Assembly: GCF_033110285.1 (NCBI RefSeq)
Contig: NZ_CP136995.1
Span: 2,790,001 to 2,854,000, forward strand
Reading direction: 5' to 3'
DNA: 64,000 bases
Origin: Ottowia sp. SB7-C50
Lineage (GTDB): Bacteria > Pseudomonadota > Gammaproteobacteria > Burkholderiales > Burkholderiaceae_C
Shown here: in pieces, positions 1 to 64,000 of the stretch
Position numbering within the stretch: the stretch's first letter is position 1
Layout: each line of letters starts with the position of its first letter
Notes under the pieces: generated by a model
Told to the model about the DNA's origin: nothing
The model's database searches: none
The model's input: only the letters and a program-made list of their open reading frames with translations
Made by a program: the position numbers and the translations under genes

Positions 1-97
1 CCGCGCCAAGCCCCGCGTGCGCGAGCAGGCCAAAGTGGCGATCGACATGGGCGGGCTGGATCGGCTGCTGGAAGTGTTCAGCGAAGCCGATCGCTGA
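1..97 (+). CDS. C-terminal end of an unidentified protein (5' end outside window)
   Basis: An open frame enters from the left edge and ends at a TGA at 95-97, giving the last 31 residues of a protein. The tail is charged and helical-looking (it contains IDMGGLDRLLEVF) and shows no motif that I recognise. It ends 9 bp before the end of the convergent TrpB2-type gene. Too little is visible to name a family. Confidence 0.5.
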   Translation, partial: RAKPRVREQAKVAIDMGGLDRLLEVFSEADR

Positions 98-106
98 CCC
101 GCGCCT

Positions 107-1471
107 TCAGGCCGGTACCGCCGGCAAGCCCGACAGCGCCTGGGCCAGTTCCTTCTCGTCGTAGCTCTGGTCGGTCAGTTCGCCGGCAAAGTACTTCTGG
201 TAGCTGCCCATGTCGAAGTGGCCGTGGCCGCTCAGGTTGAACAGGATGGTCTCGGCCTTGCCTTCGCGCTTGCAGCGCAGGGCTTCCTCGATGGCGCCGC
301 GCACGGCGTGGTTGGCTTCAGGCGCGGGCACGATGCCTTCGGCGCGGGCAAAGGTGACGCCGGCTTCAAAGCATTGGTTCTGCGTGTAGGCGGTGGCTTC
401 GAGCAGGCCCAGTTCCTTGCAGTGGCTGACCAAGGGCGCCATGCCGTGGTAGCGAAGGCCACCGGCGTGAAAGCCCGGCGGGGTGAACGTGCTGCCCAGC
501 GTGTGCATCTTGGTCAGCGGGGTCATGTGGCCGGTGTCGCCGAAGTCGTAGGCGTATTTGCCGCGCGTGAGGCTTGGGCACGCCGCCGGCTCGACGGCCA
601 CGATGCGCGGCTTGGCGCCGCCGCGCAGGCCATAGCCGATGAACGGGAACGCGATGCCCGCGAAGTTGCTGCCGCCGCCGGTGCAGCCTACGATGACGTC
701 GGGCCAGGCGTCGGCCATGTGCATCTGCTCCATCGCTTCCAGTCCGATGATGGTCTGATGCAGCAGCACGTGGTTGAGCACGCTGCCCAGCGCGTACTTG
801 GTGTCGTCGCGCTGCGCCGCGATCTCCACCGCTTCGCTGATGGCGATGCCCAGGCTGCCCGGGTGGTCGGGGTTCTCGGCCAGCACGCGGCGGCCGTATT
901 CGGTCTCGTTGCTGGGCGATGCCACGCAGCGCGCGCCGTACGTTTCCATCAGCGCGCGACGGTAGGGCTTCTGGTCATAGCTGACGCGCACCTGGTAGAT
1001 CGTCACGTCCAGGCCGAACAGTTGCCCGGCCATGGCGAGCGAGCTGCCCCACTGGCCGGCGCCGGTCTCGGTGGTCAGCCGCTTGATGCCGGCCTGCGCG
1101 TTGTAGAAGGCCTGCGGAATGGCCGAGTTGGGCTTGTGGCTGCCGGCGGGGCTGACGCCTTCGTATTTGTAGAAGATGCGCGCCGGCGTGCCCAGGGCTT
1201 TTTCAAGACGGTGCGCGCGAAACAGCGGCGCCGGGCGCCACAGGCGGAACACTTCGCGCACGGGTTCGGGGATTTCGACCTCGCGCTCGGTCGTCACCTC
1301 TTGCTGAATCAGCGACATCGGAAACAGCGGCGCCAGGTCGTCCGGGCCGATGGGCTGCAGGGTGCCCGGGTGCAGCACCGGCGGCATCGGCTTGGGCAAG
1401 TCGGCCTGGATGTTGTACCAGAACTTGGGCATCTGGCTTTCTTGCAGCAGGTACTTGGTTTGGGTGCTCAT
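107..1471 (-). CDS. trpB2: TrpB2-type tryptophan synthase beta-like PLP enzyme
   Basis: This 454-residue pyridoxal-phosphate enzyme belongs to the TrpB2 branch of tryptophan synthase beta subunits. These use indole and serine (or phosphoserine) and usually act without a dedicated TrpA partner. The PLP lysine lies in the motif EGVSPAGSHKPNSA (Lys113), followed by the GAGQWG segment and the glycine-rich phosphate-binding loop GCTGGGSN. The ATG at 1471 was chosen because it follows a strong GGAGGAA ribosome site and matches the N-terminus expected of the family. The open frame itself extends upstream to 1909 without support. No trpA lies next to it, which fits a TrpB2 salvage role, although the exact physiological substrate is inferred. 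Confidence 0.9.
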   Translation of the reverse strand: MSTQTKYLLQESQMPKFWYNIQADLPKPMPPVLHPGTLQPIGPDDLAPLFPMSLIQQEVTTEREVEIPEPVREVFRLWRPAPLFRAHRLEKALGTPARIFYKYEGVSPAGSHKPNSAIPQAFYNAQAGIKRLTTETGAGQWGSSLAMAGQLFGLDVTIYQVRVSYDQKPYRRALMETYGARCVASPSNETEYGRRVLAENPDHPGSLGIAISEAVEIAAQRDDTKYALGSVLNHVLLHQTIIGLEAMEQMHMADAWPDVIVGCTGGGSNFAGIAFPFIGYGLRGGAKPRIVAVEPAACPSLTRGKYAYDFGDTGHMTPLTKMHTLGSTFTPPGFHAGGLRYHGMAPLVSHCKELGLLEATAYTQNQCFEAGVTFARAEGIVPAPEANHAVRGAIEEALRCKREGKAETILFNLSGHGHFDMGSYQKYFAGELTDQSYDEKELAQALSGLPAVPA

Positions 1472-1532
1472 GGCTGTTTCCTCCAGCGTTGGTCTAAAGT
1501 GCCAGTATGCCAGCGGCGCGGACACCCCCTTC

Positions 1533-2066
1533 ATGAATCGAGCGCAAGCGCCCGCGTGGGGCCGATGGCGCTCGCACCTCGTCACGCTGGCGATGGTGCT
1601 GGCGGTGCTGGCCGGCGCGCACCTGTGGCAGACGCGCCATGTGCCCAGTGGGCCGGCGCCCGACTTCGAGGCACTGGCCGTGAGCGCACAGGACGGCGCC
1701 GTGCTGAGCCTGGCGCAGTGGCGCGCCGCGCACCCCGGCCGGCCCGTGGCGCTGCATTTCTGGGCCGACTGGTGCACGATCTGCCGACTGGAGCAATCCA
1801 GCATCACGGCCGTCGCCGCCGACTGGCCGGTGCTGACCGTGGCCATGCAATCGGGCGACGTGGCCGCCGTGCGCCGCGTGCTGGCGCAGCGCGGCCTGGC
1901 CTGGCCCACCGTGATCGACCCCGACGGCGCGCTGGCCGCGCGCTACGGCCTGGGTGCCGTGCCGGCGTTGGTCGTCATCGACGCTGGAGGCCGCATTCGT
2001 GCCAGTAGCGTCGGTTACACCAGCGAAACGGGCATGCGGCTGAGGTTGTGGTGGGCTGGGCTTTAG
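1533..2066 (+). CDS. Membrane-anchored thioredoxin-like (TlpA/ScsD-type) protein
   Basis: The protein has 177 residues: a short basic N-terminus, one hydrophobic anchor (about residues 14-32) and a periplasmic thioredoxin fold. The active site is WCTIC (Cys81 and Cys84) inside the typical FWADWC context, and a cis-Pro-type segment (GAVPALVVID) follows later. This arrangement is that of TlpA/ScsD proteins, which reduce or exchange disulphides of exported proteins. The ATG at 1533 gives a normal anchor. An upstream in-frame extension to 1350 would overlap the divergent trpB2 gene and is not supported. It is divergent from trpB2, with the two start codons about 60 bp apart. Confidence 0.8.
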   Translation: MNRAQAPAWGRWRSHLVTLAMVLAVLAGAHLWQTRHVPSGPAPDFEALAVSAQDGAVLSLAQWRAAHPGRPVALHFWADWCTICRLEQSSITAVAADWPVLTVAMQSGDVAAVRRVLAQRGLAWPTVIDPDGALAARYGLGAVPALVVIDAGGRIRASSVGYTSETGMRLRLWWAGL

Positions 2067-2091
2067 GGCACGAGTTGCAATTTCAATTCAC

Positions 2092-2135
2092 CGACAGCGC
2101 TTGCCCATCAAACAAAAGAGCTATTAAAACAGGAG
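2092..2135. repeat. AT-rich interspersed element, copy 1 (partial)
   Basis: The stretch contains the AGCGCTTG half and the AGCTATTAAAA half that recur in other copies in this window (see copies near 12.5, 15.1, 19.4 and 32.6 kb). It lies directly downstream of the thioredoxin-like gene and next to a relic of the sbcB 3' end. Confidence 0.5.
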
Positions 2136-2154
2136 CAAAACCGTCTCCGACACT

Positions 2155-2177
2155 CATGTGTTCGCCCCACTCATACA
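2155..2177 (-). pseudogene. Relic of the sbcB (exonuclease I) 3' end
   Basis: This 23-bp stretch matches 4041-4063 inside the last codons of sbcB at 21 of 23 positions, in the same orientation. On the minus strand it reads VYEWGEHM, the same residues as the authentic C-terminus (LYEWGEHM). A TAG stop lies just upstream in that frame, so it cannot be a functional gene. It lies on the far side of the IPTL-CTERM gene from sbcB, as expected if that gene was inserted next to, or replaced, the original end of sbcB. Confidence 0.5.
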
Positions 2178-2305
2178 CGGCATAGCGCACTTTCTAATTG
2201 ACGGCGACGACAACTGTATTGTGATGCGCTCCACAACACCGAAAGACTTTTGCCTCTCCCCAAGGCGACGGACAGGGGCGGCAAGAGCCCGACGCACCAC
2301 CGCCC

Positions 2306-3874
2306 TTATCGACGTTGGCGACGCCAACCGGTAACGCCGGCCGTCAGTGCCAACAGCAACAAGCTCCAACCTGACAACGTCGGTACCGCAACTGGCGCCT
2401 GAGGTTCCTGGGCACGCGGCTGCGTCCACTTCACCTCCAGCGTGTTGGAAGGAAGCGACCCATTGCCGGAATCCACGGTAGCCTGCAGCACGTCCATCCC
2501 CAACCCACCGACACCCGGGTAGCTGAACACGGCCACGCCGTTCGAATCGGTCTTGACCACCAGATACACGTTGTCAACGTTCGGGCCGCTGGCGAGGGTG
2601 AGCGTTACATCAACGTTGGGCACAGGCTTGCCATTGGCATCGGTCACGGTGGCCTGTGCCTGGTGGGTTGCGCCCACCGGGTGAGAATTGACCGCCTGTG
2701 TCAAGCTGATCGCCGCTGGCGGGGGGCCCTTCACTGTCACCGTGGCCTTGGCCGTAGCGCAGTTGGTCGGATGCGAAATCTGGCAGATCTTGTAATCCAG
2801 TGAATAGGTCCCGGGCGGCGTGTTGGCTGGGACATTGACTGCTCCCGTAGCGGTATCCAGGGTGATAACGAAGCCAGCTGGGGAGGTGTTGGATCCCGGT
2901 ACCTCGCTTACCGTGACAAAGGTGCCCAGCTGCGGCACCACCTGACCGTGCAGCCCTCCCGGATTCATGTCGTCGTTGCTCAATACGTTGGCAATCGCTT
3001 GGCCGCCAGTCGCAAACACCGATCCTGAATCGTCCACGGCCAGCAGGTTGGCCGGACAACTGGACGGTCCCGACGCTGAAAGGAAGTTTTGCAGATTCTT
3101 GATGAGCTGAATGTTTTGTGAGGTCTGCGTCGAGGGTCCGAGATTGCCCACGTCGCCAAAGAAGGAGATCCGGCCCTTGCCACCGACCATGTCAGCTTCG
3201 TCGAACGCAGCGGTATTGGTCACGCCGGACATACTGGCGAGATCGCCCTGATAGGCGACGCGGTTGCGCGCAGGAATGTTGCCCAACAAACCGCCGCCAT
3301 TGTCAAAACCGATTTGACTGGGCTGTGGGCTGCCAAGCGGAAAAGGCACCGCATGAACGCTCGCGATGGAAGCCGGATTCAACTCCCAAGTTCCCCCTTG
3401 CATCGAGGTCGAATACGTGACCGAACCTCCGCCAGAGGCCGGGAGCAAGCGGGTGTTCATGATGTCCAGCATCCACGCTGTGTACGCTGCAGACATGGAC
3501 ATCTGTCCCTCGGGGTATTCGCCGCTGAAATGGACGCTGCCGCCACCCGCCAGGTAGGTCTTGATCGCGTCACCATCCGCAGCCGTCGGCGTGTAGTGGT
3601 TCACCCAGTGCAACCAGATCAGGCAGTACTGGCCCAGATTGGCATTCGGCCCTGACAGATAACCCGACAGCCCAGTCAGGGTCTCCGTGGCAACCACATC
3701 GTAACCATCCAGAACCAAAGCCTGAGCGGATACGTAACCAACAGAGCCGTGAAAAAGCACCTTGCAATTGGCCGCGTGTGCGTGCTGAACCGCGGAAAGG
3801 CTCAGGAGCATCGCCACAGCAACCGCCAGCTTTGCCCAAGCGCGCAGCAGCGCAGTAACCACATTTCCAGCCAT
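2306..3874 (-). CDS. Secreted protein with IPTL-CTERM sorting signal
   Basis: The predicted protein has 522 residues. A signal peptide at the N-terminus ends near AVQHAHA. The body is rich in Gly, Ser, Thr and Asn, and a late segment (about residues 390-480) resembles a bacterial Ig-like domain of the invasin/Big type (VDVTLTLASGP... GVAVFSYPG). The C-terminus is an IPTL-CTERM tripartite signal: VPTLSGW, a hydrophobic stretch, then a basic tail WRRQRR. Such proteins are exported and then processed at the C-terminus by an exosortase-like system. The ATG at 3874 follows a clear AGGAATAGGGGG ribosome site; a GTG at 3901 is less likely. Base composition is visibly lower in GC than in its neighbours. 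Its ligand and role are unknown. Confidence 0.8.
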   Translation of the reverse strand: MAGNVVTALLRAWAKLAVAVAMLLSLSAVQHAHAANCKVLFHGSVGYVSAQALVLDGYDVVATETLTGLSGYLSGPNANLGQYCLIWLHWVNHYTPTAADGDAIKTYLAGGGSVHFSGEYPEGQMSMSAAYTAWMLDIMNTRLLPASGGGSVTYSTSMQGGTWELNPASIASVHAVPFPLGSPQPSQIGFDNGGGLLGNIPARNRVAYQGDLASMSGVTNTAAFDEADMVGGKGRISFFGDVGNLGPSTQTSQNIQLIKNLQNFLSASGPSSCPANLLAVDDSGSVFATGGQAIANVLSNDDMNPGGLHGQVVPQLGTFVTVSEVPGSNTSPAGFVITLDTATGAVNVPANTPPGTYSLDYKICQISHPTNCATAKATVTVKGPPPAAISLTQAVNSHPVGATHQAQATVTDANGKPVPNVDVTLTLASGPNVDNVYLVVKTDSNGVAVFSYPGVGGLGMDVLQATVDSGNGSLPSNTLEVKWTQPRAQEPQAPVAVPTLSGWSLLLLALTAGVTGWRRQRR

Positions 3875-4025
3875 TTTTCCCCCTATTCCTGAGTTTTGCA
3901 CTGCGCCAGCATGACCACCGGTTCAGTCATACCCCATTGGTAATCAAAAATGATTATATGGACGCGCGCACGCCAGTTCAGGCAGTGGCCCCATGCCAAT
4001 GAGACCATCTGTTCATGCAGCGCCC

Positions 4026-5480
4026 TCAAGCCTCCGGCGCCATGTGCTCGCCCCACTCGTACAGCGCCTCCAGCACGCCCTGGGCACGCTCGTCGTCGGC
4101 GCTTTCGGCCAGTTGGTCGACGCGGTCGAACAGCCCTTGCACCGTCAGCGCGCCGCCTTCGCCATGCAGCAGGCGCGCGGCGCGGTGCTGCAGCCAGCGC
4201 GCCTGCTCGGGGGCGCTCAGCGTGTCGGGGAAGTTGCGCGCCCGGTAGCGGAACAGCAACTCGCCCAGGCGCTCGTCGTCGAAGCCGGTGCGTGACGTGG
4301 CCAGCTCCTGCGGAGAGAGCTTCAACAACCCGTCCAGCCGGCGGCGGTCGGCGTTGCCGACGAAGGCGCCGTACAAATCCTCGTCCACGTCAACCGGCGT
4401 GGTCGCGGCCGGGCGCGCATAGACCTGCGGCCACAGCGCGCTGAGGTCGGGCAAGGCGCGCAGGCGGTCGAAGTGGCGCTCGGCCAGCCCCAGGTCGATG
4501 CCCCAGCGCTTCATCAAGTCGGGCTGCTTCTGCAGCATGGCCACGCCGCCGATGACGATGGGCGACTTGTTCAGGTGCACGCCCTTGATGGCCAGCCGCG
4601 TGACGCCTTCGGGCAAGTCGGCGGTGGGCGTGAACAGGCGCTCGCGCACGGCGTCGGGCTTCAGATCGGCCAGCTCGGCCGGGTCGGCCGACAGGTCCCA
4701 CGCCAGCAGCTCGTTCTTGTTGGTCGGGTGCATGGCCAGCGGCGCCATCAGTGCCAGGCAGCCGCGCGCGGCGCCGAACATGCCGCTGATGTGCACAAAC
4801 GGCCGCGCCTCGCGCAACGTGGTCGGCAGGCCCAGTTCCTGCGCGACGCGCTCTTTTTTTCGTAGCGACAGGCAGAAGTCGAACAAGCGCGGCTGGCGCG
4901 CTCGCAGCAACCGCGCCAGCGCGATGGTGGCGCGCACGTCGGACAGCGCGTCGTGCGCTGCGTCGTGCGCCAGGCCGTTGGCGGCGCTCAGCTTTTCAAG
5001 CCGGAAGGTGGTGTGCCCGTCGTCACCGCGTGGCCATTCGATGCCATCGGGCCGCAGCGCGTGCGCGGCGCGCACCACGTCCAGCAAGTCCCAGCGGCCG
5101 CAGTCGTTCTGCCACTCGCGCCCATAGGGTTCACGCAGGTTGCGCCACAGCAGGTGGCGCGTCACCTCGTCGTCGAAGCGGATCGAGTTGTAGCCCACGC
5201 CGATGGTGCCCGGCTCGGCCAGCAGCGCGTGGATACGGGCGGCAAACTCATGCTCCGGCACGCCCTTGGCCGCGCATTCCTGCGGCGTGATGCCGGTAAT
5301 GAGGCAACTCACCGGGTCGGGCAGCACGTCGGGCGCCGGTTGGCAGTACAGCATCACCGGCGCGCCGATTTCGTTCAGGTCGGCATCGGTGCGGATGGCG
5401 GCGAACTGCGCCGGGCGGTCGCGGCGGGGGTTGGCACCGAAGGTTTCGTAGTCGTGCCAGAGGAAGGTGGGCGTGCTCAT
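4026..5480 (-). CDS. sbcB: Exodeoxyribonuclease I
   Basis: The 484-residue protein matches exonuclease I, the 3'-to-5' single-strand DNA exonuclease of recombination and mismatch repair. The DEDDh exonuclease domain begins immediately (WHDYETFG, with acidic residues Asp10 and Glu12). It continues through GVGYNSIRFDDE and the HDAAHDALSDVRATIALA segment that carries the remaining catalytic residues. The C-terminal half is the SH3-like and helical extension of the family. Length is normal (about 475 residues in E. coli). The start at 5480 places the motif correctly, and the longer open frame upstream reads through the neighbouring gene. Confidence 0.95.
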   Translation of the reverse strand: MSTPTFLWHDYETFGANPRRDRPAQFAAIRTDADLNEIGAPVMLYCQPAPDVLPDPVSCLITGITPQECAAKGVPEHEFAARIHALLAEPGTIGVGYNSIRFDDEVTRHLLWRNLREPYGREWQNDCGRWDLLDVVRAAHALRPDGIEWPRGDDGHTTFRLEKLSAANGLAHDAAHDALSDVRATIALARLLRARQPRLFDFCLSLRKKERVAQELGLPTTLREARPFVHISGMFGAARGCLALMAPLAMHPTNKNELLAWDLSADPAELADLKPDAVRERLFTPTADLPEGVTRLAIKGVHLNKSPIVIGGVAMLQKQPDLMKRWGIDLGLAERHFDRLRALPDLSALWPQVYARPAATTPVDVDEDLYGAFVGNADRRRLDGLLKLSPQELATSRTGFDDERLGELLFRYRARNFPDTLSAPEQARWLQHRAARLLHGEGGALTVQGLFDRVDQLAESADDERAQGVLEALYEWGEHMAPEA

Positions 5481-5529
5481 CGTGGCGCCAGCATAACGGG
5501 CGCCACGGCGGCGCGACGGTCGCAGCCGC

Positions 5530-5913
5530 TTACTGCGGCTTGGCCGGGCGGTGCAGGCCGCAGATCTTGTGGCCGTCCGGGTCGCGGAAGTAGCACAGGT
5601 ACAGCCCCGCCGGGCCGCCGCGCCAGCCGGGCGGGTCTTCGATGGCCACGCCGCCGTGGGCCAGGGCGGTGGCGTGAAACTGGTCGACCTGCTCGGGGCT
5701 GGCCAGCGCGAAACCGACGGTCGTGCCGTTGCCGCCGGTCGCGGCCTGGCCGTCGATGGGCTGGGTGACGCTGAAGGTGCCGCCGTTGGCGCGCCAGAAC
5801 ACACGATGGCGGTCCAGCACGCCGGGCTTGGCGCCCAGGACGGCCAGGACGGCGTCGTAGAAGCTGCGGGACTTTTCGAGATCGTTGGTGCCGATCATGA
5901 TGTGGCTGAACAT
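5530..5913 (-). CDS. VOC family (glyoxalase-like) protein
   Basis: This is a 127-residue single-domain vicinal-oxygen-chelate protein. It has the typical opening (MFSHIMIGTNDLEKSRSFYD), the central VDQFHATALAHGG helix and the closing YLCYFRDPDGHKICGLH strand with a metal-ligand-like pattern. Members include glyoxalases, dioxygenases and resistance proteins, and the substrate cannot be told from sequence. It lies just upstream of sbcB in the same direction and may be cotranscribed with it (49-bp gap). Confidence 0.8.
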   Translation of the reverse strand: MFSHIMIGTNDLEKSRSFYDAVLAVLGAKPGVLDRHRVFWRANGGTFSVTQPIDGQAATGGNGTTVGFALASPEQVDQFHATALAHGGVAIEDPPGWRGGPAGLYLCYFRDPDGHKICGLHRPAKPQ

Positions 5914-5970
5914 GGGTCTCCTCGTGAGTGGGCTGGAAATTTGCCGCCACATGATAGTGCGCGCGCCCAC

Positions 5971-6001
5971 AAAAAAAGGCCGGCTGCGCAGGCAGCCGGC
6001 C
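5971..6001 (-). terminator. Rho-independent terminator of clpA
   Basis: Arms GGCCGGCTGC (5978-5987) and GCAGCCGGCC (5992-6001) form a 10-bp perfect stem with a 4-nt loop. On the minus strand it is followed by seven T residues. It lies 21 bp after the clpA stop codon. Confidence 0.85.
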
Positions 6002-6022
6002 CCTGTGGACGACGCGAAGCCG

Positions 6023-8359
<2,337 letters not shown>

Positions 8360-8477
8360 GGTGTGTTTCCTTTAGCGCCTCAAGCTTACGAATTTCCAGA
8401 GGCTTCGACTGTGACAGTTGGGGGAGGTTCAGTGATATTCAACGCCATGTCGCCTGCTGTGGCTCGCCGGGAAAGCC

Positions 8478-8849
8478 CTAGTCGACAGGCTCGCTGACGC
8501 ACTGGAGCGGGTGCCCCGCCTGGCGCGCCGCGTCCAGCACCTGCTCAACCTTGGTATGCGCCACGTCGCGCGTGTACACGCCGCATACGCCCTTGCCGTC
8601 CAGGTGGATCTTCAGCATGATCTGGGTGGCGCTTTCGCGGTCCTTGCCGAAGAACTCCTGGATCACGACCACCACGAACTCCATGGGCGTGTAGTCGTCG
8701 TTCAGCATCACCACCTGGTGCATCTGGGGCGGCTTGACTTTCTGCGGCACGCGCTCAAGCAGCACTTCGCCGCCACCACCACCGCCGGGCTGCTTCACGG
8801 GTGCGATCGGGCCCGGCGGGGCGGGCACTTTCGGTTGGGATGTCGCCAT
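8478..8849 (-). CDS. clpS: ClpS adaptor for ClpAP (N-end rule)
   Basis: The 123-residue protein carries the ClpS core ([13 protein letters not shown] and the following helix [15 protein letters not shown]), preceded by a flexible Pro/Gly-rich N-terminal tail of about 40 residues. ClpS delivers proteins with N-terminal Leu, Phe, Tyr or Trp to ClpAP. The recognition pocket residues NDD and the later [12 protein letters not shown] helix are present. An ATG at 8858 would add three residues (MIF). Neither start has a good ribosome site, so the start is uncertain. Confidence 0.93.
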
Positions 8850-9054
8850 GAAAATCATTCTATAAGGCCGCCGCGCACGGGTATCGAGGCTGGCCGCCGG
8901 TTAAGCAGATGGGGCCGAGTCAGCCGGCTGCAAGCTGGATCGGCGAGCGTGGAGTCCGCGCGTCTACAACAATGCAGCCCGGTTGACAAGGGCAAAGTGG
9001 TTCCGCGACACTCCCAGCCGGGTGGATGGATGTAACAAAAAAGGAGAGACCCGC

Positions 9055-9330
9055 ATGCCCAACGGTAAAGTCAAGTGGTTCAACGACCTCAAGGGGTTCG
9101 GCTTCATCGAGCCGGACGAAGGCGGGCCCGATGTGTTCGCGCATTTTTCGGCCATCGACATGGACGGCTTCAAGACGCTCAAGGAAGGCGCCCGGGTGAG
9201 CTACGAGGTCGATCAGGGCCCCAAGGGCCTGCTGGCGCTGAAGATCCGCACCGTGGAATCGGACGGCGCCCTGGCCGGCAACCCGATGCCGGCCCCGGTG
9301 ACGACCGAGTCGTCAGCGCTGCCGAACTGA
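9055..9330 (+). CDS. Cold-shock domain protein (CspA family)
   Basis: The protein has 91 residues, of which the first 67 or so form a cold-shock domain with the RNA-binding motifs KGFGFI and VFAHFSAI. A 20-residue Pro/Ala-rich tail makes it longer than a typical 67-70 residue CspA. It binds single-stranded nucleic acids and melts RNA structure. The ATG at 9055 follows a strong AAGGAGAG site at 9041-9048. A TTGACA hexamer at 8983-8988 is a plausible -35 element; the -10 is weak. Confidence 0.93.
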
Positions 9331-9346
9331 AAGTTCGCACGAAACC

Positions 9347-9375
9347 AAAAGCCCGGGTCGCCCCGGGCTTTTTTT
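9347..9375. terminator. Bidirectional terminator between csp and icd
   Basis: The stem AAAAGCCCGGG/CCCGGGCTTTTTTT has a 4-nt loop and T runs on both strands. It serves the cold-shock gene (ends 9330) and the convergent icd gene (ends 9394). Confidence 0.85.
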
Positions 9376-9393
9376 GTGGGCGCGGCGGCCGCG

Positions 9394-10647
<1,254 letters not shown>

Positions 10648-10834
10648 GGGGCGGAGTCTCCGGAAAAAAGCTGAGGGGCCGGCAAAGCGGCGAGATCGTT
10701 TTTCATTCTAGGGCCTGTTCTGGGGCCTCCCGCGCCAATGCGCCGCTGCGACAATGCGAGCCGCACGACCGCCGCGGGCAGAACCTTTTTCAGGCCGCGC
10801 GGGTCATAGCCTGTTCCTGATCCGGTCTTTCGCC

Positions 10835-11308
10835 ATGCACCAGAAACTTCGTCGTCCCTTGCTGATAGCCTTTGTTACGCTGGCCTGCACGCCTGCGTTC
10901 GCGCAGCGCGCGGCCGACGGGCAGCCCCAGCTTGACCTGCCCCGCACCACGCTGACCGCGGGCATGCACCGCATCGAGGTGCAGCTGGCCACCACGCCGG
11001 TCCAGCGCCAGATCGGGCTGATGCATCGGCGGGACATGCCGGTGCATGAAGGCATGCTGTTCGCTTTCGAGCAGCCCGGCGTCCAATGCTTCTGGATGAA
11101 GAACACACTGATCCCGCTGACGGCGGCCTTCGTGGCCGACGACGGCAGCATCGTCAACCTGGCCGACATGAAGCCGCTGGACGAGGCCAGCCACTGTTCC
11201 ACCAAACCGGTGCGCTACGTGCTGGAGATGAACCAGGGCTGGTTCGAGCAGCGCCACATCAAGGCAGGCGCCAAGCTGCGCGGCAAGCCGTTCGACGGCG
11301 CGCGCTAG
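10835..11308 (+). CDS. DUF192 family exported protein
   Basis: The 157-residue protein begins with a signal peptide (about 23 residues, ending TPAFAQ). The rest is a DUF192 domain, with the signature QRQIGLMHR followed by GMLFAFEQPGVQCFWMKNT and the PLDEASHCSTKPVRYVLEMNQGWF block. The function of DUF192 is not established. The start at 10835 gives the signal peptide directly. The TAG stop (11306-11308) is part of the CTAG target duplicated by the insertion sequence that follows, so the protein is unchanged but its own downstream region now lies beyond 12470. Confidence 0.85.
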   Translation: MHQKLRRPLLIAFVTLACTPAFAQRAADGQPQLDLPRTTLTAGMHRIEVQLATTPVQRQIGLMHRRDMPVHEGMLFAFEQPGVQCFWMKNTLIPLTAAFVADDGSIVNLADMKPLDEASHCSTKPVRYVLEMNQGWFEQRHIKAGAKLRGKPFDGAR

Positions 11309-12469
11309 GGAAGCTCTGCGCAATGCACATTGAGATGTGCTGATGGCGTCCAATCGATCTGAGATGCTGCTTCGAGCCGCTGCGTAGTGACATCGCGGCC
11401 GTCGAGGGCCGGTTTTGAGGCCTTTCGGCCACCTGCAGGCGGACTCATGCCTGCAGGCCCATCAAGGCTTTGCGCGCCATCCACAGATTGGACAGCGCAA
11501 ACAGCGTGTGCAGTTGCGCCGTGTTCTTGGCCAGGCCCCGATAGCGCACCTTCACATAGCCGAACTGGCGTTTGATCACCCGAAACGGGTGTTCGACCTT
11601 GGCCCGGATGCTGGCCTTGATGCGTTCGAGTTGCTCGGTCAACTCGTCTTTCAGGCGGCCGTGATCCAGCAATTTGCGCTTGCCCGGGCGCATGGCGATG
11701 TTCCAGCGCACGCCGGCCTTGGCATCGGGCCGTTTGTCGGCGCCCAGGTAGCCGGCATCACCCCAGGCTTGCACTTCCTCGCCGTGCAGCAAGGTGTTGG
11801 CCTCAACCACATCATTGACGCTGCCCGCCGTGCCGCGCACGGTGTGCACAAGGCCTGAGTCGGCGTCCACACCGATGTGGGCCTTCATGCCGAAATACCA
11901 CTGGTTGCCCTTCTTGCTTTGCTTCATCTGCGGGTCGCGCTGGCCCGAGGCGTTCTTGGTCGAACTCGGGGCGGCGATCAGCGTGGCGTCCACCACGGTG
12001 CCGGCGCGCAGCAGCAGGCCCTTGGCGCCCAGCAGTTCATTGACCAGCGCCAGGATCTGGGCGCTGAGCTTGTGGTCTTCGAGCAGGCGGCGGAATCGAA
12101 GGATCGTGGTTTCGTCGGGTACGGCCGTATCCCAGTTCAGGCCCGCGAACTCGCGAAACAGCGGCACGTCGTGCAGCGCTTCTTCCATGGCTGGATCACT
12201 CAAGCCGAACCATTGCTGCATGAAGTGAATGCGCAGCATCGTCTGCACGGCAAAGGGCGGGCGACCCCGTCTGCCTTCAGGTGCGTAGGGCGCGATCAGT
12301 TCCACCAACGCCGCCCACGGCACCACGCGTTCCATCTGCGCCAGGAACTCGCGCTTGCGCGTGCGCTTGGTGGTCAGGTTCAGACCCAGCTCGGCTTGCT
12401 TCATGGCGGCGATTGTGGCTCGAAATCGCAACGCTCAGCACATCGCAGGACGAATTACGCAGACCTTCC
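11309..12469 (-). mobile_element. IS5-family insertion sequence, complete
   Basis: The element is 1161 bp and flanked by a 4-bp direct repeat CTAG (11305-11308 and 12470-12473). Terminal inverted repeats begin GGAAGCTCTGCGCAAT on the left and GGAAGGTCTGCGTAAT on the right (read inward), with 14 of 16 matches. It holds a single intact transposase gene on the minus strand. Element size, the CTAG target and the transposase type all fit the IS5 family, IS5 subgroup. Near-perfect ends and an open transposase indicate a recent insertion. Confidence 0.9.
11445..12404 (-). CDS. IS5-family transposase
   Basis: The 319-residue DDE transposase starts at MKQAELGLNL (12404). It has the N-terminal IS5 domain (about 20-95, with PPFAVQTMLRIHFMQQWFGLSD). 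The catalytic triad sits in TVVDATLIAAP (first Asp), AWGDAGYLG (second Asp) and AKVEHPFRVIKRQFG (Glu, with the YREK-like helix). The frame is uninterrupted, so the protein is probably active. An in-frame extension upstream to 12431 adds only nine residues and is not needed. Confidence 0.95.
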   Translation of the reverse strand: MKQAELGLNLTTKRTRKREFLAQMERVVPWAALVELIAPYAPEGRRGRPPFAVQTMLRIHFMQQWFGLSDPAMEEALHDVPLFREFAGLNWDTAVPDETTILRFRRLLEDHKLSAQILALVNELLGAKGLLLRAGTVVDATLIAAPSSTKNASGQRDPQMKQSKKGNQWYFGMKAHIGVDADSGLVHTVRGTAGSVNDVVEANTLLHGEEVQAWGDAGYLGADKRPDAKAGVRWNIAMRPGKRKLLDHGRLKDELTEQLERIKASIRAKVEHPFRVIKRQFGYVKVRYRGLAKNTAQLHTLFALSNLWMARKALMGLQA

Positions 12470-12481
12470 CTAGCTTTCCAA

Positions 12482-12537
12482 ATAAAAATAGCCGCTTGCG
12501 CTTGTCAGACAAGCGCGAGCAGCTATCATTTTTGAAT
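12482..12537. repeat. AT-rich interspersed element, copy 2 (full palindrome)
   Basis: A long imperfect palindrome has outer arms AAAATAGCCGCTTGCGCTTG and CAAGCGCGAGCAGCTATC with flanking A and T runs. It could fold as a terminator. Before the insertion sequence arrived, it lay about 10 bp after the DUF192 stop codon, so it was probably that gene's natural 3' end. Confidence 0.7.
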
Positions 12538-12567
12538 TATCGCTGGGCGCAGCGATCTTCGTGCGAA

Positions 12568-12621
12568 AGCCGCAAAAGACGCGAAAGAAGTCATTCAAAA
12601 AAACTTCCGCGCCTTTTGCGC
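12568..12621. repeat. Imperfect inverted repeat near the idh 3' end
   Basis: CGCAAAAGACGCGAAAG and CTTCCGCGCCTTTTGCG form 17-nt arms with two mismatches around a loop of about 20 nt that contains a run of A. It lies downstream of the minus-strand idh gene, between it and copy 2 of the AT-rich element. Confidence 0.5.
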
Positions 12622-12679
12622 CACCTCTGCGCCCTTTGCGTTCAAAGGCCTTCAAGGGCTTTCAAGGGCGCTCCAACCC

Positions 12680-14917
<2,238 letters not shown>

Positions 14918-15127
14918 GGTGGTCTCTCCAGTGGTCTTCTTTATGGGCATGCCGCAGCACAGCGCGCCGCGCCAGCTTGGCATGGTGGCATGTCTTCCTG
15001 ACACCGCGCTCACGGCAGCAAGCGCAGGGGCAAGGCGTATTCTGACAAATCGCGGCGGCCGCGCCCGGACGGCCGCCGCGGGCTGCCCGCTGGGTTTTCA
15101 AGCCTTTTCGGCCACTTGCCCATGCCA

Positions 15128-15175
15128 GACAATCGTCTGCAGCTATCAAATCTGAAGCGTTTGCAAGCGCTTCAC
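15128..15175. repeat. AT-rich interspersed element, copy 3
   Basis: It contains GACAATCGTCTGCAGCTATC, nearly the same as the copy at 32.6 kb, followed by GAAGCG...CGCTTC arms. The element overlaps the stop codon of the dicarboxylate transporter gene and could act as its terminator. Confidence 0.6.
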
Positions 15176-16629
15176 CAGTAGCCCAGCACCTTCCACCACG
15201 CGCCGCCCACCACCAGCCAGATCAGGATCAGCACCACGCTCATCACGAAGCCCGTCTTCCACCATTCGCCCAGCGTGGCGTAGCCCGAGCCAAAGATGAC
15301 CGGCGAGGTGCCGGTGGCGTAGTGCGTCAGCGTCATCATGATGTTGGAGGCGGCGGCCATCATCAGCGCGAACGGCAGCGCCGGTGCGCCCAGCGCCAGG
15401 CCGGCGCCGTAGAAGGCGGCGAACATGGCCGTGATGTGCGCCGTGGTGCTGGCAAAGGCGTAGTGCGCGTACAGGTAGGCCAGCATCAGCAGCGCGCTGG
15501 CGCCCATCCAGCCCAGGCCCAGCTGGCCGATGCCGCCTTCGATGCTCTTGGCAAACCAGGCGATCAGGCCCAGCTTGTTCAAAAAGGTGGCCATCATCAC
15601 CAGCGCGCCAAACCAGACGATGGTGTCCCAGGCGCTTTTTTCCTTGATCACGTCGTCCCAGTTCAGCACACCGGTGATCAGGCACAGCGACAGGCCGATG
15701 AAGGCGGTGGTGGTCGGGTCAATCGCCGCGCCGGGGCCGAACACGAAGGCCGGAATACCCGCCCACAGCCCCAGCAGCACGCCAAACACGCCCAGCATGA
15801 TGAGCTCGCCGCGCGTCACCGGCCCCATCTCGCGCAGCCGATCGCGCGCGAACTGCGCGGCGTTGGGCGTGCTCTTGATCTCGGGCGGGTTCAGCCAGTA
15901 GACGATCAGCGGCATCAGCGCCAGCGCCACCAGGCCCGGCAGCAGCATGGCCAGCGCCCAGGTGCCCCAGGTCAGGCTGATCTTGGCGCCCGTCACGTCA
16001 GCAATGAGCTTCACAACCAGCGGGTTCGGCGCCGTGGCGGTGATGAACATGGCCGAAGTGATGGGGTTGGCGTGGTAGTTGGACAGCGCCAGAAAGCGGC
16101 CGATGCGCCCTTGCGTGCCATGTTCCGGGTCAGAGTCGTAGCTGCCCGCAATCGCCCGCATGATGGGGTGGATGATGCCGCCGCCGCGCGCCGTGTTGCT
16201 GGGCGTGACGGGCGCCAGAATCAGCTCCGACAGCGCCAGCGAATAGGCGATGCCGATCGTCTTCTTGCCCCACACGGCAATGAACAGGTAGCCGATGCGC
16301 GCGCCCAGCCCGGTCTTGATGATGCCGCGCGAGATCATGATCGACACGCCAATCAGCCAGATCAGCGGGTTGGCGAAGCTGGACAGCGCATCGGCGATGG
16401 CGTTGGCCGGCTTGTCGCTGGTCACGCCCGTCAACGCCACCAGCGCGATGGCCACCATCGACAGCGCGCCAATCGGCATGGCCTTGCCGATGATGGCGGC
16501 GATCGTCGCCACGAACAGCGCCAGCAGGTGCCAGGCGTTGGCGGTGACGCCCGCAGGCACCGGGATGGCGAACCAGATGAGCAGCCCGATCGCGATGGCG
16601 ATGGCGGCGGGAAGCGGCTTGAAGCCCAT
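15172..16629 (-). CDS. DASS-family (CitT/SLC13) dicarboxylate or citrate transporter
   Basis: The 485-residue inner-membrane protein has about a dozen hydrophobic segments. It carries the signatures of the divalent anion:sodium symporter family: the first SNT-type motif in LAPVTPSNTARGGGI and a second in MAAASNIMMTLTHYATGTSPV. Relatives move citrate, 2-oxoglutarate, malate or tartrate, often by exchange with succinate. The ATG at 16629 begins MGFKPLPAAIAIAIG; a longer frame upstream is rejected because its sequence is non-membrane and arginine-rich. It lies downstream of the divergent cyd promoter and upstream of idh, a setting that suits TCA-cycle intermediates; the substrate remains inferred. 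Confidence 0.85.
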   Translation of the reverse strand: MGFKPLPAAIAIAIGLLIWFAIPVPAGVTANAWHLLALFVATIAAIIGKAMPIGALSMVAIALVALTGVTSDKPANAIADALSSFANPLIWLIGVSIMISRGIIKTGLGARIGYLFIAVWGKKTIGIAYSLALSELILAPVTPSNTARGGGIIHPIMRAIAGSYDSDPEHGTQGRIGRFLALSNYHANPITSAMFITATAPNPLVVKLIADVTGAKISLTWGTWALAMLLPGLVALALMPLIVYWLNPPEIKSTPNAAQFARDRLREMGPVTRGELIMLGVFGVLLGLWAGIPAFVFGPGAAIDPTTTAFIGLSLCLITGVLNWDDVIKEKSAWDTIVWFGALVMMATFLNKLGLIAWFAKSIEGGIGQLGLGWMGASALLMLAYLYAHYAFASTTAHITAMFAAFYGAGLALGAPALPFALMMAAASNIMMTLTHYATGTSPVIFGSGYATLGEWWKTGFVMSVVLILIWLVVGGAWWKVLGYW

Positions 16630-16740
16630 GTGGTGTTCCTTTACTTGTCGTGGGTGCGACGCGCATCGGGCACGTGCCGCGTGACGGCGGCATGACAGCA
16701 TCGCCTTTGGAAATCGTCCCACCCTGGCGGCGGGCGTTTC

Positions 16741-16754
16741 TTGATCGGCGTCAA
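16741..16754. promoter_or_regulatory. FNR/ANR-like box upstream of cydAB
   Basis: TTGATCGGCGTCAA matches the FNR consensus TTGAT-N4-ATCAA at nine of ten conserved positions. Its centre is about 73 bp upstream of the cydA start. Oxygen control of the bd oxidase by an FNR-type regulator is the natural inference. The box could also act on the divergent transporter gene. Confidence 0.6.
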
Positions 16755-16820
16755 GCTGTCGTCGGCCATTGACGACGCCCGCCTACATCGCACTGCCCGG
16801 GCGCGCGCCAGAATCGCCCG

Positions 16821-18242
16821 ATGGACGCGCTGCTGCTCTCCCGCATCCAGTTCGGGTTCGTCATCTCCTTCCACATCCTGTTTCCGGCCTTCACCATCGG
16901 GCTGGCCAGCTGGCTGATGTTTCTGGAATGGCGCTGGCTGCGCACGCGCGAGGGCGTGTGGTGGGACCTCTACAAGTTCTGGAGCAAGGTGTTCGCCATC
17001 TCCTTCGGCATGGGCGTGGTGTCGGGCATCGTGATGAGCTTTCAGTTCGGCACCAACTGGGCGGTGTTATCTGAGCGCGCCGGCAACGTGCTGGGGCCGC
17101 TGCTCAGCTACGAAGTGCTGACGGCCTTCTTCCTCGAAGCAGGCTTTCTGGGCGTGATGCTGTTTGGCGCGCAGAAGGTGCGGCCGGCGGTGCATTTCTT
17201 CTGCACCTGCATGGTGGCCATCGGCACGCTGATTTCCACCTTCTGGATCATTGCCGCCATCAGCTGGATGCACACGCCACAGGGCCATGTGCTGAACAAC
17301 GGCGTCTTCGCGCCCGGCGACTGGTGGCAGATCATCTTCAACCCGTCCTTCCCCTACCGTCTGGCGCACATGGTGCTGGCGGCCTTCATCACCACCTGCT
17401 TCGTCATCGGCGGCACGGCGGCCTGGCATTTGCGGCGCGGCGTGCAACCCGAGATGGCACTGAAGATGCTGAAACTCTCGGTCGCCTTCGGCGCCATCGC
17501 CGTGCCCGCGCAGGTGCTGGTGGGCGACCAGCACGGGCTAAACACGCTGCAGCACCAGCCGATCAAGGTGGCGGCGATGGAGGGCCACTGGCACGCCGGC
17601 GAGCCCGGCGCCGGCGTGCCCTTGCTGCTGTTCGGCGTGCCGCGCCAGGCGCAGGAGCGCAACGACTACCAGATGGCCATCCCGCGCCTGGGCAGCCTGA
17701 TCCTGACGCACAGCCTGGACGGCGAGATTCCGGCACTGACCAGCGTCCGACCCGAAGACCGGCCGCCCGTGCTGCCGGTGTTCTTCGCCTTTCGCGTCAT
17801 GGTGGGCATCGGGCTGCTGATGCTGGCGGTGGTGCTGGCCTCGGTGTGGGCCTGGTGGCGCGGCCGGCTGGCCGAATCGGTGTGGACGCTGCGGGGCTGG
17901 CAGCTGCTGTCGGGATCGGGCTTCGTCGCCCTGCTGGCCGGCTGGTATGTGACCGAAATCGGCCGCCAGCCGTGGGTGATCTACGGGCTGCTGCGCACCG
18001 CAGACGCGGTCAGCCCCCACCTGCAGCCCGGCATGGTGATGGCGTCGCTGGCGGGCTACGCGTCGGTGTATTCGGTCATCTTCGGCGCCGGCATCTGGTA
18101 CCTGTGGCGCCTGCTGAAGAAGGGGGCGCAAGTGGGCGAAACCCCGCCTGAATTGGGCACGCCGGGCGCCGGCGCCAAGACGCCCGCGCGCCCGCTGTCC
18201 GCGGCCGACGAGGCCGATATCGCCCAAGGAGCCCGGCCATGA
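16821..18242 (+). CDS. cydA: Cytochrome bd-type quinol oxidase subunit I
   Basis: The 473-residue membrane protein is subunit I of a bd-type terminal oxidase, which oxidises quinol and reduces oxygen to water without pumping protons. The N-terminal helix carries the haem b595 ligand His18 (SRIQFGFVISFHILFP). The GWVVTE-like C-terminal segment reads AGWYVTEIGRQPW. The quinol-binding Q-loop region is short, with no long insertion, so this is the short-loop or cyanide-insensitive (CioA) branch. The stop codon overlaps the cydB start (ATGA). Confidence 0.95.
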   Translation: MDALLLSRIQFGFVISFHILFPAFTIGLASWLMFLEWRWLRTREGVWWDLYKFWSKVFAISFGMGVVSGIVMSFQFGTNWAVLSERAGNVLGPLLSYEVLTAFFLEAGFLGVMLFGAQKVRPAVHFFCTCMVAIGTLISTFWIIAAISWMHTPQGHVLNNGVFAPGDWWQIIFNPSFPYRLAHMVLAAFITTCFVIGGTAAWHLRRGVQPEMALKMLKLSVAFGAIAVPAQVLVGDQHGLNTLQHQPIKVAAMEGHWHAGEPGAGVPLLLFGVPRQAQERNDYQMAIPRLGSLILTHSLDGEIPALTSVRPEDRPPVLPVFFAFRVMVGIGLLMLAVVLASVWAWWRGRLAESVWTLRGWQLLSGSGFVALLAGWYVTEIGRQPWVIYGLLRTADAVSPHLQPGMVMASLAGYASVYSVIFGAGIWYLWRLLKKGAQVGETPPELGTPGAGAKTPARPLSAADEADIAQGARP

Positions 18243-19303
18243 ACCCCGCCGACCTGGTGCTGACCGCCGCCGACGGCACCGCCTTCTGGCTGCCCGTGGC
18301 CTGGCTGGGCGTGATCGGCTTTGGCGTGCTGATGTACGTGCTGCTCGACGGCTTTGTGCTGGGCCTGGGCATCCTGGCGCCCTTGTCGAAGGACAGCGAC
18401 CAGCTCGACCACATGATGAACACCGCCGCACCCATCTGGGACGGCAACGAGACCTGGCTGGTGCTGGGCGGCGCGGGGCTGATGGCGGCCTTTCCCAAGG
18501 CGTATGCGCTGGTGCTGTCGTCGCTGTATCTGCCGGTGCTGGCCATGCTGCTGGGGCTGATCTTTCGCGGCGTGGCGTTTGAATTCCGCTTCAAGGGGCG
18601 CGGCATCGCGCGGCGCGCCTGGGGCGCGGCGTTCAGCCTCGGCTCCCTCGTGGCGGCGTTCAGCCAAGGGGTGATCCTGGCGGCGCTGGTGCAGGGCCTG
18701 CCGATGGAGGGCGGGCACTACAGCGGCGGCGTCTGGGGATGGTTCAGCCCCTTCTCCGTGATGACCGGCCTGGCGCTGGTCTGCGGCTACGCGCTGCTGG
18801 GCGCGGGCTGGCTGATCCTGAAGACGGACGGTGCGCTGCACCAGCAGGCGCGCGGCTGGGCGCGGCCGCTGGTGGTGGCGGTGCTGGGCTTCATGGGGCT
18901 GGTGAGCGGGGCGCTGCCGTATCTGGATTCGCGCGTGATGGGGCGCTGGTTCGAGGGCGGCAACTTCTGGTGGCTGGCGCCGGTGCCCGTGATGACGCTG
19001 GCCGTCGCCTGGCTGCTGTGGCGCGACGCCGCGCTGGGCCCGCGCCACGCGCGCCCGCACGATGCGCGGCCGTTCTTGTGGACGCTGGCGCTGTTCGCGC
19101 TCGGTTTTGCCGGCCTGCTGCTGGGCATCTGGCCCTATCTGGTGCCGCCGCACCTGACGATCTGGGGCGCCGCGTCGCCGCCCGAATCGCAGGGTTTCGT
19201 GATGTGGGGGCTGGTGTTTCTGCTGCCGCTGATTCTGGGCTACACCGGCTGGTCGTACAGCGTGTTCCGGGGCAAGGTGGCGGCGGACGCGGGGTATCAC
19301 TGA
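18239..19303 (+). CDS. cydB: Cytochrome bd-type quinol oxidase subunit II
   Basis: The 354-residue integral membrane subunit II starts inside the cydA stop (4-bp ATGA overlap), which implies translational coupling. The hallmark N-terminal segment GVLMYVLLDGFVLGLGILAP is followed by the WDGNETWLVLGGAGL motif. About eight to nine membrane helices are visible. No small CydX-like subunit frame follows; the downstream 240 bp hold only repeats and a terminator. Confidence 0.95.
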   Translation: MNPADLVLTAADGTAFWLPVAWLGVIGFGVLMYVLLDGFVLGLGILAPLSKDSDQLDHMMNTAAPIWDGNETWLVLGGAGLMAAFPKAYALVLSSLYLPVLAMLLGLIFRGVAFEFRFKGRGIARRAWGAAFSLGSLVAAFSQGVILAALVQGLPMEGGHYSGGVWGWFSPFSVMTGLALVCGYALLGAGWLILKTDGALHQQARGWARPLVVAVLGFMGLVSGALPYLDSRVMGRWFEGGNFWWLAPVPVMTLAVAWLLWRDAALGPRHARPHDARPFLWTLALFALGFAGLLLGIWPYLVPPHLTIWGAASPPESQGFVMWGLVFLLPLILGYTGWSYSVFRGKVAADAGYH

Positions 19304-19425
19304 CCCCCCCCTCTGGCGCTGACGCGCCTTCCCCCCGAGGGGGACAACGCTGGCGCGCGGGGGGAGCCCGCACGCGGCGTTCTCGAATGGCCTGCCCTGC
19401 GGCCTTTGGGGGTGGCTTGCGGCGC
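19304..19425. repeat. GC-rich post-stop repeat, copy 1
   Basis: Starting at the cydB stop codon, it contains GGCGCTGACGCGCCTTCCCC, then GAGGGGGACAACGCTGGCG, and ends with GGCCTGCCCTGCGGCC. The same order of blocks follows the stop codons of exbD and the 3-hydroxyacyl-CoA dehydrogenase gene. Confidence 0.6.
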
Positions 19426-19435
19426 AGACACTCTT

Positions 19436-19486
19436 ATTTCGATAGCTGCTTGCGCTTGACAGGCAAGCGCTGGCGGCTGATTTGAC
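19436..19486. repeat. AT-rich interspersed element, copy 4
   Basis: The core is TTTCGATAGCTGCTTGCGCT, then GACAGGCAAGCGCTGGCGGC and TGATTTGAC. This copy aligns almost end to end with the stretch inside lpxK at 24189-24239. It lies between cydB and the shared cydB/sodB terminator. Confidence 0.7.
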
Positions 19487-19491
19487 ACATG

Positions 19492-19518
19492 AAAAAAGCC
19501 ACCTCGCGGTGGCTTTTT
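19492..19518. terminator. Bidirectional terminator between cydB and sodB
   Basis: The stem GCCACC/GGTGGC has a TCGC loop and is extended by A and T runs on both sides, so it can stop transcription of cydAB and of the convergent sodB. Confidence 0.8.
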
Positions 19519-19541
19519 CATTGAAGCGCTGAACGACTGGA

Positions 19542-20123
19542 TCAGCCGAAGTTCTTCGCCGCGAAATCCCAGTTGGCCAGTTTGTCGAAGAAGGTTTCGA
19601 CGAACTTCTGGCGCAGGTTGCGGTAGTCGATGTAATAGGCGTGCTCCCACACGTCCACGGTCAGCACGGCGGTGTCGCCGGTGGTCAGCGGGGTGCCGGC
19701 GGCGCCCATGTTAACGATGTCGACGCTGCCGTCGGCCTTCTTGACCAGCCACGTCCAGCCGCTGCCGAAGTTGCCCACGGCGCTGGTGACGAAGGCTTTC
19801 TTGAAGTCGGCGAACGAGCCCCACTTCTTGTTGATCGCGTCGGCCAGCGCGCCGGTCGGCTCGCCGCCGCCGTTGGGCTTCATGCAGTTCCAGAAGAAGG
19901 TGTGGTTCCAGATCTGCGCGGCCTGGTTGTAGATGCCGCCGCTGGACTTCTTGATGACGTCTTCGAGCTCCATGTTCTCGAACTCGGTGCCCTTCTGCAG
20001 CTCGTTCAGCTTGTCGACATAGGCCTTGTGGTGCTTGTCGTGGTGGTATTCCAGCGTTTCCTTGCTGTAGGCGGGGGCCAGCGAGTCGTAAGGGTACGGC
20101 AGCGGGGGCAGGATGCGTTCCAT
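19542..20123 (-). CDS. sodB: Superoxide dismutase (Fe type)
   Basis: The 193-residue protein is a cytosolic Fe/Mn-family superoxide dismutase. Metal ligands are recognisable in LEYHHDKHHKAY (first His), NHTFFWNC (second His) and VDVWEHAYYIDYRN (Asp and His). Length and the FFWNCMKPNGGGEPTGAL segment favour the Fe form. The ATG at 20123 (MERILPPLPYPYDSLAP) follows a GAGGAC site. Confidence 0.95.
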   Translation of the reverse strand: MERILPPLPYPYDSLAPAYSKETLEYHHDKHHKAYVDKLNELQKGTEFENMELEDVIKKSSGGIYNQAAQIWNHTFFWNCMKPNGGGEPTGALADAINKKWGSFADFKKAFVTSAVGNFGSGWTWLVKKADGSVDIVNMGAAGTPLTTGDTAVLTVDVWEHAYYIDYRNLRQKFVETFFDKLANWDFAAKNFG

Positions 20124-20204
20124 GATGTTGTCCTCGTTATGGTGGAGTGGTGAATAGTCGGAACGACCATGATAGGCCGTCCGGCGCCGGAGCATTGTAG
20201 GAAG

Positions 20205-21614
20205 TCAGGCCGAACGGCGCGCGGCCACGGTCAAATCCACCTGGCCGTCGGCCAGCGTGGCGGTCAGCGCGTCGCCGGGCGACGCCTGGGCGGCACGCGT
20301 GACGGGGCAGCCAGCCTCGTCCTGCAGCCAGGCGTAGCCGCGCTCCAGCACGCGTTGCGGGTCGAGCGCCCCCAGCCGCCAGGCGGCGCGGTCGAGCTGC
20401 CCGGTGGCGCCGGCCAGCCGGTCTTCGACGGCAGCGGTCAGCCGCTGGGCCAGCTGGTCCAGGCGGGTGCGGCGCGCGGCCAGCGGCGCGGGCAGGCAGC
20501 GAGGCAGGCGTTCGGCCAGCCGCGCCAGACGGGCGCGTTCGCGTTCCCACCGCAACGCCTGGGCGTGGTCCAGCCGCGCCTGCAGGCGATCAAGCCGCCG
20601 CTGCTGCCCCGCCACGGCCTGCGACGGGCGGCCCAGCCGCGCCGCCACCCAGTCGAGCCGCTGCGCTTCGGCGTCCAGCCGGCGCCGCAAGGCGGTGGCC
20701 AGCCGCGCGTGCTGGGCGTCCACCCCTGCCAGCCACTGGTCGCGCGGCGCACTGACCAGTTCGGCGGCGGCCGTGGGCGTGGGCGCGCGCAGGTCGGCGG
20801 CGAAATCGGCGATGGTGAAATCCGTCTCGTGCCCCACGCCGCTGACCACGGGCACCGGGCTGGCGACGATGGTGCGGGCCAGCTGCTCGTCGTTGAAGGC
20901 CCACAGATCCTCGATGGAGCCGCCACCGCGCACCAGCAGGATCAGGTCGATGGGCGGGGCTGCGGCGTGGAGTGTCTTTTCGGCCCCTGGCGCGCTCTGG
21001 ACCTGCGCCAGCCGATACAGTTTTTGTAGCGCTGCGCACAATTCGACGGGCGCGTCGGCGCCCTGCACCGCCGCCGGCGCCAGCACCACCGGTATGTGCG
21101 GCACGCGCCGCGCCAGCGCGCTCAGCACGTCGTGCAGCGCGGCCGCGCCCAGCGACGTGACCAGCCCGATGCCGCGCGGCATGGCTGGCAAGGGGCGGCG
21201 GCGCTCGGGGTCGAACAGCCCTTCGGCCTCCAGCCGGGCCTTCAGCCGCAGAAACTGCTCGAACAGCGCGCCCTGGCCGGCCCGCTGCATCGACTCGACC
21301 ACCAGTTGCAGGTCGCCGCGCGGCTCGTACACCGTCAGGCGGCCGCGCACTTCGACCTGGTCGCCGTCGCGCGGGGCAAAGCCCAGCAGGCCGGCGGCAC
21401 GGCGGAACATCGCGCTGCGCAACTGGCCGCGGTCGTCCTTCAGCGTGAAATAGCAATGCCCGCTGGCCGCGCGCGTAAAGCCCGACACTTCGCCGCGCAC
21501 GGCGACAGGGTTGAAGCGCGCGTCCAGACTGTCCGCCACGGCGCGGGTCAGCGCCCCGACTGCCCAGATGCGCGGCGCCAATGCTGGGCTCGTGACGCCA
21601 AAGCCAGTGTTCAT
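20205..21614 (-). CDS. xseA: Exodeoxyribonuclease VII large subunit
   Basis: The 469-residue protein has an N-terminal OB-fold (about 12-110, with VRGEVSGFTRAASGHCYFTLKD) and a catalytic central domain (GIGLVTSLGAAALHDVL, then RGGGSIEDLWAFNDE and VSGVGHETDFTIADFAADLRAPTPTAAA). A long coiled-coil C-terminus rich in Arg and Leu follows. With the small subunit XseB (not in this window) it digests single-stranded DNA. The ATG at 21614 gives the expected N-terminus. Confidence 0.94.
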   Translation of the reverse strand: MNTGFGVTSPALAPRIWAVGALTRAVADSLDARFNPVAVRGEVSGFTRAASGHCYFTLKDDRGQLRSAMFRRAAGLLGFAPRDGDQVEVRGRLTVYEPRGDLQLVVESMQRAGQGALFEQFLRLKARLEAEGLFDPERRRPLPAMPRGIGLVTSLGAAALHDVLSALARRVPHIPVVLAPAAVQGADAPVELCAALQKLYRLAQVQSAPGAEKTLHAAAPPIDLILLVRGGGSIEDLWAFNDEQLARTIVASPVPVVSGVGHETDFTIADFAADLRAPTPTAAAELVSAPRDQWLAGVDAQHARLATALRRRLDAEAQRLDWVAARLGRPSQAVAGQQRRLDRLQARLDHAQALRWERERARLARLAERLPRCLPAPLAARRTRLDQLAQRLTAAVEDRLAGATGQLDRAAWRLGALDPQRVLERGYAWLQDEAGCPVTRAAQASPGDALTATLADGQVDLTVAARRSA

Positions 21615-22008
21615 GCGGCTTCGCGGCCGGTTTCGGGCTGGCGAGCGGCGCCGCTGCGAGTACTCCACAGCGGGGCGCCAGCGACAGCGGCGGGCACCCG
21701 ACCATGCGCGAGACCGCAAGAGTAGGTGCAAGTGACTGTCATCAAAGGATTTTTTGCTGCCTGCGCATTCATCAAACTGTCAAGAACCCTGATCTGGCGG
21801 GGCGTGCAGCCCGGGCGGCGCGGAATTTCCACAAAGTTATCCACAGAATCTGTGCATCGCCGGTGGCGGTTTGAAAACCGCCCATCCGGGCGGTCCGACC
21901 GGCCGCCGCGGACGTTGCCTGGACAGTGCCGCGGCTGCACCATAATCGCGCCCATCGGCGTTGAAACCGATGGTTACCAGGTGCGACGCCCCAGACAGAG
22001 AGAAGACC
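21615..22008. other. Divergent intergenic region between xseA and exbB
   Basis: About 390 bp without a convincing gene. It contains a perfect DnaA-type box (21837-21845) with a near match beside it, and an A/T-richer stretch around 21725-21790 that could hold promoters for both directions. A small minus-strand frame overlapping the xseA start has no family resemblance. Confidence 0.4.
21837..21845 (+). promoter_or_regulatory. DnaA box-like nonamer upstream of exbB
   Basis: TTATCCACA is the perfect E. coli-type DnaA nonamer. A partial match, TTTCCACA, lies about 10 bp to the left and TCTGTGCAT just to the right. It might mediate DnaA control of exbB or xseA; only one perfect box is present, so this is not an origin. 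Confidence 0.45.
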
Positions 22009-22668
22009 TTGCTTTCGATCATACAAGCCGCTGGCTGGCCGATATGGCCGCTCATCCTGTGTTCCGTGCTGGCCCTGGCCTTTGTCATCGAGCGCTTCAT
22101 CCAGCTCAAGCCCGGCCGCGTGCTGGGCCGCAACCTGGTGGACGAAGCCATCGGCGTGTCGCGCCAGTCGGTGCCCGCACCCGAGACGGTGAACCAGCTG
22201 GCAGAGCATTCGGCGCTGGGCAGCGTGCTGGCCGCCGGCTGGCGCGCCATCAACCTGAACCCGCGCTGCAGCCCCGGCGAAATGCGCGCCGCCATGGAAG
22301 CGGCCGGCCGCGAAGCCGCCCACCGGCTGGAGCGCTACCTGCCCGCGCTGGCCACCATCGCCAGCGCGGCGCCGCTGCTGGGGCTGCTGGGCACGGTGAT
22401 CGGCATGATCGAGATCTTCGGCTCGCAGGCGCCGGCCGGCTCGCTGTCGGGTGGCAACCCGGCGCAGCTGGCGCACGGCATTTCGGTGGCGCTGTACAAC
22501 ACCGCGTTCGGGCTGATGATCGCCATCCCGACACTGATCTTCTGGCGCTACTTTCGCGCGCGGGTGGACGGCTACGTGATGACGCTGGAGCTGGCCGCCG
22601 AGCGCTTTGCGCGCCACCTGGAGCCGCTGTGCCCCGGCGCGGCCGACGCGGCAGGAGCGGCGCGGTGA
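22009..22668 (+). CDS. exbB: ExbB/TolQ/MotA-family proton channel protein
   Basis: The 219-residue inner-membrane protein has one N-terminal helix (LSIIQAAGWPIWPLILCSVLALAFVIERF), a cytoplasmic loop, then a pair of helices with the family signature LATIASAAPLLGLLGTVIGMI and a third, ALYNTAFGLMIAIPTLIF. With ExbD it uses the proton motive force to energise TonB-type transport. The start is taken as the TTG at 22009 because relatives begin at this point; an in-frame ATG at 21961 would add 16 non-conserved residues. The stop overlaps the exbD start. tonB is not adjacent. Confidence 0.88.
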   Translation: MLSIIQAAGWPIWPLILCSVLALAFVIERFIQLKPGRVLGRNLVDEAIGVSRQSVPAPETVNQLAEHSALGSVLAAGWRAINLNPRCSPGEMRAAMEAAGREAAHRLERYLPALATIASAAPLLGLLGTVIGMIEIFGSQAPAGSLSGGNPAQLAHGISVALYNTAFGLMIAIPTLIFWRYFRARVDGYVMTLELAAERFARHLEPLCPGAADAAGAAR

Positions 22669-23078
22669 AGTTCCGCCCCCGTCCGCCCGATGAGCCCGAG
22701 ATCAACCTGATCCCGTTCATCGACGTGCTGCTGGTGATCCTGATCTTCCTGATGCTCACCACCACCTACAGCAAGTTCACCGAACTGCAGGTGACGCTGC
22801 CGACGGCCAACGCCGACGCCTCGCGCGACCGGCCGAAGGAGATCGTGGTGGCCGTCGCCGCCGACGGGCGCTACGCCGTCAACAAGCAGCCGCTGGACGC
22901 GCGCAGCGTCGAAGCCGTGGCCAGCGCCCTGCGCGCCGTGGCCGCCCAGGACAGCGTACTGATCATCAGCGCCGACGCCAGCGCGCCGGTGCAGGCCGTG
23001 GTGACGGTGATGGATGCGGCGCGGCGTGAGGGGCTGACGCAGATCACCTTCGCGGCGAAAACAGGCGCATCCCCCTGA
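22665..23078 (+). CDS. exbD: ExbD/TolR-family biopolymer transport protein
   Basis: The 137-residue protein has a short cytoplasmic N-terminus, one membrane helix with the proton-pathway aspartate (EINLIPFIDVLLVILIFLM) and a periplasmic domain (VAVAADGRYAVNKQPLDARS, ending ARREGLTQITFA). Translation starts at a GTG at 22665 that overlaps the exbB stop (GTGA), so the two are coupled. The stop codon is followed directly by a GC-rich repeat. Confidence 0.92.
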   Translation: MKFRPRPPDEPEINLIPFIDVLLVILIFLMLTTTYSKFTELQVTLPTANADASRDRPKEIVVAVAADGRYAVNKQPLDARSVEAVASALRAVAAQDSVLIISADASAPVQAVVTVMDAARREGLTQITFAAKTGASP

Positions 23079-23205
23079 GCGCCTGACGGCGCTTCCCCCT
23101 TCTTTGCCGCGCTGCGCGCGGGAAGGGGGACAACGCCAGCGGGCGGGCCAAGCCCTTCCGCGGGTGCCTGCGCTTGGCCTGCTCCGCGGCCGTTTGATCG
23201 TGAAT
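23079..23205. repeat. GC-rich post-stop repeat, copy 2
   Basis: It begins at the exbD stop codon with GAGCGCCTGACGGCGCTTCC, continues with GGGAAGGGGGACAACGCCAG and ends with GGCCTGCTCCGCGGCC. The block order is the same as in the copies after cydB and after the 3-hydroxyacyl-CoA dehydrogenase gene. Confidence 0.6.
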
Positions 23206-23302
23206 CAAGTGTTGCGGTAGAACGGGCTATGCTTGGCCCGCACGCCGCAACGCGCCACTCGCATCCATCTCAATGCAGGGCTATGTCGACGCCACCGAAA
23301 TT

Positions 23303-23332
23303 CCGTCATTCCCGACTGCGCGGGAATGACGG
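23303..23332. repeat. REP-like hairpin
   Basis: Perfect 12-bp arms CCGTCATTCCCG and CGGGAATGACGG enclose a 6-nt loop. GTCATTCCCG-type palindromes of this kind recur in many proteobacterial genomes. It lies between exbD and lpxK. Confidence 0.7.
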
Positions 23333-23363
23333 AGATGGACGCTTAATTCTGAAATCGGAACAG

Positions 23364-24380
23364 ATGCCCCGCGCCTTCCTCGAACACCGTCTGCGCGCCG
23401 CCTGGCAGCGGCGCGGGCCGGTGGCTGTGCTGCTGTGGCCGTTGTCGCGGCTGTACGGGGCGCTGGCGGCGCGGCAGCGGGGTCGCGACGATACCGTGGC
23501 GGTGCGCCTGCCGGTGCCGGTGGTGGTGGTGGGCAACGTGGTGGCGGGCGGGGCCGGCAAGACGCCGACGACGCTGGCGATGGCGCAGCACCTGCGGTCG
23601 CGCGGCTGGCGGCCGGGCATCGTTTCGCGCGGACACGGGCGGGTGGGCGACGACTGCCGTGAGGTGCTGCCGGACAGCGACCCGCGCGAGGTGGGCGATG
23701 AGCCGCTGCTGCTGCGCCAGCGCGCCGACGTGCCGGTGTTCGTGGCGCCGCGCCGCGCCGACGCCGGGCGTGCGTTGCTGGCGGCGCACCCGGACACCGA
23801 CATCCTGCTGTGCGACGACGGGCTGCAGCACCGCGCGCTGGCGCGCGACGTGGAAGTGTGCGTGTTCGACGCGCGCGGCGTGGGCAACGGCTGGCTGCTG
23901 CCGGCGGGGCCGCTGCGCGAGCCGTGGCCGCGCCCCGTCGACCTGGTGCTGTGGACCGAAGCGGACGCCGCGGCGACACCCCTGCCGCCGGGCCAGGCCA
24001 CGTTCACCGCCCACCGACGGCTGGCCGACCACGCGCTGCGCGCCGACGGCACGCACGTGCCGCTGGCCGATCTGCGCGGCCAGCCGCTGGCGGCGCTGGC
24101 CGGCATCGCCCGGCCCGAAGCCTTTTTTGCCATGCTGCGCGCCGCCGGGCTGACGTTGGCCGACACGCTGGCGCTGCCCGACCACTACAATTTTGATAGC
24201 TTCAACCACTTATCTGGCCAGCGCAACGGGCTGATTTGCACCGAAAAAGACGCCCTGAAGCTGTGGCGCCATGCGCCCGACGCGCTGGCCGTGCCGCTGC
24301 AGCTGGACGTGCCGGCCGCGTTCTTCGACGCGCTCGACCAGCGGCTGGCGGCGCGGGGCTATCATCCGCGCCAACCATGA
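23364..24380 (+). CDS. lpxK: Tetraacyldisaccharide 4'-kinase (lipid A synthesis)
   Basis: The 338-residue membrane-associated kinase phosphorylates the 4' position of the lipid A disaccharide. The P-loop is VVAGGAGKTPTT (about 59-70), followed by SRGHGR, GDEPLLL and the DDGLQHRALARD motif. The C-terminal LPDHY...CTEKDALKL block is the family end motif. Between LPDHY and CTEKD, nucleotides 24189-24239 align with the AT-rich interspersed element found between genes elsewhere, read in frame. It is the first gene of a run coupled to the VOC gene by a 4-bp overlap. Confidence 0.95.
   Translation: MPRAFLEHRLRAAWQRRGPVAVLLWPLSRLYGALAARQRGRDDTVAVRLPVPVVVVGNVVAGGAGKTPTTLAMAQHLRSRGWRPGIVSRGHGRVGDDCREVLPDSDPREVGDEPLLLRQRADVPVFVAPRRADAGRALLAAHPDTDILLCDDGLQHRALARDVEVCVFDARGVGNGWLLPAGPLREPWPRPVDLVLWTEADAAATPLPPGQATFTAHRRLADHALRADGTHVPLADLRGQPLAALAGIARPEAFFAMLRAAGLTLADTLALPDHYNFDSFNHLSGQRNGLICTEKDALKLWRHAPDALAVPLQLDVPAAFFDALDQRLAARGYHPRQP
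24189..24239. repeat. AT-rich interspersed element inside lpxK, copy 5
   Basis: The stretch begins TTTTGATAGCTTCAACCACT and ends CGGGCTGATTTGC. It matches copy 4 (19436-19486) over its whole length with scattered substitutions. It encodes residues of about 276-292 of LpxK without disrupting the frame. Confidence 0.55.
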
Positions 24381-24760
24381 TCTCGCACATCGACCACATC
24401 GTTCTCACCGTCGCCGACATCGAGCGCTCGGTGGACTTTTACGTCCGCGTGCTGCGCATGGAGCCGGTGACCTTCGCCGGTGGCCGGCGTGCGCTGAAGT
24501 TCGGCAACCAGAAGCTCAACCTGCAGACCCTGGGCCAGGAGCCGCGCAACCACGCGGCCGTCGGCTCGGGCGACCTGTGCCTCATCACGCGCTGGCCGCT
24601 GGCCGATGTGATGGCGCACCTGGCGGCGCAGGGCGTGCCGCTGCTGGAAGGGCCGGTCGCCAAGTCGGGCGCGTGCGGGCCGATCGAATCGGTCTACTTC
24701 AACGACCCGGACGGCAACCTGGTCGAGGTCAGCGTCTACCCCGGCGCCGCCGCGGCATGA
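24377..24760 (+). CDS. VOC family (glyoxalase-like) protein
   Basis: The 127-residue protein has one vicinal-oxygen-chelate domain with typical edges (MISHIDHIVLTVADIERSVDFY and the closing VYFNDPDGNLVEVSVY). The conserved His and Glu positions suggest a metal site. The start overlaps the lpxK stop and the stop overlaps the SMR gene start (ATGA both times), so it is translated as part of the run. Substrate unknown. Confidence 0.85.
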   Translation: MISHIDHIVLTVADIERSVDFYVRVLRMEPVTFAGGRRALKFGNQKLNLQTLGQEPRNHAAVGSGDLCLITRWPLADVMAHLAAQGVPLLEGPVAKSGACGPIESVYFNDPDGNLVEVSVYPGAAAA

Positions 24761-25092
24761 CGCATGCCTGGCTGCTGCTGGCCGGCGCCATCGTGGCCGA
24801 AGTCGTCGGCACCAGCGCGCTCAAGGCCAGCGACGGCTTCACGCGGCTGGCGCCTTCGCTGCTGGTGGCGGGGGGCTACGGCATCGCCTTCTACCTGCTG
24901 GCGCTGACGTTGCGCCACATGCCGGTCGGCGTGGCCTACGCCGTGTGGTCGGGCGCGGGCACGGCGCTGATCGCGCTGGTCGGCTGGGCGGTGTTCGGCC
25001 AGCGCCTGGGCCCCACCGCGCTGGCGGGCATGGCGCTCATCATCGCCGGCGTGGTGCTGATGAACCTTTCTTCGACATCGTCAGGACATTGA
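24757..25092 (+). CDS. Small multidrug resistance (SMR) transporter
   Basis: The 111-residue protein has four membrane helices and the SMR signature, including the membrane glutamate in the first helix ([20 protein letters not shown]) and [20 protein letters not shown]. Such proteins exchange protons for cationic drugs or guanidinium. The EmrE/QacE-like or SugE/Gdx-like branch cannot be fixed. It overlaps the VOC gene by 4 bp and is one base from the next gene. Confidence 0.9.
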
Positions 25093-25093
25093 C

Positions 25094-25303
25094 ATGGACC
25101 CCAAACTGCTGGAACTGCTGGTCTGCCCCGTCACCAAGGGCCCGCTCGACTTCGACCGCGACAAGGGCGAACTGATCTCGCGCTCGGCCCGCCTGGCCTA
25201 CCCGGTGCGCGACGGCATTCCGATCATGCTGGAAGGCGAGGCGCGCCCGCTGTCGGCCGAAGAAGTCGAACAGATGCCGCCCCGCACGCCGCTGGCGGGC
25301 TGA
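25094..25303 (+). CDS. Trm112-family small protein (YcaR-like)
   Basis: The 69-residue protein is of the Trm112/UPF0434 family, with the opening [18 protein letters not shown] and [18 protein letters not shown]. Only one cysteine is left of the CPxC-type zinc knuckle that some relatives have (VCPVTKG). The family is usually found between lpxK and kdsB, as here, apart from the inserted genes. Confidence 0.9.
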
Positions 25304-25390
25304 GCGCACGCTCACCACTTGAGACTTGTGGGCGACGCGGCTACGATGGCCCTCGGAGACCCCCCCAACACCACCGAGGAGCACGCACGC

Positions 25391-27163
25391 ATGCGACCCA
25401 TCACCCGATTCGCCTGGCTGGGCGCCGCCGCCATGGCCACCACGCTGATCCTCAGCGGCTGCGGCAGCAGCGGCTCTGACCCACAGAGCCGGACCACGCA
25501 ATACGGCGACGTCGAGGGCGTCAACGACAGCGCCGCCTCGGGCACGTACTTCTGGAAGGGCCTGCCCTACGCCAAGCCGCCGGTCGGCGCGCTGCGCTGG
25601 AAGGCGCCGGTCGCCCCGGCGTCGTGGACCCACACGCTGCAGGCCAAGACCTTCGGCGCCTCGTGCATCCAGAACCCGCGGCTGTACAGCCCCGGCAACA
25701 ACAACACCTTCGACGCCACCGTCGGCGACAACCTGGTGTCGGGCAATACGCCGGGCAGCGAGGACTGCCTGTCACTCAACATCTGGCGCCCGGCCACGGC
25801 CGACAAGAACCTGCCGGTCATCGTGTTCATCCACGGCGGCAGCAACATCACCGGCTATACCGCCGACCCGATGTACGACGGCGCCGCGCTGGCCCGGAAG
25901 GCCAACGCGGTGGTGGTGTCGGCCAACTACCGGCTCGGCCAGCTGGGCTTCTTCCGCCACCCGGCGCTGCGCGACAAGACCGTGGACCCGACGCTGACGG
26001 CCGAAGACCAGTCGGGCAACTACGCCGTGCTCGACATCATCCAGGCGCTGAAGTTCGTGCAGGGCAACATCGGCGAATTTGGCGGCGACAAGGGCAACGT
26101 CACGCTGACCGGCCAGTCGGCAGGCGCCATCAACATCCTGGCTGTGATGACGGCGCCGGCCAACCGCGCCGCCGGGCTGTTCCACAAGATCGCGCCGCTG
26201 TCGGGCGGCATCTCGGTGGCCACCAGCCCGGGCTTCCCGCAGCCACCCAACAACCTGGCGGGTAACAACGGCTACATCCCGGCGCTGAACCCGGTGGCCA
26301 CCTACGAGGCGCTGTCGAACATGCTGCTGATGAAGCTGCTGATCGACGACGGCAGCGCCGCCGACGTCGCCAGCGCCACGGCCTGGGTGCAATCGCATTC
26401 CAACGCCGACATCGCCGCCTACCTGCGCGGCAAGCCAGCCAGCAAGATCCTGCAGGTGGGCGTCAAGACCGTCGGCGGCCTGGGCAACACCACCGGCTCG
26501 GGGCCCATCCCCGAAGGCACGGTGGTCGCCAGCGACCCGATTGCCGCCATCGTGGCCGGCAACTACGTCAAGGTGCCCGTGCTGTCGGGCCTGACGCACA
26601 GCGAATCCAAGCTGCTGTCCAGCTTCCTGCCGCTGGTGGGCCGCCCGGTCGGCATCAAGCTGCCAGATGCGCAGCTGTTCCCGATCCTGTTCGACGCCAC
26701 CAAGGCGAAGAACGCCACCTTTGGCGACATCATCAACCCCGCGTATGCCAATGGCGCCGCCTACGACGCCGCCATTGCCGAGCTGGACGCCAAGTTCTTC
26801 ATCGCCCTGCGCGACAACTACATGAACGCGCTGATGGCGCAAACGCCAACACAGATCTGGAGCTACCGCTTCGACTGGAAGCAGGAGGCGGCACCCTGGA
26901 ACGACGTGTACGGCGCGGCGCACGCATTTGACCTGCCCTTCCTGTTCGGCAACTTCGGCCCGTCGCTGTACGCCAACGTGATCGGCGGCACGGCCAACCA
27001 GACGGGCCGGCTGGCGCTGTCGGACGCGATGATGAGCACGCTGGCCGCGTTTGCGCGCGACGGCAACCCCAACAACGCCACGTTGGGCGTGACCTGGCCC
27101 AACTGGCCCAAGGTGCTGCTGTTCGACGCCACGCCGACGGCCAAGCAGATCTCGGTGCAGTGA
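25391..27163 (+). CDS. Lipoprotein of the type-B carboxylesterase family
   Basis: The 590-residue protein carries a lipoprotein signal with Cys24 in LILSGC and is expected at the outer membrane or periplasm. The alpha/beta-hydrolase fold of carboxylesterases follows: oxyanion-hole HGGSN, then nucleophile Ser243 in TGQSAGAIN. The early NTPGSEDCLSLNIWRP block is a family signature. The acid and histidine lie further down (HSESKLLSS; WPNWPK region). It interrupts the usual ycaR-kdsB neighbourhood. Substrate unknown. Start chosen for the lipobox; a frame to 25319 lacks it. Confidence 0.88.
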   Translation: MRPITRFAWLGAAAMATTLILSGCGSSGSDPQSRTTQYGDVEGVNDSAASGTYFWKGLPYAKPPVGALRWKAPVAPASWTHTLQAKTFGASCIQNPRLYSPGNNNTFDATVGDNLVSGNTPGSEDCLSLNIWRPATADKNLPVIVFIHGGSNITGYTADPMYDGAALARKANAVVVSANYRLGQLGFFRHPALRDKTVDPTLTAEDQSGNYAVLDIIQALKFVQGNIGEFGGDKGNVTLTGQSAGAINILAVMTAPANRAAGLFHKIAPLSGGISVATSPGFPQPPNNLAGNNGYIPALNPVATYEALSNMLLMKLLIDDGSAADVASATAWVQSHSNADIAAYLRGKPASKILQVGVKTVGGLGNTTGSGPIPEGTVVASDPIAAIVAGNYVKVPVLSGLTHSESKLLSSFLPLVGRPVGIKLPDAQLFPILFDATKAKNATFGDIINPAYANGAAYDAAIAELDAKFFIALRDNYMNALMAQTPTQIWSYRFDWKQEAAPWNDVYGAAHAFDLPFLFGNFGPSLYANVIGGTANQTGRLALSDAMMSTLAAFARDGNPNNATLGVTWPNWPKVLLFDATPTAKQISVQ

Positions 27164-27262
27164 CCGGCGCGGCGCCCGTGCGCGCCGCTGGCAGCCCCGG
27201 CCGATGGGGCGACCGGGCGGTGGGTTAGGCTTCAACCCTTTCCCCGCCGCCCTGCCCTGTCC

Positions 27263-28018
27263 ATGAGCTTTACCGTCATCATCCCCGCGCGCCTGGCGTC
27301 CACCCGGCTGCCCGACAAGCCACTGGCCGACATCGGCGGCAAGCCGATGGTGGTGCGGGTGGCCGAACAGGCCGAGCAATCGGGCGCAGCGCAAGTGGTG
27401 GTCGCCGCCGATGCGCCCGCCATCCTCGACGCCTGTGCCGCGCACGGCGTGCGCGCCGTGGCCACGCGCGCCGACCACCCCAGCGGCAGCGACCGGCTGG
27501 CCGAAGCCTGCCAGCTGCTGGGGCTGGATGGCGACGACCTCATCGTCAACGTGCAGGGCGACGAGCCGCTGATCGACCCGGCACTTATCGACGCCGTCGC
27601 TGATTTGTTGCAAAAACAACCGCTGGCGCAGATGGGAACAGCGGCGCATGCTATCAAAAATATAGAAGACTTCACCAACCCGAACGTCGTCAAGGCGGTG
27701 ACCGACGCGCGCGGGCTGGCCCTGCTGTTCAGCCGCGCGCCGCTGCCGTGGTGGCGCGACGGCTTTGCGCAGGGCGTCACACAACTGCCCACGTCGCCCG
27801 CGCCGCTGCGGCACATCGGCATCTACAGCTATCGCGCGGCGTTTCTGCGCGCGTTTCCGTCGCTGCCGCCGGCGCCGCTGGAGCAGTGCGAGGCGCTGGA
27901 GCAGTTGCGCGCGCTGTGGCACGGCCACCGCATCGCCGTGCACGTGACGCCGCACGCGCCCGGCCCGGGCGTCGACACGCCCGAAGACCTGGCGCGCGTG
28001 CGCGCGCTGTTCGACTGA
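27263..28018 (+). CDS. kdsB: 3-deoxy-manno-octulosonate cytidylyltransferase
   Basis: The 251-residue cytosolic enzyme activates KDO with CTP for lipopolysaccharide core synthesis. Motifs are the N-terminal [16 protein letters not shown], the VVVAADAP block, [11 protein letters not shown] and the [10 protein letters not shown] metal/substrate motif. The end [12 protein letters not shown] is typical. The stretch at 27608-27661 ([17 protein letters not shown] region) aligns with the AT-rich interspersed element in reverse orientation. Confidence 0.95.
27608..27661. repeat. AT-rich interspersed element inside kdsB, copy 6 (inverted)
   Basis: Read on the minus strand it starts TTTTTGATAGCATGCGCCGC and ends GCGGTTGTTTTTG, matching the outline of copies 4 and 5. 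It falls within codons for about residues 116-133 of KdsB, and the protein length stays normal. Confidence 0.5.
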
Positions 28019-28091
28019 CGGGCGCGCCGGGCGTCTGCGCGGCAGAAGCCACGCTGTCAGCCTGACGCAGGCCGCTGCGTGCTATTCTTGA

Positions 28092-28820
<729 letters not shown>

Positions 28821-28852
28821 CGCGCCGCGGCGTCACGCCGCGCTGCGCACCT

Positions 28853-28882
28853 CAACGCCCCGCTGGCCGGGGCGTTGTGCTT
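28853..28882 (+). terminator. Terminator after adk
   Basis: CAACGCCCC and GGGGCGTTG (9-bp arms, 28853-28861 and 28869-28877) with a short loop are followed by TGCTTT. The T run is weak. It lies 33 bp past the adk stop. Confidence 0.6.
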
Positions 28883-28974
28883 TCCGGGTGCCGGGTGCTG
28901 CTGGGAATGTGGGCGGCAGAAGGCGTCGAAGCGAAACGTGCGAAAAACGAGGATAGCTTCGGTGTACCGACGAA

Positions 28975-28993
28975 CCCATAGCCGGGCTATGGG
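28975..28993. repeat. Perfect 9-bp inverted repeat between adk and the CAP gene
   Basis: CCCATAGCC and GGCTATGGG are separated by one G. It lies in a 240-bp gap that otherwise holds no gene. It may be part of a larger structured stretch (28905-29035) that resembles no family I recognise. Confidence 0.45.
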
Positions 28994-29064
28994 CGCAGGC
29001 GGTAACACCGCGATAGACCGTTTTCTCGCGCGTTGCAGCCGACGCACCTCTGCCGGCCACACTC

Positions 29065-29763
29065 CTAGGGCGTGCCGGCGGCGCGCCCCAGCACCATCAC
29101 CCAATGCTCGCCCCAGGGCGAGCGTGCATCGGACGCACAGGCCACGCCCACGTCGGTGTATTCCGGCGCCGCCATGTTGACGCAATGCGGCGGGCTGTCC
29201 TGCCACAGCGCCAGCACCGCGCCCGCCGACGACACGCCGGCCGCGGCGTTTTCGCCCACGCCCCAGGCAGAAAAGCCGGCCTCGGCCACGCGTTGCGCCA
29301 CGCTGCTGCCGTCGCTGCCCACGTGCGTCACCGCACCCATGGCGGCCGAATCGGCCGCGTGGCGCGCCGCCGCCGCGGCCAGCCGGTCGTCCCAGCGCAA
29401 CGCCGCCACCGGCGCCTGCGCCACCCCGGCGCACGACGCGCCCTGCGCGCGCCATGAGTTGAGCAGCGCCGCCACGGCACGGCCTGCCTGCGCATCGCCG
29501 CAGGCGGTCTTTCCCGTCGAAACCAGGGGCGGTTGCACGACCCCCGTGGTGGGGGTCGCCGCCGCCGACGTGCTGGTCGAGGTTGCATCGGATGCCGCTG
29601 CCGGCGCGCTGGTCGCCTGGTCGCTGGCCGATACCGCGGTCGGTGCCGCGGGGCTGGCCGTACTGGAGGTGACGTCGCCGCCGCCCCCGCAGGCGGCCAA
29701 AAACCCCACCAGGCACAGGCCTGCGCCTGCCCAACCCCTCCGTCGTACGCCGGATCGCTTCAT
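29065..29763 (-). CDS. CAP-domain lipoprotein
   Basis: The 232-residue lipoprotein has Cys25 in FLAAC, then a low-complexity Ala/Ser/Thr-rich stretch (about 28-95) that probably spans the periplasm. A compact CAP/SCP (CRISP-like) domain of about 130 residues follows. The domain shows the LLNSWR... ARHAADSAAMGAVTHVGSDGSS and WQDSPPHCVNM... DVGVACASDARSPWGEHWVMVLG blocks that hold the conserved His and Glu positions. CAP proteins have lipid-binding or hydrolytic roles that are rarely known in bacteria. Confidence 0.85.
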   Translation of the reverse strand: MKRSGVRRRGWAGAGLCLVGFLAACGGGGDVTSSTASPAAPTAVSASDQATSAPAAASDATSTSTSAAATPTTGVVQPPLVSTGKTACGDAQAGRAVAALLNSWRAQGASCAGVAQAPVAALRWDDRLAAAAARHAADSAAMGAVTHVGSDGSSVAQRVAEAGFSAWGVGENAAAGVSSAGAVLALWQDSPPHCVNMAAPEYTDVGVACASDARSPWGEHWVMVLGRAAGTP

Positions 29764-29999
29764 CTCGTTCGTCACTCGCACCCCAGTCCCAAAAACCGAA
29801 AGCCGCGACCATAGCGCCCGCCGGCGCCTTGGCCCGCGCCCATCGGGCTTTGGCGTGGCAAGAAGCTGTAAATGTCGTGACCGCCGCAGCGCCCCACCCG
29901 CAGTGACCTGACGCCCATTGCTTTCAATTTCATAGCAACAGAGTCTTCGTGCAAAAGGGCCGGCGCCCCGTTCACAAGACACTTGCGCATTGCGTTAAA

Positions 30000-30015
30000 C
30001 TGGTTAAAAATACAG
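30000..30015. promoter_or_regulatory. LexA (SOS) operator upstream of lexA
   Basis: CTGGTTAAAAATACAG fits CTGT-N8-ACAG with one mismatch in the left arm. It lies 37 bp upstream of the lexA start and overlaps the likely promoter (an AT-rich stretch follows TTGCGC). This predicts autoregulation of lexA. Confidence 0.75.
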
Positions 30016-30051
30016 TTACTGGATATCAACACAGGCCTGCCCTGCACCGCC

Positions 30052-30717
30052 ATGACCGATACGCCCAAACTCACCGCCCGCCAGCAGGAAATCCTGCAGC
30101 TGGTGCAGCACGCCATTGCCCGCACCGGCGCACCGCCCACGCGTGCCGAAATCGCGGCCGAGCTGGGCTTCAAGTCCGCCAACGCCGCCGAAGAGCACCT
30201 GCAGGCCCTGGCCCGCAAAGGCGTGATCGAGCTGGTCAGCGGCACCTCGCGCGGCATCCGCCTCAAGGGCGCGGGCCGCACCGGCGTGCGCACCGACGCC
30301 TTCAGCCTGCCGCTGCCCGGCATGGCGCAACTGGCGCTGCCCCTCATCGGCCGCGTGGCGGCCGGCTCGCCCATCCTGGCGCAAGAACACGTCGACCAGA
30401 CCTATCACATCGAGCCCGGCCTGTTCCCGCAGCGGCCCGACTACCTGCTGCGCGTGCGCGGCATGTCCATGCGCGACGCCGGCATCATCGACGGCGACCT
30501 GCTGGCCGTGCAGTCCACGCGCGACGCGCGCAACGGCCAGATCGTCGTGGCGCGCCTGGGCGACGATGTCACCGTCAAGCGCTTTCACCGCCACAAGGAC
30601 CAGATCGAACTGCACGCCGAAAACCCCGACTACCCCACCATCGTCGTGCGCCCGGGCGAACCGTTCGAGATCGAAGGGCTGGCGGTCGGCCTGATCCGCA
30701 ACAGCATGCTGATGTAG
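30052..30717 (+). CDS. lexA: LexA repressor
   Basis: The 221-residue SOS repressor has an N-terminal winged helix-turn-helix ([13 protein letters not shown], then [26 protein letters not shown]) and a C-terminal S24 autoprotease. The cleavage bond is Ala104-Gly105 in GRVAAGSP, the nucleophile is Ser139 in RGMSMRD and the general base Lys176 in DVTVKRF. RecA-stimulated self-cleavage releases the SOS genes. The ATG at 30052 was chosen over an upstream frame at 29983, which would pass through the operator. Confidence 0.97.
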
Positions 30718-30876
30718 CCCTGCTTTCCCGCGCCGCCGCAGGTGGCGGGCGTGCAGACGATGGGCCGCCCCGGCGCCGTCGTCCACACCCTGCGGCAGCG
30801 CCCCGCCTGGCTCGGTCGAGCCGGGCCGCATCAATCTCGCCTGTGTCCAACCTGTTTCTGTCCTGAAAGGTTTTAC

Positions 30877-31251
30877 ATGGGAAACAAAGTCATTCACCTG
30901 GCCGACTGGGCCGTGCCCAGCTATCGCCGGCAGCGCAGCGCCGCACCGCGCACCGTCACCTCGCCAGCGGGCGGCTGGAGCGACATGGCCCGCCAGCGGG
31001 TGGCGCAGCGCCACGCGGGCGCGCAGGGCGGCCCCACCAGCCTGTCGCTGGTGCCCAGCGCCGAAGCGCCCGGTGCCGCCCCCATCGTCACCGGCGCGCC
31101 CGCCGTGCGGGTGACCCGCCCGTTGGACGCGCGCCATGCGGCAGACGCCAGCGGGCGGCTGCGCATTTCGGGGCGGCTCATCGACGTGTGCGCCGAACTG
31201 GAACGGCTGGCCGCCGCCGAGGCGCAGGCCGCGTTGCCGCGCCGGGCTTGA
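30877..31251 (+). CDS. Conserved-looking hypothetical protein downstream of lexA
   Basis: The 124-residue protein has a GAAAGG-type ribosome site just before the ATG. The N-terminus (MGNKVIHLADWAVPSYRR) looks like a conserved motif. A flexible Pro/Ala/Gly-rich middle follows, then a C-terminal amphipathic helix (DVCAELERLAAAEAQAAL). No signal peptide or membrane segment is seen and I do not recognise the family. It follows lexA by 159 bp in the same direction; no good SOS box is visible in front of it. Confidence 0.55.
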   Translation: MGNKVIHLADWAVPSYRRQRSAAPRTVTSPAGGWSDMARQRVAQRHAGAQGGPTSLSLVPSAEAPGAAPIVTGAPAVRVTRPLDARHAADASGRLRISGRLIDVCAELERLAAAEAQAALPRRA

Positions 31252-31580
31252 GCGTGGCCGCGCCGCGCGGGGGCGCCGCGCCCATCCCGGTAGATGGGCG
31301 GCGTTGACGGGGCGCACCGCCCTGGGTGCGAAGCCGCCCGCGCCAGCCATCTGCGGTGGCGTGCCCGGGCGTGATGGCTGGCAGCACACGGCACTTTTCG
31401 CCCGCTGGCGCTGGCCCATCAACGGCGAATTGCTCCTGAATTCGAAGCAAAATGTCGGGCGCCAGCGCGCGTGCCCGGCGCGGCGCAAGCCCATCGACGC
31501 GGCGTTCCACGCCTTGCTTTCGCATCGCGGCGCATGCCGCCTGGCCGCGGCGCTGCGGTACGACCATGCCCAAAGGCACA
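31252..31580. other. Intergenic region with a 9-bp inverted repeat
   Basis: About 330 bp with no gene I can support. It holds GCCAGCCAT (31342-31350) and ATGGCTGGC (31374-31382), perfect arms around a 23-nt GC-rich loop. They could form a stable structure or terminator after the preceding hypothetical gene. Confidence 0.4.
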
Positions 31581-32597
31581 ATGCGGGTCATGAATATCGT
31601 GATCCTCGACGACTATCAGGACGCCGTTCGCAAGCTGCCCTGCGCGTCCAAGCTCGAGCCGTATCCCGCCAAGGTCTACACCAACACCGTCAAGGGGCTG
31701 GGCCAGTTGTCGGTGCGCCTGCGCGATGCCGAAGTGATCGTGCTGATCCGCGAGCGCACGCACATCACGCGCCAGCTGGTCGAAAAGCTGCCCAGACTGA
31801 AAATGATCTCGCAGACGGGGCGCATCGGCAGCCATGTCGACGTGGTGGCCTGCACCGAGCGCGGCATCGCCGTCGCCGAAGGCGTGGGTTCGCCGGTGGC
31901 ACCGGCCGAGCTGACCTGGGCGCTGATCATGGCGGCCGCACGCCGGCTGCCGCAGTACGTGGGCAACCTCAAGCACGGCGCGTGGCAGCAGTCGGGTCTG
32001 AAGTCGGCGTCGATGCCGCCCAACTTCGGCCTGGGCACGGTGCTGCGCGGGCGCACGCTGGGCATCTGGGGCTACGGCAAGATCGGCCAGCTGGTGGCCG
32101 GCTACGGCCGCGCCTTCGGCATGCGCGTGATGGTGTGGGGTTCGCCGGAATCGCTGGCCCGCGCGCGCGCCGACGGGCACGCCGCGGCACACGACAAGGC
32201 CGACTTCTTCGCCAACGCCGATGTGCTGTCGCTGCATCTGCGGCTGTCCGACAGCACCCGCGGCATCGTGCGCCTGGACGACCTGAGCCGCATGAAGCCG
32301 ACCGCGCTGCTGGTCAACACCTCGCGCGCCGAACTGATCGAGCCCGACGCGCTGGTCAGCGCGCTCAACCGCGGCCGGCCCGGCATGGGCGCCGTGGACG
32401 TGTTCGAGACCGAGCCGATCCTGCAGGGTCACGCGCTGCTGCGGCTGGAGAACTGCATCTGCACGCCGCACATCGGCTACGTGGAACAGGACAGCTACGA
32501 GCTGTACTTTGGCGCCGCGTTCGACAACGTCGTCAACTACCTGCGCGGCACGCCGACCAACATCGTCAATCCGGGCGCGCTGCAGGTGCGTCGCTGA
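31581..32597 (+). CDS. D-isomer-specific 2-hydroxyacid dehydrogenase family protein
   Basis: The 338-residue protein is of the D-2-hydroxyacid dehydrogenase / phosphoglycerate dehydrogenase type. The N-terminal catalytic lobe (VILDDYQDAVRKL) leads to the hinge SQTGRIGSHVD. The NAD-binding Rossmann domain contains GIWGYGKIGQLVA, and the final catalytic block is LENCICTPHIGYVEQDSYE. The substrate-binding Arg and the His of the PHIG motif are present, as is the VNTSRAELIE segment. The ATG at 31581 follows an AAAGG site; ATG 31590 is a close alternative. The precise substrate is not clear. Confidence 0.85.
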   Translation: MRVMNIVILDDYQDAVRKLPCASKLEPYPAKVYTNTVKGLGQLSVRLRDAEVIVLIRERTHITRQLVEKLPRLKMISQTGRIGSHVDVVACTERGIAVAEGVGSPVAPAELTWALIMAAARRLPQYVGNLKHGAWQQSGLKSASMPPNFGLGTVLRGRTLGIWGYGKIGQLVAGYGRAFGMRVMVWGSPESLARARADGHAAAHDKADFFANADVLSLHLRLSDSTRGIVRLDDLSRMKPTALLVNTSRAELIEPDALVSALNRGRPGMGAVDVFETEPILQGHALLRLENCICTPHIGYVEQDSYELYFGAAFDNVVNYLRGTPTNIVNPGALQVRR

Positions 32598-32640
32598 CAG
32601 GCATGCCGGCCGTCGCCGGTTCATGACCTGACAGGCCCTC

Positions 32641-32690
32641 AGCGCTGAATGGACAATCGTCTATAGCTATTAAAATCATAGCTATTCGGT
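32641..32690. repeat. AT-rich interspersed element, copy 7
   Basis: It contains GACAATCGTCTATAGCTATT and ATTAAAATCATAGCTATTCG, a near repeat of copy 3 at 15.1 kb. It overlaps the end of the alpha/beta-hydrolase gene. Confidence 0.6.
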
Positions 32691-33581
32691 GCCAGACGCT
32701 TCGCCGTCGCCCCCGCCCGGGGCTTTCAGCAGCCAGTCGATGACCCCTGGCAATACTTCCCGCGCGGCCTGCGGCGAATGCAAGATGCTGGCGTGGCCAT
32801 ACGCATGGCCGTAGCCGGTGGCTGGCCCGCACACCGCAAATTCGCCCTCGACGTGGCCGCCGAACCGGCGCCAGAAGCGGCGGCACGCCTCTGCCGGCGC
32901 GATGAAGTGGTCTGCCTGCCCCGCCACCGCCATGACGGGTATCGCGATGCGCTGTTGGTGCAAGCCGTAGTCAAACCCATCGTCACCCAGAAACGCCTGC
33001 GAGAGGTTCCAGCGGAACCACGGCGCCATCATGGCGTGCGATTCATCCTGTACCCCCAGGCGCAAGGGGCGGGCCGGGATGCGCCCCGCCAGGCGCGTCA
33101 ACGCGGCCGCCCCCGCCAGCCGGGCGCGCCGCCAGGGCGTGTGGCCCGCGTCGCAGGCCTGGCAGGCGAACAAGGCCATGCGCTGCAGGTGTGCGGACCA
33201 CGCGGGCTGGCGCAGCAGCGCCATCGTCAGCGCCAGGCCCCCGCCGCTGTGCGTGGCCGCGCACAGCGGGGCGCCGGGGTGGCGGGCCTGCAGGTCCTGC
33301 AAGGCCGCGGGGATGTCGCGCAGGGCCACGGTCTCCATGTCGTACGGCCCGGTGACGCGGTCGCTGCTGCCGTGTCCGCGCCATTCCAGGATCCACGCCA
33401 CATGCCCCTGCCGGGCCCAGGCGCGGGCCAGGGTCATGCAGACGCGCCGGTCAGAAAACGTGCCGTGCGTCAGCAGCAGGTGCCGCGGCTCGGCTGCGCG
33501 CTGTTCGGCGTCCATCAAACGCCACCAGCCCAGCCCCACGCCGTCTGACGCGCGCAGGGGCAAGGGGTCGCAGACGATCAC
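32682..33581 (-). CDS. Alpha/beta-hydrolase at the end of the ACP/KAS/radical SAM operon
   Basis: The 299-residue protein has an alpha/beta-hydrolase layout: HLLLTHGTFSDRRV (oxyanion region), then WILEWRGHGSSD, and the nucleophile elbow ATHSGGG (GxSxG-like, with Ser in HSG). A possible acid (Asp in VAGQADHFI) and a late histidine near YGHAYGHA follow. It resembles esterase, lipase or thioesterase-like enzymes and may release or trim a fatty product. It starts 15 bp after the radical SAM stop codon in the same direction and ends in a repeat. The precise reaction is unknown. Confidence 0.8.
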   Translation of the reverse strand: MIVCDPLPLRASDGVGLGWWRLMDAEQRAAEPRHLLLTHGTFSDRRVCMTLARAWARQGHVAWILEWRGHGSSDRVTGPYDMETVALRDIPAALQDLQARHPGAPLCAATHSGGGLALTMALLRQPAWSAHLQRMALFACQACDAGHTPWRRARLAGAAALTRLAGRIPARPLRLGVQDESHAMMAPWFRWNLSQAFLGDDGFDYGLHQQRIAIPVMAVAGQADHFIAPAEACRRFWRRFGGHVEGEFAVCGPATGYGHAYGHASILHSPQAAREVLPGVIDWLLKAPGGGDGEASGTE

Positions 33582-33596
33582 AGCGCTGGCTCACCG

Positions 33597-35096
33597 TCAG
33601 GGCGTCGGGCTGCAGGCGCCGGCTTCAGTGACCGGCCGGATCGGAATGCGGACCGGGCGGGCCGCCTGCTGCGCCGATGCCGCCTGCAACGCCAGCACGC
33701 GCGGCTGGGCCATCAGGCTCTGGATCAGCGGCACGTAAAAACTGCCTTCGGCGCTGAGTTGCCATGTGCGGTGGCGCACGCTGGCCCAGCCGCGCTGTTC
33801 CAGCACCTCGGCCACGCCCGCAAAATCATCCACAAACTCGGTGCCGAAATGGGCGTGGTATTTGTCCAGCCCCACCGCCATCTCCTGCAGCGACTGAAAC
33901 AGCCACAGCAGACGCACGTCCTCGTCGGTGTGCACATGAAAGCGCTCGACCGGCATGCGACCGGCCTGAACCGATTCGGCATAGCGTGTGAGCGAGCGCC
34001 AGTTCATGCTGGACACCGACGGATCGCCGACCGACGAATGGTGCACCCGCACATTGACCGCGGCGTGGCCAAACCCGCACATGTAGCGCCGCGCCTCGGG
34101 GTCGGTGGCATCCAGTCCATCGCGCAGATTCTGCTCGTAACGGTATTCCGCCGCCTTCAGCCCGCTGGGCAATGCGACGGCCTCGGGGCGCTCCCAGTCG
34201 TACACGGTGCGCTGCACAAAGCCTTCCGACTCCAGGTACGCCTTGGCCTGCAAGTACATCTCCAGCTTCTGCGCCACGCTCGGCACATGCTGCTTCTGGC
34301 GCTGTGCGAAGTCGGAACGCCCGGCGATATTCAGCTCGTAATGCGTGATGTGGCGAATGCCCGAGGCCACGACGGCGCGCAGGCCTTCCAGCATGTCCTG
34401 CACCGTCTGCTCGGGCCACGCGTAGATCAGGTCCACGTTGCAGGCCAGGTCGTGCCGAGCGAAGGAAGCAATGGCGTCGAACACCTGCCGGTTGGTCTGC
34501 CGGCGGCCGCTGTAGCGAATCAGGCGCTCGTTCAACTGCTGTACGCCCATGCTGACGCGGTTGAACCCCGCCGCCTGGATGGCGCGGATCTTGTCTTCGG
34601 AAAACAGTTGCGGAATGCCTTCCAGCGTTTTTTCGATGCCCTGCGTCTGCCCCGGAAATAGCCCCTCGGCCAGTTCCATCAGGCGGCCGTAGTCGCCCGG
34701 GTGCAGCAGGTTGGGCGTGCCGCCGCCGACGTAGAACGATTCGAGCTGGCTGCCCCGATGGACGTCGCGCTGCAGTTCGATCTCGCGCGCCATCAGCTCC
34801 AGGTAGTGGCTCGCCGCCGTCTTGCCGCGATAGTCTTCGGTGGGAAACAGGCAGAAGCCGCAGTGCGGGGGATCGGTGGGCAGGCAAAACGGAATGCTGA
34901 AGTACAGGTTGACCCGGGCAGGATGCCGGGGCTGCGCCGCCCACGAACTGCGCAGGGCTGTTGCATCGGCGGCATCGCGCCAGAACGCCGGCGACGGGTG
35001 GCCGTGCAGCACCTTGTTGGACGTGTGCCGGTCCTGATGGCGCGACAGGAACGACAGCACCTCGGCGGGGCTCATGATGGTGCGGGAGGGTGTCAT
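33597..35096 (-). CDS. HemN-like radical SAM protein with CX7CX2C motif
   Basis: The 499-residue protein follows the coproporphyrinogen III oxidase (HemN/HemW) layout: VNLYFSIPFC start of the radical SAM core, SFYVGGGTPNLL (SAM-binding GGGTP, about 124-128), FNRVSMGVQQLNE and NVDLIYAWPEQT. The cluster cysteines are Cys71, Cys79 and Cys82 (CLPTDPPHCGFC), that is CX7CX2C rather than the CX3CX2C of HemN/HemW. A C-terminal domain like that of HemN continues to residue 499. It sits in an operon with ACP and KAS, so a role in radical modification of an ACP-bound or fatty substrate is inferred rather than haem synthesis. Confidence 0.85.
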   Translation of the reverse strand: MTPSRTIMSPAEVLSFLSRHQDRHTSNKVLHGHPSPAFWRDAADATALRSSWAAQPRHPARVNLYFSIPFCLPTDPPHCGFCLFPTEDYRGKTAASHYLELMAREIELQRDVHRGSQLESFYVGGGTPNLLHPGDYGRLMELAEGLFPGQTQGIEKTLEGIPQLFSEDKIRAIQAAGFNRVSMGVQQLNERLIRYSGRRQTNRQVFDAIASFARHDLACNVDLIYAWPEQTVQDMLEGLRAVVASGIRHITHYELNIAGRSDFAQRQKQHVPSVAQKLEMYLQAKAYLESEGFVQRTVYDWERPEAVALPSGLKAAEYRYEQNLRDGLDATDPEARRYMCGFGHAAVNVRVHHSSVGDPSVSSMNWRSLTRYAESVQAGRMPVERFHVHTDEDVRLLWLFQSLQEMAVGLDKYHAHFGTEFVDDFAGVAEVLEQRGWASVRHRTWQLSAEGSFYVPLIQSLMAQPRVLALQAASAQQAARPVRIPIRPVTEAGACSPTP

Positions 35097-35102
35097 GCGG
35101 TG

Positions 35103-36356
35103 TCAGTGGGTAGGCAACGGTGGCGGCGCCACGACCAGGCTGGCGTTGATGCCGCCAAAGGCAAACGAGTTGGACAGCACAGCACCCCGGCGCGCCAAGG
35201 GCCGCGGCCCATCGCGCACAAAGTCCAGCGCGGCGGGGGCCGGCTCGGGCGTCTGCAGGTGGCGGGTATGCGGCACCTGGTGGTGCTGCAGCGCGGCCAC
35301 GCAGGCGGCCAGTTCGATCGCACCCGATGCGCCCAGCAGATGGCCGTGCAGCGATTTGGTGGAACTGATGGGCACCCGATGCCCTTCGAACACGCCGCCC
35401 ACGGACTTCATCTCCACCGCGTCGCCCACAGGCGTGCCGGTGCCGTGGGCGTTGATGGCCACGATGTCCTGTGGCCGGCAGCCCGCATCGGCCAGGGCGG
35501 CGCGCATGGCGCGCTCCTGGCCGTCCGCGCTGGGTTCGGTCCAGTGATGCGCGTCGTTGCTGCAGCCGTAGCCTTGCAGGACCGCCAGCGGCGCGGCGCC
35601 GCGCGCTCGCGCGGCCTCGGCCTGCTCCAGCACGAAGAACACGGCGCCCTCGCCCAGCACCATGCCCTGCCGCGACGTGTCGAACGGCCGGCAGGCGTGG
35701 CCGAGGTCATCGTTGGTGGCCATCACGCGCATGACCTCCCACGCCTTGAGCGTGCCGCCGCCAAAGGGCGCCTCGCTGCCGCCGGCCAGCATGCATGTCG
35801 CGTAGCCGTGGCGGATGGCGCGCATGGCCTCGCCCAGCGCCATGGCGGACGAGGCGCAGGCCGTGGTCACCGTCTGCACCGGCCCTTGCAGTCCCAACTC
35901 CATCGCCACCGCGCTGGCCGCCGCCGACGGCAGGCAGCGCAGCAAGGTCAGGCCGGGGACGCGCTGCGTGGCAAACAGGCGCTCATACGCGCTGTGGCTG
36001 GATTCGGTCGGGCCGCACCCATTGCCCACGTAGACGCCACAGCCGTCCAGGATGTCGCGCCGTCCGGGCAACCCCGCATCGTCGATGGCCCGTTGCGCCG
36101 CCAGGATCGCCAGCTGACCCGTGCGATCCAGGTGCGACGGCCACGCGCGCGACAGCAGCTCGGGGTCGTCCACCAGCGCCGCGGGCACCGGCCGGACCAT
36201 CGGCTTTTCCAGGCGCACAAACACGCTCTGTGCGGTGAACAGCTGCTCGGCGAAGGCTGCCGGCGTGCAGCCGAGCGGGGTTGAAAATCCCCAACCCGTG
36301 ATCCACACGGCATGCCCCGCTCGGGGTGCAGGCGCCGGGGCGGCAGAGACCGTCAA
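35103..36356 (-). CDS. Beta-ketoacyl-ACP synthase (FabF/KAS II-like)
   Basis: The 417-residue condensing enzyme keeps all catalytic residues: Cys167 in VTTACASS, His304 in NAHGTGTPVGD, and Lys334 and His337 in TKSLHGHLLGASG. It extends acyl-ACP by two carbons from malonyl-ACP. It starts at an ATG overlapping the ACP stop (ATGA) and ends 6 bp before the radical SAM gene, so it belongs to the same transcript. It is the only condensing enzyme in the window and stands alone, not beside fabD, fabG or fabH. It is therefore likely specific to this operon rather than part of housekeeping lipid synthesis. Confidence 0.92.
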   Translation of the reverse strand: MTVSAAPAPAPRAGHAVWITGWGFSTPLGCTPAAFAEQLFTAQSVFVRLEKPMVRPVPAALVDDPELLSRAWPSHLDRTGQLAILAAQRAIDDAGLPGRRDILDGCGVYVGNGCGPTESSHSAYERLFATQRVPGLTLLRCLPSAAASAVAMELGLQGPVQTVTTACASSAMALGEAMRAIRHGYATCMLAGGSEAPFGGGTLKAWEVMRVMATNDDLGHACRPFDTSRQGMVLGEGAVFFVLEQAEAARARGAAPLAVLQGYGCSNDAHHWTEPSADGQERAMRAALADAGCRPQDIVAINAHGTGTPVGDAVEMKSVGGVFEGHRVPISSTKSLHGHLLGASGAIELAACVAALQHHQVPHTRHLQTPEPAPAALDFVRDGPRPLARRGAVLSNSFAFGGINASLVVAPPPLPTH

Positions 36357-36622
36357 GAAGCCACCTTGGCGCCGGCCTTGGCCTGCTTTTCGGCGCAGAG
36401 GCGCTCCACCACCGTGGCCAGATCGCCCACGCTGCGCGCGTCCGCCAGATCGGCGTCGCTGATGGCGATGCCGAACTCGGCCTCGACGTCAGCCAGGAAG
36501 TCCACCATGTCCAGCGAATCACCGACGGCATTCAGCGGCGTATCAGGCTGAATCGCGGCCTGGTCGATCTTGAAGAAGCGTTGCGCGAGTCTGAGCAGTT
36601 CGTGCGCCACAGGGGAGGTCAT
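36353..36622 (-). CDS. Stand-alone acyl carrier protein
   Basis: The 89-residue protein is an acyl carrier protein with the phosphopantetheine serine Ser36 in VGDSLDMVDFL. The flanking acidic helix II and the later EFGIAISDADLADARSVGDLATVVE block match the fold. It starts at an ATG at 36622 preceded by an AGGACAG site, and its stop overlaps the KAS start. A longer upstream frame is not supported. It is likely a dedicated carrier for the operon's product. Confidence 0.92.
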   Translation of the reverse strand: MTSPVAHELLRLAQRFFKIDQAAIQPDTPLNAVGDSLDMVDFLADVEAEFGIAISDADLADARSVGDLATVVERLCAEKQAKAGAKVAS

Positions 36623-36700
36623 GGTCTGTCCTGAATCGTGGTGGAGGGGACGCGGCGGCAGGGCTGCAAGGGGTGCGCCATGACACGTCAGCGCGTTCAT

Positions 36701-36719
36701 TGTGAATTCCGCATTCACA
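36701..36719. promoter_or_regulatory. 19-bp palindrome between divergent ACP and 3-hydroxyacyl-CoA dehydrogenase genes
   Basis: TGTGAATTCCGCATTCACA has perfect 7-bp arms with a 5-nt centre, and the symmetry extends outwards with 9 of 11 matches on each side. It lies 79 bp upstream of the ACP start and 133 bp upstream of the dehydrogenase start, in an AT-rich divergent promoter region. The spacing is not that of a CRP site (TGTGA-N6-TCACA). It looks like an operator for a dimeric repressor, unidentified. Confidence 0.7.
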
Positions 36720-36851
36720 TTGGACCTAACCATTATGGGGTATGGATATTTAAAGGATTCGACTTGTCGCCGAATTTTTTTTGGGACGCCGCTGCCACCC
36801 CCAGTGCGATCCAGAACCGGCCTGCCCGGTCGAGACGCATAATCTCCGTCC

Positions 36852-38375
36852 ATGGAGACACCTGAATTCAAGACCGTCGGCATCGTCGGCACCGGCGCCA
36901 TGGGCCGGGGCATTGCCCAGATCGCCGCGCAAGCCGGCAGCACCGTGCTGCTGTTCGACACCCAGGCCCAGGCCATCGCCAAGGCCAGCGAATCCATTGC
37001 GGCGCAATGGGACAAGCTGGTCGAAAAAGGCCGCCTGTCGCGCGAGGCGGCCGACGCGCAGAAGGCCCGCCTGCGGCCTGCGGCAGCGCTGGCCGACCTG
37101 TCGGCGTGCGATCTGGTCGTCGAGGCCATCGTCGAGCGGCTCGACGTCAAGCAAAAGCTGTTCGGCGAACTGGAAGGCATCGTGCAGCCGTCCGCCGTGC
37201 TGGCCACCAACACCTCGTCGCTGTCGGTGACGGCGATTGCCGCGGCGCTGCAGCGCCCGGCGCAGTTCGCGGGCTACCACTTCTTCAACCCGGTGCCGCT
37301 GATGAAGGTGGTCGAGGTCATTGCCGGCCTCAAGACCGACGCCGCCGTGTGCCAGCGCCTGGCTGTGTACGCGCGCCAGATGGGCCACACGCCGGTGCAG
37401 GCCGAAGACACGCCGGGCTTCATCGTCAACCACGCCGGGCGGGGCTATGGCACCGAAGCGCTGCGCATCGTGAGCGAAGGCGTGGCCGACTTCGCCACCA
37501 TCGACCGCATCCTCAAGGACCAGGTGGGCTTCAAGCTGGGGCCGTTCGAGCTGATGGACCTGACCGCGCTCGACGTCTCTCACCCGGTGATGGAATCCAT
37601 CTACCGCCAGTATTACGACGAGCCGCGCTACCGCCCGAGCGTCATCACCGCGCAGCGTCTGGCCGGCGGCGTGGTGGGGCGCAAGGTGGGCGAAGGCTTC
37701 TACCAGTACGCCGATGGCGCCGCCCAGATCGCCGCCGAGCCGCCCGTGCCGCAGGTGGCTGAAATGCCGCCGGTGTGGGTGTCGACCCGCGCCGCGCGCC
37801 GCGCCGAGCTGTACCAATTGCTGAAGGACCTGGGCGCCAAGATCGAGACCGGCCAGTCGCCGTCGATGAATGCCCTGACCCTGGTGGCGCCGCTGGGCTT
37901 TGACGTGACCACGGTCGCCGTCGTCGAGCGGCTCGACCCGGCGCGCACGGTGGGCATCGACATGCTGGTGGACGATGCGGCCACCAAGCGCCGCGTGCTG
38001 GCCACCAACCCCGCCACGCGGCGCGACATGGCCGACGCCGCGCACGCGCTGTTCGCGCGCGACGGCAAGGCCGTCAGCGTGATCCGCGACTCGGGCGGCT
38101 TCGTCACGCAGCGCGTGGTGGCCACCATCGTCAACATCGCGGCCGACATGTGCCAGCAGCGCGTGTGCAGCCCCAAGGACCTGGAAACGGCGGTCACCCT
38201 GGGCCTGGGCTACCCGCTGGGCCCGCTGGCCATGGGCGACCGCTTCGGTCCCGCCAATGTGCTGGAAGTGCTGTTCAACATGCAGACCGTGTACGGCGAC
38301 CCGCGCTATCGCCCCAGCCCGTGGCTGCGCCGGCGCGGCGCCATCGGGCTGAGCCTGATGCATGAAGAGGAGTGA
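36852..38375 (+). CDS. 3-hydroxyacyl-CoA dehydrogenase (PaaH-like)
   Basis: The 507-residue NAD-dependent enzyme is of the FadB-N/PaaH class without an enoyl-CoA hydratase part. The Rossmann motif VGIVGTGAMGRGIAQIAAQAG is at the N-terminus, followed by the NTSSLSVT segment, the catalytic GYHFFNPVPLMKVVEV and the DTPGFIVNHAGR block. The C-terminal half repeats the helical 3HCDH domain (GYPLGPLAMGDRFG). It oxidises 3-hydroxyacyl-CoA in fatty-acid, phenylacetate or related degradation. It is divergent from the ACP operon and its stop codon is followed by a GC-rich repeat. Confidence 0.92.
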   Translation: METPEFKTVGIVGTGAMGRGIAQIAAQAGSTVLLFDTQAQAIAKASESIAAQWDKLVEKGRLSREAADAQKARLRPAAALADLSACDLVVEAIVERLDVKQKLFGELEGIVQPSAVLATNTSSLSVTAIAAALQRPAQFAGYHFFNPVPLMKVVEVIAGLKTDAAVCQRLAVYARQMGHTPVQAEDTPGFIVNHAGRGYGTEALRIVSEGVADFATIDRILKDQVGFKLGPFELMDLTALDVSHPVMESIYRQYYDEPRYRPSVITAQRLAGGVVGRKVGEGFYQYADGAAQIAAEPPVPQVAEMPPVWVSTRAARRAELYQLLKDLGAKIETGQSPSMNALTLVAPLGFDVTTVAVVERLDPARTVGIDMLVDDAATKRRVLATNPATRRDMADAAHALFARDGKAVSVIRDSGGFVTQRVVATIVNIAADMCQQRVCSPKDLETAVTLGLGYPLGPLAMGDRFGPANVLEVLFNMQTVYGDPRYRPSPWLRRRGAIGLSLMHEEE

Positions 38376-38452
38376 CGCCCTGAGTCGCTGGGCGCCTCCC
38401 CAAGCGGGAAAGACGCCAGCGCCCGGGCCAGGCCTGCTCCGTCGCCCCTGAC
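38376..38452. repeat. GC-rich post-stop repeat, copy 3 (degenerate)
   Basis: It begins at the stop codon of the preceding gene with CGCCCTGAGTCGCTGGGCGC, then GACGCCAGCGCCCGGGCCAG and GGCCTGCTCCGTCGCC. The order of blocks matches copies 1 and 2 although sequence is shorter. Confidence 0.5.
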
Positions 38453-38535
38453 TGGCGCATCAGCCAGAAAATGGCGTTTTGCGCATAATGGATAAGCGCA
38501 GTGCGCTATTCAAACAGTAGCAATCAGGAGTCCGC

Positions 38536-38802
38536 ATGACCACACCCCAAGACGGCGACTTCAAGGCCCCCGCAGGCTCCGGCCAGCCGCCCGCCGCGGC
38601 GCCCCAGGGCATCATCGCCGACCCCAACGCCCTGCTGCAGGCCGAGATCGACCGCGTCGTGCTCGAACAGACCGGGCGCAGCGCCGAAGAATTGCGCGAG
38701 CTGGAAGCCATGGAGCAATTGCCGCCGCTCAGCGACGAGGAGCTCGCCCGCCAGGCCGAGGCCGACCCCGGCGCCGACGGCGATCCGTCCACCCCCGAAT
38801 AA
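38536..38802 (+). CDS. Small acidic hypothetical protein
   Basis: The 88-residue protein has an AGGAG ribosome site about 7 bp before the ATG. It is soluble and acidic, with a Pro/Ala-rich N-terminus, a helical middle (ALLQAEIDRVVLEQTGRSAEELRELEAM) and a Glu/Asp-rich tail ending in DGDPSTPE. No family recognised. It precedes the enoyl-CoA hydratase gene by 13 bp and is probably cotranscribed. Confidence 0.65.
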   Translation: MTTPQDGDFKAPAGSGQPPAAAPQGIIADPNALLQAEIDRVVLEQTGRSAEELRELEAMEQLPPLSDEELARQAEADPGADGDPSTPE

Positions 38803-38815
38803 GCCCCGACCCGCC

Positions 38816-39595
38816 ATGGCCGCCGAACTGCGCAGCACCTTTGAAGGCAGCACCATGGTGCTGACCATCAGCAACCCCGAGCATCGCAACGCGCTCAGCC
38901 CCGAGATGTACGCCGCGGGCGTCGAGGCGCTGAACGTTGCCGAGACCAACCCCGACGTGCGCTGCGTGGTGCTGACGGGCGAAGGCGAAGTCTTCTGCGC
39001 CGGCGGCAATCTGCAGCGCCTGCTGGGCAACCGCCAGAAACCGCCGCAGGTGCAGGCGCAGAGCATCGAGCAGCTGCACAGCTGGGTCGAGGCGATCCGC
39101 GCCTTTCCCAAGCCCATCATCGCGGCCGTGGAAGGGCCGGCGGCCGGGGCGGGCTTTTCGCTGGCGCTGGCGTGCGACCTGATCGTGGCGGCGCGCAATG
39201 CGGTGTTCGTCATGGCCTACAGCTCGGTGGCCCTGTCGCCCGACGGCGGCGGCAGCTGGAGCCTGTCGCACCTGCTGCCGCGCCAGCTGGTGAACGAGCT
39301 GCTGATGGGCGGCGAGCGCATCGGCGCCCAGCGGCTGCATGAACTGGGCGTGGTCAACCGCCTGTGCGACGCCGGCCAGGCGCTGGGCACGGCGTTTGAA
39401 TGGTCGGGCAAGCTGGCCGCGCGCGCGCCCAACGTGATGGCCAGCATCAAGGAGCTGGTGGGCGACGCCGCCAGCCGCACGCTGCCCGAACAGCTGGCCG
39501 CCGAGCGCGACCATTTCGTGAAAAACCTGCACCATCCGAACGGCGGCATCGGCATCTCCGCTTTTCTAAACAAGCAGACCCCGCGCTACGAGTGA
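38816..39595 (+). CDS. Enoyl-CoA hydratase/isomerase family protein
   Basis: The 259-residue crotonase-fold protein shows the oxyanion-hole and CoA-binding blocks: EHRNALSPEMYAAG, VFCAGGNLQRLLG and the GPAAGAGFSLALACDLIVAARNAVF segment. It adds water to or rearranges enoyl-CoA. The catalytic glutamates cannot be assigned with certainty from the motif alone. It lies in a block with other CoA enzymes, so a role in fatty-acid oxidation is likely. Confidence 0.9.
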   Translation: MAAELRSTFEGSTMVLTISNPEHRNALSPEMYAAGVEALNVAETNPDVRCVVLTGEGEVFCAGGNLQRLLGNRQKPPQVQAQSIEQLHSWVEAIRAFPKPIIAAVEGPAAGAGFSLALACDLIVAARNAVFVMAYSSVALSPDGGGSWSLSHLLPRQLVNELLMGGERIGAQRLHELGVVNRLCDAGQALGTAFEWSGKLAARAPNVMASIKELVGDAASRTLPEQLAAERDHFVKNLHHPNGGIGISAFLNKQTPRYE

Positions 39596-39713
39596 CAGCG
39601 CGCTGCGCCGCGCCCTGGCCCCAGGGCGTGTGCGCCCATGCGGCACGCGCACGCGCGCACGGCCGTCCCCCGAGCGACAATCCCCACTGCGCAAGTCACT
39701 CACACGACAGAAC

Positions 39714-40433
39714 ATGGACGACCCCATCCTTACGATGGAAGAACGCACGGCGATCAACAGTGGTCGCTGGTTTTCTTCTCTTTCACCTTCGCTGCGACAC
39801 GACATCCTCCGATGCGCCCACGTCAAACGCTATCAGGACGGCGATCTCATCAGCAGCCGGGGCGATCCGGCCGAGCAATGGATCGCCTGTGCGCGCGGCT
39901 CGGTGCGGGTGTGCTCGACCACGCTGACGGGCAAGCAGATCACGCTGACCTATGTCGAGCCGGGCATCTGGTTCGGCGATGTGGCGCTGTTCGACGGCGA
40001 CCGGCGCACGCACGACGCTTATGCGCACGGCCCGACCACCATCGTGGTCATCTCGCGCACGGACTTCCAGAAAATCCTGACCCATCACCCCGAGTTGTAC
40101 GAGGCGCTGCTGAAGCTGCACGCGCGGCGCATCCGTCTGCTGTTCGGCCAGGTGGAAGACCTGAATACGCTGCCGCTGCGCGCGCGGCTGGCCAAGCAGC
40201 TGGGGCACCTGCTGCGCAGCTATGGCACGCCGACGGGCACGGGCGACGACGAGGTGCGCATCACCCTGCAACTGGCGCAGGAAGAGCTGGCGCAACTGCT
40301 GGGGGCCTCGCGCCAGCGCGTCAACCAGGAACTCAAGACCATGGAACGCGAGGGCGTGCTGCGCATCGAGCCCAGCGGGCTGGTGGTGCGCGATCGTTCG
40401 GCGCTGCAGCGCATCGCCGTCGCGGAGGAATGA
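39714..40433 (+). CDS. Crp/Fnr-family transcriptional regulator
   Basis: The 239-residue regulator has an N-terminal cyclic-nucleotide-binding fold (YQDGDLISSRGDPAEQW to VEPGIWFGDVALFDG). A long dimer helix follows, then a winged helix-turn-helix at the C-terminus (LAQEELAQLLGASRQRVNQELKTMEREGVLRIE). The four-cysteine Fe-S cluster motif of FNR is absent, so it is not an oxygen sensor of that type. It starts the run with the phosphotransferase, whose start is 1 bp after its stop, and is therefore a likely local regulator of these acyl-CoA genes. Confidence 0.9.
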   Translation: MDDPILTMEERTAINSGRWFSSLSPSLRHDILRCAHVKRYQDGDLISSRGDPAEQWIACARGSVRVCSTTLTGKQITLTYVEPGIWFGDVALFDGDRRTHDAYAHGPTTIVVISRTDFQKILTHHPELYEALLKLHARRIRLLFGQVEDLNTLPLRARLAKQLGHLLRSYGTPTGTGDDEVRITLQLAQEELAQLLGASRQRVNQELKTMEREGVLRIEPSGLVVRDRSALQRIAVAEE

Positions 40434-40434
40434 C

Positions 40435-41520
40435 ATGACCCAGACCGAACAATTCGTCGGCACGCGGCCGGTGTCCGAGGCACATGCCTTCGACGTGCAG
40501 GCGCTTTCCCAATGGCTTGCCGACCACCTGGACGGGTTCGAGGGTCCGCTGTCGGTCGAGATGTTCAAGGGCGGCCAGTCCAACCCCACCTACAAGCTGA
40601 TCACGCCGCGCCAGAGCTACGTGATGCGCGCCAAGCCCGGCCCGGTGGCCAAGCTGCTGCCGTCGGCACACGCCATCGAGCGCGAGTTTGCCGTGATGAG
40701 CGGCCTGGCCGGCACCGACGTGCCCGTGGCGCGCATGCATGCGCTGTGCGAGGACGAATCCGTCATCGGCCGCGCGTTCTACGTGATGGAGTTCGTGCAG
40801 GGCCGCGTGCTGTGGGACCAGACCCTGCCCGGCATGACGCACGAGCAGCGCGGCGCCATCTACGACGAGATGAACCGCGTCATCGCCGCGCTGCACAAGG
40901 TCGACTACCAGGCGCGCGGCCTCGCGAGCTACGGCAAGCCGGGCAACTACTTCGAGCGCCAGATTGGCCGCTGGAGCAAGCAGTACCTGGCCAGCGTCAC
41001 GCAGCCCATTCCCGAGATGGATCGCCTGATCGAATGGCTGCCCACGCACATTCCCGCCGCCGCCCGGGACGAAAGCCTGACGTCGATCGTCCACGGCGAC
41101 TACCGGCTGGACAACATGATCTTCCACCCCACCGAGCCGCGCGTGCTGGCCGTGCTGGACTGGGAACTGTCCACGCTGGGCCATCCGCTGGCCGACTTCA
41201 GCTACCACTGCATGGCCTGGCACATCCCGCCGGGCGCGTTTCGCGGCATCGGCGGCGTGGACGTGCAAAGCCTGGGCATCCCGACCGAGGGCGAGTACAT
41301 CCGCCGCTATTGCGAGCGCACCGGCTTTGCCACGCCCGAAGCGCTGGCACCGGACTGGAACTTCTATCTGGCCTACAACATGTTCCGCATCGCCGCCATT
41401 CTGCAAGGCATTGCCAAGCGGGTGGAAGCCGGCACCGCCAGCAGCGCGCAGGCCCGGGCCAGCGGCGCGGGCGCGCGCCCCATGGCCGAACTGGCCTGGG
41501 GATTTGCGCAAAAAGCATAG
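40435..41520 (+). CDS. APH-type kinase, LvaA/ACAD10-like
   Basis: The 361-residue protein is of the aminoglycoside-phosphotransferase fold in the branch found next to acyl-CoA dehydrogenases. Motifs are the N-terminal FKGGQSNPTYKLITP, the catalytic HGDYRLDNMIFHP and the metal-binding LAVLDWELSTLGHPLAD. In levulinate catabolism (LvaA) and in mammalian ACAD10/11 such kinases phosphorylate 4-hydroxyacyl-CoA so that it can enter beta-oxidation. The adjacent acyl-CoA dehydrogenase (67 bp downstream) fits that role; the actual substrate is inferred. Confidence 0.88.
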   Translation: MTQTEQFVGTRPVSEAHAFDVQALSQWLADHLDGFEGPLSVEMFKGGQSNPTYKLITPRQSYVMRAKPGPVAKLLPSAHAIEREFAVMSGLAGTDVPVARMHALCEDESVIGRAFYVMEFVQGRVLWDQTLPGMTHEQRGAIYDEMNRVIAALHKVDYQARGLASYGKPGNYFERQIGRWSKQYLASVTQPIPEMDRLIEWLPTHIPAAARDESLTSIVHGDYRLDNMIFHPTEPRVLAVLDWELSTLGHPLADFSYHCMAWHIPPGAFRGIGGVDVQSLGIPTEGEYIRRYCERTGFATPEALAPDWNFYLAYNMFRIAAILQGIAKRVEAGTASSAQARASGAGARPMAELAWGFAQKA

Positions 41521-41587
41521 CAAGCTAGCCAGGCGCAGCAAGCGCCGGGCACCGTTTTATTCTGATTCGTAACGCCAAGGAGACACG

Positions 41588-42847
41588 ATGGAATTCGACT
41601 ACAGCCCCAAGGTCAAGGACATGCAGGCCCGGCTGCTGGCCTTCATGGACGAGCACGTGTACCCGAACGAGCGCGTGTTCTTCGAGGAAATCGCTGCCAA
41701 CCGCGCCAAGGGCAACGCATGGGTGCCCACCAAGATCGTGGAAGAGATCAAGCCCAAGGCGCGCGCCGCCGGCCTGTGGAACCTGTTTCTGCCCAAGTCG
41801 CCGCGCGCGCCCGAGGGCCTCTCCAACCTGGAATACGCGCCGCTGTGCGAAATCATGGGCCGCGTGCCCTGGGCGCCCGAGGTGTTCAACTGCTCGGCGC
41901 CCGACACGGGCAACATGGAAACCATCGAGCGCTACGGCTCCGAGGCCAACAAGGACGAATGGCTGGAGCCGCTGCTCAAGGGCGAAATCCGCTCGGCCTT
42001 TTTGATGACCGAGCCGGCCGTGGCCTCGTCCGACGCCACCAACATTGAATGCAGCATGCGCCGTGAAGGCGATGAATACGTCATCAACGGCCGCAAGTGG
42101 TGGTCGTCGGGCGCGGGCGACCCGCGCTGCAAGGTCTACATCGTGATGGGCAAGACCGACCCCGAGGCGCCGCGCCATTCGCAGCAGTCCATGATCCTGG
42201 TGCCGGCCGATGCCAAGGGCGTCACCGTGGTGCGCCCCTTGAGCGTGTTCGGCTACGACGACGCACCGCACGGCCACATGGAAGTGGTGCTGAAAGACGT
42301 GCGCGTGCCGGTGGGCAACCTGCTGATGGGCGAAGGCCAGGGCTTTGCCATCGCGCAGGGCCGCCTCGGCCCAGGCCGCATCCACCACTGCATGCGCAGC
42401 ATCGGCGCCGCCGAGCGCGCGCTGGAGCTGATGTGCAAGCGCCTGAACCAGCGCGTGGCCTTTGGCAAGCCCATCAGCACGCAAGGCGTGTGGCGCGAGC
42501 GCATTGCCGAGGCGCGCTGCATGATTGAACAGGCGCGCCTGCTCACGCTGAAGGCCGCCTACATGATGGACACCGTGGGCAACAAGGTGGCGCAGGCCGA
42601 GATCGCCATGATCAAGATCGTGGCGCCCAACATGGCCTGCCAGATCGTCGACTGGGCCATTCAGGCGCACGGCGGCGGCGGCGTGAGCGACGACTTCCCG
42701 CTGGCCTACGCCTACGCCCACCAGCGCACGCTGCGCCTGGCCGACGGGCCGGACGAAGTGCACCGCAACGCGCTGGCCAAGCTGGAACTGGCCAAGCACA
42801 TGCTGAACCCGAAGGAAGTGGAAATGCCCATCACGCGCGGCAGTTGA
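41588..42847 (+). CDS. Acyl-CoA dehydrogenase
   Basis: The 419-residue FAD enzyme has the ACAD fold. The FAD-binding signature [17 protein letters not shown] and the [11 protein letters not shown] strand come mid-protein, followed by the [26 protein letters not shown] helix. The C-terminal [43 protein letters not shown] completes the active site. It introduces a double bond into an acyl-CoA and passes electrons to ETF. It is the partner of the preceding kinase, as in ACAD10/11. Two overlapping ribosome sites (AAGGAG) precede the ATG. Confidence 0.94.
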
Positions 42848-42879
42848 TGGCGCTGCGCTGTGGGCCCAATCGACCTGTG

Positions 42880-42925
42880 GCACTCGTCTTATCTGCGTAG
42901 CTTGCTATTTTTTTAGCAGCAAACA
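42880..42925. repeat. AT-rich interspersed element, copy 8 (partial)
   Basis: It contains GCACTCGTCTTATCTGCGTA, GCTTGCTATTTTTTTAGCAG and an A-rich tail, with the GTCT...AGC...TATTTTT pattern of the other copies. It lies just before the acyl-CoA dehydrogenase terminator. Confidence 0.45.
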
Positions 42926-42927
42926 CG

Positions 42928-42953
42928 ACCCGCCACCCGGCGGGTTATTCTTT
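42928..42953 (+). terminator. Terminator after the acyl-CoA dehydrogenase gene
   Basis: Arms ACCCGCC and GGCGGGT with a 4-nt loop are followed by TATTCTTT. It lies about 80 bp after the stop codon and before the GST gene. Confidence 0.6.
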
Positions 42954-43013
42954 GGTGACGCCCAGACTGGGTTGCAGCGTGAACTGTGCAACCTCCCCCT
43001 CAAGGAGCCCGAC

Positions 43014-43709
43014 ATGATCGACGTCTATTCCTGGCCCACGCCCAACGGCCACAAGGTACACATCATGCTGGAGGAATGCGGCCTGCCCTGGCGCGTGCAC
43101 GCGGTCGACATCGGCCAGGGCGATCAGTTCACACCCGACTTCCTGGCCATCAGCCCCAACAACAAGATCCCCGCCATCGTCGACCACGATGGGCCGGATG
43201 GCGCGCCGATCTCCCTCTTCGAATCCGGCGCCATCCTGCTTTACCTGGCGGGCAAGACCGGCCGCTTTCTGCCGGCCGACGTGCGCGGCAAGTACGACGC
43301 GCTGCAGTGGCTCATGTTCCAGATGGGCGGCGTCGGCCCCATGCTGGGCCAGGCGCACCACTTCCGTATCTACGCGCCTGAGCGCATCGACTACGCCGTC
43401 AACCGCTACACCAACGAAGCCAGGCGCCTGTACGGCGTGATGGACCGCCAGATAGCCCACACCGGCGCCTACATCGCCGGCGCTGAATACAGCGTGGCCG
43501 ACATCGCCATCTACCCCTGGCTGCGCAGTTGGCAGAACCAGGGCATCGACTGGGCCGACCACCCGCACCTGAAAAGCTGGTTCGACCGCGTCGGCGACCG
43601 GCCCGCAGTGCAGAAAGGCGTGCAGGTTCTGGCGGATCGCCGCAAACCCACTCGCACCGACGCCGAAAAGGAAGTGCTGTTCGGCCAAACCCAGTACCAA
43701 CGCCGCTGA
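43014..43709 (+). CDS. Glutathione S-transferase (YghU/Ure2p-like)
   Basis: The 231-residue protein is a GST of the nu/Ure2p-like group. The N-terminal thioredoxin-like domain (about 1-84) carries MIDVYSWPTPNGHKVHIMLEE and the NNKIPAIVDHDGP cis-Pro segment with SLFESGAILLYLAGK. The C-terminal helical domain (about 92-205) follows, with the N-cap AEYSVADIAIYPWL. It likely reduces or conjugates electrophiles with glutathione. Start after a CAAGGAG site. Confidence 0.92.
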   Translation: MIDVYSWPTPNGHKVHIMLEECGLPWRVHAVDIGQGDQFTPDFLAISPNNKIPAIVDHDGPDGAPISLFESGAILLYLAGKTGRFLPADVRGKYDALQWLMFQMGGVGPMLGQAHHFRIYAPERIDYAVNRYTNEARRLYGVMDRQIAHTGAYIAGAEYSVADIAIYPWLRSWQNQGIDWADHPHLKSWFDRVGDRPAVQKGVQVLADRRKPTRTDAEKEVLFGQTQYQRR

Positions 43710-43739
43710 CGCCGCCACAGGTTAGAATTCGCCTTTCGT

Positions 43740-43816
43740 CGGAGCGTAGCGCAGCCTGGTAGCGCATCTGCTTTGGGAGCAGAGGGTCGCGAGTTCGAAT
43801 CCCGCCGCTCCGACCA
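43740..43816 (+). tRNA. tRNA-Pro (TGG anticodon)
   Basis: A 77-nt tRNA with acceptor arms CGGAGCG and CGCTCCG, D-arm GCGCAGC...GCGC, anticodon stem TCTGC/GCAGA with loop TTTGGGA (anticodon TGG) and T-arm GCGAGTTCGAATCCCGC. CCA is encoded at 43814-43816. Confidence 0.97.
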
Positions 43817-43860
43817 TTTCATACACAATGAAGGCCCGCATCGTCGGGCCTTCATTCTTT

Positions 43861-43937
43861 CTGCCCGTAGCTCAACTGGATAGAGCAGCTGCCTTCTAAG
43901 CAGCAGGTCGGGGGTTCGAGTCCCTCCGGGCAGGCCA
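43861..43937 (+). tRNA. tRNA-Arg (TCT anticodon)
   Basis: A 77-nt tRNA with acceptor arms CTGCCCG and CGGGCAG, D-arm GCTC/GAGC, anticodon stem GCTGC/GCAGC with loop CTTCTAA (anticodon TCT) and T-loop TTCGAGT. CCA is encoded. It lies 44 bp after tRNA-Pro, probably on the same transcript. Confidence 0.97.
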
Positions 43938-44212
43938 TCCACACCCCGGTAGTGCACTGATCCCACATCAGTCACCACACGTTCATGCGTGGTCGCTGAC
44001 GGCGTTACGCGCACACTGTATTTCAGTTTGATGACAGTCACATGTCCACGGTAGCAGCGAAAGCGCCGTTGCGCTAGGATGCCGCGCGTTTAGACGAGCC
44101 ATTCAGCCTGTGCCGCGCGGTCCACGAATTGATCGCGCAGGCGCGGCCCGATGCGTGGGCCAACCCTGCGGCTCGCAACTGTCGCCGTATTCACACCATA
44201 GGACCTGCCGCC

Positions 44213-44548
44213 ATGCGCGCCATCAAAGAAGCCCGTAAATACATCGAGCGCAAGCCCGACGACGCCCGCGCCAAGACACTCTCGCGTCTGGTGCTGGCGC
44301 TCGAATCCGAGGCCGATTTCCCCATCGCCGATCTCTACAAGCTGGACCTTGCCCGCTTCAAGCTGGCGCTTGAAATCCTGGACGAATGGCGCCTGGATCG
44401 TCACTACGCCAGCAAGGCGAAGTTGTTCGATGTCTCGCTGCAACTGGCGGTGCTGGGCCCTGTCGAGTCGACTGCGACGGACGATGCTGCCTCCAAAGGG
44501 GCAGGCGAAAGTGCCGACAAACCGGGCAAGCCGCCCAAGGACAAATAA
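44213..44548 (+). CDS. Hypothetical helical protein
   Basis: The 111-residue protein is soluble and basic at the N-terminus. Helices occur in MRAIKEARKYIERKPDDARAKTLSRLVLALESE and DLYKLDLARFKLALEILDEWRLDRHYASKAKLFDVSLQLAVLG, followed by a low-complexity Lys/Pro/Asp tail ending PGKPPKDK. Not recognised. The start at 44213 has an AGGA site 10 bp upstream; a longer frame to 44129 is unlikely. It is convergent with ribD. Confidence 0.6.
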   Translation: MRAIKEARKYIERKPDDARAKTLSRLVLALESEADFPIADLYKLDLARFKLALEILDEWRLDRHYASKAKLFDVSLQLAVLGPVESTATDDAASKGAGESADKPGKPPKDK

Positions 44549-44614
44549 GAAGGCGCGGTTAACCGATCACGGGCGTGCGTTGCCACGCGCGCATGGCGCA
44601 TGCCGGTGTCGCCA

Positions 44615-45733
44615 TCAAAACCGGTCGTGACCGGCCACCACGGCGCGCAGACACAGGTCATCGCCGACGGGCCGAACCTCGCGCCACTCCAGCGTCACCG
44701 CTTCGCTTAGCTGCGTGAACGGGCCCATCGCCGCGATGCCGGCCCCCTCACCCAACAGTTTCGGCGCTTGGTAGAGCAGCAACTCGTCGACCAGGCCCTC
44801 GCGCAGCAGCGACCCATTCAGTTTATGCCCCGCCTCGACATGCACTTCGTTGACTTCACGGCGGGCCAGATCCTTCAACATGGCCGCCAGGTCCACCTTG
44901 CCCTGCGGATTGGCCAGGGTGACGACTTCGGCGCCCAGCCCTTGCAGTGCCTGCCGGCGCGTTTCATCGTCCACCGCTGCATACACGTGGATGGGCCGCT
45001 GCACCGCCGACCACAAGCGTGCTGAGGGCGGCAGTTCGAGCCGGCTGTCGACCACCACCAGCGCAGGCTGGCGCGCCACCTGCGGCAAGCGCACGTTCAA
45101 CAGCGGGTCGTCCTCCAGCACCGTGCCGATGCCGGTCAGCACCGCATCGGCACGCGCGCGCCATCGATGGCCATCCTCGCGCGCAGCTCCAGAGGTGATC
45201 CACTGACTCACACCGTTAGGCAGCGCCGTGCGCCCATCCAGCGAACTCGCCGCCTTCATGCGAACCCAGGGCGTGCCGCGCACCATGCGGCTGAAGAACC
45301 CCAGATTGAGCGCTCTCGCGGCTTCGGCGCCTGGGCCTACATCGACCACGACGCCGGCAGCACGCAACCTGGCAAATCCCTGCCCGGCGACCCGGGGGTT
45401 GGGGTCTTCGAGCGCTGCGACGACCCGCGCCACCCCGGCGGCAATCAAGGCATCGCAGCAGGGCCCGGTGCGTCCGTGGTGGGCGCACGGCTCCAGGGTG
45501 ACATAAGCGGTCGCGCCATGCGTCGTATGGCCGCGCCGGGCAGCATCGCGCAGCGCCATCACTTCGGCATGCGGCTGGCCCACCGGCTGGGTGTGTCCCT
45601 CGCCAATCAAGGACCCATCCGCGCCGACCAGCACGCAGCCCACGGCCGGGTTGGGCGGACAGATCAGCCGCGCCTCTTCAGCCAGCGCCAAGGCGCGGGT
45701 CATGAGTTCCGTGTCGGCCAAATGGGGCGTCAT
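44615..45733 (-). CDS. ribD: Bifunctional riboflavin deaminase/reductase
   Basis: The 372-residue protein carries two domains of riboflavin synthesis. An N-terminal deaminase (about 10-130) has zinc ligands in PHAEVMALRDAA and LEPCAHHGRTGPCCDAL. A C-terminal reductase follows (about 150-365) with VRMKAASSLDGRTALPNG and RADAVLTGIGTVLEDDPLLNVRLP. Together they convert the GTP-derived pyrimidine to the ribitylamino product. No FMN riboswitch precedes it; a tRNA-Ser gene and its terminator lie immediately upstream on the same strand. ATG 45733 is preferred over TTG 45757. Confidence 0.95.
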   Translation of the reverse strand: MTPHLADTELMTRALALAEEARLICPPNPAVGCVLVGADGSLIGEGHTQPVGQPHAEVMALRDAARRGHTTHGATAYVTLEPCAHHGRTGPCCDALIAAGVARVVAALEDPNPRVAGQGFARLRAAGVVVDVGPGAEAARALNLGFFSRMVRGTPWVRMKAASSLDGRTALPNGVSQWITSGAAREDGHRWRARADAVLTGIGTVLEDDPLLNVRLPQVARQPALVVVDSRLELPPSARLWSAVQRPIHVYAAVDDETRRQALQGLGAEVVTLANPQGKVDLAAMLKDLARREVNEVHVEAGHKLNGSLLREGLVDELLLYQAPKLLGEGAGIAAMGPFTQLSEAVTLEWREVRPVGDDLCLRAVVAGHDRF

Positions 45734-45755
45734 GCCATTCAAGTCATCTGAAAGC

Positions 45756-45790
45756 AAAAAAGCCTGCTACTGTAAACGTAGCAGGCTTCG
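45756..45790 (-). terminator. Terminator after tRNA-Ser
   Basis: Arms AGCCTGCTAC and GTAGCAGGCT (10 bp, 7-nt loop TGTAAAC) are followed on the minus strand by a T run. It terminates the tRNA-Ser transcript before ribD. Confidence 0.85.
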
Positions 45791-45798
45791 CTTGTCTG

Positions 45799-45888
45799 TG
45801 GCGGAGAAGGAGGGATTCGAACCCTCGATACGGTAAACCGTATACCGGATTTCGAGTCCGGCGCATTCGACCACTCTGCCACCTCTCC
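45799..45888 (-). tRNA. tRNA-Ser (CGA anticodon)
   Basis: A 90-nt class II tRNA on the minus strand. Acceptor GGAGAGG pairs with the sequence before CCA, the anticodon stem CCGGA/TCCGG holds loop CTCGAAA (anticodon CGA), a long variable arm TATACGGTTTACCGTAT and T-loop TTCGAAT are present, and CCA is encoded. It lies 35 bp downstream of serS. Confidence 0.95.
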
Positions 45889-45922
45889 TAGGTTCGTGTG
45901 GAACCGCAAATTATATCAGCCG

Positions 45923-47350
<1,428 letters not shown>

Positions 47351-48316
47351 TCAACGCAAGTGCGCCAGCCTGTCCTCGGCCGCCCCGTCCAGCTTCAATC
47401 CCTTGGGCAGCGGAAATTTCACCGTTTCCTCGATGCCGTCGAGCGTGCGCACCGACATGGCGCCCAGCGCGCGCAGGCGCTCGATCACCTGGCGCACCAG
47501 CACGTCGGGCGCCGAAGCGCCCGCCGTCAGGCCGATGCGCGACTTGCCGTGCAGCCATTCGGGCTGGATCTCGTCGGCCCCGTCCACCATGTGGGCGTCC
47601 ACCCCCAGCTTGCGCGCCACTTCGCGCAGGCGGTTGCTGTTGCTGCTGGTCGGGCTGCCGACGACGATGACCACGTCCACCTCGCGCGACAGCAGCTTGA
47701 CGGCGTCCTGCCGGTTCTGCGTGGCGTAGCAGATGTCCTGCTGCTTCGGCTCGCGGATGGCCGGAAAGCGCGCCCGCACGGCGGCGGTGATTTCGGCCGC
47801 GTCGTCCACGCTCAGCGTGGTCTGCGTCACCACGGCCAGCTTGTCGGTCTGCAGCGGCTGGATGCGGGCCACGTCAGCCACGTCTTCCACCAGGTGAATG
47901 CCGCTGTCGAGCTGGCCCATGGTGCCCTCGACCTCGGGGTGGCCCTTGTGGCCGATCATGACGAATTCGTAGCCTTCGCGGTGCAGCTTGGCCACTTCGA
48001 CGTGCACCTTGCTGACCAGCGGGCAGGTGGCGTCGAACACGCGAAAGCCGCGCCGTTCGGCCTCGCGCTCGACCGACTTGGGCACACCGTGGGCACTGAA
48101 CACCAGCGTGGCGCCCGGCGGCACGTCGGCCAGGTCTTCGATGAAGATCGCGCCCTTGGCCTTGAGGTCTTTCACCACGTAGGTGTTGTGCACGATTTCG
48201 TGCCGCACATAGATCGGCGCGCCAAATTTGGTCAACGCGCGCTCGACGATCTCGATGGCGCGGTCGACACCGGCGCAGAAGCCGCGCGGTTCGGCCAGCA
48301 GGATGTCGCTCATCAC
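47351..48316 (-). CDS. ispH: 4-hydroxy-3-methylbut-2-enyl diphosphate reductase
   Basis: The 321-residue Fe-S enzyme completes the MEP pathway by reducing HMBPP to IPP and DMAPP. The cluster cysteines are in [12 protein letters not shown] and [11 protein letters not shown], with the third in [15 protein letters not shown]. The [10 protein letters not shown] substrate-binding block and the GASAPDVLV block are present. It starts 3 bp inside the end of the FKBP gene (ATGA overlap), which is the usual coupling in this group. Confidence 0.96.
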
Positions 48317-48756
48317 AGCACTCCGATGATCTCGACCTCGAAGGTCACGGGCTGGCCGGCCAGCGGGTGGTTGAAGTCGAGCTTCAGCGCCCCGTCTTCG
48401 CGCAAGGCCTGCACCACGGCGGCAAACTGGCCCTGGCCGTCCGGCGTGGGCAGGTGGATGACTTCACCGACGTCATACCGCTCCTGCGGATCGCCCATGC
48501 TGTCCAGCTCCTTGCGTGCCAGCCACTGCACCATGTCGGGGTTGCGCTCGCCAAAGGCGACGCCGGACGGCAGATCGAATGTGGCGTGCGCGCCCTCGGC
48601 CAGGCCGAGCAGGCGCTCTTCGACCGCCGGCGACAGCTCGCCCGCGCCCAGCGACAGCGTGGCCGGCTGGCCGCCAAAGGTGTTGACGATGTCGCCCTGC
48701 GGTCCGGCCAGGCGGTAGTGCAGGGTCAGAAAAGAATCGGGTTGGACGTGGGCCAT
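48313..48756 (-). CDS. FKBP-type peptidyl-prolyl isomerase (SlpA-like)
   Basis: The 147-residue protein has the FKBP core with an inserted flap domain: [34 protein letters not shown], then the insertion with [34 protein letters not shown], and the closing [24 protein letters not shown]. This is the SlyD/SlpA pattern, with no metal-binding His-rich tail. It is translated upstream of ispH with a 4-bp overlap. The start at 48756 was chosen over a longer frame. Confidence 0.9.
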
Positions 48757-48965
48757 GGTGTTCGGTCGAATAGCGGATTCTAGGAAACCCGCTATGGCCC
48801 CGCCGACCGGGGGGGCATGGGCGCGCCACGCGGGCGCGGCGCGGCCCCACATGCCCGGCGTTCTAGTTCCGTCGCGGGAACGGCACGTCCCGCCGATCCC
48901 GCCATTCACGCGACGTGACGGCGCGGCCGGGATAATCGGCACAACGATTGTAGAAAGCCCGTTGC

Positions 48966-49643
48966 GTGAACCTGAAAGCCCTGCCGCCCGACGCCCGCCC
49001 GCGCGAGAAGCTGCTGGCGCGCGGCGCTGCTGCACTCAGCGATGCCGAGCTGCTGGCGCTGTTGCTGCGCACCGGCACGGCCGGTCGCGGCGTGCTGCAG
49101 ATGGCGCAGGAAGTGCTGGACGCGTTTGGCGGCCTGGCCGGCCTGCTGCACGCCGGTGCGGACGACCTCAAGCGCATCAAGGGCCTGGGCGGCAGCGCCA
49201 AGCGCGCCGAGCTGGTGGCCGTGCTGGAGCTGGCGCGCCGCGCGCTGGCCGAGCAGCTGCGGGAGCGCGCGGTGTTCGATTCGTCCGCCGCGGTGAAGGA
49301 CTACCTGCAGCTGCAGCTGGCCGCGCGCCCGCATGAAGTGTTCGCCGTGCTGTTTCTGGACGCGCAGCACCGGATGATCGCGCTGGAAGAGCTGTTTCGC
49401 GGCACGCTGACGCAGACCAGCGTGTACCCGCGCGAGGTGGCGCTGCGGGCGCTGCACCACCACGCCGCCGCCGTGGTGCTGGCGCACAACCACCCGAGCG
49501 GCGGCGTGCAGCCCAGCCGCGCCGACGAAGCGCTGACGCAGAGCCTGAAGTCGGCGCTGGCGCTGATCGACGTGCGGGTGATCGACCACGTGATCGTCGC
49601 GCCCGGCCAGGCGCTGTCGATGGCGGAAAAGGGCTTGGTATGA
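48966..49643 (+). CDS. radC: RadC family protein
   Basis: The 225-residue protein has an N-terminal helix-hairpin-helix ([33 protein letters not shown]) and a C-terminal JAMM-type metalloprotease-like domain with [14 protein letters not shown]. The name RadC reflects an early genetic link to DNA repair; the biochemical role is unproven. Translation starts at a GTG at 48966. It is divergent from the FKBP-ispH pair (209-bp gap). Confidence 0.93.
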
Positions 49644-49662
49644 CCTGCGACCCTGAGTGGAC

Positions 49663-50310
49663 ATGAAGGCCAAGTCTTTCCAGGAGCTGAAGGCCATCCG
49701 CGCGCGGTTGGCCGAGGCCGAGGCGCGCGCCGCCCAGCAAGCCGCGGCCCGCGCCGCCGCCGCGAAGAAGGCACAGGCCGACCAGAACCTGTTCGCCCGC
49801 GCCATCGGCGCCACGCAACCGCTGCGCGCACATGGCCGCGTGGTGCATGCGCCCTCGCCCACGCCGCCCGAGCCACGCCAGCGCGCGCTGGACGAACGTG
49901 CCGTACTGCGCGAAGCCATCTCCGACGAGTTCGACGCCAGCACATTGCTGGAGGTGGACGAACACCTGAGCTTCCGCCGCCCCGGCATCGGCCCCGATGT
50001 GGCGGCACGGCTGCGGCGCGGCCACTGGGCGGTGCAGGGCCAGATCGATCTGCACGGCCTGCGCACCGACGAGGCGCGCGAAGCACTCGGCGCCTTTCTG
50101 CGCGACGCGCAGCGCGCCGGCCTGCGCTGCGTGCGCGTGGTGCATGGCAAGGGCCTGGGCTCGCCCGGCCGGGCGCCGGTGCTCAAGGCCAAGGTGCATG
50201 GCTGGCTGGTGCAAAAGCAGGAAGTGCTGGCCTTCGTGCAGGCCAAGCCGCTGGAAGGCGGCGCGGGCGCCTTGCTGGTGTTGCTGGCAGGCGCGGGCAC
50301 TCGGTCCTGA
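49663..50310 (+). CDS. Smr/MutS2-type domain protein
   Basis: The 215-residue protein has an N-terminal basic coiled region (about 1-75, rich in Ala, Lys, Arg) and a C-terminal Smr domain (about 128-210): GQIDLHGLRTDEAREALGAF, then VRVVHGKGLGSPGRAPVLKAKVHGWL. Smr domains nick DNA or RNA; the family role in this setting is not known. It follows radC by 19 bp in the same direction. Confidence 0.9.
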   Translation: MKAKSFQELKAIRARLAEAEARAAQQAAARAAAAKKAQADQNLFARAIGATQPLRAHGRVVHAPSPTPPEPRQRALDERAVLREAISDEFDASTLLEVDEHLSFRRPGIGPDVAARLRRGHWAVQGQIDLHGLRTDEAREALGAFLRDAQRAGLRCVRVVHGKGLGSPGRAPVLKAKVHGWLVQKQEVLAFVQAKPLEGGAGALLVLLAGAGTRS

Positions 50311-50365
50311 GGTCTTCGGCGCCATCGCTTTCAGCCACCTGCGCGGGCAGGCGTGGCACGCCCCA

Positions 50366-51602
50366 TCAGCGCGCCGGCTGGGCCTCGCGCGACGCCTGCA
50401 CCGCTCGCCAGGCCAGCAGGGCCAGCGCCAGCATCGCCGGCGCGGCCAGCGCCGCAAAGGCCACGCGGTAGCTGCCCGACGCGCTGGCCAGCGCGCCGAA
50501 CGCGGGCGAGCCGCACACCACGCCCATGAAGGTGAACATCAGCGTGCCGCCCGTCGCCGTGCTGGCCTGCCCCGGCGGCGCCTGGCGCGCCACCGTGGCC
50601 AGGTACACGCCGTTCCAGCCGATGGCCGACGCGCCCAGCAGCGCCACCACGGCCCAGATCAGCGCCGTCGGCCACGCCGGCTGCAGGCCCGCGGTGAGCA
50701 GGCTGCCGACGATCATCAGCGTCGCCAGCAGCATCAGCGTGTTGCGCGGGCCCAGCCCCCGGTCGGCCACCGCGCCCCGAGGCGATGCGACCCACCACGC
50801 CGGCCAGCTGCGACACCGACAGCGCCGCGCCAGCGGCCAGCAGCGTCATGCCCAGCGACTCGTGCAGGTAGGTCACCATGTACGCCGTCACCGACACCTG
50901 CACCGCCGAAAACAGGAACGAGCACGCCGCCAGCACCGCCAGCGAGCGGTGCCCCAGCACCATGCCCACCGGCTTGAACAGCGCCGCCAGCGCCAACGGC
51001 TGATCGGGCTGGCGGTCGGCATCGAGCGGCGCACGCAGCGGCTGCGACGCCACCGCGCACAGCAGGCAGGCAGCGGCGACCACCGCCAGCGCGCCCTGCC
51101 AGCCCACCCACAGCGACAAGCCCGGCACCAGCGCACCGGCCAGCATGCCGCCCGCGGGCACGCCGGTCTGCTTGACGGAAAACACCAGCGCCATGCGATG
51201 CGCCGGCGTGGTCAGCACCAGCAGGTGCGAGCTGGCGGGCGTGATCGGCCCGTAGCCGGCGCCAATGAACAGCGCACCCAGGGCCACCGCGGGCCACCAC
51301 GGCAGCGCGCACAGCAGCAGCCCCACCGTGCAGCACAGCAGGCCGACCTGGCTGACGCGGATCGCGCCCCAGCGCCGGACCAGCGTGCCGCCCACCAGGC
51401 TCGACAGCATGGCCGCCAGGTAGCACAGCCCCACGTACACACCGACCAGCGCTGCCGGCACGCCCAGCCCGCGCGCCACCGTGGGCGCCATGGCGGGCAG
51501 CGTCAGCAAGGCCATCGACACCATGGCCTGGATCGCCGTGGTGATGCCCAGGCTCCACCAGCCGCTGGGCGCGCCGGGCGCCAGCCCGGGCGGTGACGTC
51601 AT
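50366..51602 (-). pseudogene. MFS transporter with a single-base frameshift
   Basis: Restoring one base gives a transporter of about 411 residues with 12 helices. The first part (start at 51602, MTSPPGLAPGAPSGWW, then TLVRRWGAIRVSQVG) reads to GRIASGRGG. The second part continues in another frame as ADRGLGPRNTLMLLATLMIVGSLLTAG to the stop at 50366. The shift sits in a run of four G (minus strand; plus-strand C at 50775-50778) where three are expected. The uncorrected frame goes on as a non-membrane, Arg/Gly-rich tail to 50331. Substrate unknown. Possibly an assembly error rather than a real mutation. Confidence 0.8.
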
Positions 51603-51629
51603 GAATGGCCCCGACGCGAAGCCAGCAAC

Positions 51630-52028
51630 TCAGCCACCCCGGTTCCTCATCCAGTCGGCGGTCTGGAAGAAGCTGCGGTTCAGCCGCTCGCGCAGCGCCG
51701 GGTCCACGCCGGTTTCGTGCATGGCCTGGTCCATGCAGGCCAGCCATTCGTCGCGCTCCTGGATGCCGATGGAAAACGGCAGGTGGCGCATGCGCAGACG
51801 CGGGTGGCCGAAGCGCTCGACGTAGTAATCGGGCCCACCCAGCCAGCCGCACAGAAACCAGAACAGCTTCTGCCGCGCGTCGTCCAGCGTGCTGCCGTGC
51901 GTGCCGCGCACGGCAGCGTAGCCGGGCTCCAGATCCATCAGGTCGTAAAAGCGCTCGACCAGCGCGCGCACGGCCGGTTCGCCGCCCAGGCGCTCGAACG
52001 GAGTGACGGACTCGGTTTCTTGATTCAA
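51630..52028 (-). CDS. Group II truncated haemoglobin
   Basis: The 132-residue 2/2 haemoglobin of group II (GlbO/trHbO) begins TPFERLGGEPAVRALVERFYDLMD. The haem region reads FWFLCGWLGGPDYYVERFGHPRLRMRH with a candidate proximal His in FGHPRLR, and the G helix has the tryptophan typical of group II (DEWLACMDQAM). Such globins bind oxygen and detoxify NO or peroxides. It lies 27 bp upstream of the broken MFS gene. Confidence 0.92.
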   Translation of the reverse strand: MNQETESVTPFERLGGEPAVRALVERFYDLMDLEPGYAAVRGTHGSTLDDARQKLFWFLCGWLGGPDYYVERFGHPRLRMRHLPFSIGIQERDEWLACMDQAMHETGVDPALRERLNRSFFQTADWMRNRGG

Positions 52029-52054
52029 TTCGGGCTCCTGCCCTTGTTCAAAGC

Positions 52055-52085
52055 CAGTTTTTAGCTACGCAATTTATAGCATTCG
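52055..52085. repeat. AT-rich interspersed element, copy 10 (partial)
   Basis: The stretch AGTTTTTAGCTACGCAATTT followed by ATAGCATTCG shares the TTTTAGCTA...ATAGC pattern. It lies just upstream of the haemoglobin gene. Confidence 0.35.
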
Positions 52086-52150
52086 GCATCGCGTGCGCCA
52101 GCGCGGATTCTAGGGACAAGCGGGCGATGGCGCTGCGGCGTGCGCAGCAC

Positions 52151-53362
52151 TTAATCCTGCAACGAATGGAGCTCAGCGCCCGGCGCCGCCTGGGCCGCCC
52201 GCACCGCTGCGTCGGCCGCGGCATCGGCCTGGGCGGCGGCATGCGCCTGCTCGTCGGCCGACCACAGGGCGTAGGCCGGCGGCGCGTCGGCCGCCGTATC
52301 CGCTTCCCCCGCGTCGTCGGACGGCGCGGGCTCGAACTGCAGCTTGAGCGGATCACCGTAGTCGCGCCGCAGATTCACCGAACTGCCTTCGCCGACCGTG
52401 GCCCAATGGCGTTTCAGCCAGCGCCGCGCGCTGTCCTGGCCCAGGGTGAACAGCTTTTCCACCGTGGCGGGGCGCGGCGACAGCTTGCTGGCCGCAGGCA
52501 TGGCGGCCAGTTCCGCCCCGCCGTCGATGCGGTGCATGTGGATCGGCTTCAGGCCCTCGCTGACCAGCCCGCGCGCCAGGCCGTCGTTGATGAGCGCGAT
52601 GGTGCGCATCTGGGCGATCAGGCTGGCGTTGAAGGTCAGGTCGTTCACGCGGTCGGTGATCTGCGCGTCGCTGGTGGGCGGATCGGACCGCCGCAGCGGG
52701 TTGATCTGCACCAGCAGAATGTCGCTGGTTTCGCCCAGTTCGACCAGCGGCCCCAGCGCCGGGTTGGCCGAATAGCCGCCGTCCCAATAGGGCTTGCCGT
52801 TGATGACGGGCGCCTGAAACAGCTGCGGCAGGCAGCACGAGGCCATCACCGCCTGCGCGGTCAGGCGCTTGCCCGAGAAGATTTCAGCCCGGCCGGTCGC
52901 CACGTCGGTGGCGGCCACGAACACGCGCGGCGCCTTCAGCCGTGCCAGCCGGTCGAAGTCGATCTCGCGCTCCAGCAGCGCGCGCAGCGGGTTGTGGTCG
53001 AGCGGGTTGGTCTGGTAGGGCGACAGGCGCGTCAGCGCACCGGGCAGCACACCGGCCATCAGCCGGCTCAGCCGCGCCGCGCCTTCGCCCAGGGCGCCCA
53101 TGTCCATCACCTTCTTCCACAGGTGCGCCAGGCTGGCGCGGGCGCCTTCCGCCGGGTCCTGCCCCTGGTCCTGTGCCAGCGCCCAGCCGTGAGCCAGCGC
53201 CACGGCATTCACGGCGCCGGCGCTGGTGCCGCTGATGCCGGCCAGGCCCACGCGGCCGTCCAGCAGCAGCGCGTCCAGCACGCCCCAGGTGAACGCGCCG
53301 TGCGCGCCACCGCCTTGCAGGGCCAGGTGAAGGGTTTTGGGTGTATCCACACGATCTGTCAT
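52151..53362 (-). CDS. Patatin-like phospholipase
   Basis: The 403-residue protein carries a patatin domain (about 10-225): oxyanion loop LQGGGAHGAF, nucleophile Ser47 in GISGTSAGAVNA, and the catalytic Asp in YWDGGYSANP. The C-terminal part is a less conserved region ending in a long Ala/Asp-rich helix tail. It hydrolyses acyl esters and may act on membrane lipids or polyhydroxyalkanoate granules. The ATG at 53362 was taken because the longer frame to 53413 shows no conservation. Confidence 0.9.
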   Translation of the reverse strand: MTDRVDTPKTLHLALQGGGAHGAFTWGVLDALLLDGRVGLAGISGTSAGAVNAVALAHGWALAQDQGQDPAEGARASLAHLWKKVMDMGALGEGAARLSRLMAGVLPGALTRLSPYQTNPLDHNPLRALLEREIDFDRLARLKAPRVFVAATDVATGRAEIFSGKRLTAQAVMASCCLPQLFQAPVINGKPYWDGGYSANPALGPLVELGETSDILLVQINPLRRSDPPTSDAQITDRVNDLTFNASLIAQMRTIALINDGLARGLVSEGLKPIHMHRIDGGAELAAMPAASKLSPRPATVEKLFTLGQDSARRWLKRHWATVGEGSSVNLRRDYGDPLKLQFEPAPSDDAGEADTAADAPPAYALWSADEQAHAAAQADAAADAAVRAAQAAPGAELHSLQD

Positions 53363-53526
53363 GCCTTCAGTGAACCATGAACGGACGACAAGTTCGCGGC
53401 CGGCACGCGTCAACGGCGTGTTGGCCTACAGAGAGCAAACTCTAATTTCGGCGGCCTGCGGCAGGTTATAGGCGCCGCGTGCGGCAGCTTGCGTGCCCTG
53501 CGCGCGATGTTGATAAAAATGCGTGG

Positions 53527-53572
53527 CAGCGCTGGCTTGGCAACGCTATGAAGCTATCATTTAAATAGCATT
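53527..53572. repeat. AT-rich interspersed element, copy 11
   Basis: It holds AGCGCTGGCTTGGCAACGCT, ATGAAGCTATCATTTAAATA and GCATTT; the core AGCGCTgg...AGCTATCATTT matches other copies. It lies between the patatin gene and the permease, both read on the minus strand. Confidence 0.55.
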
Positions 53573-53599
53573 TATGCGTGATGGAACACGCGCAACCCG

Positions 53600-56162
53600 C
53601 TATTCCGACGCGCGCCGCAAGGTTTCCACCACCGGGCGGCGCAGCACTTCGCGCAGCCCCCACCAGCCCGCGGCCAGCGCCAGCGTGGCGCCGACGACGC
53701 TGCCCATCAACAACACCCAGGGCGAGGCAGTCCAGTTGAAGTCGAACACGTAGCGCGCCATGGCCCAACCGACGCCAATGGCCACCGCGCTGGCCAGAAA
53801 GCCGGCCAGCAGCCCGACGCCGGCCAGTTCGGCCCGCTGCACATTGCCCAGCAGGCGTTGGCCCGCGCCCAGCGCCCGCATGATGGCGAATTCGCGCGCG
53901 CGTTCTTCGCGCGTGGCGCTGACAGCGGCAAACAGCACGATCAGCCCCGACGCCAGCGTGAAGCCGAACAGGAATTCCACCGCGCGCACCACCTGGTTCA
54001 GCACGCGCTGCACCTGCGCGATGGTGCTGCTCATGTCGACGTTGGTGATGTTGGGAAAGCGCCGCACCAGAGCGTTGTCGAAGCCGGCCGCGCCATCGCC
54101 GGGCCGGCCCAGGCTGGCGGGCACCGTCTCGGGTGCCCGGTAGGCGGCGATGTAGGTGACGGGCATCTCCGGCATCTCGGCCAGCGGAAACATGACGAAG
54201 AAGTTGACGTGCATCGAAGCCCAGTCCACCTTGCGCAGTGACGTGATGCGCGCCTGCGCCTGCATGCCGGCCACGTCGAACGTCATCGTGTCGCCCAGCT
54301 TAAGGCCCAGCGTCTTGGCCAGACCTTCCTCGACGCTGACCGCGCCCGCCTCGCCTGCCTGCCAGCGGCCGGCGGCGATGTCGTTGTGCGGCGGCTTGTC
54401 GGCGGCGTGCGACAGGTTGAATTCGCGGTCCACCAGGCGCTGCGCGCGTTCGTCGGTGAAGTCGGACGGCTCCACCGCGCGGCCATTGATAGCGATCAGC
54501 CGCCCACGGAACATCGGGTACCAGTCAAGCCGGGTGACCCCTGCCTCCTTCAGCGCTGCCCGGAAGGCATCGCCCTGGTCCGGCATCACGTTGATGACGA
54601 AGCGGTTCGGCGCGTCGGCCGGCGTGGCCTGGCGCCAGCTGTCGATGAGGTCGGTGCGCAGCAACACCAGCAGGATGAGCGCGAGCAGGCCCACCGCCAG
54701 GCTGCTGATCTGCACCACCGCGTAGGCCGGCCGTGCCGATATCTGCCGCGTGGCCAGCACCATCCAGCGCGGCGCCGTCTGCTCGTTGACGGCGCCGCGC
54801 AGCAGCCGCACCACCCCCCCACGACAGCAGCGCGAAGACCGCCACCGCGCCCGCAAAGCCGCCGACCGCGATCGCCCCCAGTTTCAGGTCGGAGCTGACG
54901 GCCAGCAGCAGCGCCGCAAAGCCCGCCACGCCCAGCGCCAGCACCGCCAGCGATGCCGGCTTGAGCGCACCCACGTCGCGCCGCATCACGCGCAGCGGCG
55001 GCACCTGTGCCAGCTGCAGCACCGGCGGCAGCCCGAAGGCGACCAGCAGCGTCAGCCCGATGCCCATGCCGAACACCACCGGCCACGCGCTGGGCGCAGG
55101 CAGCGTCGATTCGACCAGCCCCGCCAGCATGACCACAAACACATGGTGCAAGGCGTAGCCGATCAGCACCCCGGCCGCGCTGGCGGCCGCGCCCACCAGC
55201 AGGAATTCGACCGTGTAGGCGCCGGCGATGCGGCGCTGCGGCAGGCCCAGCACGCGCAGCATGGCCGATGCGTCCAGGTGGCGCGCCGCAAAGCCGCGCG
55301 CCGCCAGCGCCACCGCCACCGCCGACAGCAGCGCCGCCAGCAGCGCCACCAGGTTGAGAAACTTGCCGGCGCGGTCGAGCGTGCGCGTCATCTCGGGCCG
55401 GCCGCTGTCCAGCGATTCCAGCCGCACGCCATGCACGCCGGGCTTCTTGAGTTCGGCGTCGGCCCAGGCGACGTACTGCCGCACGGCCGCGTCGTCGCCC
55501 GCCACCGCCAGGCGGTAGGTGATGCGGCTGGCCGGCTGCACCAGCCCGGTCTGCGCCAGGTCGGCGGCATGCAGCATCACGCGCGGCGCGAGGGTCATGA
55601 AGCCCGAGCCGCGGTCCGGCTCCTGTGCGATCAGCTGGGCGATGCGAAAGGCTGTGTCGCCCAGCAGCAGCGTATCGCCCGGCTTCACGCCCAGCGCCTC
55701 CAACAGCGCCGGATCGACCCACACCGTGCCGCGCTGGGGGATGTCGCTGGTTGGCACGCCATCGCGGTCCTGCGCGTCGCGGGCCAGGCGCAACTGGCCG
55801 CGCAGGGGGTAGCCCGCGTCCACGGCCTTGAGCGCCACCAGCCGCGTGGCGCCGCCCTGCGCATCGGGCGCGCGGCCCATGGTGGGAAAACTGAGCGTCA
55901 AGGCCTGCTGCAGATTCAGCGCGCGGGCCTGTTCGGTCCACGCGGCGGCGGGCGGGTTGTCGCTGACCACCACCACATCGCCACCCAGCAGCTGCCGCGC
56001 ATCGCGCTGCAGGCCGCCCTGCAGCCGGTCGGAGAAAAAACCCACGCTGGTCAGCGCGGCGACCGCCAGCGTGACGGCCACCATCAGCAGGCGCAACTCG
56101 CCCGAGCGCAGGTCGCGCCACAGGCTGCGCCAGCCCAGGGTCCATGAGGTGATGGGGTTCAT
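53600..56162 (-). pseudogene. FtsX-type ABC transporter permease (YbbP-like) with a single-base frameshift
   Basis: Correcting one base gives a permease of about 853 residues. The first part (start at 56162, MNPITSWTLGWRSLWRDL) reads to AVFALLSWGGG, with a MacB-like periplasmic domain and helices. The second part continues in the next frame as VVRLLRGAVNEQTAPRWMVLATRQISARPAYAVVQ and runs to 53600, ending TREERAREFAIMRALGAGQ... LRRPVVETLRRASE. The shift lies in a run of seven G (plus-strand C at 54814-54820). The ATPase partner is not in the window. Length is otherwise normal, so this may be a recent or artefactual change. Confidence 0.85.
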
Positions 56163-56262
56163 CGTGATGTCGTGCGCCCCTGCGGGGTGCGGTAAAAAAG
56201 AAAGCGCACGCCGGCGCCGGGCCATGCCGGAGCGCGTTCGGTGCGGCGGATGCGCGCGTCCC

Positions 56263-57951
56263 TCATGGCTGGCCGGATCGACATTCGTAGCTGGCGGCGC
56301 GCGCGGCGTCGCCGCCCACGTAATGCGGGTACGCCGGATAGCGGCACATCGGGCGCTCGGCCAGCCGCGCAAAGGCAGGCGCGGGGCCGTGCGCGGTCTG
56401 CACCAACGCATCGGCGGGCGCGCGGCCCTGCGTGACCCAGGCATCGAGCGGATCCAGCAAGTCGACCATCGTCGGCACCGGCGCACCGGTGGTGACGGAA
56501 CGCGCGTTGCCGCTGTGCGTCGAGGCGGGCGACACGTACAGGCGCAGCGAACGCTCGACCGCCGCCGCGCCCAGCCTGTGGGTGACGGCCTGCACGTAGG
56601 CTACACCCATCTGCGGGCTTTGCGCGCGGTCGGCGGCGTTCTCGCGCACGATGAGCTTGCCGCCGCGTGCAAAGAAGGCCGAGAGGTCGGGGTTGGTGGA
56701 ATCCATCAGCGCCGACGTGCGCTGCACGCGGGCGGCAAAGGCTTCGGGGCGGTAGGCGCGCACGTCGTAAGCGGCGTCGCGCGCGATGGCGTAGCGAACC
56801 CAGTTGCTGCCATACAGCCACTGCGTGGCGGCGGTGGCCGGCGCCGGCGGCACTGTGGGCGCGGCGGTGCCGGTCACCCAGCGCACCAGATTGAGCGCGC
56901 TGGGGCCGTCCAGGCTGTCTTCGTGGCCCCACCACCACGCCGGGTATTGCGTCAGGCCGTTGGCCAGCGGAAAGCTGAAGGTGTAGGGGCCGTGGATGGC
57001 GCCCAGCGTGGCCAGCTCGGCATCCGACAGGCATTGCGCGCCGGCGTCGCTGCCGCCCGCGCAGCGCAGCGCAGCCAGGTTCACGCGGCGCTGGCAGGCC
57101 AGGTAGTGGTTGACCACGCCGTCGGCCAGGCCGTCGAGCGCGTCGCAGGCCTCGGCCACCGCGCGCGAAATGCGGGGCGCCTTGCCGGCGTCGAGCCAGT
57201 CGCCGAGCTGCGGCAGCTGGTTGCGCACGAAGGCGTGGAACAGGCCCGTCCAGTGGATGACGGGCACCACGCTGACGATGCCGTCGTAGTCGCGCGGAAA
57301 GCGCTGCGCCATCGTCAGGCCCTCGCGCCCGCCTTCCGATCCGCCGAAGTAGTACACGCGCTGCGGCGCACGGCCATAGTGCGTGCGCGCCAGGTGCACC
57401 GCCACGTCGCGCACCTTCTTGTACGACGCGAAGGCAAAGTTTTCGAGCATCTCGTCGTGAAGTGCAAACGCGCCCGGCTCGCTGGGCGGAAAGCTGGCCG
57501 CCTGATGCCCCGAATCGGTGCCGAAGGTGAGGTAGCCGCGCGCAATGGGCAGTGCGTCGGTGGGCGCGGCATCGCGCAGCGGCGTCAGCCCCGTGACCAG
57601 CACGCCGTTGTAGCCACCACCCCCGTATTGCAGGGCTTTGCCGTTCCAGGCCGTGGGCAGGTTGATCTGGAAGTGGATCGCCTGCGCCGCCGCATCGCGC
57701 GGGGCGATGCGGCCCAGCACCTTGCAGAATGCGGGCACAGCCGCCGCGCCTACGCCGGATGGCGCTACGTTTTCTGAAGCATCCACGCGCGCATCGCCGC
57801 TGTGCAGGCCCATCTGCGCGGCGGGAATGACCAGGCCGTTCAGGCCGGCGCAATCGGTGCGCGCGGCCTCGGTGCGCGGCGCGGGAACGGTGCCGCAGCC
57901 CGCCAGTGCCACGAGGCCAGCGGTCAGTGCAAGGGATCGGATGAGCGTCAT
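56263..57951 (-). CDS. Tannase/feruloyl esterase family lipoprotein
   Basis: The 562-residue lipoprotein (Cys19 in LVALAGC) has the tannase/feruloyl esterase fold. The early block [11 protein letters not shown] and [22 protein letters not shown] are typical. The nucleophile is in [13 protein letters not shown]. An Asp (SGLDPDL-like position in [17 protein letters not shown]) and a late histidine (STHSGNARS) complete the triad. Paired cysteines near the N-terminus and in the nucleophile and histidine regions could form the disulphide known in the family. Substrate (tannin, ferulate or other ester) is inferred only. Confidence 0.88.
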
Positions 57952-58079
57952 GGTTCAGGCCTTGTGCGGTGCGACGTCTACGGCCATTGTGCCCGCGGCC
58001 GAATCGCCGTACCGGCCGCACCGGGTCGGCCCGTGCATTAAATTGGCAGCACCACCAGACCCCACCCGCAAGGAAACCC

Positions 58080-58976
58080 ATGCCGACCTACAGCACCCTG
58101 CTGATCGAACCCGACGCCGACAACCCACGCGTGGCGCGCCTGCGGCTGAACCGGCCAGAGCGGCTGAACGCCATCAACAACGAGATGCCGCGCGAGATTC
58201 GCGCTGCGGTGGAATGGGCCGAGAGCCAGGCCGCCATCCACGTCACCGTGGTGGAAGGCGCGGGCAAGGGCTTCTGCGGCGGCTACGACCTGGCGCAGAC
58301 GGCCCAGGAGCACATCGAGCACCCCTGCCAGCAGGAAAGCCAGCCCTGGGACCCGATGGTCGACTATGCCTTCATGAAGCGCAACACCGAGGACTTCATG
58401 AGCCTGTGGCGCTGCGCCAAACCGACCATCGCCAAGGTGCACGGCGCGGCCGTGGCGGGCGGCAGCGACATTGCGCTGTGTTGCGACCTGCTGGTGATGG
58501 CGGACGACGCGCGCATCGGCTACATGCCGACGCGCGTGTGGGGTTGCCCCACCACGGCCATGTGGACGCACCGGCTGGGCCCCACGCGCGCCAAGCAACT
58601 CATGTTCACAGGCGACATCATCAACGGCCGCACCGCCGCCGACTGGGGCCTGGCCAACCTGGCCGTGCCTGCGGATGAACTGGACGCCGCCACCCTGCGC
58701 CTGGCCACGCGCATTGCCAGCGTGCCCAGCGGCCACCTGCGCATGCACAAGCTGGTGGTGAATCAGATCATGCTGACCATGGGGCTGGAGCAGGCGCAGA
58801 CGCTGGCCACCGTGTTCGATGGCATCACGCGCCACAACCCGGAAGGCCTGTGGTTCCGCCGCCATGCGCAGGAGCATGGATTCAAGTCGGCCATCGAGTG
58901 GCGCGACAGCGGACGGCCGATTCCGGAAGGCGACGAGGCACGGGCGCTGATCCGCGCGATGGAGGGCAAGCCTTAG
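58080..58976 (+). CDS. Crotonase-fold (enoyl-CoA hydratase-like) protein
   Basis: The 298-residue protein is of the crotonase family. The conserved blocks are [31 protein letters not shown] (oxyanion hole) and the long [40 protein letters not shown] loop. It starts at ATG 58080 after an AAGGAAACCC site and ends at a TAG that overlaps the fdhD stop (TTAG). Its partner pathway is not evident from the immediate neighbours. Confidence 0.9.
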
Positions 58977-59917
58977 GCCGCCGGCTCGGCGCGCGCCGCG
59001 GCCAGCTCGGGCTGCCACAGCAGCCGCTCGGGTGCGCTATAGCACAAAAAGCGGCGGTTCAGCGCCCGGCCGATGGCGCACAGGCCCAGACGGCGCGCCA
59101 CGTACAGGCCCATCTGCGTGATGCCGCTGCGCGACACCACGATGGGCACGCCCATCTGGGCCGACTTGATGACCATCTCGCTCGTCAGGCGGCCCGTGGT
59201 GTAGAACAGCTTGTCGTCACCGCGCTGCGTGTCGGCGTCCTGCAGTGCCATCCACCCAGCTATGGTATCAATAGCATTGTGGCGGCCTACGTCCTCGACG
59301 AAGCGCAGCATGTGCTCGCCACGAAAGAGCGCGCAGCCGTGCACCGAGCCGGCCGACTTGTACGTGCTTTCCTGCAGGCGGATGGCGTTCAGCACGCCGT
59401 ACAGCTGCGCCTGCGTGAGCGTGGCGTCGCCCAGCTGGATGCGGTCGACGTCGGCCATCAGGTCGCCGAACACGCTGCCCTGCCCGCAGCCAGTGGTGAC
59501 CACGCGCTGGGCGGTGCGTTCCTCAATGCGCTCGATGCCGCGCCGCGTGCGCACGGCCGCCGCGCCGATGTCCCAGTCGACGGTGATGGAGTCGATCTCG
59601 TCGGCCCCGCCGATCAGGCGTTGGTTCAGCAGGTAGCCCAGCACCAGCCATTCGGGGTGCGCGCCCAGCGTCATCAGCGTGACCAGTTCGCGCTTGTCCA
59701 CGTACAGCGTGAGCGCGCGCTCAGCGGGAATCGACACCTGCTGGCGCCGGCCATGCTCGTCCACCACCTCGACCTCGTCGGTCAGGGGTGCGCTGGCATG
59801 GGTCAGGCGCGGCAGGGCTGTCAGGGCGATGGTCCAAATAAAAAGGCGATGCGCGACGCAGCGCTCGCCTGGGAGTGGCGAGCCACAGGGCGAGGGATGG
59901 GGGGGCGCGGGCGGCAC
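58973..59917 (-). CDS. fdhD: Formate dehydrogenase accessory sulfurtransferase
   Basis: The protein is FdhD, which transfers sulfur to the molybdenum cofactor of formate dehydrogenase. Family blocks are the [25 protein letters not shown]-terminus, the [12 protein letters not shown]... [10 protein letters not shown] segment and the catalytic [13 protein letters not shown] (single Cys). The later [26 protein letters not shown] and [10 protein letters not shown] blocks follow. The start is uncertain: homology begins near 59824 but the first in-frame ATG is at 59917. It is the last gene of the fdh operon and convergent with the crotonase. Confidence 0.9.
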
Positions 59918-59964
59918 CAGTCTACTGCGCCGCGATGACGCTGCCGGCGGCAGCGCCTGTCGTG

Positions 59965-60447
59965 TCAGCGCTTCGGCGTCGCGGCAACCGACGCCGTGGA
60001 CGCCGCCGGAGCCACGCCGGACGCGGCGGTGGCCACGGGCGGTGCCGAGGCCGCCGTGGCGGGGCCAGCGGAAGTCTTGGCCTCAGCTTGTGTCTGCGGC
60101 GTATTCACGGGCGGCGCGGCCGCCGTGGCCGCTGGCGAATGCGCACCAGCCTGCTCCAGCGGCTTGGTCTCAGCCGGCGTGTAGACGAACGGGCCGGGAT
60201 CGGTACACGCCGCCGTGTTCACGGCCGGGCCGGGCGCGGGCCGATTGGCCGGAACGTGGGCGCGGTAGTAGGCAGCCACCCGGTCCTGCGCCTGGCACAG
60301 CTTGTAGCCATCGACCTTGCCCTGCCAGGCCGTCTTGGCGGCGGCTTCGTCGGCCTTGGCCTTGGCCTCGGGACTGAGCGGGGGCAGCTTGGCCAACGCC
60401 GAGCCGCACAGCGCGGAGGTCGCAAGAAGAAGGAGAACGCGTTTCAT
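59965..60447 (-). CDS. Secreted Pro/Ala-rich protein of the fdh operon
   Basis: The 160-residue protein begins with a clear signal peptide (MKRVLLLLATSALCGSALA). A short ordered region follows (KLPPLSPEAKAKADEAAAKTAWQGKVDGYKLCQAQDRVAAYYR) with a cysteine, then CTDPGPFVY. The C-terminal 80 residues are low-complexity Ala/Pro/Val/Thr. It is exported, but the function is unknown. Its start is 17 bp after the fdhC stop and its end lies before fdhD, so it is part of the same operon. Confidence 0.75.
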   Translation of the reverse strand: MKRVLLLLATSALCGSALAKLPPLSPEAKAKADEAAAKTAWQGKVDGYKLCQAQDRVAAYYRAHVPANRPAPGPAVNTAACTDPGPFVYTPAETKPLEQAGAHSPAATAAAPPVNTPQTQAEAKTSAGPATAASAPPVATAASGVAPAASTASVAATPKR

Positions 60448-60464
60448 GGATTCAAGACCTCGCT

Positions 60465-61658
60465 TCAGGCAGATGCGGCGGGCACGGCCGGGGACCTCGG
60501 CTCGGGCGGCGGGTTCGACCGCTGGGCTGGAATCTTGCCAGCCACGATGTCGTCGTACCACAGCGCGTGGTGCTCCTTGGCCCACTGCTCATCCACCCAG
60601 CCGGTGCGCATGGCCTTGTAGGCCCCACGCACACCCAGCGTGCCCATGTAGATGTGGCCCAGCAGCATGGCCATCATGATGACGGTGGCCGTCAGGTGGA
60701 TCATGTGCGCCACCTGCATCTGGCCGCGCGTTTCGCCCCAGCCGGGAATGAGCTTGTCGAGAATGAGGCCCGAGCCCACGGCGATAAGCCCGGGGAAGAA
60801 CATGCCCCACCAGTACATGCCTTTCTCGGCCGGGTTGAAGCGGTGCGAGGGGACCTGCTCGTTACCCAGCATGCCTCCGCCGCTCATGAGCCACTTGAAA
60901 TCCCAGATGCTGGCGATGTTGTCCTTCATGAAGGTGATCAGCACGATCACCAGCGACACGGCGAACAGCGGCCCGGCAAAGTTGTGAATGTTCTTGAGCA
61001 GATACGTCAGCCAGCCGAACAGATGCAGGCCGAGTACCGGCTTCAGGAAAAACTGGCCGAACGCGATGACGATGCCCGACACGGCCAGGGCCACAAAGGC
61101 GATGGCGTTGGTCCAGTGCGCCGCGCGCTCGAACGGCGTGAAGCGCTCGATGACCGGCGTGCCGTCGTTGTTGGCGTGACCCAGCTTGCCCTTGGCAAAG
61201 AAGAACAGCACCAGCGCCAGCAGCGCAATCACGATCAACGAGCCACCGTACGGAATCAGCCAGTGGTTGCGCACCTGCCGCCAGGCTTCGCCCGCCGTGG
61301 TGAAGCGCGAGCCGGGGTACTGCACCATCGGCTGGATCAGGTTGCCGGCTTCGGGCGCTTCGGACTTGGGCAGGCTGCTGTAGCCCGTCACGCCGCTGCC
61401 GACCGCACGCCACATGGGCGCGTTGTTGCCGGGCTGCACGCGGGCGCGCTCGCCGTTGGTCTGGTTGGCGTAGTTGGGGTCGGACGCGGCGTCGGGCGCC
61501 AGTTCGAACACGTTGGCACTTTTGATGCCGGGCATGGCGGCAGCGGGCGCGGCCGCAGCGCTGGCCGCCACCGCAGGCGCCGGAGCAGATTGCGCCCAGC
61601 CCGTGCCGGACGCGGCAAGCGCCAGCAAGGCGGCGCCGAAGAGGGTCATGCAACGCAT
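60465..61658 (-). CDS. fdhC: Formate dehydrogenase cytochrome b (gamma) subunit
   Basis: The 397-residue subunit has an N-terminal secretion signal (MRCMTLFGAALLALAASGTGWAQ) and a periplasmic extension of about 120 residues. A four-helix membrane cytochrome b domain of the FdnI type follows (WLIPYGGSLIVIALLALVLFFF, then RFTPFERAAHWTNAIAFVALAVSG, and haem-ligand His in NIHNFAGPLF and VAHMIHLTATVI). It passes electrons from formate oxidation in the periplasm to quinones. It starts 11 bp after the lipoprotein stop. Confidence 0.93.
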   Translation of the reverse strand: MRCMTLFGAALLALAASGTGWAQSAPAPAVAASAAAAPAAAMPGIKSANVFELAPDAASDPNYANQTNGERARVQPGNNAPMWRAVGSGVTGYSSLPKSEAPEAGNLIQPMVQYPGSRFTTAGEAWRQVRNHWLIPYGGSLIVIALLALVLFFFAKGKLGHANNDGTPVIERFTPFERAAHWTNAIAFVALAVSGIVIAFGQFFLKPVLGLHLFGWLTYLLKNIHNFAGPLFAVSLVIVLITFMKDNIASIWDFKWLMSGGGMLGNEQVPSHRFNPAEKGMYWWGMFFPGLIAVGSGLILDKLIPGWGETRGQMQVAHMIHLTATVIMMAMLLGHIYMGTLGVRGAYKAMRTGWVDEQWAKEHHALWYDDIVAGKIPAQRSNPPPEPRSPAVPAASA

Positions 61659-61669
61659 GGCAAGTGCCC

Positions 61670-61912
61670 TCACTTGTGGATGATCCGGGTGTATTCGTTC
61701 TGGCCGTACTGACCGCGCGCGCGCAATTCCTGCGACCAGCTCTGCGCATCGCCCGCCTTCCAGCCCGGCGACGTGAACGATGCCACGCCCGTGCCGTTGT
61801 ACGCCGGCGCGGCGACACCCGATGCGCCGCGCAGGTCCTGCGACTTCTCGCCACAGGCAGCCAGCAGCAAGGCCGCCGCCGCGGCAGACAGCACCATCAT
61901 TCGCGTCTTCAT
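61670..61912 (-). CDS. Small lipoprotein of the fdh operon
   Basis: The 80-residue lipoprotein has a signal with Cys20 in LLLAACG. The mature part (EKSQDLRGASGVAAPAYNGTGVASFTSPGWKAGDAQSWSQELRARGQYGQNEYTRIIHK) is hydrophilic. It starts in the end of fdhB (4-bp ATGA overlap), so it is translated together with the formate dehydrogenase subunits. Family not recognised. It could help assembly or quality control of the complex. Confidence 0.8.
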   Translation of the reverse strand: MKTRMMVLSAAAAALLLAACGEKSQDLRGASGVAAPAYNGTGVASFTSPGWKAGDAQSWSQELRARGQYGQNEYTRIIHK

Positions 61913-62514
61913 GACTTCGCTCCGTTCTTGGCGTTGCCATAGGCCGTGCCCCAGCCCCACACCTCGGCGCCCTTGCCGCGCTGGATCACGCGGGTGCGCA
62001 GGATGTCGGCCACCATGTCGCCGTCGCCGGCCAGCAGCGCCTTGGTCGAACACATTTCGGCGCAGGCGGGCAGCTTGCCTTCGGCCAGACGGTTGCGGCC
62101 GTACTTTTCGAATTCGGCCTGGCTGCCATGCTTTTCAGGGCCGCCAGCGCAGAACGTGCACTTGTCCATCTTGCCGCGCAGGCCAAAGGTGCCATTGCTG
62201 GGGAACTGCGGCGCGCCGAACGGGCAGGCGTAGCTGCAGTAGCCGCAGCCGATACACACGTCCTTGTCGTGCAGCACCACGCCTTCTTCGGTGCGATAAA
62301 AGCAGTTGACCGGGCACACCGCCATGCAGGGCGCGTCGGAGCAGTGCATGCACGCAACCGAGATCGACTTCTCGCCCGGCACGCCGTCGTTGAGCGTGAC
62401 CACGCGGCGGCGGTTGACGCCCCATGGCACCTCGTTCTCGTTCTTGCAGGCGGTGACGCAGCCGTTGCATTCGATGCAGCGCTCGGCGTCACAGATAAAT
62501 TTCATGCGGGCCAT
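61909..62514 (-). CDS. fdhB: Formate dehydrogenase iron-sulfur (beta) subunit
   Basis: The 201-residue electron-transfer subunit has four ferredoxin-type cysteine clusters: RCIECNGCVTACK, ACMHCSDAPCMAVCP, VCIGCGYCSYACPFG and the later KCTFC...CAEMC set. It shuttles electrons from the catalytic subunit to the cytochrome b subunit. It is transcribed after fdhA with a 160-bp gap that holds no gene. Confidence 0.95.
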   Translation of the reverse strand: MARMKFICDAERCIECNGCVTACKNENEVPWGVNRRRVVTLNDGVPGEKSISVACMHCSDAPCMAVCPVNCFYRTEEGVVLHDKDVCIGCGYCSYACPFGAPQFPSNGTFGLRGKMDKCTFCAGGPEKHGSQAEFEKYGRNRLAEGKLPACAEMCSTKALLAGDGDMVADILRTRVIQRGKGAEVWGWGTAYGNAKNGAKS

Positions 62515-62674
62515 CTTTGGAGTCCCTTACTTCAATACGTGATCGGGAAGGCGCGGCGCATAGAGCGTGCGCGACCTGTCGGGAACACCGCAGAACCGGC
62601 TTTGCCGAGCCGCTGGTGTTGTCCCTTGAGGGAAGGACGGCTGCGCAGCAAGCCGGCCACAGGGTGGACGTGAC

Positions 62675-64000
62675 TCATGCGCGCTCGACGTTGCAGATCG
62701 TGGTCTTGGTCTCTTGCATCATGGTCACGCTGTCGTAGCCATACGTGGTGCCGGTGTTGACCGCCTCGCCGCGCACCACGGGGTGCGCGCCCTCAGGGTA
62801 ATAGGCCAGCATGTCGGCGCCTTGCCAGCGGCCCGAGAAGTGGAACGGCATCCATGTCGTGTCGGGGCCCACGCGTTCGGTCACCAGGGCCTGCACGTTC
62901 ATGCGGGCGCCGGTGGGCGTGACGACCCAGCAGCGGTCGCCGTTGCGGATGCCACGCTCAGCCGCCGCCTTGGGGTTGATCTCGATGAAGCACTCCTGCT
63001 GCAATTCGGCCAGCCAGGGGTTCGAGCGCGTCTCTTCGCCGCCGCCTTCGTATTCGACCAGGCGACCGGACGTGAGGATGAGCGGGAATTTCTCGTACAG
63101 CTTGTCGGCGACGTTTTTCTCCTGCACCGTCTTGAACAGCGTGGGCAGGCGCCAGAAGGCCTTTTTGTCGTCGTGCGTGGGGTACTTGGCGACCATGTCA
63201 GGGCGCGTGCCGTACAGCGGCTCGCGGTGCTGCGGAATACCGTCGGGGAAGTTCCACACGATGGCGCGCGCCTTGGCGTTGCCGAACGGGTGGCAGCCAT
63301 GGTTCTTCATCACCACGCGGATGATGGCGCCGGTCGGGTCGGTCTTCCAGTTCTTGCCTTCGGCCTTGGCCTGCTCTTCGGGCGTCAGTTCGCCCCACCA
63401 GCCCAGCTTCTTCATCAGCACGTGGTCAAACTCGGGATAGCCGGTGGTGATGTCGGCGCCCAGCGAGTGCGAGCCGTCTTCAGCCAGCAGGTTGACGCCG
63501 TCCTTCTCGACCCCGAAGTTGGCGCGGAAGTTGCCGCCGCCATCCATCACGTGCTTGGACGTGTCGTACAGGTTGGGCGAGCCCGGGTGCTTCAGCCCCG
63601 GCGTGCCCCAGCAGGGCCACGGCAGGCCGAAGTAGTCGCCGGTCAGGTCGTAGCCGGTGTCCTTGTCCTTGACGTTGCCCTTGGCCTTGAGCGTCTTGAT
63701 GTCGAACGCGCCCATGTTCTTCATGTGCGCCTTCAGGCGCTCGGGGCTCTGGCCGGTGTAGCCGATGGTCCAGACGCACTTGTTGATTTCGCGCAGGATG
63801 TCCTCGGGCACGGGCTCGTCCATGCCCTTGACCTTCTGCATCTGGTAGTTCTTGACCAGCTCCTTGTCAAAGCCCAGCTTCTGCGCCAGCTGGTACATGA
63901 TCATGTGGTCGCTGCGGCTTTCCCACAGCGGCTCGATGCATTTTTCGCGCCACTGGAGCGAACGGTTGGACGCCGTGGCCGAGCCGCTGGTCTCGAACTG
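62675..64000 (-). CDS. fdhA: Formate dehydrogenase catalytic (alpha) subunit, C-terminal part (5' end outside window)
   Basis: The visible part is the last 441 residues of a molybdopterin oxidoreductase. The frame runs unbroken to the right edge of the window (ending towards the N-terminus with ...REKCIEPLWESRSDHM). It includes TGQSPERLKAHMKN, the GVEKDGVNLLAEDGSH block, the domain IV segments RLVEYEGGGEETRSNPWLAELQ and NGDRCWVVTPTGARMNVQALVTERV, and the end DSVTMMQETKTTICNVERA. The Sec/Cys site, Fe-S cluster and any Tat signal lie outside the window. It is the first visible gene of the fdhA-fdhB-lipoprotein-fdhC-secreted protein-fdhD operon. Confidence 0.92.
   Translation of the reverse strand, partial: QFETSGSATASNRSLQWREKCIEPLWESRSDHMIMYQLAQKLGFDKELVKNYQMQKVKGMDEPVPEDILREINKCVWTIGYTGQSPERLKAHMKNMGAFDIKTLKAKGNVKDKDTGYDLTGDYFGLPWPCWGTPGLKHPGSPNLYDTSKHVMDGGGNFRANFGVEKDGVNLLAEDGSHSLGADITTGYPEFDHVLMKKLGWWGELTPEEQAKAEGKNWKTDPTGAIIRVVMKNHGCHPFGNAKARAIVWNFPDGIPQHREPLYGTRPDMVAKYPTHDDKKAFWRLPTLFKTVQEKNVADKLYEKFPLILTSGRLVEYEGGGEETRSNPWLAELQQECFIEINPKAAAERGIRNGDRCWVVTPTGARMNVQALVTERVGPDTTWMPFHFSGRWQGADMLAYYPEGAHPVVRGEAVNTGTTYGYDSVTMMQETKTTICNVERA

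Follow-up and report, generated by a model that had tools for sequence, protein, structure and literature searches.

The locus described here raises the question of what is made by an ACP, a condensing enzyme, a HemN-like radical SAM protein and a hydrolase that are encoded side by side. The four genes lie in the window, the stretch of 64,000 nucleotides that was analysed. The most likely answer is that their products build, ring-modify and release an acyl chain, with the reaction, the substrate and the product being our predictions. The four genes resemble a pared-down form of the machinery, known best from large enzymes of the antibiotic type, that puts three-membered carbon rings into growing fatty chains, and they may thus offer an uncomplicated way of making fatty acids with rings.

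The operon and its site in the genus

The genes, in the order in which they are read, and the gap upstream of them are as follows.

36353..36622, minus strand: stand-alone ACP gene; ATG start, 89 aa, phosphopantetheine Ser36 in GDSLDM; PP-binding 44.8 bits (Pfam)
35103..36356, minus strand: KAS (beta-ketoacyl-ACP synthase) gene; TTG start, 417 aa; C167/H304/K334/H337
33597..35096, minus strand: radical SAM gene, HemN-fold, putative cyclopropanase or methylene transferase; ATG start, 499 aa; C71-x7-C79-x2-C82
32682..33581, minus strand: alpha/beta-hydrolase gene, putative acyl-ACP thioesterase; GTG start, 299 aa; triad S112/D224/H263
36623..36851, no strand: divergent gap between the operon and a 3-hydroxyacyl-CoA dehydrogenase gene; presumed promoter region, from its position only

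The ACP and KAS genes overlap by 4 bp, with the TTG start of KAS over the ACP stop, and gaps of 6 bp and 15 bp follow before the radical SAM and hydrolase genes. Internal stops were absent from all four frames. The PP-binding, ketoacyl-synt N and C (128.6 and 120.3 bits), Radical_SAM (60.9 bits) and Hydrolase_4 (56 bits) matches were all above the Pfam gathering scores. The original prediction of a four-gene operon for a carrier, a condensing enzyme, a HemN-like radical SAM protein and a hydrolase is confirmed by these frames, the spacing and the Pfam matches, and the residues that it named (ACP Ser36; KAS Cys167, His304, Lys334 and His337) are all in place in the translations. Third-position GC was 0.81–0.89 in the four operon genes against 0.87–0.93 in six neighbours. 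A sigma-70-type scan gave no promoter in the divergent gap (36623..36851), and no RNA element reached its gathering score in 31000–38500.

The genome is a single contig of 3.61 Mb. An orthologue of the radical SAM gene was found in 1 of 28 other genomes of the genus (G010, 82% identical). Another fetched locus, L021, includes the whole G010 stretch without a letter of difference, and in it the same four genes stand in the same order between the same two flanking genes as in the window. We then considered the surroundings of the flanking 3-hydroxyacyl-CoA dehydrogenase gene in 20 genus loci. Two of them carry the operon, and in 12 of the other 18 the flanking genes directly adjoin each other without it, the other flank being a 2-hydroxyacid dehydrogenase gene. 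Among the remaining loci, this gene is about 0.9 kb off in one and outside the stretch in two, and three loci end too early. Because the operon is either present or wholly absent at one site, it seems to have been gained or lost as a unit. The shared order and site in a second genome, together with the 12 loci in which the flanks adjoin, indicate that the four-gene set is more than a chance arrangement. Compared with L021:6456–10373, the operon DNA (window 32682–36622) is 79% identical, and the flanks are 85–97% identical.

The radical SAM protein and its family

HemN carries Cx3Cx2C and then a fourth cysteine. The cluster motif of the window protein is C71-x7-C79-x2-C82 instead of C-x3-C-x2-C, a spacing that the original prediction did not mention, and F84 stands at the column of the fourth cysteine of HemN (1olt alignment). 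The C-x7-C-x2-C spacing was kept in 120 of 120 homologues among the matches listed. The window protein matched 19 NCBIfam models but did not reach the cut-off of any of them. It reached 120 bits against HemN (TIGR00538, cut-off 324.95) and 111.3 bits against HemW (TIGR00539, cut-off 205.4), while the genome's own HemN and HemW reached 572 and 340.9 bits, respectively. The scores against HutW (TIGR04107, 158.2 bits, cut-off 400) and STM4012 (NF006067, 167.6 bits, cut-off 380) were also too low.

A tree of 78 rows was calculated after the broken or short frames of L027, L028, L075, L076, L079–L083 and L110 were left out. A tree of 60 rows was obtained by removing 18 more near-duplicates and 20 of the 23 outgroup rows and by adding 18 of the 120 listed homologues. 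The outgroup consisted of the HemN and the HemW of this genome together with 18 rows from relatives that are unclassified, one HutW-like row and two STM4012-like rows. The original prediction of an unusual protein, to be given up if it grouped tightly with HemN or HemW, was not refuted here, since the Cx7CxxC family forms one side of a branch with 99% SH-aLRT against the 23 other HemN-like rows. HemN, HemW, HutW and STM4012 proteins have the same fold and the general two-SAM core, but they lie on a separate branch and differ in cluster spacing, and the window protein is below all their curated cut-offs. The fold match of the window model is likewise HemN, to which it aligns from residue 20. 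NocN was not in the fold-search lists for this model, and this carries no weight either way.

According to the available text of PMC13389473, a paper of 2026, the stand-alone cyclopropanases Jaw5, Pfl2 and Log2 (pathways of jawsamycin, fuelimycin and S. longispororuber) are HemN-like and have an invariant Cx7CxxC. The cysteines of Jaw5 are C68, C76 and C79, so that the motif stands at nearly equal residue numbers in the window protein, which is also alike in having a KS and an ACP as partners. A literature search that combined Cx7CxxC with "radical SAM" returned PMC13389473 alone. In the available text of two reviews (PMC5682303, PMC11285071), the spelling CX7CX2C belongs to the B12-dependent PoyC. 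Because PoyC shares this motif, the spacing by itself leaves the reaction unfixed. However, PoyC-type methyltransferases are class B and cobalamin-dependent according to the same reviews, whereas the window protein has the HemN fold; PF04055 was its sole Pfam match at E ≤ 0.001, and no cobalamin-binding domain was found in it.

The residues around the second SAM give a further comparison. In NocN, the contacts of the second SAM include Tyr34, Tyr96, Arg153, Asp196 and Ser225, as given in the available text of PMC12871812. The profile alignment places Y65, Y122, R180, D222 and T251 of the window protein opposite them, with Thr for Ser at 251. R180 and D222 are common to the outgroups too, and therefore only positions 122 and 251 discriminate. 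Of the 186 family rows, 179 have Y at position 122, 3 have F and 4 have a gap; at position 251, 184 have T and 2 have a gap. The 24 outgroup rows have F (19), L (2), Y (1), H (1) and A (1) at 122 and S (19), Q (2), T (1), A (1) and Y (1) at 251. The genome's own HemN has H and A at these positions, and its own HemW has F and S. The sole outgroup row with both Y122 and T251 is L113, which is HutW-like (235.8 bits, under the HutW cut-off of 400). Residues at 122 and 251 that are like those of NocN and unlike those of HemN would make the transfer of a methylene or methyl group more likely than a decarboxylation of the HemN type.

The class C methylases NocN and NosN are thus alike in the pocket (Tyr, Tyr, Arg, Asp, Ser/Thr), but they have a canonical Cx3Cx2C and a peptide substrate with an indolic acid (PMC12871812, available text). 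The same text describes NocN as being without the N-terminal trip-wire of HemN, in contrast to the alignment of the window model from residue 20.

Partner genes in other lineages

We examined which genes accompany the family elsewhere. The loci with an adjacent PKS, KAS or ACP gene were found through radical SAM homology and were not picked for their PKS content. In L071, from Nocardia, a KS-AT-DH-ACP PKS gene lies upstream of the radical SAM gene, whose end is overlapped for 4 bp by a gene for an alpha/beta-hydrolase different from that of the window. In L073, a KS-AT-DH-ACP PKS gene is flanked by two radical SAM copies of the family (3–1223 and 7941–9416), and a KASIII and an ACP domain are also present. 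This domain order is that of the POP-iPKS set, in which, according to the available text of PMC13389473, the KS-AT-DH-ACP PKS is accompanied by stand-alone KR, cyclopropanase and thioesterase proteins. L026 and L074 likewise have PKS or NRPS genes next to a family member. Two Deinococcus plasmids have the order radical SAM, KASIII, ACP, in which the first two genes overlap by 4 bp, and both radical SAM proteins have Cx7CxxC. L059 has the order radical SAM, KAS, ACP.

On the radical SAM tree, the KS- or carrier-adjacent state requires at least four changes. Matches to the KAS, KASIII and ACP queries were found in 10 of 65 family loci and in none of 20 control loci. The controls comprise the loci of this genome's HemN and HemW and, from relatives, 18 that surround unclassified HemN-like genes. 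The contrast is weak: L114 was itself the source of two queries out of the four, L114 and L115 were obtained by searching separately, L021 holds the sister operon to that of the window, and the KASIII of L039 is nearly 7 kb off. Judging from motif, fold and context, on which the kinship rests, the polyketide cyclopropanases very probably belong to the Cx7CxxC HemN-fold family. The Cx7CxxC motif, the PKSs of L071 and L073 and the NocN-like residues together lend indirect support to the earlier pointer to Jaw5-type cyclopropanation.

Two minor observations concern these loci. The Deinococcus genes (L114:11986–14842, L115:11965–14789) close a PKS/NRPS cluster in which thioester reductase and aminotransferase genes also occur. 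In L059 (4446–4694), the frame that follows the ACP gene contains CNLRCRGC and, on inspection by eye, resembles the beginning of another radical SAM protein; there was no Pfam match to this fragment.

The hydrolase has a different distribution. Among 63 radical SAM loci, a relative of it was in an adjoining same-strand gene in 31 (30 downstream, 1 upstream), fused to the radical SAM protein in 6 and not found in 26. Of these 26, L068, L076, L079 and L063 break off 101, 1, 289 and 635 bp past the radical SAM frame, respectively. L071, another of them, carries its different hydrolase in the same position. The window-type hydrolase is missing from L073 and L074, and the Deinococcus stretches showed none either. 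The S112, D224 and H263 columns were invariant in 42 aligned hydrolase sequences. The fused form, in one frame, occurs in Methylomirabilota (L047, L048, L049, L051, L057 and L078) and in protein P0119.

The radical SAM family was seen in nine groups at phylum level, of which five also have the pair with the hydrolase, namely Pseudomonadota, Bacteroidota, Methylomirabilota, Rokubacteria and Myxococcota. The four-gene set was found only in this genome and in the G010/L021 copy, and most pair loci had no KAS or ACP in the fetched DNA. Recurrence of the ordered set across lineages, proposed earlier as a check, is thus not supported in that form; what recurs is the radical SAM gene with the hydrolase gene. 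The broad core is the radical SAM–hydrolase pair, and the four-gene form is rare. Neither the pair nor the four-gene set is recognised within the literature searched.

The four-gene set as a widespread unit also found no support in genome scans, where the family profile was matched in 2 of 300 genomes of the order, 1 of 369 of the class and 3 of 399 of the family; these sets overlap, and the genome itself is counted in each. The other two matching genomes were G168, which is the record of L044 and has no KAS or ACP match, and G1068. Viral carriage was rejected as well, because the viral_contigs scan gave 11 matching stretches with no relatives among them. In metagenomes, the matching longest contigs were 25,291 bp (P0007 and KAS P0224), 22,768 bp (KAS P0126 and hydrolase P0262) and 4,860 bp (P0121 and P0241). 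Longest contigs that are equal for different queries hint at further metagenome copies.

A proposed pathway and its alternatives

The rest of the genome limits what the operon could use. The window KAS scored 326.4 bits against FabF (TIGR03150, cut-off 493.75). Its identity to the genome's remaining two full-length KAS proteins is 36% in one case and 34% in the other. Besides the window KAS, the genome has a FabF-like KAS beside the other ACP gene and a FabB (664.6 bits, cut-off 630). Three weaker ketoacyl-synt matches, which cover profile positions 145–206 only, are probably thiolases. Because a CMAS-family protein is encoded in the genome as well, the cyclopropanation of phospholipids is probably a separate function. 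There were two PP-binding matches at E ≤ 0.001, the window ACP and the FASII-type ACP beside the FabF-like KAS, and no third carrier in the genome at this threshold. KR, DH and AT genes are absent from the operon. With the carriers limited to these two, KR and DH would be borrowed from FASII.

We therefore propose the following pathway. The dedicated ACP would carry the chain and KAS would elongate it, and the borrowed KR and DH would give an enoyl-ACP. The radical SAM protein would bind two SAM molecules and transfer the methylene of the second to the enoyl double bond, which would become a cyclopropane; a methyl branch would be the less likely outcome of this step. The alpha/beta-hydrolase would then free the acid by acting on the thioester. 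Taken as a whole, the operon would be a dissociated (type II-like) counterpart of the polyketide-cyclopropanating unit, with hydrolytic release, and we give this reading a probability of about 0.55. The cyclopropanation, the chain on the window ACP, the FASII KR and DH, the hydrolysis of a thioester and the product are all parts that we infer.

The substrate of C10P and C10Q is not known to be an acyl-ACP. These enzymes resemble the proposal in being HemN-like and in a two-SAM methylene transfer onto a double bond, but they need a separate methyltransferase (PMC6050322, available text), and the Pfam scan gave none among the four operon and four flanking proteins. The partner of Jaw5, Pfl2 and Log2 is a multidomain KS-AT-DH-ACP PKS, accompanied by a stand-alone KR (PMC13389473, available text), whereas the window has separate ACP and KAS genes and no AT, KR or DH. 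The same text gives pfl and log a separate thioesterase gene, as in the window; however, Pfl4 is a hotdog-fold thioesterase, for which jaw has no homologue in that text, and the window enzyme is an alpha/beta-hydrolase.

Other explanations must be weighed against cyclopropanation. The same four-gene unit would give a branched acid if the radical SAM protein C-methylated the ACP-bound chain as a class C enzyme. The pocket is common to class C enzymes, the NocN-type residues are conserved, and the HutW-like L113 has Tyr and Thr at 122 and 251. However, Cx7CxxC has been reported for polyketide cyclopropanases, and the family members of L071 and L073 stand beside the same PKS architecture, so that C-methylation appears unlikely. 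A heme-related paralogue, that is, a further HemN/HemW-type protein that came into an acyl operon by chance, is extremely improbable, and we reject it on the grounds of the missed cut-offs, F84 in place of the fourth cysteine, the separate branch and the genome's own HemN and HemW.

In a different alternative, the core would be a lipid-modifying pair: the acyl chain of a membrane or storage lipid would be changed by the radical SAM protein and its ester cut by a lipase-like hydrolase, with ACP and KAS as accessories. We consider such a pair quite unlikely. The hydrolase model (pLDDT 95.2) has a lipase/esterase/thioesterase fold. Lipases and esterases were at the top of its fold search, the thioesterase DcsB was a little lower and the curacin thioesterase was also matched; this predicted fold does not separate thioesterases from lipases.

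If the cyclopropanation reading is extended to the whole family, there would be widespread, unrecognised stand-alone radical SAM cyclopropanases, mostly with a hydrolase, that act on ordinary or dedicated acyl-ACP and give free cyclopropyl fatty acids without a large PKS. This is a possibility that we hold only tentatively, with the odds somewhat against it. According to the available text of PMC13389473, only a few iterative PKS pathways make chains with more than two cyclopropanes, and such chains are pursued as fuels. If cyclopropanation is true, the four-gene unit or the two-gene pair in Gram-negatives would be a far simpler test system for cyclopropanases, and proteins labelled coproporphyrinogen oxidase in many sources would be acyl-chain modifying enzymes. 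Jawsamycin is reportedly also antifungal.

The neighbours of the family in other lineages were also recorded. In the Granulosicoccaceae-type loci (L030–L046), a gene of one cluster lies upstream of the pair in 15 loci, apart from L037, which has too little upstream DNA, and L044; the gene is GGDEF-EAL in L030, the sole copy scanned. In Acinetobacter (L023, L024, L025 and L027), the genes upstream of the pair match, in L023, CheW, MCP signal and CheA-type domains, and the Acinetobacter-clade protein cluster P0029 comprises 692 sequences. Because the pair stands beside GGDEF-EAL or CheA/MCP genes, the predicted acid could be a signal. The Acidobacteriota loci (L058, L064 and others) have the radical SAM gene without the window-type hydrolase, and in 11 of them it follows the gene of a large protein of one cluster, with a peptidase M1 match in L058. 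In L058, a gene with an HpcH/HpaI match lies past the radical SAM gene on the opposite strand.
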